33,752 bases of DNA from Saprospiraceae bacterium. Lineage in GTDB: Bacteria; Bacteroidota; Bacteroidia; Chitinophagales; Saprospiraceae. Shown here one piece after another: positions 1-33,752 of the stretch. The DNA lies in NCBI GenBank assembly GCA_020630495.1, contig JAHDBH010000009.1, positions 24,870 through 58,621 of the forward strand, given 5' to 3'. Position 1 is the stretch's first letter; every line of letters starts with the position of its first letter. The translations under genes and the position numbers were made by a program. The notes below the pieces were generated by a model. The model was not told the DNA's origin. It ran no database searches and saw only the letters and a program-made list of their open reading frames with translations.

Positions 1-270
1 ATGAAAAAAGTTAACAACTGGCGCGAGCTACCCGTATGGCTGAAATACGTGATCCCTGCTATAGCTGGCGCTTTTCTGACAGCAGGAATCATACAAGATA
101 ATGATGTTCTTAGATCAATCAGTATAGTTATGCTGATGTCTATGGGTGTCATCAGCCTTCTTTTTTACACTCATGAAACACGCAAAAAAACCATGCAAAA
201 GGTTTTGATCATTTGCTTGTCAGGTGCACTCATTACTTCTCTCAGCATCATATACTTCCTGCTCCGATAA
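1..270 (+). CDS. Small three-helix membrane protein, unknown function
   Basis: This 89-residue protein is mostly membrane. Three hydrophobic segments are visible at about residues 14-32, 38-56 and 67-88, joined by short charged loops; the loop near residues 58-65 is basic (HETRKKTM). No catalytic motif is visible and I do not recognise the family. The ATG is the first base of the window, so an upstream in-frame start or a partner gene just outside cannot be excluded. The gene is followed about 60 nt later by a strong intrinsic terminator, so it is the last gene of its transcript. It is more AT-rich than the amidohydrolase genes downstream. Confidence 0.6.
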   Translation: MKKVNNWRELPVWLKYVIPAIAGAFLTAGIIQDNDVLRSISIVMLMSMGVISLLFYTHETRKKTMQKVLIICLSGALITSLSIIYFLLR

Positions 271-310
271 CTATCGAGACCAGTTGAGGACTACTGTATC
301 GTGCAGCACT

Positions 311-325
311 ACTTAGCGCCTAAGT
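311..325 (+). other. Short inverted repeat ahead of the terminator
   Basis: ACTTAG and CTAAGT face each other across a CGC loop, a perfect 6-bp stem. It lies between the stop codon of the small membrane protein and the terminator at 333-363. It may only stabilise the 3' end of that transcript. Confidence 0.35.
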
Positions 326-332
326 TATGTTG

Positions 333-363
333 CCCCACATCCTCTCGGGATGTGGGGTTTTTT
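333..363 (+). terminator. Strong rho-independent terminator
   Basis: A perfect 10-bp GC-rich stem (CCCCACATCC at 333-342 paired with GGATGTGGGG at 348-357) has a 5-nt loop and is followed directly by six T residues at 358-363. It ends the forward transcript containing the small membrane protein gene. Confidence 0.92.
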
Positions 364-491
364 ATTGCGTCGAGGCATATGTCTTCCTGACTGAAGATCT
401 TAACTTGCGGCTAGATAGACGCTCAATCAATCATTGGGCTATGGGGCATGTGGTTATCTACAATGGCATATGAACTATGTAGGTGTACACC

Positions 492-1481
492 TTAGGGCCT
501 ACGGATTATAACGTATCTAGCATTTCTGTTGTCGCCTTGCTTTTTCCACGCTCCTATTTCTACTCCCTTCCTCATATCTCGCGAAGCCGTAGCAGATGAA
601 ATATCCTTAAACATATCTAAATAATCTCTACGAGCAAAATTGTCTGTGAGATGATGCTCTGTAAAGTAGTTGATCCGCTCTACATCACTCACTATGACGC
701 GCTGAGAAGGCACTAATTTCTGTAAACTGAGTTCTATACGCTCTAGCATGTACTTCACAAAAGCTGTGCAATGTCCTGCTTTATCAGACTGTGATAGTGC
801 ATTATAATAATACTGCTGCTCTATCTTGATCTCATGCTCGATAGGTAAATACTCAAATATGGGATTTTCCTGCATCAGCACTACTGTCTGCCAGAGACGA
901 CCCATGCGTCCATTACCATCCATAAAAGGATGTATAAACTCCATCTCGTAGTGAAATACGCAACTCTTAATGAGCAGATTGTCCTCTGCGGTTTTAAGAT
1001 AGTCAAACAACTGCTTCATCAGATTTTCGACATTCCATGCAGGTGGGGCAAGGTGAGTATTCTGTTCGCCTTGGAAGACGCCAACACTCTGCGTACGAAA
1101 AGTGCCAGCTGACTCAACCAGACCCTGCATTAATATCTTGTGGGCTGATAAATAGGAACTCATGCTGTCATAAGTTAACTTCTGCAGATGATCATATACA
1201 GAAATAGCATTTTTGACTTCTCGTATGTCACGCTCCGTACCGAGAACCCTCTTATCATTAATGATATCGGACACTTGTAGTTCCGTAAGCGGATTCCCCT
1301 CTATCCATAGCGAAGATTGAATAGACAGGATACGATTGGATCTGCCTAGGGTAGCACTAGGCTTACGCAGATGGACAGCATTTATCTTGCCTAGCAACTT
1401 CCCTATGCTGGTGGCTAGACTGATGATCTTGGGTGTGCCGACGTAGTATGTGGAACTCATGATGCTATCATATGATAGCAT
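492..1481 (-). CDS. Fic family protein (putative AMP transferase) with N-terminal inhibitory motif
   Basis: Fic enzymes transfer AMP, or another phosphate-containing group, from a nucleotide onto target proteins. The catalytic loop is complete at residues 184-195, HPFMDGNGRMGR, with catalytic His184 and the anion-binding GNGR. An S-x-x-x-E-G/N inhibitory motif is present upstream (Ser57 to Glu61, SLWIEGN). This places it with Fic proteins that carry their own inhibitory helix in the same chain (class II), so no separate antitoxin is needed. The region around residues 50-100 resembles the Fic_N domain. The last ~60 residues look like a winged helix (FARRDYLDMF, then a recognition-like helix with SRDMRKG), which would suit DNA binding. 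The chosen ATG at 1481 sits inside a perfect palindrome. A second in-frame ATG eight codons in, at 1460, would put the palindrome just upstream of the coding region. The target protein is unknown. Confidence 0.9.
   Translation of the reverse strand: MLSYDSIMSSTYYVGTPKIISLATSIGKLLGKINAVHLRKPSATLGRSNRILSIQSSLWIEGNPLTELQVSDIINDKRVLGTERDIREVKNAISVYDHLQKLTYDSMSSYLSAHKILMQGLVESAGTFRTQSVGVFQGEQNTHLAPPAWNVENLMKQLFDYLKTAEDNLLIKSCVFHYEMEFIHPFMDGNGRMGRLWQTVVLMQENPIFEYLPIEHEIKIEQQYYYNALSQSDKAGHCTAFVKYMLERIELSLQKLVPSQRVIVSDVERINYFTEHHLTDNFARRDYLDMFKDISSATASRDMRKGVEIGAWKKQGDNRNARYVIIRRP
1462..1481. promoter_or_regulatory. Perfect 20-bp palindrome at the fic start
   Basis: The arm ATGCTATCAT (1462-1471) is followed with no spacer by its exact reverse complement ATGATAGCAT (1472-1481). 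The outer end is the first ATG of fic and the inner end lies 1 bp before the second in-frame ATG. A symmetric site at this place would suit a dimeric regulator, possibly the winged-helix tail of Fic itself. That binding is inference. Confidence 0.5.
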
Positions 1482-1802
1482 AAAGAGAAAGCCTATAGGA
1501 CGTGTTACAATCTATGAGTGCCTACTCCATGTGTGGGTCTTTCCATTAGACTAGAAATCATCATTTGGCAAAAAATTAGGTCCTTGACGATAATCCAGCA
1601 GATCGTACTCGAGCTTCACCTTGCCATAGGCACCTCTGGACTTACATTTATGGGCAGTCATACTATCTTGCGCGACCAGAAGCTAAGAGAGCCTGACTTC
1701 ACTTCATGAGGGTGCAATTGACATAGTCGATCTCATACGGTCTAGTTCGTGCTTCACCACTGCAATAATCCCTACATTTAGCCCCCAAGAAATACACCTG
1801 CT
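1482..1802. other. Gene-poor intergenic stretch between fic and the amidohydrolase operon
   Basis: Both flanking genes read away from this 321-bp region, so it should hold their promoters. A reverse-strand ORF of 36 codons (1551-1661, beginning MTAHKCKSRG and ending NFLPNDDF) is the only coding candidate. I do not recognise it and give it low weight. A forward ORF of 63 codons at 1518-1709 has no recognisable composition. No repeat, tRNA or clear terminator was seen. Confidence 0.5.
1773..1780 (+). promoter_or_regulatory. Candidate -7 element for the amidohydrolase operon
   Basis: TACATTTA matches the Bacteroidota -7 consensus TAnnTTTG at seven of eight positions and lies 22 bp before the ATG at 1803, leaving a short leader. 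No convincing -33 TTG was found at the usual spacing. Confidence 0.3.
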
Positions 1803-3452
1803 ATGAAGCAACTCCTATATCTCTCTATCTGTCTCTGCAGCTTGCTATCACTGCAGGCACAAGATCGCTGGGACAGTGCCATCCCGCTCAGTGATGAGTA
1901 TGTCATCACTGGTGCCACCGTATACGTCACGCCCACAGATGTGCGGCAGGATGTGAATCTGTGGATCGCCGATGGTAAAGTCAAGCAAATCGGCAACTTC
2001 ACTATCCCGCTCGCTGCGGAGGTCATAGAAGCAGATAGCATGTATGTCTATCCTGGATTCATCCTGGGAGCGTCCCATGCGGCCATCCCTATGCCCAAGG
2101 ACGATAAGCCCGATCGGCCTAGCCGGCCCGGCACACCTACAGACGCTCAAGCCGGCATCACACCTGAGATCTCAGCAGCTGATCAGCTTTCCGCTAAGAG
2201 CAGCGATATAGAAGGTCTGCGCAAGCAGGGATTTACAGTGGCCCACACGGTACCTCACGGCAAGTCATTTCCGGGACAGGGAGCGGTGATCCTGCTAGGA
2301 TCCAATCCTGAAGGCAAGGACGAGCTGCCCATCGCCGCTCAGGTCCTCAGAGAAAAGCACTCGCTCTACAGCACGCTCCAAGGCAGCGGCCGTATGTATC
2401 CGTCTACCGTCATCGGTGTGATGGCCAAGTGGCGCGATCTCTATCGCGGAGCCGAGCTTGCTCACGAGCACGAAAAACTTTACGCTAGCGACAAGTCCGT
2501 AGACCGACCTAGCTATGCACCGAGCTTTACGGCACTTTACCCTGTGATCAATGGTACGCAGGATGTCTACTTTGCTACGGGTGACGCACTGGCGGCACGG
2601 CGTGTGGCCAAGCTGCAGGAGGAGCTCGGGTTTCCCCTGGTGATGACGGATGTGACAGAGTCATGGGACATCATGGGTCTGCTAGACCAGCCATTTCTAC
2701 TCAGTCTCGATCTACCCAAGGAGCCTGCCGAAAAGAAGGACAAAGAGCTCACAGAAGAGATGAAAATGCATCATGAGCGCCAGATGAAAAGCTACGCGAT
2801 GTATCTCAATCAGGCAGATACGCTTGCCCATGCTGGTAAGTCCTATGGTTTTTCGCAGGGAGAGGCCAAGGTCGCAGATCTCATGAAAAATATCAGAAAG
2901 ATGGTCTCCGCAGGCCTCAGCGAAGCCGAAGCGCTGACCGCTCTTACCTCAGCACCAGCTCAGATGCTGGACGTAGCGGACGTCACGGGAAGCCTGCGCA
3001 CAGGCATGATGGCCAATCTGCTGATCAGCGATCAGCCAGTATTTGCCGAGAAGTCCAAGGTGCGATATGTATTTGTAGAGGGTACCATGTATGAGTACAA
3101 CAAGGCTAAGAAAAACGATGCCAAAGTCGAGGGCGATGTGTCCTCTGTGGTGGGATCATGGAACTACACAGCAGAGGTACCTGGCGAATCGATAACTGGC
3201 GTACTCACCATCGTGGACAATGATGGAACACTCAGTGGTACTATGGTATCTGACCAGGACGGCGAGACCACAGAGCTAGAAAGCGTAGGACTAGAAGATG
3301 ATGAACTCACCATCGGCTTTACGATGGAGCAAGAGGGATTTGCTATGCCCATGTCGATCACCGTCACGATTGATGGCGACGTATTTACTGGCACGGTAGC
3401 GGCGGGTCAATTTGGAGAATTTCCCTTTTCGGGACAGAAAAAACCAGAATAA
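1803..3452 (+). CDS. Exported amidohydrolase-fold protein lacking key metal ligands
   Basis: A signal peptide (MKQLLYLSICLCSLLSLQAQ) targets this 549-residue protein to the periplasm or beyond. The front is typical of imidazolonepropionase-like amidohydrolases: VITGATVYVTP, then a GKV..IG strand, then YPGFI. Active members have D-x-H-x-H after the PGxI motif; here the segment is PGFILGASH, so the Asp and the first His are lost and only His92 remains. The region that should carry the later metal ligands reads PVINGTQDVYFATGD, without the usual His. The C-terminal amidohydrolase strand region (SLRTGMMANLLISDQP) is kept. A further ~100 residues (about 450-549) form an all-beta tail with repeated T-x-S-G-T patterns. 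It is probably a non-catalytic partner of the next gene product. The stop codon overlaps the next ATG by 1 nt. Confidence 0.82.
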   Translation: MKQLLYLSICLCSLLSLQAQDRWDSAIPLSDEYVITGATVYVTPTDVRQDVNLWIADGKVKQIGNFTIPLAAEVIEADSMYVYPGFILGASHAAIPMPKDDKPDRPSRPGTPTDAQAGITPEISAADQLSAKSSDIEGLRKQGFTVAHTVPHGKSFPGQGAVILLGSNPEGKDELPIAAQVLREKHSLYSTLQGSGRMYPSTVIGVMAKWRDLYRGAELAHEHEKLYASDKSVDRPSYAPSFTALYPVINGTQDVYFATGDALAARRVAKLQEELGFPLVMTDVTESWDIMGLLDQPFLLSLDLPKEPAEKKDKELTEEMKMHHERQMKSYAMYLNQADTLAHAGKSYGFSQGEAKVADLMKNIRKMVSAGLSEAEALTALTSAPAQMLDVADVTGSLRTGMMANLLISDQPVFAEKSKVRYVFVEGTMYEYNKAKKNDAKVEGDVSSVVGSWNYTAEVPGESITGVLTIVDNDGTLSGTMVSDQDGETTELESVGLEDDELTIGFTMEQEGFAMPMSITVTIDGDVFTGTVAAGQFGEFPFSGQKKPE

Positions 3453-4837
3453 TGAAGAATATACTATACACGCTGGTGCTCACTGTGGCACTGGCACATT
3501 TGGGCGAAAGCCCCCTCCATGCACAGCTCTACGAGGATAATCTGCTCATCACAGGGGCCACGGTCATCACCATGACAGACGAGGTACTCGAGGATACGGA
3601 CGTGCTCATCCGCGATGGTAAGATTTCCAAGATCGGGAAGGGTATCAAGGTGCCTTCCGGCAAAATGCGTGTCATAGATGCCTCGGGAAAATATGTGATG
3701 CCAGGGATCATAGATGCGCACAGTCACCTGGGAATCGATGCGGTCAATGAAGCGACTAATCCTGTGACGGCCGAGGTCTATACTGGTGATGCAATCAATC
3801 CCTACGAGGTGGGGCTCTATCATGCTCTGGCGGGTGGTGTCACTACCTCTCACGCTATGCACGGCTCGGCTAATGCGATCGGTGGACAGTGCGAGACGAT
3901 CAAGCACAGGTACGGCGAGGTGGATCCTGAGCGCTACCGTATGGAGGGTGCGATACGGACGATCAAGTTTGCCCTGGGAGAAAATCCTATGCGCGTACAT
4001 GGTATGGGCAGTCGTATTCAGCCAGCCACGCGTATGGGTATGGAGCAGGTATTCAGGGAGAGTTTTGCAGCGGGAAGGGCCTATGCGGCCAAATGGAAGG
4101 CTTACAATAATCAGAAGGTCAAGACGGGTCCAGCGCCTGCCTATGATCTGCGTCTCCAGACGCTGGCAGATATCCTGAGCGGCGAGGTGATGATCCATTG
4201 CCACAGTTATAGAGCGGACGAGATCCTCATGCTGATGGATGTCTGTAAGGACTACGGGATCGAGAAAATCTGCTTTCAGCACGTGAATGAAGGCTTTAAA
4301 GTAGCACCCGAGCTGGCGGAATTTGGCGCTTACGCGAGTGTATTCTCTGACTGGTGGGCCTACAAATTTGAAGTGTACTATAGCACGGCTTACAATGCTG
4401 CGATCCTTGCTCAGAATGGTGTGGTCACATCTATTAACTCTGACAGCCGCGAGCTCATCCGCCACCTCTATCATGAAGCGGCCAAGACGCAGAAGTACGG
4501 CGGCCTCACTGATCAGCAGGCGCTAGAGATGATCACCATCAATCCTGCCATTCAGCTAGGGATAGATGATCGCGTGGGCACTCTTGAAGTGGGAAAAGAC
4601 GGCGATGTCGCTATCTTTTCGGCACATCCGCTGAGCATCTATGCCATCCCCGAGTATACGGTAGTGGAGGGGCGCGTGGTGTTTGACAGAGCCGCAGATC
4701 CCGCTGACATGCGCCTCCGGATCAATCCTGAGACCAGCTTCGAGGATGGCTACCGAGAGCATGAGCACAGCGATCACCGCTGCATGCAGGGCGTAGAAGA
4801 GCTAGGCCTATTCTTATTCACTGATCACAAGCACTAG
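3452..4837 (+). CDS. Exported metal-dependent amidohydrolase (imidazolonepropionase-like), catalytically complete
   Basis: This 461-residue protein has a signal peptide ending near PLHAQ and a full amidohydrolase layout. VITMTD and IRDGKI strands lead into VMPGIIDAHSH with metal ligands His90 and His92. Further ligand candidates are His249/His251 (MIHCHSYRADE), His277 (CFQHVNEG) and Asp331 (NSDSRE). The end motif GTLEVGKDGDVAIFSAHP is typical of the family. The substrate is unknown; related exported enzymes act on cyclic amides or dipeptides. The last 29 residues are unusually rich in His (HEHSDH and the terminal DHKH). It is the only one of three adjacent paralogues with a complete metal site. 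It overlaps the upstream gene by 1 nt and is followed after 3 nt by the third paralogue. Confidence 0.9.
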   Translation: MKNILYTLVLTVALAHLGESPLHAQLYEDNLLITGATVITMTDEVLEDTDVLIRDGKISKIGKGIKVPSGKMRVIDASGKYVMPGIIDAHSHLGIDAVNEATNPVTAEVYTGDAINPYEVGLYHALAGGVTTSHAMHGSANAIGGQCETIKHRYGEVDPERYRMEGAIRTIKFALGENPMRVHGMGSRIQPATRMGMEQVFRESFAAGRAYAAKWKAYNNQKVKTGPAPAYDLRLQTLADILSGEVMIHCHSYRADEILMLMDVCKDYGIEKICFQHVNEGFKVAPELAEFGAYASVFSDWWAYKFEVYYSTAYNAAILAQNGVVTSINSDSRELIRHLYHEAAKTQKYGGLTDQQALEMITINPAIQLGIDDRVGTLEVGKDGDVAIFSAHPLSIYAIPEYTVVEGRVVFDRAADPADMRLRINPETSFEDGYREHEHSDHRCMQGVEELGLFLFTDHKH

Positions 4838-4840
4838 ACC

Positions 4841-6130
4841 ATGTACAGATATATATTATTACTTGTAGCTGCGCTGAGTATAGGACATCTCTCCGCGCAG
4901 GAAGCTAAGGCTACGCCTGGTGCATTTGCGCTGGTGGATGTCGACATACATACGATCACCAGTGGTGTCATAAAAGGCGGTACACTCATCATCCGTGATG
5001 GTAAGATAGCTGCCATCCATGAGGATCGTCAGACGCCCTCAGACTGTCAAGTCGTAGAGTGCGCAGGGCACTCAGTCTACCCTGGCATGATCGACAGCGG
5101 CACGGGACTGGGCATGAAAGAGGTAGGATCCGTGGCACTCACCGTAGACAGAAACGAAATTGGAAATTTCACGCCGCACATGCGGGCACTCACGGCTGTC
5201 AATCCCAACTCGGTACTCATACCCGTCAATCGTGTATCTGGCGTGACATCTGTACTGGTGGTACCTACAGGTGGCGCCTATCCAGGTACGGCATCGCTCA
5301 TACATCTACATGGCTACACACCTGATCAGATGGCCGCAGGCTATGATGCGGTGGTGATGAATTTTCCACGGACGGGGAAGTTTGGCTCATGGGATCGCAG
5401 AAAAGAAGACAAGATCAAAAGCGACGATGAGAAAAAGCTCAAAGAATTTGACGAGACCTGGAAGCGTGCTAGACAATATGCCAAGCTCGACAGCGCAGGC
5501 CAGCGCGATCAGCTAGCATATAATCCCGAGATGGATGCCCTTCTCCGCGTGATCAAAGGCGAGACCGCACTGCTCATCGAGGTAGATCGCGAAAAAGAAA
5601 TCATCAAAGCCCTAGAGTGGCTCGAGACTGCTCGCATACCCAATGCCGTACTGAGCGGTGTCGCCGAAGGCTGGCGCGTAGCAGATAAGATCCATGCGGC
5701 GGGTGTTCCCGTCATAGTAGGTCCTGTGCTCAGTAATACCTACCGCGACTACGATCGCTATGATGCCCCCTATGCTAATGCGGGTAAGCTCGCACAAGCT
5801 GGTGTGCTCGTGGCTATCAAGACACAAGAAGAAGAAAATGTACGTAATCTTCCTTACCACGCGGGATTTGCTGCGGCGTACGGCATGGGAAAGGAGGAAG
5901 CCATGAAGGCCGTGACAATTAATCCTGCCAAGATTTTTGGACTGGACGATCAGATTGGTAGTATAGAAGTCGGAAAATTAGCTAATCTATATGTCACAGA
6001 CGGCGACCCCATGGAGACTGCTACACAGGTCAAGTATCTCTGGATCCGCGGCTGGCAAGTACCGATCGATAGTCGGCAGATAAGGCTCTATGATGAGTTT
6101 CTGGAGAGAAGTCCTGGATTGAAGAAGTAG
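4841..6130 (+). CDS. Exported amidohydrolase-fold protein without metal site
   Basis: This is the third paralogue of the cluster, 429 residues, with signal peptide MYRYILLLVAALSIGHLSAQ. The fold markers remain: LVDVDIHTIT, IIRDGKIAAI, VYPGMID, and near the C-terminus TINPAKIFGLDDQIGSIEVGKLANLYVTDGDP. The His-x-His of the active family is replaced by Gly87-x-Gly89 (DSGTGLG), and the middle region where the next ligand is expected reads TALLIEVDRE with no His. A hydrolytic role is therefore unlikely, and a structural or substrate-binding subunit is more plausible. The gene starts 3 nt after the stop of the active paralogue, so co-translation and a shared complex are likely. No terminator is obvious downstream. 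Confidence 0.82.
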   Translation: MYRYILLLVAALSIGHLSAQEAKATPGAFALVDVDIHTITSGVIKGGTLIIRDGKIAAIHEDRQTPSDCQVVECAGHSVYPGMIDSGTGLGMKEVGSVALTVDRNEIGNFTPHMRALTAVNPNSVLIPVNRVSGVTSVLVVPTGGAYPGTASLIHLHGYTPDQMAAGYDAVVMNFPRTGKFGSWDRRKEDKIKSDDEKKLKEFDETWKRARQYAKLDSAGQRDQLAYNPEMDALLRVIKGETALLIEVDREKEIIKALEWLETARIPNAVLSGVAEGWRVADKIHAAGVPVIVGPVLSNTYRDYDRYDAPYANAGKLAQAGVLVAIKTQEEENVRNLPYHAGFAAAYGMGKEEAMKAVTINPAKIFGLDDQIGSIEVGKLANLYVTDGDPMETATQVKYLWIRGWQVPIDSRQIRLYDEFLERSPGLKK

Positions 6131-6458
6131 GGGTGGTTATCGCCTATGGACATGTCCTTGACACTCCACTTGTTGAGTATGGGCATACAAGATTGTGCAT
6201 AGGGAATTGGGCGGATCTCGTAGAGCTTTTTGATTCTGCGAGACATAAGGAGCTCAGTTTTTTATCGGTCTACAAAGCGGTAATATGTAGTGTGCACTAG
6301 GTGAGAAAAATCCAACTTTTTCTATGAGTCATCACACGAAGTACAATCTCGGGAAGATGCGTAGGTCATTTAACTGGATTGGCCGATAATGTACATGATG
6401 AAGCGAACGAGATAGCACGTATGATACTTATTGATAATCGATTACCAACATATAAAAA
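6131..6458. other. Intergenic region with no confident gene
   Basis: This 328-bp gap holds one open frame from a GTG at 6133 to a TAG at 6300 (55 codons, with NWADLVELFDSARHKE in the middle), which I cannot assign. An AT-only inverted repeat (AGAAAAA/TTTTTCT, 6304-6323) and a perfect 10-bp palindrome TAATCGATTA (6435-6444) lie further on. The palindrome ends 14 bp before the next ATG. No terminator with a GC stem was seen. Confidence 0.4.
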
Positions 6459-7394
6459 ATGAGAAATATTATTCTTTTACTCGCACTGCTCCTATCTGTA
6501 TCACTTACAGCACAGCCCCATGGCACAGATATTACTCTGTCCACATCTACAGGAGATATATACGGTACATTATTGAAGCCGGCTAATGTGGAGAAGCCAC
6601 AGATGGTATTGCTCATCTCTGGATCGGGCCCTACTGACCGCGATGGCAATAATCCCATGATGAGTAATAATAGCTTGCGTATGCTCGCAGAGCAATTACA
6701 TGCTGCTGGCATAGCCAGCGTAAGATTTGACAAGCGTGGAGTAGCTGCCAGTGTCAGTGCAGCGCCAGATGAAATCGATATGAGATTTGATCACTATGTA
6801 GATGATGTGAAAGCATGGATCGATATGCTTGTAGCGGATGGTGCATACTCTTCCCTTACGGTGGCAGGTCATAGTGAAGGTGCGCTCATAGCGACTATTG
6901 CTGCGCAAAAGCCAGAAGTAGATCGCCTGATCTTACTTGCAGGTGCGGGTACACCAGCCGATCAGACCTTACGTATCCAGCTCGCTGGACAGCCTTCCAT
7001 GATTGCGGAACCAGCCAAGCTTCTATTAGATTCACTGGCGGAGGGTCATACAGTACGTAATGTGCCGCCTATGCTGATGAGTATATTTCGTCCTAGCGTG
7101 CAACCTTATATGATCTCTTGGTTTCAGTATGACCCTGCAGCAGAACTCAGCAAAGTCTCTCAGCCTGTGCTGATCGTCCAAGGCAGCACGGATATACAAG
7201 TGAAGAGTGCAGATGCGGACACACTAGCAGCCGCTCTGCCAAGTGCCCAGGTGACTCACATAGAAGGCATGAATCACATTCTTAAACCTGCTCCCGCAGA
7301 TATGACTGCTAATGTCGCTACTTACTCAGATCCAGAGCTGGAGTTGCATGAGGACCTGATGGAGGTGGTGCTTGGTTTTTTGCAAGCAGATTGA
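6459..7394 (+). CDS. Exported serine alpha/beta hydrolase
   Basis: A signal peptide (MRNIILLLALLLSVSLTAQ) is followed by a 290-residue alpha/beta-hydrolase core. The oxyanion region is LLISGSGPTDRDGNN, a signature of a group of bacterial esterase/peptidase-like hydrolases. The nucleophile elbow is GHSEG, the acid is probably the Asp in QGSTDIQV, and the catalytic His lies in EGMNHILKP. All triad residues are present and in order, so the enzyme should be active on esters or small amides in the periplasm. The exact substrate cannot be read from sequence. It stands alone: a 328-bp gap separates it from the amidohydrolases, and it converges on the reverse-strand egtE-like gene across a 264-bp gap in which I see no further gene. 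Confidence 0.87.
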   Translation: MRNIILLLALLLSVSLTAQPHGTDITLSTSTGDIYGTLLKPANVEKPQMVLLISGSGPTDRDGNNPMMSNNSLRMLAEQLHAAGIASVRFDKRGVAASVSAAPDEIDMRFDHYVDDVKAWIDMLVADGAYSSLTVAGHSEGALIATIAAQKPEVDRLILLAGAGTPADQTLRIQLAGQPSMIAEPAKLLLDSLAEGHTVRNVPPMLMSIFRPSVQPYMISWFQYDPAAELSKVSQPVLIVQGSTDIQVKSADADTLAAALPSAQVTHIEGMNHILKPAPADMTANVATYSDPELELHEDLMEVVLGFLQAD

Positions 7395-7658
7395 TGATGG
7401 GCTACATCAGTTGAGTCAATACATAGACGTAGCACTTTATCACATCGGAATATCAGCACCATTCCAAAAAAGTCATTCTGATAAGCTAAAGCACTTCATG
7501 TGCAATCAGGATAATATATCATATTCTGATATTCGCTCAAGAAAAGCTGGCTCGCTAAGGATGGTTTGAGCTACTTATAATTCACTCGATTGCTCGCAGC
7601 ATCTATTACTAGTCAATGGACATGTTGATAGTAATCTTAATCAATTCACCGCGATTTA

Positions 7659-8795
7659 CTAGCGCAATATTTCTCGTATGCCATCCAGCAGATGATCGAG
7701 CTCTGCCTCCTGATTATACGGTTGATAACTGATCCTGATATACTCATCATCGTGTAGGCGATTGACGGCGAGCACGATTCCGTGATTACGTTCCAAGTTT
7801 TCCTTGAGCTTCAGCATATCTACCGCAGGATTATAGAAACTAGCCATCTGTCCTGTCCATTCATCTGTCTGGGGAGCGAGCAACTTGCTGCCTAGCACTT
7901 CGGCAAATCTTGGAGCATACTTGCGCAGTATGGAGCGGCATTCTTCAGTACGCTGCTCCCAGCCATACTTGCGTCTAAATTCAATACACGCATCCATGCA
8001 TAAATACGCGCTGAAATCCACTGTACCCTGATATTGATGATACGATTGAAATCTTTCACGTCCATGGAGCAGTGGTTGATAGCCCCAGGAAATCGCAAGC
8101 GGATCTATCTGATCCTGTAAGTCAGTCCTTACATAAAGAAAAGAATTACCCTTGGGAGATAGGAGCCACTTGTGATTAGCCCCTATATAGATATCTGGAT
8201 CTAATGTGGACAGATCTAAATCCAGATGGCCTGGCACATGCGCACCATCCACGATACATAGTATGCCCAGCTCACGAGCACGTCTACATATATCAGCCAC
8301 GGGCATGACCAGAGCCGTGGCACTGGTCATATGAGAAATAAATATGACTCGCGTACGATCAGTCAATCCCGACCAAAATTGATCGAGAAGCTTATCGGCA
8401 CTATAGATGGGAAGCTCTATTGTTGATCGTACGACTTTCGCCTGAGCGCTATGGCAATGATAGTCCCATGCTATGTCTAGAGCTCCATATTCCTGATTAG
8501 TAGTCAGCACTTCATCACCTTTTTGGAGATTTATGCTTTTCATGACTGCATTCATGGCCGCTGTAGGATTGGGCACAAAGACGAGATCGCGGTGATCACA
8601 AGACAAGAAATTAGCTAGTGATTTTCTGGATTTGTCCAGTGCTTCTCTTCCTTGACCAGTAATCCAGCCCGTGGGGTTGCGCTCAAGCGATAGCTGATAA
8701 TCTTGATATACCTTGACCACCTCCTTGGGACATGCGCCGAAGGCTCCATGATTTAAATATGTAATAGTAGGATCTAGATGAAATAAATCTTTCAT
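7659..8795 (-). CDS. egtE: Class V aminotransferase-fold PLP enzyme, probable EgtE (hercynylcysteine sulfoxide lyase)
   Basis: This 378-residue protein has the CefD/isopenicillin-N-epimerase-like class V fold. The N-terminus TYLNHGAFGACPKEV is typical. Asp183 (IVDGAH) should contact the PLP pyridine nitrogen, and Lys209 (GANHKWLLSPKG) should form the Schiff base. The general fold covers desulfurases, epimerases and lyases. The neighbourhood decides the call: it follows egtD with a 4-nt ATGA overlap and is preceded by egtB. In ergothioneine synthesis EgtE cleaves the C-S bond of hercynylcysteine sulfoxide to give ergothioneine. The chain is full length with no missing motif. If the egt context is misleading, it would be an uncharacterised class V lyase or epimerase. 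Confidence 0.8.
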   Translation of the reverse strand: MKDLFHLDPTITYLNHGAFGACPKEVVKVYQDYQLSLERNPTGWITGQGREALDKSRKSLANFLSCDHRDLVFVPNPTAAMNAVMKSINLQKGDEVLTTNQEYGALDIAWDYHCHSAQAKVVRSTIELPIYSADKLLDQFWSGLTDRTRVIFISHMTSATALVMPVADICRRARELGILCIVDGAHVPGHLDLDLSTLDPDIYIGANHKWLLSPKGNSFLYVRTDLQDQIDPLAISWGYQPLLHGRERFQSYHQYQGTVDFSAYLCMDACIEFRRKYGWEQRTEECRSILRKYAPRFAEVLGSKLLAPQTDEWTGQMASFYNPAVDMLKLKENLERNHGIVLAVNRLHDDEYIRISYQPYNQEAELDHLLDGIREILR

Positions 8796-9736
8796 TCCTT
8801 GACGAGTAGGTAATCAGCGAAGTAAGATTTGCTGTCTACAAATTTATCACGGATCACTAGCGATGAAGTAGAGATCACGTTTTCAAGCACTTTATCGTTG
8901 TATTTTCTAGATATCTCTACATGGATACGCTCACCCTTTGCGAAATGAAAAACACGATCCAGCACCGCTATCCGGACTGACTGATTAACCAGACTCTCGA
9001 GATAAGATCGTGCTATTCCTTCCTCCTCTGTATATGTCGCTCGGTGAGCGAACTGATCCAAGTCAAAATCTGCATCTAGTTCCCGATTAATTCGTCTCAG
9101 CAGATTAAGATTAAAAGAAGCTGTGATACCAGCTGGATCATTGTATGCTGGTAAGACGACTCCCTTGGGCTTAATCTGATCTAGACCAAGAAGCACCTTA
9201 TCACCAGGTCTGAGATTCTCTCCTAGTTGGTTCATAAATGAACTCGCCTCGTCATCGTTCATATTTCCCAAATTAGATCCTAGAAACAAGACTACTTTAG
9301 GGCGGTCACTGCTGCTCAGACTTGATAGCACAGAAAAATACTCTCCTTGTAATGGAGCGACCTGTAAATCTGGTAGCTCCGATGCGAGAGATTTTTTGAG
9401 ACCGTCCAGAGCATTGTGTGATATGTCTATGGGTACATATCGCACATGGTACGACGATGCCAACACCTCTCGCAGTAGAATTTTAGTCTTACTACCATCA
9501 CCTGCACCCAGCTCTACCAGATCAAAGGGTCGGTGTGTATCCATATCCCAGCTACCTACTATTACCTCAGCATGAACACTAAATATTCCAGCTTCTGCGT
9601 CCGTCAGATAATACTCTGGCATCTTCATGATTTGCTGAAATATCTTGTCACCTATTTCATCATAGAAGTATTTTGACGAAAGTCGCTTAGGCGTGCTCGA
9701 TAATCCAATCTCTACATCTCTACACAGGTCACTCAT
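8792..9736 (-). CDS. egtD: L-histidine N-alpha-methyltransferase EgtD
   Basis: EgtD adds three methyl groups from SAM to the alpha-amino group of histidine, giving hercynine, the first step of ergothioneine synthesis. The 314-residue length is normal. The family-specific N-terminus is present (SSTPKRLSSKYFYDEIGDKI, then MPEYYLTDAE), and the SAM-binding loop is ELGAGDGSKT at residues 75-84, with the next acidic strand end at Asp104 (VPIDIS). LFLGSNLGNM around residues 150-160 is also characteristic. The start lies 4 nt after the egtB stop and the end overlaps the PLP lyase by 4 nt, so the three genes form a tight block. Confidence 0.94.
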   Translation of the reverse strand: MSDLCRDVEIGLSSTPKRLSSKYFYDEIGDKIFQQIMKMPEYYLTDAEAGIFSVHAEVIVGSWDMDTHRPFDLVELGAGDGSKTKILLREVLASSYHVRYVPIDISHNALDGLKKSLASELPDLQVAPLQGEYFSVLSSLSSSDRPKVVLFLGSNLGNMNDDEASSFMNQLGENLRPGDKVLLGLDQIKPKGVVLPAYNDPAGITASFNLNLLRRINRELDADFDLDQFAHRATYTEEEGIARSYLESLVNQSVRIAVLDRVFHFAKGERIHVEISRKYNDKVLENVISTSSLVIRDKFVDSKSYFADYLLVKE

Positions 9737-9740
9737 ATCT

Positions 9741-10925
9741 TCACTTTGCTAATCGTATGCCAGTATATTGCCATCTGTGATGAGGATGGAAGAAATTGCG
9801 ATAGGTAGGCCTGCAGTGCTTGCTAGGAGTAGCTACAGATCCACCGCGGAGCACCATAGTATTGATCATAAACTTACCGTTGTATTCTCCAGCGGCACCT
9901 TCGGCGATTTTAAATCCTGGATAAGGTAAGTAGGCGCTTCCTGTCCACTCCCATCGCTTACCGTAGTGAAGTTGATCGCTTGCGGCCTCCCACTCTTGCT
10001 CTGTAGGCAAGCGCATCCCTCGCCATGTAGCATAGGCCTGTGCTTCATAGTAGCTTACATGAGCGAGGATCGCCTCAGGATCTACTGGCTTGAGACCAGC
10101 CAATGTATAATAATGCCATTTGCCGTCTATGCAATACCAATAAAGTGGGCGATCAATATTTTCCTTGCTGATCCACTCATATCCCTCATCAAGCCAGAAA
10201 GAGAAATCACTGTATCCACCAGCCTTTATAAATTCGATATATTCTCCATTGGTCACGTATGACTTAGAAATTTCATACGCGTGCAAGTAAACTTTGTGGC
10301 GACCGAGTTCATTGTCAAAGCAAAAGCCAGATGAATTATGGCCTATCTCATAGATTCCCTCAGACATCGACAGCCAACCTACGGCATCATTATGATCAAT
10401 AATATGATTTGAATCTGCTCGATATACAGGAAATATGGGATTGAGAGAAAATGTATGTTTTAGATCAGTGATGAGTAATTCCTGATGCTGCTGCTCATGA
10501 TGCGTTCCGAGCTCGAGTAGGAGCAGCATGTCCTGCGCACTGTCGCTAGTAATATATTCCTCCATGGCACTGTCTACATGCGCACGATAATTCATGACTT
10601 CCTGTACAGATGGTCTCGTCATCGCACCTCGCTCCTCCCTGACAGCTCTATCACCTACAGTCTTGTAGTAGCTATTAAATAAATAAGAAAACTGCTCGTG
10701 GTACTCATTATACTTCTCTGCGAACGGCTTTAATACCATTGCCTCAAAAAACCAACTGGTATGTGCCAGATGCCACTTGGGAGGGCTAGCAAAGAAACGC
10801 GGCTGCGGCACGTAATCCTCAATACCTAGTGGCTTGCACAGCTCTACCGTGCGTGCACGTACCTTCCGGTAGCGCTCCATGAGCTCCTGTACTTCTAATG
10901 TATCTCTAAAGTGTGAAATACTCAT
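9741..10925 (-). CDS. egtB: Hercynine sulfoxide synthase EgtB
   Basis: EgtB is a non-haem iron enzyme that uses oxygen to join a thiol substrate to hercynine. The N-terminal DinB-like half supplies the iron ligands: His55 (KWHLAHTSWFFE) and the H-x3-H-x-E motif with His143 and His147 (HEQQHQE). The C-terminal half is a formylglycine-generating-enzyme-like domain, with GHNSSGFCFDNELGRH, then MRLPTEQEWEAAS, then VLRGGSVATPSKHCRPTYRNFF. At 394 residues it is complete. No egtA or egtC is in the window, so the thiol donor may be cysteine rather than gamma-glutamylcysteine; this is inference. It begins 33 nt after the ydbT-like gene on the same strand. Confidence 0.94.
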   Translation of the reverse strand: MSISHFRDTLEVQELMERYRKVRARTVELCKPLGIEDYVPQPRFFASPPKWHLAHTSWFFEAMVLKPFAEKYNEYHEQFSYLFNSYYKTVGDRAVREERGAMTRPSVQEVMNYRAHVDSAMEEYITSDSAQDMLLLLELGTHHEQQHQELLITDLKHTFSLNPIFPVYRADSNHIIDHNDAVGWLSMSEGIYEIGHNSSGFCFDNELGRHKVYLHAYEISKSYVTNGEYIEFIKAGGYSDFSFWLDEGYEWISKENIDRPLYWYCIDGKWHYYTLAGLKPVDPEAILAHVSYYEAQAYATWRGMRLPTEQEWEAASDQLHYGKRWEWTGSAYLPYPGFKIAEGAAGEYNGKFMINTMVLRGGSVATPSKHCRPTYRNFFHPHHRWQYTGIRLAK

Positions 10926-10958
10926 ATGTATAGAGCTGTGACATTTTGAAGCAACAAA

Positions 10959-12458
10959 TTACATCCATGGGTCTTCACTTATTTCAGCCCTATATAGCAA
11001 TGTGTCGTGCACTCGTCGTGCCTCGCTCAATGCGATATAGGGTAGTGTCACATTTCCGCTAGCAGAATATATCTGCACACTAGCAAGATCTGTGCGGCGC
11101 TGATAAGGCGTCTGCGAAATCTGGACTGCCTGGACTTTGTAAAGTTCTAGTACAGTAGCAGAATGTGTTATAAATCCACGATATACTTGTAATATCTCTT
11201 TACTCACATCATAGCGAAATCGCCGCCACCACTGCACTTGTACCCAAAAGATAAGTGGCAACATGGCCGGCAGTGCCAGATACTGATAATTCCCTGAAAA
11301 TAACGAATATACTGTAGCTGCAATACTTGGCAGTACACCCAAAAATAAAAATCGCCTATATATCAAACGGCGATCAGGCTTAGCGCTCATCACTTCATCA
11401 TCCAGCAGTGCGCCATATGTATGCTCTAGGATACTATCAAGCTGATGCTCATAGACGCCGGCGATTCTCGTACTCTTCCTAGTAGCTACCTCTGAGCTCG
11501 CCGCTTGATTGAGTCTCAGGGATGAAAAGCCCATAGCCCGCTGTATGGGATTAGCCGACCATCGCACCGTCTGTATTTTCTTGAGCAGTGCCACTGTCTG
11601 CTTCCTATTGATAAGTCCACCTTGCAATGTAAATCCTCTTGGACTCATCCAAAACCGTAAATTAAATTCACTTAATATAGTCCTGAATAGCGTAATGATG
11701 AATGACGCAATTAAAAAAAGTGGCACTATCACGAGGATTGTCATCCAAATATTTTCTACTTCTATACCAAGCACTTTCTCCACACCATCAAAAAAATCAT
11801 CAAAGAGCATACTCGCAATATTCTCATAGAGACCCACTACAAAGGCAAGTAATATTCCCGCAGTACGCAGATGATTTTGACTCACACCGATCTTAAATAG
11901 ATCCCACATAGAATGCTTAAAGAGAAGCTCTCTCTCCTCCTCCTTCACGGGAGATTCTGTGTCGGATATGTCACCTTGTGTTGCAAGTATCTCAGTTCGC
12001 TCCTCTAGTAGGGCCCTTTTAAGTGCCTCAGCACTCGCCTTATCTAAAGCTGAAATCTCAAACTCCTTACCCTTGGCACCAGCAGAATCGATCTCTACAC
12101 CCACGACACCAAGAAGCTGATGTATGGGTCCTTGCTGAAAGTTGACAGACTGAATTCTCTCTATGGGAAGATTGATATCCACTTTTTTCAGTACGCCTTT
12201 TCTTATCCTAAATTCTCCATTCTCTATCGAAAAATAAAATCTATAATATCCGATGATAGATAGAATAAGAGAAAAGCTACCAAAAAATAAAAAAAGCAAT
12301 AAGAAAGCCAGCTCTGTACGTATGCCATCTCTACCAAATAACATCAAAGGAATAAATACCCAGAACTGACGTAGGAGGCCTTTTGCAAAACCAGATATCA
12401 TGACCAGTATCGCTGACCAATGCTGACGCTGCGGTATGTTCCAATTCTCTATTGGCAT
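10959..12458 (-). CDS. Multi-domain bacterial PH (DUF304) membrane protein, YdbT-like
   Basis: This 499-residue protein alternates membrane helices with soluble bPH_2 (PF03703-type) domains. Hydrophobic pairs occur near residues 28-75, 200-260 and 365-405. After each comes a PH-like unit with the family pattern: FRIRKGVLKKVDINLPIERIQSV, FTLQGGLINRKQTVALLKKIQTV and LQVYRGFITHSATVLELYKVQAV. Three PH units match Bacillus YdbT, whose partner YdbS is encoded immediately upstream here with a 3-nt gap. YdbS/YdbT-type pairs have been linked to resistance to antimicrobial peptides in Bacillus; whether that applies here is unknown. The likely location is the inner membrane. Its linkage to mfd and egt genes is not explained by known function. 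Confidence 0.85.
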   Translation of the reverse strand: MPIENWNIPQRQHWSAILVMISGFAKGLLRQFWVFIPLMLFGRDGIRTELAFLLLFLFFGSFSLILSIIGYYRFYFSIENGEFRIRKGVLKKVDINLPIERIQSVNFQQGPIHQLLGVVGVEIDSAGAKGKEFEISALDKASAEALKRALLEERTEILATQGDISDTESPVKEEERELLFKHSMWDLFKIGVSQNHLRTAGILLAFVVGLYENIASMLFDDFFDGVEKVLGIEVENIWMTILVIVPLFLIASFIITLFRTILSEFNLRFWMSPRGFTLQGGLINRKQTVALLKKIQTVRWSANPIQRAMGFSSLRLNQAASSEVATRKSTRIAGVYEHQLDSILEHTYGALLDDEVMSAKPDRRLIYRRFLFLGVLPSIAATVYSLFSGNYQYLALPAMLPLIFWVQVQWWRRFRYDVSKEILQVYRGFITHSATVLELYKVQAVQISQTPYQRRTDLASVQIYSASGNVTLPYIALSEARRVHDTLLYRAEISEDPWM

Positions 12459-12461
12459 CGT

Positions 12462-12992
12462 CTATTCTTCCTCATCGACTCCTGTAGTCAGTATATACGT
12501 CTTGAGCTTATCAGCTGACTCCATAGATAATCCTGGAATCGTAATATCGCTAGATGATCCTCCCGCTGTATAGATATTGAGCTTACTGAGATCAAAGAAC
12601 TGATCCGTCAAGCTCCTGCTTATATCACAATGCTGTATACGGTGAAACGGTATGGTGATCAGACGAGTGATGAGCACTCCTGATCTGAAGCTAATGTCGT
12701 GTCGTCTCACTGCAAACGATCTCCGCTTATATACGAGCCTAGCCCACACCAGTAGCAGTAAGATGCCGATGACCAACCACGAGGCAAGTCCTCCAGCCAG
12801 ATACCTTATGGAAAATAACTTTCCACTAGTAGCGAGAAAGACAAGCAATCCCACCAAGATCACAACAAGGAATAGCATAAATCCTAACCGTATCTGAGTC
12901 AGGTGCTTTGGATCAAGGCTCTCATAGTCTAGCTCATGAGCAGCAGGAAGTCCCTCAGGGTAGATTTGTTCATTTTGAAAGATGCTCATCAT
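12462..12992 (-). CDS. Single bacterial PH-domain membrane protein, YdbS-like
   Basis: This 176-residue protein has two membrane helices at about residues 35-55 and 62-85 followed by one bPH_2 domain (FAVRRHDISFRSGVLITRLITIPFHRIQHCDI, quoted in parts: FAVRRHDISFRSG and TIPFHRIQHCDISRS). That is the layout of YdbS. The end of the domain (SSDITIPGLSMESADKLKTYI) is also typical. It starts with a 4-nt ATGA overlap on the mfd stop codon and ends 3 nt before the ydbT-like gene, so the two PH proteins are almost certainly made together and may form a membrane complex. Confidence 0.85.
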   Translation of the reverse strand: MMSIFQNEQIYPEGLPAAHELDYESLDPKHLTQIRLGFMLFLVVILVGLLVFLATSGKLFSIRYLAGGLASWLVIGILLLLVWARLVYKRRSFAVRRHDISFRSGVLITRLITIPFHRIQHCDISRSLTDQFFDLSKLNIYTAGGSSSDITIPGLSMESADKLKTYILTTGVDEEE

Positions 12993-15900
12993 AGGGCTTC
13001 AGTTTTAAGCTCAGATACTGGGATGCCTTGTGCAGAGGCGTGCAGTTCACTCAATAGTGATAGCGCCTCTGTAATATCTTTCACGCCCGCTCTGCTAAGA
13101 GATAAAAAGCGTGGTGTTTGTTTCAATGTCCACTTTTTGTCAGTATCTGTAGCAACTTCTTTCATCAGGGACTGAAAATACTTGCTTTCATAAAAAGAAG
13201 ACTGAGAATTGCGAAGAAAAAACCCTTTGAGGACGCCTTTCTTTAAAATTAATCTTTCAAAGCCAATCTTTTTACATTTCCATCGCAGTCGCAATCCATC
13301 GAATAACTGTAAGGTCTCTTCAGGTATAGGACCAAATCTATCCTGTAGGTTTTTGGCGAAAGCCGCAAGCTCCTCCTCTGACTCTAAGTGATCCAACTCT
13401 GAGTACAGTAGCAAGCGCTCTTGTATGATATTCACGTACTCATCAGGTATGAGCATCTCTACATCAGCCTCTATATCCACATCATGGACATACTCGCGAT
13501 CGACTTCATTCTTATCAAATAAATCTTTAAACTCTGTATCTTTCAATTCCTGAATGGCCTCATCCAGAATCTTCTGATACGTCTCAAATCCTATGTCGCT
13601 GATAAATCCACTTTGCTCTCCTCCTAGGAGATTTCCAGCACCACGGATATCCAGATCTTTCATCGCAATATGGAAACCACTCCCTAGATCGCTAAAATCC
13701 TCAATAGTCTGTATACGCTTACGAGCCTCTGGGGTCAATACGGACAATGGCGGACTGAATAAATAGCAAAATGCTTTTCTATTACTGCGCCCTACCCTTC
13801 CTCTGAGCTGGTGCAAATCGCTGAGTCCGTACTGGTGAGCGTTGTTGATGATGATCGTATTAGCATTGGATATGTCCAGTCCGGTCTCTATGATATTTGT
13901 ACTGACGAGCACATCGTATTTCCCTTCGATAAATCCTACGAGAGTTTCCTCAAGCTTCTTTACATCCATCTGCCCATGGGCGACTGCTACCGTGACATCA
14001 GGACATATGCGCTTGACCATGGCTGCTATATCTGGCAATGTTTTTACGCGATTGTGTACAAAGAACACCTGTCCACCTCTGGCAAACTCATAATAAATCG
14101 AATCCCGAATCAGCTCATCATTAAACACGCGTCGCTCCGTATGTATGGGCTGACGGTTGGGCGGTGCAGTCTTGATGATAGATAAGTCGCGTGCACTCAT
14201 GAGGCTAAATTGTAAAGTCCTAGGTATAGGAGTAGCCGTAAGGGTAAGTGTATCGACATTCACCTTGAGGCGCTTTAATTTATCCTTGGCGGCTACGCCA
14301 AATTTTTGCTCTTCATCGATTACGAGAAGACCCAGATCTTTGAATTCAACTGCTTTGTTGAGCAGTGCATGCGTACCTATGACAATATCTACTTCGCCCG
14401 ACTTGAGCTTTTCATAAATAGCCTTTTTCTCAGCCGATGTACGGAAGCGATTGAGATAATCTATTCGTGTACCAAATTCCCCTAGTCTATTTTCGAAAGT
14501 TTTTTGGTGCTGCAAGGCTAATATGGTGGTCGGGACCAGTACCGCTACTTGCTTGCCGCTGACTACTGCTTTAAAAGCTGCGCGCACAGCAATTTCTGTT
14601 TTTCCAAATCCTACATCACCACAGATCAGTCGATCCATAGGGTGAGGCTTCATCATATCTTCTTTGACCGCTTGGGTGGTCGTGTACTGGTCAGGGGTGT
14701 CCTCATAGATAAAGGAGGCTTCCAGTTCATTTTGTAAATATCCATCAGGCCTGTGAGCAAAGCCCTCTGCGGCTTTACGTTTGGCATATAGTTCTATAAG
14801 CTCCTTAGCGATATCCTTGACCTTCCGCTTGGTCTTTCTTTTGAGTGCTTTCCACGCATCCCCGCCGAGCTTATTCATAGCGGGTGGTGTCCCATCCTTA
14901 CCCGTGTACTTAGAAATCTTGTGCAGACTATTAATACTCACATAGAGCAAATCATTGTTTTTATAAAGAAGTCTTACGCTCTCCTGTGTCTTTCCGCCGA
15001 TATCTATTTTCTCAAGTCCGCTGTATTTGCCGATACCGTGATCTATATGTGTGACAAAATCACCTGGCTTCAATTCACGGAGCATTTTCACCTGCATCGC
15101 CTGATCCTTGGTATATCCTCGGCGTAGCTGATACTTATGGAATCGGTTAAATATCTGGTGATCAGTATACACAGCTATACCTCGACCTTCGTCTATATAT
15201 CCAGCATGCACACTTTTCATGACTGGCTCAAACTTGACCTCAGCATTGAGATCATGAAATATCCTGTGAAAGCGCTCTACCTGTCGAGCATTTTCTGTGA
15301 AGAGATAATTTCTTATCCCAGATTTTTGATGCTCCTCCATTTCTTGGATGAGCAGCTTGAGATTTTTATTGAAGCTGCTGTGAGGCTTGATTCCCATATC
15401 TACCCGGTGCGTCTCACTGAGATTCTCTAAGCTGCCATGACTTACTACACTGCGCTGAGCTAAGCCGTCCAGCAAGATATCACTGGAGATGTATTCTAGG
15501 TCACGCAGCACCTCTAGCTCTGATCCAGCCTCATTCTCTGGTATATCACTTTTGGCCTTATCTATGAGAGGTCCTGTCTTATCCATGGTTGCAAGCAGCA
15601 GCTCCTCATGATGGAGCCAGATGAGACTACTCTCAGGCAGGGCTGTGAGTAGATGAATCTGATCATTATCTTTTTTGATGTGCTTGACATTGGGTATGAT
15701 AGAGACATAGCTCAGCGTGCGTCTGGATAGCTGAGACAGCGGCTCAAATTCTCTGATGCTCTCTACCTCATCATCAAAGAGCTCTAAGCGATAGGGCCAC
15801 TCGTTTCCATGACTGAATATATCGATGATCCCACCTCGCACACTGAACTGACCTGGCTCATACACAAAATCCACCCTCTCAAATCCCAGGTCCATCAGCA

Positions 15901-16423
15901 CCTCAAACATGGTATCCGTATCGAGTCCTTCCCCTTGAGTAATCTTGATCTTTTCTTCTTGGATTGATCGAGGATCGATAAATCTCTCCATCACTGCCTC
16001 AGGATAAGACACTAGGATGATCGCAGCTCTGGGTAAATCTATGATATGACTGAGCGTCTCTGTGCGCAGCTGTATATTGTGATTGTCAATCTGATCATAT
16101 CTGCCTGCTCGCTTCATCGAGTCTGGGAGAAACAGGACCTGATGAGGATTGCCTAGGCTCTGCAAAGTATTGTAGAGATAAGCGGCAGATTCTTTATCGT
16201 CTTCTATGAGTACATGTATGCCTCGGAGATTCTGAGCTACAGAGAGTACGGTCATGGCATAGCTCGCCCCTGCTACACCATCCAGTCGGATCTTAGCACT
16301 GTCTATGACTTCTAGATGAGAGCACAACTCCGCTATACGTTCATCTCCCTCATATTCGCTCCTGATGAGCTCAAGATTCTCCACGTCTATAAAAGTACAC
16401 TGCCGATAGGATGGTTCAGACAT
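12989..16423 (-). CDS. mfd: Transcription-repair coupling factor Mfd
   Basis: Mfd removes RNA polymerase stalled at DNA lesions and recruits UvrA. The 1144-residue length is normal. In order: a UvrB-like N-terminal region with VRGGIIDIFSHGNEWP near residue 195; a CarD-like RNA-polymerase-interacting domain at about 451-510 (LKPGDFVTHIDHGIGKYSG); a helicase motor with Walker A GDVGFGKT at 602-609, DEEQ box at 703-706 and TATPIPRTL near 729-737; and the second RecA-like domain (STNIIETGLDISNA, QLRGRVGRS). A TRCF C-terminal domain follows. It is divergent from the hydrolase-kinase-sulfotransferase genes, with 93 bp between starts, and overlaps the ydbS-like gene by 4 nt. It is likely the first gene of a transcript running to egtE. 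Confidence 0.97.
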   Translation of the reverse strand: MSEPSYRQCTFIDVENLELIRSEYEGDERIAELCSHLEVIDSAKIRLDGVAGASYAMTVLSVAQNLRGIHVLIEDDKESAAYLYNTLQSLGNPHQVLFLPDSMKRAGRYDQIDNHNIQLRTETLSHIIDLPRAAIILVSYPEAVMERFIDPRSIQEEKIKITQGEGLDTDTMFEVLMDLGFERVDFVYEPGQFSVRGGIIDIFSHGNEWPYRLELFDDEVESIREFEPLSQLSRRTLSYVSIIPNVKHIKKDNDQIHLLTALPESSLIWLHHEELLLATMDKTGPLIDKAKSDIPENEAGSELEVLRDLEYISSDILLDGLAQRSVVSHGSLENLSETHRVDMGIKPHSSFNKNLKLLIQEMEEHQKSGIRNYLFTENARQVERFHRIFHDLNAEVKFEPVMKSVHAGYIDEGRGIAVYTDHQIFNRFHKYQLRRGYTKDQAMQVKMLRELKPGDFVTHIDHGIGKYSGLEKIDIGGKTQESVRLLYKNNDLLYVSINSLHKISKYTGKDGTPPAMNKLGGDAWKALKRKTKRKVKDIAKELIELYAKRKAAEGFAHRPDGYLQNELEASFIYEDTPDQYTTTQAVKEDMMKPHPMDRLICGDVGFGKTEIAVRAAFKAVVSGKQVAVLVPTTILALQHQKTFENRLGEFGTRIDYLNRFRTSAEKKAIYEKLKSGEVDIVIGTHALLNKAVEFKDLGLLVIDEEQKFGVAAKDKLKRLKVNVDTLTLTATPIPRTLQFSLMSARDLSIIKTAPPNRQPIHTERRVFNDELIRDSIYYEFARGGQVFFVHNRVKTLPDIAAMVKRICPDVTVAVAHGQMDVKKLEETLVGFIEGKYDVLVSTNIIETGLDISNANTIIINNAHQYGLSDLHQLRGRVGRSNRKAFCYLFSPPLSVLTPEARKRIQTIEDFSDLGSGFHIAMKDLDIRGAGNLLGGEQSGFISDIGFETYQKILDEAIQELKDTEFKDLFDKNEVDREYVHDVDIEADVEMLIPDEYVNIIQERLLLYSELDHLESEEELAAFAKNLQDRFGPIPEETLQLFDGLRLRWKCKKIGFERLILKKGVLKGFFLRNSQSSFYESKYFQSLMKEVATDTDKKWTLKQTPRFLSLSRAGVKDITEALSLLSELHASAQGIPVSELKTEAL

Positions 16424-16462
16424 GACTCTGGATATGCAGAATTCCTGATAGAGCCCCTCTTA

Positions 16463-16477
16463 TCCTACTGTGTAGGA
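16463..16477. promoter_or_regulatory. Inverted repeat in the mfd/hydrolase divergent promoter region
   Basis: TCCTAC and GTAGGA are separated by TGT, a perfect 6-bp inverted repeat, roughly midway between the mfd start (16423) and the hydrolase start (16517). It could be an operator serving either direction. Confidence 0.35.
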
Positions 16478-16503
16478 CAATATCTACCTATCATCGAGAT
16501 TCC

Positions 16504-16511
16504 TACATTTG
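16504..16511 (+). promoter_or_regulatory. Exact Bacteroidota -7 element before the hydrolase gene
   Basis: TACATTTG matches TAnnTTTG at every fixed position. It ends only 5 nt before the proposed ATG at 16517, so transcription from it would give a leaderless or nearly leaderless mRNA, or the true start is further downstream. No clear -33 TTG at normal spacing was found. Confidence 0.4.
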
Positions 16512-16516
16512 ATGAT

Positions 16517-17395
16517 ATGATTTATAGACCTGCAGATATCGAAGCCCACTGGGCACAGCTCAAGGAGTATGAAAGCAGTACAGGAACACTGGCCTATCTG
16601 GATATGGGAGAAGGGCATCCGATCTTTCTGATCCACGGTATACCGACCAATTCATGGCTCTATCGACTCATCATTCCGCATCTCACACAGGCGGGTCATC
16701 GAGTGATCGTACCAGACATGCTGGGATTTGGCAAGAGTGATAAGCCTGATATCCTGAGCAGCTATAGTCCCGTGATGCACTCCCAGAGATTGCTGGAGCT
16801 GAAACGACATCTGCAGATAGACCACTATGACCTGGTGGTACACGATGCAGGTGGACCATGGTCATACAATTTTGTCTTAGAGACACTCACTGACTTACAG
16901 CATATGGTCTTGCTCAATACGATCATGTATGCCGAGGGCTTCAATCCACCGATAAGACCGAAAAAAGACTCCCTCTTCTCCAAGATCCTAGGGGAGCTAT
17001 ACGACTCTCGCATCTTTGGTAAGATGATGGTCAATTCTACCTTGAGATCAGGTACTGATAAGCACAAGATGACGCGTCACGAAAAGCGCGGATACTGGCA
17101 CAGTATCCATCCAGGGAGTGACGCTCCTATCAGATACTTTTTTACGCACCTAGATCAGATGGAGCTGAGCGCCCAGCACTTCCGTGAGCGAGTGACAGGC
17201 AATGATGTACATATGTCCATCATATGGGGTAAGACAGATGGATTTTTGCTGGCCGATGAGCAAGTGCCACTTATACAGGAGCACTTTTCTGTACCTGCAG
17301 ACAGGACACACGTGCTAGAAGATACCTCACATTTTCTCACCGAGGAAGAGCCAGAGACGGTGGCATCACTCATCTTGCAGAGCATAGCTACGTAG
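16517..17395 (+). CDS. Asp-nucleophile alpha/beta hydrolase (haloalkane dehalogenase/epoxide hydrolase-like)
   Basis: The frame is open from 16316, but that extension runs antisense through the mfd start and has no family features, so I start at ATG 16517 (292 residues). The core is haloalkane-dehalogenase-like: oxyanion motif HGIPTNSWLYR (residues 40-50), nucleophile elbow VVHDAGGP with Asp110 as nucleophile, acid Asp231 (IIWGKTDGF) and His262 (DTSHFLTEEEP). True dehalogenases use HGNPTSS and HDWGGP, where the Asn and Trp hold the halide; here they are Ile42 and Ala111. Dehalogenation is therefore doubtful, and an epoxide hydrolase-like or other reaction with a covalent Asp intermediate is possible. 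The stop codon directly abuts the ATG of the GHMP kinase. No signal peptide is visible. Confidence 0.85.
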   Translation: MIYRPADIEAHWAQLKEYESSTGTLAYLDMGEGHPIFLIHGIPTNSWLYRLIIPHLTQAGHRVIVPDMLGFGKSDKPDILSSYSPVMHSQRLLELKRHLQIDHYDLVVHDAGGPWSYNFVLETLTDLQHMVLLNTIMYAEGFNPPIRPKKDSLFSKILGELYDSRIFGKMMVNSTLRSGTDKHKMTRHEKRGYWHSIHPGSDAPIRYFFTHLDQMELSAQHFRERVTGNDVHMSIIWGKTDGFLLADEQVPLIQEHFSVPADRTHVLEDTSHFLTEEEPETVASLILQSIAT

Positions 17396-18232
17396 ATGCT
17401 CTCCGAGAGATCCTATCCAGCCAAGGTGATCTTACTTGGTGAATACAGTGTGCTACTGGACGATAGAGCTATTGCTATGCCATTTCGTCAATTCAGCGCT
17501 CGATGGTCTCAGGATACAGATTCGCAAAGAGTCTTTGGGTCTCTTCTCCGCTCAAGACTCACAGATCTACTTGCCACGGGCATACTGGACGAGCGCATCT
17601 ATACCGATATCCAATCTGGATGGCATGTAGACTCTTCCATTCCTGTAGGCCAGGGCATGGGTAGCTCTGGAGCACTCTGCGCTGCACTCTATGACGTCTA
17701 TGCCGAGGAAGCTGACGACCTTCAGATCATACGAAAGGAACTCCAGATCCTAGAATCCGTCTATCACGGTACCAGCTCTGGAGTAGATCCACTGGTAAGC
17801 TATACAGATGCCCTACTGCAGTTTTTACCTGATGGGCAAGTATATTCAGGTCAGCTGGATCAGCTCCATGATATCTACCTATGGCCTAGTCATATCGAGC
17901 GATCATCTGCTGATCTGGTGGGCGCATTTGCACGTAAGTGCTCTGATCCATCCTGGCGCCAGCTCTATGATCATGACTATCTGCCTTGCCTGCGAGCACT
18001 AGAAGAGTCCATCCTGAGTGGCACCTCATCGGCGGACGACTGGGCGCTGTTTTCTCAGTGGCAACTCCAGCTGTTTCCAGAGATGATTCCCGAGCACGTG
18101 CAGGCTATATGGAAAGCTGGGCTGCGCTCAGGGCGCTACAGGATGAAGCTCTGCGGAGCTGGTGGAGGAGGATACTTCTTAGTACACAGCTCTCTACCAG
18201 ATGCACTCACAGAACTCATACCGCTGAGCTGA
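17396..18232 (+). CDS. GHMP kinase, GYDIA-type (mevalonate kinase-like)
   Basis: GHMP kinases phosphorylate small alcohols such as mevalonate, homoserine or galactose. The three motifs are present: PAKVILLGEYSVL at residues 8-20, the ATP-binding loop PVGQGMGSSGAL at 83-94, and KLCGAGGGGYF at 251-261. A segment YHGTSSGVDPLVSY precedes the middle of the protein, as in mevalonate-kinase relatives. The 278-residue length fits the compact GHMP group found across Bacteroidota (the GYDIA family), which is usually connected with the mevalonate route to isoprenoids. No other mevalonate gene is present in the window. The ATG directly follows the hydrolase stop and the TGA overlaps the sulfotransferase ATG by 1 nt, so the three proteins are coupled. 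The actual substrate is uncertain. Confidence 0.85.
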   Translation: MLSERSYPAKVILLGEYSVLLDDRAIAMPFRQFSARWSQDTDSQRVFGSLLRSRLTDLLATGILDERIYTDIQSGWHVDSSIPVGQGMGSSGALCAALYDVYAEEADDLQIIRKELQILESVYHGTSSGVDPLVSYTDALLQFLPDGQVYSGQLDQLHDIYLWPSHIERSSADLVGAFARKCSDPSWRQLYDHDYLPCLRALEESILSGTSSADDWALFSQWQLQLFPEMIPEHVQAIWKAGLRSGRYRMKLCGAGGGGYFLVHSSLPDALTELIPLS

Positions 18233-19284
18233 TGAGCAAGGCTAGACCGCTCGTACTGCCTTGCTTCGCTGCGTCGCCAAAGGTCTCATCAGCGATCTTA
18301 TATCCAAGAGGAGCAGTGACTAAGCACACGCTCCAGAGACATCTTACATCGCTCTGCTCGCGCATCTCAGCCCCACTGATCCATAGAGAAAAGATGACAA
18401 TGCTTAGCCTAGAAGCATCCGTAGCACCAGCCCAACAGCGCGTGTATATCCTGGGACACTGGCGCTCAGGGACTACCTGGCTTCACTATGCTCTGAGTCA
18501 GTCATCCGATGTCAGCTATATGGACTACTGGCAAGGGTTTTCGCCAGATGCTTGTCTGGTGCGCCATCCGCTGCGAGCCGTGATCCAGAAGCTCATGCCA
18601 TCCACGCGTCCTATGGATGATATGCAGATGCACCTCGATCTACCGCAGGAGGATGAGATGGCACTGCTTCACAGCACAGGCCGTGGAATCTATCGGTGTC
18701 ACTACCACCCTTCCAAGCTGCTACCATACTGGATAGAGGAATCAGAGCTCACAGCGCAAGAAGCTTGGTATCACTGCATGCAGACTCAGATGATCAAAGC
18801 ACAGATACGACGTCCCGGCACCACCTTCTTAAGTAAAAATCCAGCAAACCTACTGCGTATCCCTCTACTCCTTGAGCGAGATCCCTCAGCTAGATACATC
18901 TATATCGCTAGAGACTGGCAGGAAGTATATCTCAGCACATGTAGACTCTATGATCGTGTACTAGCCATGACAGCCATCACCCCATATGATCTGCCATGTC
19001 TCAGATCTCATATACGTCAGATCATGACAGACTATGAGATGCGCTGGCAAAAAATCAGATATGATATCAGTCCATCGTGTCTGTACAGCTGCCACTATGA
19101 TGATCTATGCGCTGATCCTCAGGGAATCATAGCTGATCTATGCTCATGGCTACGCATCCGCCCTCCTCTAGCACTCAGCTCTACCAGCACTACTCGGCGT
19201 GATTATAGCGCAGAGATTGCCTCATTGACTCCTGAGGAAAAGCACTTTCTAGACCAGCTCCATCAATATCGCCGACGGACATAG
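18232..19284 (+). CDS. PAPS-dependent sulfotransferase
   Basis: The protein starts at the ATG of a TGATG junction with the kinase gene (350 residues). An upstream in-frame extension to 17986 lies inside the kinase and is rejected. The 5'-phosphosulfate loop is VYILGHWRSGTTWLH (residues 71-85), with Arg78, Ser79, Gly80 and Thr81. The 3'-phosphate loop is YIYIARDWQEVYLSTCR, with Arg227 and Ser235. Both are typical of Sulfotransfer_3-like proteins. Such enzymes move sulfate from PAPS onto a hydroxyl or amine of a lipid, sugar or small metabolite. No signal peptide or obvious membrane segment is present. Its last 22 nt overlap the 3' end of the PD40 gene on the other strand. The acceptor is unknown, but may be the product of the two upstream enzymes. 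Confidence 0.85.
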   Translation: MSKARPLVLPCFAASPKVSSAILYPRGAVTKHTLQRHLTSLCSRISAPLIHREKMTMLSLEASVAPAQQRVYILGHWRSGTTWLHYALSQSSDVSYMDYWQGFSPDACLVRHPLRAVIQKLMPSTRPMDDMQMHLDLPQEDEMALLHSTGRGIYRCHYHPSKLLPYWIEESELTAQEAWYHCMQTQMIKAQIRRPGTTFLSKNPANLLRIPLLLERDPSARYIYIARDWQEVYLSTCRLYDRVLAMTAITPYDLPCLRSHIRQIMTDYEMRWQKIRYDISPSCLYSCHYDDLCADPQGIIADLCSWLRIRPPLALSSTSTTRRDYSAEIASLTPEEKHFLDQLHQYRRRT

Positions 19285-21620
19285 TCGTCAAGCTCTGGGT
19301 ATTGCTTACTTATTTTATTGGCTCGAGATTCGCTGAGCTCTGCACCGCCATAGAATCCTATGACCACGGCATCCGAGTAGCCTTGTTGTCTCAGCGCTCG
19401 TGCTTTTACTTCTGCGTCTTGGTAAGTCGTATAGATGCCCGTGTGATAGTGATATTCTTTGCCCTCCACTGTGATTACCAGATCACGGGCGGTCTGGAGG
19501 ATCGCATCCTTATAGAGCCCCGTGGTCGTGGCAAATCTCACTCGATAGTGAAGTGATGAATTATCCTCTTGCAGGATGTCGTAGCTGCTCGGCACCGTCA
19601 GCGCTGGCACATCCACTGCACGGACATAATATACAGGACCATCAGACACCTCTGCATGACTGATGCGTATCATGACATGACTATTAACCATCTGAGCATG
19701 CTTTTCTAGATCTATGGTAGGCTGCTCATACCCCATTGCAGGATACGCCGAACCATATCCCGCCACGTGCACTCTCTCTTCTGCTATACCAGCTGATGTA
19801 AGCTGTGTAGCTATCCTGATGGCAGGTCTAGTGCTGAAGTACAGATCAGTTTCTGGATCTAGGCCCTTTCGGGCAAATGCCTCTAACGTCACTTCCGCCA
19901 AGGAGTCATGCTGCATATAAGCTATCAGCTCAGTCACTACGGTGGAGTTCTCTAGATTAGCAAGGTCTTTCAGAGAGCGATAGTACAGTGGCGCTACATA
20001 ATACTCCTTTTTCTCAGGCGCAGAGGCAGAGGGCATATCCGTAGACATCTCCACAGATGATTGCTTGATGTCTGAGTTTGCTGCGATCTCATCCTTAGCT
20101 TCAGGCCTAGGACTCGGAATAGCATCTCCTGCTTGATCATTTACTGATGATGAAGGCTTCACTGTATTTTCGGCCCTTTCCTTATCGGCATCTAGGACAG
20201 GCTCATCATTTTCCCGTGGATCGGTAGTTGAATCATTCCGCGTGGCGGCTGTGGTAGCTAAGTCATCGACCTCATCCTCGTGCTTCTCAGTGGGAGCCAC
20301 TTGAGATGGCTCGGCCATCATAGATTGTAGTACTAGGTCTTCTGCTGAGAGACTATCAGTCTGAACTGCGGGACTAGACATATAGCTTTTCTCATTATCA
20401 TAGATGAGATACAGATCATAGCCACCAGCACCGCCTGGTCTGTTGCTAGAGACGCTGGCGTGAAAGTGCTGGCCTGCAGGCTTGTAAAAGATGTCATCTG
20501 AGGCGCTATTGATCGGTAGCGGCATTACCACAGGAGCGAGCCAGTTACCGGTTTGCTCATCTCTCTGCGCATGATAAATATCCATGCCACCTGGACCTGA
20601 CGTACGATCAGAGGAGAAGTATAAGCCATCACCATCTGTGGAGGCATAGCGCTCATCATAGGGACTATTCACGGTCGCACCAAGGTTGACAGCTGGGCTC
20701 CATCCCTCCGCACCCAGCACAGAATAGTACAGATCATATCCACCCTTGCCACCTCGTCTCTTAGAGCTGAAGATGATCTCGTCCTCATCTACAAAGTGTA
20801 AATCGGTGTCTCCCTGAGCGGGATCATATGGCAGATCCATTTCTTGCCTTGACGCTTCTATACTCCGACCTGTGCGATCCGTAGTCAGGAATACATCTGA
20901 AGACTCATAGCTTCTTCTCTCCAGTAGGAGCTCGTCATCTCTGACAGCAAGTACATACTCTGCGAGAGGACTATTCACTGACTTATCCAGCTTGGCAGGG
21001 CCAGACCATACGCGCCTCACTGCCGTCATTGCCAGCACATCATAGGTATCTGCCATACCCAGAAAGAACTCCATACCCGTCTCCAGTCCGTATCTATTGC
21101 TGGAGAAGTAAAGCATATCTGGTGTACCTGGCACGTGTAGGAGGGCTACGTCATCCGCTGAAGAATTGAAGCTATCGCCGGGACGGACTATGTGATAGCC
21201 ATCTCGACGTGCAAGTTGTAGATTGATGGCAGATAAGCAACGAGTGATTTGCTGTACGACTTGCTGATAGTCTTCTTCATCGAGCTTGCTAGCGCTGATA
21301 TATTTCTTGTAGCTCGCTACAGCACTGGAAAATTCATGCCGCTGATGTAGTGATTGTCCAAGCAAATAGTGATACCTACCAGACTGCTCCTCGAGCTGAG
21401 ATAACAGTGCTGCAGCCACAGATGGCTGATGAAGTGCGAGTCTACACTCTGCGTGCAGCAGTAGAGTTTTCTCACTAGATCTGAGCTGATGGATGATGCT
21501 CAGAGCCGTCTCAGGATCACCTTCTGCTAGTGCCTCCTCAGCATCTTGCAACTTCTGTGCTGATAGACCGCTCAGGAAACAGCTCATCAAGCAGGCGATT
21601 CCCAGCAGCCTGTAGATCAT
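19263..21620 (-). CDS. TPR/PD40/OmpA-like envelope protein with SPOR-like tail
   Basis: This 785-residue protein has a signal peptide (MIYRLLGIACLMSCFLSGLSAQ), then TPR-like helices at 25-135. At least four PD40 (WD40-like beta-propeller) blades follow: YFSSNRYG near 171, IIFSSKRRGGKGGYDLYY near 282, GLYFSSDRTSGPGGMDIYH near 332 and SSNRPGGAGGYDLYL near 391. Residues 410-535 are acidic, low-complexity and probably unstructured. Residues 550-655 look OmpA-like (GIAEERVHVAGYGSAYP), but the usual peptidoglycan-binding GHTD is absent (AFARKG). The end (about 690-760, TGIYTTYQDAEVKARALRQQG) resembles a SPOR domain. A role in the cell envelope or type IX secretion (PorE-like layout) is possible. 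It overlaps the E2 gene by 4 nt and the sulfotransferase gene, head to head at the 3' ends, by 22 nt. Confidence 0.82.
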   Translation of the reverse strand: MIYRLLGIACLMSCFLSGLSAQKLQDAEEALAEGDPETALSIIHQLRSSEKTLLLHAECRLALHQPSVAAALLSQLEEQSGRYHYLLGQSLHQRHEFSSAVASYKKYISASKLDEEDYQQVVQQITRCLSAINLQLARRDGYHIVRPGDSFNSSADDVALLHVPGTPDMLYFSSNRYGLETGMEFFLGMADTYDVLAMTAVRRVWSGPAKLDKSVNSPLAEYVLAVRDDELLLERRSYESSDVFLTTDRTGRSIEASRQEMDLPYDPAQGDTDLHFVDEDEIIFSSKRRGGKGGYDLYYSVLGAEGWSPAVNLGATVNSPYDERYASTDGDGLYFSSDRTSGPGGMDIYHAQRDEQTGNWLAPVVMPLPINSASDDIFYKPAGQHFHASVSSNRPGGAGGYDLYLIYDNEKSYMSSPAVQTDSLSAEDLVLQSMMAEPSQVAPTEKHEDEVDDLATTAATRNDSTTDPRENDEPVLDADKERAENTVKPSSSVNDQAGDAIPSPRPEAKDEIAANSDIKQSSVEMSTDMPSASAPEKKEYYVAPLYYRSLKDLANLENSTVVTELIAYMQHDSLAEVTLEAFARKGLDPETDLYFSTRPAIRIATQLTSAGIAEERVHVAGYGSAYPAMGYEQPTIDLEKHAQMVNSHVMIRISHAEVSDGPVYYVRAVDVPALTVPSSYDILQEDNSSLHYRVRFATTTGLYKDAILQTARDLVITVEGKEYHYHTGIYTTYQDAEVKARALRQQGYSDAVVIGFYGGAELSESRANKISKQYPELDDYVRRRY

Positions 21621-23005
21621 ATCTGTCGTTGAGGATCAAATTGCTCTAGATAATCGGCCACCCTACGCACAAAGCTTCCACCAAGGAATCCATCTACCAC
21701 GCGATGATCATAGGAGTGGCTGAGAAACATCATATGCCTGATAGCGATCACATCTCCCTCCTCGGTCTCTAGCACCGCAGGACGCTTCCTGATGGCACCC
21801 ATCGCAAGTATGGCTACCTGTGGCTGATTGATGATGGGAGTGCCCATCACATTGCCAAATGTGCCCACATTAGTCACTGTATATGTACCGCCTTGTATGT
21901 CCTCTGGCTTGAGCTTGTTAGCCCTAGCCCTGGATGCTAGATCATTCACAGCATGAGCCAGACCGTGGAGATTGAGGTGATCGGCATTCTTGATGACTGG
22001 CACGATGAGGTTTCCACTCGGTAGCGCCGTAGCCATACCTAGATTGATATAGTTTTTCTTGATGATCTTACCATCACGCATGGAGATATTGATCATAGGG
22101 AAGTCCTTGATCGCTTGTATCACCGCCTCCATCAGCAAAGGTGTAAACGTGAGTTTCTCTCCGTATTTTTTGAGGTATTCGTTTTTGTTGCTATTTCTCC
22201 ACTGGACGAGGTGAGTTACATCTGCCTCCACCATGCTAGTCACGTGAGGTGAGGTGCGCTTGCTGTCCACCATATGATCTGCGATCAGCTTACGCATACG
22301 ATCCATCTCTATGATTTCCTCGCCCGCACCTGCGGAGATCGCTGCAGGCGCAGCTGCAGTCTTCGCTGACTGTGTGGTGGACTGAGCATGCTTGAAGGCC
22401 GCTGGTGCTGATGCAGTTGCTGGCGCAGAGTTGGTACCGCGACTGCTGAGATACGCCATCAGATCTGCCTTGGTGACTCGATTGTTCAGTCCAGATCCAG
22501 GGATGCTCTCCAGTTCTTGGAGACTTACGTTTTCTTGCTGGGCTATAGTACGCACGAGAGGGCTATAAAAGCGTGAGCCATTAGCTTGTAGGGCGCTATT
22601 GCTAGGCAGAGGCTGAGCTTCCTCACTCGCTGCTGGACTTGAGGTCTTTACGGGTGCGGCAGAACTGGCCGCTGCTGCGACTGCTGGTGCTGGCTCTGCC
22701 TTGACAGGACTTGGAGAACTCGCTTCTGCTGGAGCGTCACTGCTCGTAGCACTAGCTGCTGCCTGGTCTGTCTCTATATAGGCTATGGTAGTGCCCACAG
22801 CCACTACTGCATCTTCGTCATAGAGGATTTCTCCTAGGACACCATCTACAGGAGAGGGTATTTCTGAGTCTACTTTATCAGTGGCTATCTCCAGGATCGT
22901 CTCATCCTCGCTTACCGCATCTCCTGGTTTTTTGAGCCATTTGAGTATGGTAGCTTCTATGATGGATTCGCCCATCTTGGGCATGATCAGATCTATTTTG
23001 GCCAT
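21617..23005 (-). CDS. 2-oxoacid dehydrogenase E2 subunit (dihydrolipoamide acyltransferase)
   Basis: E2 carries acyl groups on a swinging lipoyl arm and transfers them to CoA in pyruvate, 2-oxoglutarate or branched-chain oxoacid dehydrogenase complexes. The lipoyl domain covers residues 1-80, with lipoyl Lys44 (IATDKVDSE). An Ala/Pro/Ser-rich linker follows. A peripheral-subunit-binding domain sits near 153-190 (FYSPLVRTIAQQENVSLQEL, then NRVTKADLMAYL). After a second linker comes the catalytic domain, ending in SYDHRVVDG with His434 and Asp438. The sequence style (KMGESIIEATILKWLKKPGD) is closest to the branched-chain type, but the substrate is not decided by sequence. E1 and E3 are not in the window. 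Its start overlaps the cinA end by 13 nt. Confidence 0.93.
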   Translation of the reverse strand: MAKIDLIMPKMGESIIEATILKWLKKPGDAVSEDETILEIATDKVDSEIPSPVDGVLGEILYDEDAVVAVGTTIAYIETDQAAASATSSDAPAEASSPSPVKAEPAPAVAAAASSAAPVKTSSPAASEEAQPLPSNSALQANGSRFYSPLVRTIAQQENVSLQELESIPGSGLNNRVTKADLMAYLSSRGTNSAPATASAPAAFKHAQSTTQSAKTAAAPAAISAGAGEEIIEMDRMRKLIADHMVDSKRTSPHVTSMVEADVTHLVQWRNSNKNEYLKKYGEKLTFTPLLMEAVIQAIKDFPMINISMRDGKIIKKNYINLGMATALPSGNLIVPVIKNADHLNLHGLAHAVNDLASRARANKLKPEDIQGGTYTVTNVGTFGNVMGTPIINQPQVAILAMGAIRKRPAVLETEEGDVIAIRHMMFLSHSYDHRVVDGFLGGSFVRRVADYLEQFDPQRQI

Positions 23006-24234
23006 GATGATTTGTTGATTACGTAGAGTCGAAGTGCGTTGAGCGCAAAGGTACTGATGTACCGTATATTCACCATGCGATCTCTCTGCACCAGCACCTT
23101 GCGAGTATGGATATCTCCTTTACTACCCCAAGCCACCCAGAAGGTTCCCACGGGCTTCTCCACGGTACCACCCGTAGGTCCAGCTATGCCAGATACGGCA
23201 ATCGCCACATCAGCTTGCGTGACTTGAAGACTACCCGCTACCATCTCTCTCACTACCTGTTCACTCACAGCGCCGTGAGCTACCAGCGTCTGCTCTGAGA
23301 CGCCTATGACGCGAGATTTAAACTCATTAGCATAGCTGACAAATGAACCGTCATAGTATCGGCTGGAGCCAGAGTTGCTCGTAATCTGGTGCGCTATGTA
23401 ACCTCCTGTGCAGCTCTCACATAGTGTCAACTTGAGATCGCGCTCTACTAAGATGCGACCTAGGGCGGCAGCGATGTTCTCGTGCGACTCGCTGAATACA
23501 ATCTGTCCAAGGCGCTCGCGCAGGTCCTTTACGGCTTGATCATACTGCTCGTCAGGCTCTCTCCTGCTCTTGAGCTGCACACGCACATTTCCCGTGGAGG
23601 GCAGATATGCCATTGCACAGTGAGCTGGTAAGGCGTCCACCAGATCCGCGATTTTCTCAGCGATGGAAGTCTCTCCCATACCCGCTGTCATATACGTGTG
23701 CGTGGTAGTGGCCCCATCGACATGATCTATCAGGACGGTAGAGAGCTTGTCCTTGAGAAGATGCTTCATTTCATAGGGTACACCTGGTAGACTGATGACG
23801 GTAGCATCTCCGTGCCTTACGACCATACCGGGAGCTGTCCCCATATCATTCTGTACGAGATCCATTCCGTCTGGGAAGTGGCACTGATCCTTATGAGCCT
23901 CTGTGAGCCTGATCCCCCTTTGGGCGAAAGCCTCCCTGATCCTATCATACGTCGCTTGATCCCATACCAGTCCCACACCCAGCCATGTGGCAATGGCAGA
24001 CTTAGTGATATCATCCTTAGTAGGGCCTAGACCCCCTGTGGTGATGACGAGATCATAGTCTGACGATAGTTCATCTAGCCAGCGCAGGATATGCAGATCC
24101 TCGTCCTTGCACGTGATCGTGACGTCTAGCTCCAGACCGAGCTCTTGGAGGTAGTTGCCTATCCAGTGAGCATTAGTATTTACCGTGTAGCCGCTGAGTA
24201 GCTCGTCACCTATACATAGTAGCGCTAGCTTCAT
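22993..24234 (-). CDS. cinA: CinA family protein (competence/damage-inducible protein A)
   Basis: I use the ATG at 24234, giving MKLALLCIGDELLSGYTVNT, because it makes the common 4-nt ATGA overlap with birA and matches the usual CinA N-terminus. An upstream ATG adds only MGS. The 413-residue protein has the N-terminal MoCF-like domain (VITTGGLGPTKDDITK near residue 65; SLPGVPYEMKHLLKD near 150) and the C-terminal CinA domain (LTLCESCTGGYIAHQIT, GIAGPTGGTVEKPVGTFWVAW). CinA proteins act in pyridine-nucleotide recycling: the C-terminal domain is an NMN deamidase and the N-terminal part an ADP-ribose pyrophosphatase in studied members. All expected motifs are present. Confidence 0.94.
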   Translation of the reverse strand: MKLALLCIGDELLSGYTVNTNAHWIGNYLQELGLELDVTITCKDEDLHILRWLDELSSDYDLVITTGGLGPTKDDITKSAIATWLGVGLVWDQATYDRIREAFAQRGIRLTEAHKDQCHFPDGMDLVQNDMGTAPGMVVRHGDATVISLPGVPYEMKHLLKDKLSTVLIDHVDGATTTHTYMTAGMGETSIAEKIADLVDALPAHCAMAYLPSTGNVRVQLKSRREPDEQYDQAVKDLRERLGQIVFSESHENIAAALGRILVERDLKLTLCESCTGGYIAHQITSNSGSSRYYDGSFVSYANEFKSRVIGVSEQTLVAHGAVSEQVVREMVAGSLQVTQADVAIAVSGIAGPTGGTVEKPVGTFWVAWGSKGDIHTRKVLVQRDRMVNIRYISTFALNALRLYVINKSSWPK

Positions 24235-24980
24235 AGATCCCAAGTGATATGTCCGTAGTGGTAGTGATTGTCTTGATCGTCATGATGCAGTATCAGTCGT
24301 CCCTTGGCATCTACTTTCACGACCGTGGCATTGATGTCCTTGCCCTCATAGCTAAATGTTTGCTCCTCACCACGTTTATATAATAACTCGTTGTATTGCT
24401 CTTGTAAGTGCTCTGTATCGTGACTTATAGCATACAACATAGCTTCGAGTTCGTTTACGATCGCTGCGGATAATTGATCTACATCTATCATCTGGCTCTG
24501 CCCTGCTGTGACAAATCCTGCTCTATCTAGACCATCAGGCAGCTTACTCGGTGCCAGATTCACACCTACACCCACGATCGTATCAGTGATATGATGATCT
24601 CTGATGGAATTGTGCAGAAGGATACCCGCGACTTTCTTGTCTTGGAGATACAGATCATTAGGCCACTTGATGCGGAGATCTGGCAAGTCTACAAGTCGCT
24701 TGATAGCCCGTACGAGACTGATGCTCACCAGCAGATGTATGATAAATGGTGACTGAGTCGAGTGCCGTAGTCCAGGGAAATAAGCGCTTTGCTGGAGGGC
24801 CTTTCGGCCAAATGAGTGCCAACTACGATCCCCCTGCCCACGACCACGAGTCTGATGCTCAGCTCGAATGACTATGATGAAATCTGGTCGCTGAGACTGT
24901 ACATACTCTCGCAGTAGATCCTGCGTACTACTGGCGCTATCAAGGCTGTAGAAAACTTTATGACTAGGGTGGGCGTTCAT
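24231..24980 (-). CDS. birA: Biotin-[acetyl-CoA carboxylase] ligase BirA, without DNA-binding domain
   Basis: BirA activates biotin with ATP and attaches it to the carboxyl carrier protein of acetyl-CoA carboxylase. The start chosen is ATG at 24980 (249 residues); the codon just upstream is a TTG. Motifs: TRGRGQGDRSWHS (biotin and ATP loop, near residues 45-56), RIKWPNDLYL (near 103-112) and KKVAGILL (near 115-122), then VGVGVNLAP. There is no N-terminal helix-turn-helix, so it should be an enzyme only and not a biotin-operon repressor. It is divergent from rsfS, a common neighbourhood in Bacteroidota, and is the first gene of the birA-cinA-E2-PD40 set. Confidence 0.93.
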   Translation of the reverse strand: MNAHPSHKVFYSLDSASSTQDLLREYVQSQRPDFIIVIRAEHQTRGRGQGDRSWHSFGRKALQQSAYFPGLRHSTQSPFIIHLLVSISLVRAIKRLVDLPDLRIKWPNDLYLQDKKVAGILLHNSIRDHHITDTIVGVGVNLAPSKLPDGLDRAGFVTAGQSQMIDVDQLSAAIVNELEAMLYAISHDTEHLQEQYNELLYKRGEEQTFSYEGKDINATVVKVDAKGRLILHHDDQDNHYHYGHITWDL

Positions 24981-24987
24981 CAAAGCA

Positions 24988-24995
24988 CAAAGATG
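24988..24995 (-). promoter_or_regulatory. Candidate -7 element for birA
   Basis: Read on the reverse strand this is CATCTTTG, seven of eight matches to TAnnTTTG, ending 7 nt before the birA ATG. It is back to back with the element at 25006-25013 for rsfS. Confidence 0.3.
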
Positions 24996-25005
24996 GTTAT
25001 ATAGC

Positions 25006-25013
25006 TACCTTTG
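25006..25013 (+). promoter_or_regulatory. Exact Bacteroidota -7 element at the rsfS start
   Basis: TACCTTTG matches TAnnTTTG exactly. It overlaps the TTG at 25011 that begins the open frame, so if it is used, transcription starts near 25018 and that TTG cannot be the translation start. Confidence 0.4.
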
Positions 25014-25427
25014 AATTTCAAGAATACGACCAGATATTTGGAAGGAAACAATGCACTCATACGACCGCAGACACTAGCAAACTCTGAGATAGAGCAGCTC
25101 ATCATAGATAGTATACAGGAGATCAAAGGTGATCAGATCGTAAAGCTAGATATGACAGAGCTCGAGGAAGCCTCCTGTGATAGCTTTATCATCTGTAATG
25201 GCAGATCTCATACACAGGTAAAGTCAATCGCTGACAATATACAACTACGCCTCAAGCGCGAGTATGGTATCTATCCTACACATGTAGAAGGAGAGCGTGA
25301 AGCGAGCTGGATACTGATCGACTACTTTGACATCGTGGTGCATGTCTTCTATCCAGAGGTGAGAGAATTTTATGGTCTAGAACAGCTCTGGGCCGACGCA
25401 AGTACTACAGAGTACGACTCTATATAA
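25011..25427 (+). CDS. rsfS: Ribosome silencing factor RsfS (Iojap family)
   Basis: RsfS binds ribosomal protein uL14 and blocks subunit joining when nutrients are short. The family core is complete: EIKGDQIVKLDMTELEEAS, then CDSFIICNGRSHTQVKSIAD, then THVEGEREASWILIDYFDIVVHVFYPEVREFYGLEQLWADA. The start is unusual. There is no in-frame ATG before the core and a stop lies at 25002-25004, so initiation must use a non-ATG codon. The frame opens at TTG 25011 (138 residues); TTG 25038 (129 residues, beginning after RYL) is an alternative and fits better with the -7 element at 25006-25013. It is followed by ftsH after 28 nt. Confidence 0.92.
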   Translation: MNFKNTTRYLEGNNALIRPQTLANSEIEQLIIDSIQEIKGDQIVKLDMTELEEASCDSFIICNGRSHTQVKSIADNIQLRLKREYGIYPTHVEGEREASWILIDYFDIVVHVFYPEVREFYGLEQLWADASTTEYDSI

Positions 25428-25455
25428 GATCAATACTACACCCTAGCTAACTACC

Positions 25456-27456
25456 ATGGATAAAAATACTACGCCAGGTGGCGGAAATAATAAACCAAAA
25501 TTCAACATCAGTGGATGGTGGATCTATGGAGTGGTCATCGTCGCTCTACTAGCTTTTCAGCTTGTCAGCTCCAGTAGTAGCGGCAAGGACAATATCACTC
25601 TCAATCAATTTGAGCAAATGGCGAGAGATGGTGCCATAGAGCGCCTCGAAATCGTCAATAAGGAGCTCGGATACGTCTATCTCACCCCCGAAGCAAAGAA
25701 GCAAGACAAGTATAAGGATGCTTCTCAGCCAGGTCTCACGGGTGAGCGACCGCACTACATCTTCAATATAGGTCCATCAGAAAACTTTGCTGAGAAACTC
25801 GATGGCATCAATAAAAATCTCGGTACGCCGATCAAGCTAGAATACAAGACTCAGACGAGCTGGCTGCCGCACCTTACCACCATCGCAATACCGCTGCTAC
25901 TTCTGGTATTTCTCTGGATGTTCATCCTGCGTCGTGTAGGTGGATCTGGCGGAGGACCAGGAGCACAGATCTTTAATATAGGCAAGAGCCGCGCGACGCT
26001 CTTTGATGCTAAGACTAAGGTGAGCGTGACATTTCAGGACGTAGCTGGACTGGATGAAGCTAAAGAAGAAGTCATGGAAGTGGTAGACTTCCTCAAGAAT
26101 CCTCAGAAGTATACTGCTCTGGGTGGCAAGATACCCAAGGGAGTCCTTCTTGTAGGCCCTCCTGGTACGGGTAAGACGCTACTTGCTAAAGCAGTGGCAG
26201 GCGAGGCTGGTGTGCCATTCTTCTCTATCTCTGGGAGTGACTTTGTGGAGATGTTTGTGGGTGTAGGAGCATCGCGGGTGCGTGATCTCTTCAAGCAAGC
26301 TCGTGAGAAGGCACCCTGTATCATCTTTATCGACGAGATAGATGCTATAGGTCGCGCTCGCGGTAAGAACAATGTCCAGGGAGGTAATGACGAGAGAGAA
26401 AACACACTCAATCAGCTACTGGTGGAGATGGACGGATTCTCTACAGACAAGGGTGTCATACTCATGGCAGCCACTAATAGACCAGATGTGCTCGACAATG
26501 CTCTGCTGCGACCAGGACGCTTTGATCGACAGATCGGTATAGATCTTCCTGACCTGCAAGGACGCGAGGCCATATTCAAAGTACACCTTAAGCACATCAA
26601 GACTGGGCCAGATATCAATGCTGTGGTCCTTGCTGAGATGACACCAGGATTTGCTGGAGCGGATATCGCCAACATATGTAATGAAGCTGCGCTTATCGCT
26701 GCCCGCAGGGAAAAGAGTGCGATAGATATGGATGACTTCAACTTTGCTCTAGATCGGGTCATCGGAGGTCTAGAAAAGAAAAATAAACTCATATCGCCCG
26801 AAGAGAAAAAGGTCATCGCCTACCATGAGGCTGGTCATGCTGTATGTGGATGGATGCTAGAGCATGCAAGTCCTCTTGTAAAAGTGACTATAGTACCTCG
26901 TGGAGTAGGCACGCTGGGCTACGCACAGTACTTACCCAAGGAGGAGTACATCACTCGTACAGAGGCGCTACTTGATCGTATGTGCATGACCTTTGGCGGG
27001 CGTGCAGCTGAGCGTATCATATTTGATAAGATATCTACCGGTGCTCAGAGTGACCTAGATCAAGTGACCAAGATGGCGTACAGTATGATCGCTGTCTACG
27101 GCATGAATGATGAGGTGGGCAATGTGTCATTTTACGGCATGCAGCAAGATCAGTTCCAGAAGCCCTACTCCGACGCTACCGCTTCACTGATAGATGAGGA
27201 AGTGCGCAAGCTGGTTGACTCACAGTATCATCGAGCTATCAAGCTTCTGCAGGATAATCGAGATAAGCTCGAGACACTTGCGCAGGCGCTTCTAGAACGC
27301 GAGGTGATCGTAAAGTCTGATGTAGAAGAACTTATAGGCAAGCGACCATTTGGCGAACCCACTAAGCCCCATGAGGCTGCCGCTGGTCATGTGGAAGGCT
27401 CACGAGATCCTAGCTCTGCTCCCACAGCAGAAGCCAAGTCAGACAGTACAGACTAG
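25456..27456 (+). CDS. ftsH: ATP-dependent zinc metalloprotease FtsH
   Basis: FtsH is a membrane-anchored AAA+ protease that degrades misfolded and regulatory membrane and cytosolic proteins. The 666-residue chain has a first membrane helix at 21-38 ([16 protein letters not shown]), a periplasmic domain, and a second helix near 136-160. The AAA domain has Walker A GPPGTGKT at 234-241, Walker [10 protein letters not shown] at 288-296 and arginine-finger region [12 protein letters not shown] near 348-359. The zinc protease motif HEAGH spans 457-461, with the third ligand likely in [12 protein letters not shown] near 525-535. The last ~35 residues are a polar tail. It lies downstream of rsfS and converges on the rprY-like gene. 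The 65 bp between them contain a GC-rich inverted repeat but no T-run, so no terminator can be called. Confidence 0.97.
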
Positions 27457-27521
27457 CGCTTTACCGTATGGTGGCCGTGGCCAGCGGCGAAGTGCCCAAT
27501 TGAAAATGCTGATCTGAACGA

Positions 27522-28241
27522 CTAGTCCTCGACCTCCCGTCGATCTACCAGTCTGAAGCCATTGCCGTGGATATTTACGATCTCTAGCTGGTCATCCTTC
27601 TCTAGATACTTGCGCAGCTTAGTGACAAATACGTCCATGCTGCGTGCCGTGAAGTAATTGTCTTCACCCCAGATCTTCTTGAGTGCCACAGATCGCTCCA
27701 GCACTTCATTCTTGTGCATAGAAAACAATCGGAGCAGCTGTGCTTCCTTAGGCGATAGCTTATCCTTAGTGGGCTCATCTCCTTTGCGATGAGTCAGTAT
27801 CCTGAGAGGAAAGTTGAAATGATAATCTCCTATGACAAATTCTTTGATATCCTCACGCGGATCTTTTTCTTTCTGGGAGCGCTTGAGGATATTCTGTACT
27901 CGTAGTAGCAGCTCTTCACTGTTAAATGGCTTTGAGATGTAGTCATCAGCTCCTATGCGCAGACCTTCTACCACATCCTCTTTGAGATTCTTGGCGGTGA
28001 GGAAGATGATGGGCGTCTCCTGATCGGTCTCCCTGACATCCTTAGCAAGTGTAAATCCGTCCTTCTTAGGCATCATCACATCAAAGATGCAGAGGTCATA
28101 CTCGCTCTCCTTAAACTTCTGATAACCCATCATACCATCAGTAGCCAAGGTCACATCGTAGTCATTCATCTCGAGGTAGGAGCGGAGTACGTCTCCAAAG
28201 TTCTGATCGTCTTCTACAAGGAGTATTCTATTGTTTTCCAT
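27522..28241 (-). CDS. rprY: OmpR-family response regulator, RprY-like
   Basis: This 239-residue regulator has a receiver domain with acidic pocket EDD (residues 10-12), phospho-acceptor Asp54 (CIFDVMMPKKDG), Thr82 (IIFLTAKN) and Lys104 (YISKPF). A winged-helix output domain covers about 130-235, ending in the pattern FTARSMDVFVTKLRKYLEKD and VNIHGNGFRLV. The sequence, including MNDYDVTLATDG and MMPKKDGFTLAKDVRE, is close to what I know of the RprY branch of Bacteroidota regulators. It is transcribed after its kinase, 39 nt downstream, and should be phosphorylated by it. The exact regulon is unknown; the divergent PDZ gene is a candidate target. Confidence 0.88.
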   Translation of the reverse strand: MENNRILLVEDDQNFGDVLRSYLEMNDYDVTLATDGMMGYQKFKESEYDLCIFDVMMPKKDGFTLAKDVRETDQETPIIFLTAKNLKEDVVEGLRIGADDYISKPFNSEELLLRVQNILKRSQKEKDPREDIKEFVIGDYHFNFPLRILTHRKGDEPTKDKLSPKEAQLLRLFSMHKNEVLERSVALKKIWGEDNYFTARSMDVFVTKLRKYLEKDDQLEIVNIHGNGFRLVDRREVED

Positions 28242-28280
28242 GGCCTGTGTTTTGGTGGTGTCTAAATGTTAAAATCTAAA

Positions 28281-29684
28281 TTAGGCCTGATTTTGTTCAT
28301 ATGGAAAGAATAGGCTGAACTTACTGCCCTTATTTAACTCACTCTTAACCTCGATACGCCCTTGATGTGCTGTCATTAAGCTTTTGACGTAGCTCAGTCC
28401 TAGTCCAAAGCCCTTGACATCATGTAGATTTCCTGTATGCACTCGGTAAAATTTATCAAAGATGTATTTCTTAGCTTCTGAGCTGAGGCCTATGCCATTG
28501 TCGGCTACACTCACTACCACGCCGCCAGGTTTATTCTCTGTGCTTACAGTGATGCGCGGCTCCTGTGGCGTATACTTATTGGCATTGTCTAGGAGGTTAT
28601 AGATCATATTGCCTATATGCGTCTGGTCGCCCTGTATGGTAGTGCGCTCAGCGTTAAGCTCCATGTGGATCAGACCACCTCGTTGCTCTACTTTGAGTCT
28701 TGTATGCTCCACGGCTTGCTCTATGATGGCGTGTATGTCTACTTCGATAATCTTAAGCTCAAAGTTGCTTTTGTCCACCAAGGCCATTTGCAGCACTTTC
28801 TCTACCTGGCTGAGCATGCGCGCATTTTCCTGCTTGATGATCTGAGCAAATCGCTGGATGCGGTCAGGTGCCGCTATGACTTTGGGTGATGTGATGCTAT
28901 CGGTAGCCAGAGAGATCGTCGCTATGGGAGTCTTAAACTCGTGCGTCATATTGTTGATAAAGTCAGTCTTCATCTCTGAGACTTTCTTCTGTCTGAGAAT
29001 CACCCAGATCGTGTAGACAAAGCAAGCGAGTATCAGAAGCAAAAACAGAAATACCAGTAAAAGAAAAGGTAAAGCAGACTTCCAGATAAATTGCCGTCGC
29101 TGCGGAAAATACATGATGATCTCCGCCCTAGGATTGCCTACCGTACCGAAAAGATCGCGGGAGTAGCTGCTTTTTTGATGAAAATCATGCTGATCTGGCG
29201 ACTCCTCAAATGCTGGACTGCTATTTCCTGATGATGACTCCTGTACCACATAGTAGTCATCGATGAATAAGAAAGCATCCGTACGCTTACTCTTCACGGC
29301 ATAGTGATATTCGGCAGTGATACCTACACTTTCCATCTCCTTCTTCACATAGTCGCTGAGAGCCTGGATATCTATTTTCTCTTCTGGTGCTCCAATAAGT
29401 AAATCACCTCGGGTATCGCTCAAGCCTCGCAACTCAGCCTCACGCTGGGTAATGCCGTATTTGCTGTAACTGGGAACGAGATTCTTGCGCGTAGATTCAT
29501 TGCGCTTTCTGTCTTGGAGTTCGAGATACTCTGCCGTATTGAGAAGCACCTTGTACACATTGTCATCAAATCTCATCTCGAGATCTAGCACACTCTTGCG
29601 TATCCAGAAGGACTGGACCACAGCCGTACCTAGGAGAGATACAGTCATGAGTGCTATGATGATGGTGATGGCTCGGCGATTCAT
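28281..29684 (-). CDS. rprX: Membrane sensor histidine kinase, RprX-like
   Basis: The ATG at 29684 is used (467 residues, MNRRAITIII), since the longer frame opens with a TTG at 29726 and adds residues without family character. The layout is membrane helix 1 at about 5-24, a periplasmic sensor of ~175 residues, helix 2 at about 203-228, then the kinase core. The H-box is FINNMTHEFKTPIATIS with phospho-acceptor His248. The N-box is IYNLLDNANKYTP, followed by G-boxes VADNGIGLS and GFGLGLSYVKSL. The periplasmic domain has no motif I recognise. It is a complete, active-looking kinase and precedes the response regulator in the same direction. Confidence 0.88.
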   Translation of the reverse strand: MNRRAITIIIALMTVSLLGTAVVQSFWIRKSVLDLEMRFDDNVYKVLLNTAEYLELQDRKRNESTRKNLVPSYSKYGITQREAELRGLSDTRGDLLIGAPEEKIDIQALSDYVKKEMESVGITAEYHYAVKSKRTDAFLFIDDYYVVQESSSGNSSPAFEESPDQHDFHQKSSYSRDLFGTVGNPRAEIIMYFPQRRQFIWKSALPFLLLVFLFLLLILACFVYTIWVILRQKKVSEMKTDFINNMTHEFKTPIATISLATDSITSPKVIAAPDRIQRFAQIIKQENARMLSQVEKVLQMALVDKSNFELKIIEVDIHAIIEQAVEHTRLKVEQRGGLIHMELNAERTTIQGDQTHIGNMIYNLLDNANKYTPQEPRITVSTENKPGGVVVSVADNGIGLSSEAKKYIFDKFYRVHTGNLHDVKGFGLGLSYVKSLMTAHQGRIEVKSELNKGSKFSLFFPYEQNQA

Positions 29685-29766
29685 GCAGTAGTAGATACGA
29701 AGGTAGAGACCTTTATAGTTCGTCAAGTGAGTTATACGTCTGGCAGCAAGCCAAAGTCGGTGACTT

Positions 29767-29783
29767 TTAACGAGTGCTTAACG
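29767..29783 (+). promoter_or_regulatory. Direct repeat TTAACG with 11-bp period, candidate response-regulator site
   Basis: TTAACG occurs at 29767-29772 and again at 29778-29783, exactly one helical turn apart, with a weaker TTAGAG in register at 29789-29794. OmpR-family regulators bind tandem half-sites with about this period. The site lies between the kinase and PDZ genes, about 50 bp upstream of the candidate -7 element of the latter. Confidence 0.45.
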
Positions 29784-29816
29784 CTTTCTTAGAGATCTCC
29801 CGAGTCCACTTCTTTG

Positions 29817-29824
29817 TATATTTA
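29817..29824 (+). promoter_or_regulatory. Candidate -7 element for the PDZ gene
   Basis: TATATTTA matches TAnnTTTG at seven of eight positions and ends 38 bp before the ATG at 29863, which leaves a normal leader. The -33 region is not clear, which would fit an activator-dependent promoter. Confidence 0.3.
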
Positions 29825-29862
29825 AGAAATTACACTCTTCACTTAAAACTCTTCAAATCACG

Positions 29863-30867
29863 ATGAAAAAATTTTTCTTGTTTAAGGCATTGCTTTTTCT
29901 GTTTGCAGGTCTCTCGATGGATGCTCAGTCACAGAGCAAAGGCAAAGTCATCATCATCGAAGAATACATCGATGAAAATGGCGAAAAACAAACGAAACGT
30001 ACGGAGAAGGAATGGGATGATGCTGATGAGATGAATCGCTATCTGGATCTAGAGATGCCAGGTAGTTTTGATATACAAGAATACTTGGATGACGAGGGAA
30101 ATACCTTCATCTTCCCACCCTCTAGCGGTATGGATTTTCCCTGGGGAGGTGAATTAAAACCCTACCTGGGCGTGACCATGACAGATCATGATGAAGGAGC
30201 GCAGATAAAATCAGTCGCACCAGGCAGCCCTGCTGATCTGGCAGGTCTGCAAGTAGATGACATCCTCATCAGTGTAGATGGCATAGTCAGTGCCACGCCG
30301 TCTGATGTAGTCCATGCCATCAATGAGCATGACGTCGATGATGTCATCACCATTAAGTATGCTCGTGATGGAAAGACTCATACTACAGAGGCGATTCTAG
30401 AAGGCAAGCAGGGAGACCAGGGATCCTTCTTCAGTTTCTTTAATGATGATGACATCATGAAACGATTTCAGGATATACAGGAAAATTTCCCTGATATACA
30501 GCGTTTTTTCCAAGATATGCCCTCGGATGGTAGCATGTCATGGTACTCAGAAGATCATAATTTCCCAGAGGGAATGCGCCCCAGACTAGGAGCTACCGTA
30601 CAGAATCACGAAGATACTGGAGTGGAAATCGTCCAGGTATCTCCAGGATCTCTCGCACAAGCTGCGGGATTAAGAGCTGGCGATATCATCATCTCGTATG
30701 ATCAAGTGGACATCAACTCTGTCAGTGAGCTACAGTCTCACCTCGCTGGACAGGAGTGGAATGAGCAAGTGCAGATATCATACTTACGAGATGGAAACCC
30801 TCAGACAACTACCTTAGACTACACTAAGCCAGAAATACCGAGACCGAAGAATCTGAAACGACTGTAG
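29863..30867 (+). CDS. Exported tandem-PDZ protein without protease domain
   Basis: A signal peptide (MKKFFLFKALLFLFAGLSMDAQS) precedes a 310-residue mature protein with two PDZ domains: about 100-181 (YLGVTMTDHDEGAQIKSVAP, then LAGLQVDDILISVDG) and 239-320 (RPRLGATVQNHEDTG, then AAGLRAGDIIISYDQ). Each has a usual peptide-binding loop (KPYLGV; RPRLGA). The HtrA/DegP-type trypsin domain is absent, and no other catalytic motif is visible. The N-terminal 80 residues are acidic (IIEEYIDENGEKQ), and the linker between PDZ domains has DIQ-x-F repeats (FQDIQENFPDIQRFF). It probably binds the ends of envelope proteins, as an adaptor or sensor. It is divergent from the RprXY-like system and ends in a terminator. 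Confidence 0.85.
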   Translation: MKKFFLFKALLFLFAGLSMDAQSQSKGKVIIIEEYIDENGEKQTKRTEKEWDDADEMNRYLDLEMPGSFDIQEYLDDEGNTFIFPPSSGMDFPWGGELKPYLGVTMTDHDEGAQIKSVAPGSPADLAGLQVDDILISVDGIVSATPSDVVHAINEHDVDDVITIKYARDGKTHTTEAILEGKQGDQGSFFSFFNDDDIMKRFQDIQENFPDIQRFFQDMPSDGSMSWYSEDHNFPEGMRPRLGATVQNHEDTGVEIVQVSPGSLAQAAGLRAGDIIISYDQVDINSVSELQSHLAGQEWNEQVQISYLRDGNPQTTTLDYTKPEIPRPKNLKRL

Positions 30868-30907
30868 GAACTATGAGATCTGCTCCGACTGATCTATAAA
30901 GCTATCA

Positions 30908-30938
30908 GGCCAGCGTCTATCAATCGCTGGCCTTTTTC
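30908..30938 (+). terminator. Rho-independent terminator after the PDZ gene
   Basis: GGCCAGCG (30908-30915) pairs with CGCTGGCC (30925-30932) across a 9-nt loop and is followed by TTTTTC. The reverse direction lacks a T-run, so it serves only the forward transcript. Confidence 0.88.
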
Positions 30939-30959
30939 ATATCCTCTCGCTTCGTGATC

Positions 30960-31877
30960 CTAGCGCACAGGAAAGTGCACACGCGTGATCAAGTCCTTGG
31001 GATCTGTGTCTTTAGGACTATTTGCATATGTCTCAAAAGGCACCAGCTTCTTGGCTGACCTAAATTCCTTAGACCGCATGGCGCTATGTCCTGCGGACCA
31101 TGCATTGCCTAGATACTCGTAGGGACCATGATGCTCTACAGTCCATACCTTCATATCTGGCAGTTCTGCAAGCATATATCCATCAGGAGCGCTATCGCTA
31201 TCCACAGGTACGCCTATGGTATATTCCATGAGATCCTTGTGAGGTTGCCACTTGCTCATCAGCGTAAAGGCCCTCTCAGGATGTGCCTCGGGCATCTTAT
31301 AGGCATGAGCCATCAAGTCTTCCCAGTCATTTTTCATCGTCTCAGACATGGCCGATATAGGAGCCTGTCGCTTTCGACCCATATACTTGCCGCCCTTATA
31401 GCTCTCTACACCTTTAAAGTCGAGCTTGCTAGGGATCTCACCTGTCTCTAAGTGTGCTTTCAGTAGCTGAAGACCACGCTCGTAGTCCATACCCACATAT
31501 CCTTCCATCTGACTTTTCATCCAGAAGAGAAACCAAGGGAGCGAGCTGTCAAGCGTCCATTTCACTTCTGTGCCGCCCTCTACCTCATGTAAGTACATAC
31601 CCACATCTGCCTGAGACTTCCATGGTGATAAGAATTGTAGATCATAGGTGATCTGGTCTGTACCGTTGGTGTCTTTAATTCGCATCTCTCCACTACCTAC
31701 ACGTGAGCCCTCCCAGCTGTAGTAGCTTTTATCATCCTTGACCTTGACGGTGGCGCTGGGATCCATGATGAGCCATGGTGACCAGTCCTTCCATTGACCC
31801 ATATCTATCAGTGAATCATGCACTTGAGATATAGGTGCATTTACAGTCAGCTTTCTGGTGACGTGCATAGGTGGCAT
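30960..31877 (-). CDS. SRPBCC-domain protein with C-terminal GyrI-like effector-binding domain
   Basis: The N-terminal half (about residues 5-150) is an SRPBCC/polyketide-cyclase-like fold: VTRKLTVNAPISQVHDSLIDMGQWKDWSPW, quoted in parts as NAPISQVHDSLIDMG and WKDWSPWLIMDP, then GSRVGSGEMRI and GTEVKWTLDSSLPW. The C-terminal half (about 165-305) looks like the GyrI-like/AraC effector-binding domain, with TIGVPVDSD, LPDMKVWTVEHHGPYEYLGNAW and FETYANSPKDTDPKDLITRVHFPV patterns. Both folds bind small hydrophobic ligands. There is no DNA-binding domain, so it is not itself a regulator of the AraC or MerR type. A second ATG three codons in (31868) is possible. It is 118 bp downstream of porQ and may be a separate transcript. 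Confidence 0.8.
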   Translation of the reverse strand: MPPMHVTRKLTVNAPISQVHDSLIDMGQWKDWSPWLIMDPSATVKVKDDKSYYSWEGSRVGSGEMRIKDTNGTDQITYDLQFLSPWKSQADVGMYLHEVEGGTEVKWTLDSSLPWFLFWMKSQMEGYVGMDYERGLQLLKAHLETGEIPSKLDFKGVESYKGGKYMGRKRQAPISAMSETMKNDWEDLMAHAYKMPEAHPERAFTLMSKWQPHKDLMEYTIGVPVDSDSAPDGYMLAELPDMKVWTVEHHGPYEYLGNAWSAGHSAMRSKEFRSAKKLVPFETYANSPKDTDPKDLITRVHFPVR

Positions 31878-31995
31878 AGACTCTATCTAGTTGATGAGCT
31901 ATGAAAGTAGAAATTTCTTGAGACAATTCTTCTGGAAGCAATAAAATGATCACTGGCGCCATGTAGCGCATATCTCAGATATCACTACCTAGATG

Positions 31996-33054
31996 CTAGA
32001 GCTCTCGGTCTTTACTAAATTTATCCAGACTAGTCCTGATAGATATGTGATGGGCCGTGCCGGCCACATGATAGATGCCGGCTCCATAGTCGATGATAAA
32101 TCGATTAGCTCGTAGTCCTAGACCCATAGAGAATCCTGCAAGGTTTCTGAAGGGTGCGACTTTCAGCTCTGCACGGCGCTGATTGCTGTAAGAAAATCTG
32201 AGACGAAAATTTTCCTCTGGTCCCAGCAGAAACTCACCGCTCAGTACCAGATGACGCGAAAACTTGTCCAAGAATCCCAACTCAGCTGCGCTGTCATCAT
32301 CTCCAAAGAGTGTTCCTTGCTCATCCAATCGTGGATCGTCAAAGCTAAGGTCCCAGCGATTGAGCGAGTGTAGCACAGCACCCATCCTGAAAGGAAGATG
32401 CTCAAGCCGCTTCGTCACGCTCAGCTGGATATCAAGCGGCAACTCTTCATCCACCTCATCATAGAGACTGAGCTGTGTGCCTAGGTTTCTTATGAGCAGG
32501 CTTGCGCCAAAACGCTGGGATTCCTTATAGTACAAAAAGGAAAGATCCATCGCTACCGCAGCACTAGAATATGTACCGAGACGCGAGGTAATAAACTTCA
32601 TATTGGCACCCATGCTCAGATCCTCGTAGATCTCGCGAGATGCACCTACAAAAAAACTGTACTCTGCTCCAGAAAAAGGAGCTGTCTCCGTTCCCAGTCG
32701 ATCATACCCCCGAAAGTCTCCGTAGTCGATATACTGTATACCTCCCTGAAGATGAATATTCTTGTCCTTGAGACTGTGACCGTAGGATAGTAGTCCCTGA
32801 CCTATACCTCCTGGAGCAAAGCTGTGATGAAATCCTATAGATCTATGCGTCTCTTCACTAAGCATGGCAGGATGATGATAGGCAAGACCTAAGTCGCCGT
32901 CTTTGATGGCTGGTATCACACCTCCTAGCGCAGTGGCACGCGCAGATGGACTCAACTGCAAGAACTGGTAGCTATAGTCACCACCTATCTGTGCTTGCAT
33001 CCCACTTCCCAGTGTGCTAAGAAGTACTACTACTGCTATACTAAGAGTCTTCAT
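31996..33054 (-). CDS. porQ: Type IX secretion system protein PorQ
   Basis: PorQ is an outer-membrane beta-barrel part of the type IX secretion attachment complex, which moves CTD-bearing cargo to the cell surface in Bacteroidota. The 352-residue protein has a signal peptide (MKTLSIAVVVLLSTLGSGMQAQ) and the family start IGGDYSYQFLQLSPSARATALGGV. It continues with alternating beta-strand patterns through to the end (GMSMGLGLRANRFIIDYGAG-like region near 320 and HISIRTSLDKF). The family match rests on the N-terminal signature and the length. Its start overlaps the end of the MORN lipoprotein gene by 14 nt. No other type IX genes are in the window. Confidence 0.85.
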   Translation of the reverse strand: MKTLSIAVVVLLSTLGSGMQAQIGGDYSYQFLQLSPSARATALGGVIPAIKDGDLGLAYHHPAMLSEETHRSIGFHHSFAPGGIGQGLLSYGHSLKDKNIHLQGGIQYIDYGDFRGYDRLGTETAPFSGAEYSFFVGASREIYEDLSMGANMKFITSRLGTYSSAAVAMDLSFLYYKESQRFGASLLIRNLGTQLSLYDEVDEELPLDIQLSVTKRLEHLPFRMGAVLHSLNRWDLSFDDPRLDEQGTLFGDDDSAAELGFLDKFSRHLVLSGEFLLGPEENFRLRFSYSNQRRAELKVAPFRNLAGFSMGLGLRANRFIIDYGAGIYHVAGTAHHISIRTSLDKFSKDREL

Positions 33055-33682
33055 CTATGACTTCATCTTTTTCCTGTTTCCATACAGTAGTACAGTTGCC
33101 ACGTACGCAGTCCATACGTTTAGAGAGTTCGCCGTCCTCATCGTAGAGTTCTAGCGGACCATGCTCGTTGTCACCGTCCAGATAGACTCCGCGAGTCTTC
33201 AAGTTACCATTGGCATGATATTCCATGAATGGCCCTTGCTCCAGATTATTAGTGAAGGGCACTTTCTCTGCTAGCTGTCCGCTAGGGTAGTACTTGTACC
33301 AGATGCCCTTCATAGCTCCGTCCACATATTGGCCTTCTTGCTTGACACCAGATCCGTCTTCGTAGTAGCTGCGATACAGACCGTGAAATTTACCATTGCG
33401 ATATGTCTCGATGACAAGTGTATCCCCTGCTGGCGAATACATGATACTAGGACCTTCGAGGACTCCAGACACATAGCTCGCTTCTGATTGCAGATTTCCC
33501 TGCTCATCATAGTACTTGGCGATACCATCTCGGTCATCTGTACCCTTGATGACTTGGTACTCCTGTGTGAGCTTGCCGTCATCCGTCTCTATCTTTTTCC
33601 ACTCTCGCTGATCGCAGGAGACTAGGAGGAGGCAGGTCAGACCTATTGCTATCAATTTCATATGCAGACTGTAACGTTTCAT
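33041..33682 (-). CDS. MORN_2-repeat lipoprotein
   Basis: I use the ATG at 33682 (MKRYSLHMKLIAIGLTCLLLVSC), which gives a normal lipoprotein signal with lipobox LVSC. ATGs at 33706, 33688 and 33661 are also in frame. About five to six MORN_2 (YwqK-like) repeats follow, each with the pattern G-x-x-x-x-Y/F-x-x-x-G-x-L: GIAKYYDEQGNLQSEASY, GLYRSYYEDG, GIWYKYYPSGQLAEKVPF, GPFMEYHANGNLKTRGVY and GPLELYDEDGELSKR. Such repeats form beta-hairpin arrays on the cell surface or periplasm. Some annotation pipelines call the family an antitoxin, but nothing here supports that. It overlaps porQ by 14 nt and so is likely made with it. Confidence 0.82.
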   Translation of the reverse strand: MKRYSLHMKLIAIGLTCLLLVSCDQREWKKIETDDGKLTQEYQVIKGTDDRDGIAKYYDEQGNLQSEASYVSGVLEGPSIMYSPAGDTLVIETYRNGKFHGLYRSYYEDGSGVKQEGQYVDGAMKGIWYKYYPSGQLAEKVPFTNNLEQGPFMEYHANGNLKTRGVYLDGDNEHGPLELYDEDGELSKRMDCVRGNCTTVWKQEKDEVIDEDS

Positions 33683-33752
33683 TAACATGCTGTGGTATCC
33701 TAGCATTCAGGACTTGTCCGTGCAGTGGTCTGTAATAGAAAGATGCCTTGAA

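What the first reader, a model, noticed from the sequence alone, without database searches (positions are those of the whole stretch)
1803..6130. Three adjacent amidohydrolase-fold proteins, only one with a metal site
Junctions of -1 nt and +3 nt show the three exported proteins are made together. At the first ligand motif the middle protein has HSH, the first has ASH with the preceding Asp lost, and the third has GTG. The later His ligands are also absent from the flanking proteins. This suggests a complex with one catalytic and two pseudo-enzyme subunits, or stepwise decay of a duplicated set; some relatives carry fused amidohydrolase domains.
Basis: partly seen in the sequence, partly recalled or inferred. 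Interest (0 to 1): 0.6.

Follow-up and report, generated by a model that had tools for sequence, protein, structure and literature searches.

The report
One enzyme with two dead partners
Three neighbouring genes encode one metal-dependent hydrolase and two look-alike proteins that have lost the metal site, and the same set is kept together, sometimes as one fused protein, across several bacterial phyla, which points to an undescribed three-part enzyme.

Summary
P1 (1803-3452), P2 (3452-4837) and P3 (4841-6130) are three exported-looking amidohydrolase-fold proteins; only P2 has a metal site. P2 carries a complete two-metal set (H90, H92, K172, H251, H277, D331); P1 and P3 have lost it.

It is not local decay. 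All five His/Asp ligands and the Lys are kept in 172 of 172 P2-type sequences. None of 178 P3-type has more than 2 of the five; none of 170 P1-type has more than 2 except one with 3. The set recurs in named records of ten phyla, with P1+P2, P2+P3 and triple fusions. In a sample of the window's phylum, 131 of 247 genomes hold P2-type and 130 of these P3-type at my score cut; the last is unreadable there. P1 and P3 are under purifying selection (median dN/dS 0.084 and 0.031; P2 0.033). A sister two-gene set, one live and one dead, exists.

Best reading: an exported amide or peptide hydrolase of one catalytic and two pseudo-enzyme subunits. Complex, ratio, chemistry and substrate are inferred. 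My paper searches found no description.

The parts
1803..3452 (+). P1 (type A): pseudo-amidohydrolase with export leader, 549 aa; metal-ligand positions A90, H92, A258, D283, K356 (last one uncertain); extra C-terminal beta domain from about residue 445
3452..4837 (+). P2 (type B): catalytic-type amidohydrolase with export leader, 461 aa; complete set H90, H92, K172, H251, H277, D331
4841..6130 (+). P3 (type C): pseudo-amidohydrolase with export leader, 429 aa; ligand positions G87, G89, E247, G273, Q329; nearly invariant non-ligand residues E94, D103, E106, R131
3450..3454 (+). P1/P2 junction TAATG, 1-nt overlap
4835..4843 (+). P2/P3 junction TAG-ACC-ATG, 3-nt gap

Best explanation
The three genes encode an exported hetero-oligomeric amidohydrolase. 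P2 is the only catalytic subunit: an (alpha/beta)8 barrel with a two-metal site (HxH on strand 1, probably a carboxylated Lys172 on strand 4, His on strands 5 and 6, Asp on strand 8) that hydrolyses an amide or peptide bond of a small extracytoplasmic substrate. P1 and P3 are barrels of the same fold without metal. They are kept as obligate partners that assemble with P2, stabilise it and shape or gate its active site, much as neighbouring subunits of a homo-oligomer would. Shown here: shared fold, ligand pattern, conservation, co-occurrence, fusion, purifying selection. Inferred: export, physical complex, 1:1:1 ratio, partner function, hydrolase chemistry, substrate.
For: Five ligands in 172/172 P2-type sequences; P3-type n=178: 129 with 0, 45 with 1, 4 with 2; P1-type n=170: 122 with 0, 35 with 1, 12 with 2, 1 with 3 (a few truncated P1-type rows count as 0; the per-family alignments, on the first 92 P1-type and 101 P3-type, give at most 2). 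K172 in 172/172 P2-type. Of 80 named loci, 55 have three separate adjacent genes, 11 P1P2 fused + P3, 6 P1 + P2P3 fused, 2 P2P3 fused followed by P1, 1 triple fusion, 2 P1P2 fused with P3 elsewhere in the genome, 3 incomplete at contig ends. Sample of the window's phylum: P2-type in 131/247 genomes, P3-type in 130 of these and in no other at my cut; in 16 genomes P3 is on another contig or far off while P2-type lies in a frame of 1018-1072 aa, the length of the P1P2 fusions. Sample of the phylum of G250 (an Acidobacteriota record): 65 of 66 P2-type genomes also have P3-type at 290 bits or more. dN/dS medians P1 0.084, P2 0.033, P3 0.031. Distance matrices of the three types correlate, r 0.77-0.86, 0 of 2000 permutations as high. 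A natural P1P2 fusion is predicted with pTM 0.85 over 999 residues, so the relative placing of its two barrels is fairly well defined.
Against: No biochemical, complex or structural data. The correlated distances partly reflect shared species history. Fusion and co-occurrence show a functional link, not necessarily contact. P1-type evolves fast and has few conserved polar residues. The model was of a two-part fusion from another genome, not of the three-chain complex. One P1-type domain (L155) keeps HxH plus the Asp, and one of 25 P3-type rows has Lys at the K172 column. Hydrolase chemistry is not fixed by the fold: deaminases and dipeptidases score alike against the P2-type half (Z 23-25).
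Confidence: 0.75

Rival explanations
1. P1 and P3 are separate proteins with a different job (for example binding the substrate or product as periplasmic receptors) that act in the same pathway as P2 but do not form a stable complex with it.
For: P3-type keeps polar residues that are not the metal set (E94, D103, E106, R131; 175-177 of 178 each), which could be a binding site. In 16 genomes P3 is not encoded beside P1P2.
Against: Fusions occur at both junctions and between all three, so the proteins tolerate and probably need a fixed ratio and proximity. All three are closest to one solved barrel, 3ooq, which makes swapped-in oligomer partners the simpler account.
Confidence: 0.15
2. P1 and P3 have a different, so far unrecognised, active site and are enzymes in their own right.
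For: P3-type has nearly invariant acidic residues and an Arg around the first barrel loop.
Against: No His or Cys among the columns at least 93% identical in 170 P1-type or 178 P3-type sequences, and no acidic residue among those of P1-type. The strand-6 His position is Gly in 97 of 101 P3-type sequences.
Confidence: 0.06
3. Recent duplication of an amidohydrolase followed by stepwise decay of two copies towards pseudogenes.
For: Ligands are missing in both flanking genes.
Against: Separate clusters for the three types with rows from several phyla, dN/dS far below 1, and open P1 frames of 434-658 aa in the three-gene loci.
Confidence: 0.01

Closest known systems
Thermotoga maritima amidohydrolase, PDB 3ooq
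   Same: Closest solved relative of all three proteins; same fold over the full barrel; has the P2-type ligand set, including the strand-4 Lys.
   Different: A single catalytic-type chain (10 copies in the entry). Whether its genome has pseudo-partners was not examined. No paper naming it together with 'amidohydrolase' was found.
Pseudomonas aeruginosa aspartate transcarbamoylase with pseudo-dihydroorotase (pDHO)
   Same: A dihydroorotase-like chain that is inactive but required for an enzyme complex (abstract of PMC7053772).
   Different: There the dead chain serves an unrelated enzyme (ATCase), in six-plus-six copies; here two dead barrels accompany a live barrel of their own family and carry export leaders.
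AibH1H2 monooxygenase of Rhodococcus
   Same: Hetero-oligomer of two related chains; AibH2 is catalytic and AibH1 is thought to be structural; AibH2 resembles PtmU3, repurposed from the amidohydrolase superfamily (passages of PMC12141560 and PMC10401708).
   Different: AibH1 still binds a metal and its role is not settled (PMC10401708); two chain types, not three; an oxygenase; kinship to 3ooq not tested.
Xaa-Pro dipeptidases, Arg/Lys carboxypeptidases, isoaspartyl dipeptidases
   Same: Among the next nearest folds (P1 model Z 21-23; P2-type half of the fusion Z 23-25). Several use a carboxylated strand-4 Lys and two metals (recalled, no call).
   Different: Far below 3ooq (Z 43-45), and adenosine-deaminase-type entries score as high against the P2-type half. 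No dead paralogous subunit that I know of (recalled).

Membership tests
Amidohydrolase superfamily (P2) | (alpha/beta)8 barrel of this fold | tested here: met
   Pfam Amidohydro_1 71.4 bits, cut-off 25; 3ooq E 6e-55; P2-type half of a fusion model Z 45.2 to 3ooq
Amidohydrolase superfamily (P2) | HxH strand 1, His strand 5, His strand 6, Asp strand 8 | tested here: met
   172 of 172 P2-type sequences; positions at or just after strand ends in the fusion model
Two-metal subtype with carboxylated Lys (P2) | Lys on strand 4 | tested here: met
   K172 in 172 of 172; equivalent K706 lies in predicted strand 703-708 of the fusion. The subtype scheme is recalled
Two-metal subtype with carboxylated Lys (P2) | Two bound metals and carboxylated Lys | not testable with these tools
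   needs metal analysis or a structure
Catalytically competent amidohydrolase (P1) | Metal ligand set | tested here: not met
   Window P1 has 1 of the five (H92); 170 P1-type sequences: at most 2, but for one with 3
Catalytically competent amidohydrolase (P3) | Metal ligand set | tested here: not met
   Window P3 has 0 of the five; 178 P3-type sequences: at most 2
Amidohydrolase fold (P1) | Same barrel fold | tested here: met
   AlphaFold model mean pLDDT 91.2, Z 43.2 to 3ooq over 361 residues; sequence 9.7e-9, profile 1.7e-41
Pfam PF01979 Amidohydro_1 (P1) | Score over the curated cut-off | tested here: not met
   23.2 bits against 25; 25.7 with neighbouring pieces summed in the genome search
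Amidohydrolase fold (P3) | Same barrel fold | tested here: met
   Pfam 49.9 bits, cut-off 25; 3ooq over residues 35-407, E 1.6e-33
Imidazolonepropionase (HutI) | Score over the curated family cut-off | tested here: not met
   TIGR01224: 25.2, 54.6 and 45 bits for P1, P2, P3 against cut-off 298.15
Hetero-oligomeric enzyme with pseudo-enzyme subunits | Stable physical complex | not testable with these tools
   Only indirect: fusions, co-occurrence
Hetero-oligomeric enzyme with pseudo-enzyme subunits | Dead subunits under purifying selection | tested here: met
   dN/dS medians 0.084 (P1) and 0.031 (P3) in relatives, not including the window

The most novel reading that the evidence does not exclude
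A widespread class of exported enzymes in which dead barrels outnumber live ones and take part in catalysis: the conserved P3 residues around the first loop (E94, D103, E106, R131), and perhaps a P1 loop, reach into the single P2 metal site and complete or gate it. The principle is graded: one live with one dead (duo), one live with two dead (trio), and in a planctomycete a run of about nine barrels in which, of the four first ligand motifs that I could read, one is intact.
Probability: 0.3. Interest if true: 0.75.

Novelty: new variant of a known kind. Interest (0 to 1): 0.62.

Why it matters
Pseudo-enzyme subunits are usually found case by case. Here one fold supplies a live and two dead subunits in a fixed set, held by 131 of 247 genomes in a sample of the window's phylum (130 with P3-type found) and seen in named records of ten phyla, with natural two- and three-part fusions that make a complex easy to express and test. 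Pfam and NCBIfam give these proteins only generic matches, so P1- and P3-type proteins are probably taken for hydrolases in many genomes (inference; annotations not surveyed). The duo, trio and array forms offer a natural series for asking why dead copies are retained.

Tried and rejected
Recent-decay reading: rejected by tree, dN/dS and conservation. Histidine-pathway reading (HutI): rejected, scores far below cut-off. A universal neighbour that would name the substrate: none among 1084 neighbouring ORFs of 180 loci. The commonest is an AAA-ATPase gene on the same strand in 19 loci (17 upstream, 16 within 800 nt), then an ABC-type ATPase in 18 loci (4 within 800 nt; named by eye); neither suggests a substrate (only one representative of some clusters was scanned against Pfam). 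The rooted tree puts P1-type outside the rest, then P3-type, then the duo partner, which would mean at least three separate losses of the metal site; I do not rely on it because fast dead branches and a distant outgroup invite long-branch error and only SH-aLRT support was computed. The P1 C-terminal beta domain was not searched on its own, and P3 was not modelled. A first count gave one 'P1-fusion-P3' locus (L103); I moved it to the three-gene class because the N-half of that frame did not match P1-type, and dropped its N-half from the census. One note of mine named 3ooq TM0814 from memory; that was wrong and is not used.

Limits of the counts. The genomes of the phylum sample are unnamed; that the phylum is Bacteroidota is inferred from named relatives. 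P2-type and P3-type lists for one search were copied by hand by score: P2-type 397 bits or more; P3-type 156 bits or more plus one 129-bit match (G041), accepted because it lies beside a P2-type match. Without it the count is 129 of 131. P3-like matches of about 115-139 bits were left out as duo partners, some in genomes without P2-type; I checked only those. The match lists are capped. In one search the cuts were 376 and 290 bits; the miss (G388) has a broken 217-bit P3-type match beside its P2-type gene, and G348 has P3-type with a 255-bit partial P2-type match beside it. The 80 named loci are the best 80 of 587 kept by the tool and lean to close relatives; many are metagenome bins, so single-record phyla (Actinomycetota above all) may be mis-assigned. 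Of 40 pairs computed for dN/dS, pairs with dS of 2 or more or not computable were left out of the medians; pairs are not independent and none includes the window. ORF ends use the longest reading frame, so overlaps are overstated. The 18 duo loci are those that I chose from the match lists; of the 20 regions asked for the others are G007 (L262) and a 100-base placeholder (L265). Paper searches see only open-licence papers, and searches listed 15 of 53 and 15 of 1,176 papers.
Full report
What is there. The window lies in a 3.5-Mb draft genome, 94.6% complete. Its nearest named relatives by P2 are Saprospiraceae, so it is probably of that family, in Bacteroidota (inference). Three + strand ORFs follow each other at 1803-3452 (P1), 3452-4837 (P2) and 4841-6130 (P3), with a 1-nt overlap and a 3-nt gap. 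Each starts with a hydrophobic leader that ends in AQ. This fits the Bacteroidetes 'Q-rule' of signal-peptide cleavage (start of the abstract of PMC5837995 in the listing). A simple pattern for such a leader was met by 47 of 60 P1, 55 of 60 P2, 64 of 101 P3 and 27 of 32 fusion N-halves. No second P2-type gene was found in the genome.

Fold and ligands. All three match PDB 3ooq best. P1 falls just under the Pfam cut-off, but AlphaFold gives window P1 a mean pLDDT of 91.2, and the model matches 3ooq at Z 43.2 over 361 residues while the next entry scores 23.2. Profile-profile alignment maps the P2 ligands onto P1 and P3. P2 has H90, H92, H251, H277 and D331; window P1 keeps only H92, and window P3 keeps none. 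Lys172 of P2 is invariant, is present in 3ooq and in 7 of 7 duo enzymes compared, and is absent from the P1-type rows, the duo partners and 24 of 25 P3-type rows of the tree alignment. Its equivalent lies in a predicted strand of the fusion model, so I read P2 as a two-metal enzyme of the carboxylated-lysine type. That step rests on the recalled subtype scheme of the superfamily; carboxylation and metal content are not shown.

Conservation. I fetched 100 loci from the window's phylum that hold a P3-type gene. With the window, 60 of 101 are P1-P2-P3, 32 are a roughly 1000-residue P1P2 fusion followed by P3, and 9 have P3 alone. All nine of those genomes hold a P2-type gene elsewhere, in a frame of fusion length. 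Of 59 three-gene sets scored (window included), 55 have 50 nt or less between P1 and P2 and 55 between P2 and P3. Over these and the named loci, 172 of 172 P2-type sequences have the five ligands. Of 178 P3-type, 129 have none, 45 one, 4 two. Of 170 P1-type, 122 have none, 35 one, 12 two and 1 three. That one, the N-half of L155, keeps a DAHSH motif but not the strand-5 and strand-6 His. P3-type sequences share E94, D103, E106 and R131 (175-177 of 178 each), while P1-type sequences share hardly any polar residue.

Distribution and linkage. Among 247 genomes sampled from the window's phylum, P2-type occurs in 131 and P3-type in 130 of those, and in no other at my cut; P3 lies directly downstream of 115 of 132 P2-type genes and elsewhere in 16 genomes. 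The remaining genome, G007, reads as N from inside its P2-type half onward, so it cannot be scored. The 80 named loci come from ten phyla by NCBI name: Bacteroidota 40, Acidobacteriota 24, Planctomycetota 5, Gemmatimonadota 2, Armatimonadota 2, one each of Balneolota, Ignavibacteriota, Actinomycetota, Krumholzibacteriota and Fidelibacterota, and 2 unplaced. They show 55 three-gene sets, 11 P1P2 fusions with P3, 6 P1 with P2P3 fusions, 2 P2P3 fusions followed by P1, one single protein of all three (L232), 2 P1P2 fusions without P3 nearby, and 3 incomplete at contig ends. The two without P3 nearby (Armatimonadota) have a P3-type gene elsewhere in the genome, at 495 and 501 bits. In 149 genomes drawn from the phylum of G250 (the genome of L239, an Acidobacteriota record), 66 have P2-type and 65 of these P3-type at the cuts used.

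History. In a tree of 92 sequences P2-type, P3-type, duo-enzyme and duo-partner are each one side of a branch with 100% SH-aLRT, and P1-type is one cluster but for an unresolved Gemmatimonadota row. The distance matrices of the three types over 25 loci correlate at r 0.77 (P1-P2), 0.86 (P2-P3) and 0.77 (P1-P3), with 0 of 2000 permutations as high; shared species history contributes. dN/dS medians in close pairs with dS below 2 are 0.084 (P1, 23 pairs), 0.033 (P2, 24) and 0.031 (P3, 25). The dead subunits are therefore old and maintained.

A second set. Weaker P2-type and P3-type matches led to 18 loci with a two-gene set. One gene has all five ligands in 18 of 18; its neighbour keeps only the first His in 14 and none in 4. 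The live-plus-dead pairing is thus broader than the trio.

Mechanism. Most likely the three chains form one exported particle. A homo-oligomeric 3ooq-like ancestor would have had its neighbouring subunits replaced by paralogues that keep the contacts and lose the metal; natural fusion of P1 with P2, of P2 with P3, or of all three fits such an assembly. The P1P2 fusion model (L153) has pTM 0.85 over 999 residues, so the two barrels are placed against each other with fair confidence; I could not model the three-chain complex. Reaction: amide or peptide hydrolysis is the ordinary chemistry of the two-metal type (recalled), but fold scores do not separate dipeptidases from deaminases. Only in Cyclobacteriaceae is there a hint of substrate: a gene of one cluster, whose scanned representative is an NlpC/P60 protein with SH3 domains, lies 16-224 nt downstream on the same strand in 11 loci. 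A cluster whose representative is an M28 peptidase lies downstream on the same strand in 13 loci, 10 of them named and all Cyclobacteriaceae. That points to peptides, possibly murein peptides, but is weak.

What is known. Dead amidohydrolase-type subunits exist: the Pseudomonas pDHO chain (abstract of PMC7053772), and AibH1 in AibH1H2, thought structural though it binds metal (passages of PMC12141560 and PMC10401708). I found no paper on this set in the searches; the library holds open-licence papers only and two of these listings were partial. I therefore rate it a new variant of a known kind.

Noticed in passing
L275:3032-14851 (G249 contig C6, Planctomycetota BJ17): Seven consecutive minus-strand ORFs, about 4000 residues in all (about nine barrels by length), that all match the P1/P2/P3 models; of the four whose first ligand motif I could read, one has HSH, the others read LYE, HSS and RSQ.
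   Followed up: partly
L249-L261, L263, L264, L266-L268: A separate two-gene set: one live amidohydrolase and one dead partner, 18 of 18 loci chosen.
   Followed up: partly
L185-L187, L189-L191, L193-L195, L205, L221: In these 11 Cyclobacteriaceae loci a gene of an NlpC/P60-type cluster follows the trio closely on the same strand; an M28-type peptidase follows in several of them.
   Followed up: partly
19 loci, e.g. L111:8263-10080, L097, L106, L076: An AAA-ATPase gene is the commonest neighbour of the set, on the same strand in 19 of 180 loci and mostly just upstream.
   Followed up: no
L112, L114-L127: The P1 proteins of these 15 loci (group f23) are only 434-469 aa and so seem to lack the C-terminal beta domain of the longer P1 proteins.
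   Followed up: no
L262: The fused P1P2 frame of G007 runs into a long run of N; its P2-type end and any P3 cannot be read.
   Followed up: no
window 492-1481 (-): ORF with a Fic-type motif HPFMDGNGRMGR, read by eye upstream of the set (motif name recalled).
   Followed up: no
window 7659-9736 (-): Two overlapping ORFs that look by eye like a PLP-dependent C-S lyase and an EgtD-type methyltransferase, perhaps ergothioneine synthesis (names recalled).
   Followed up: no
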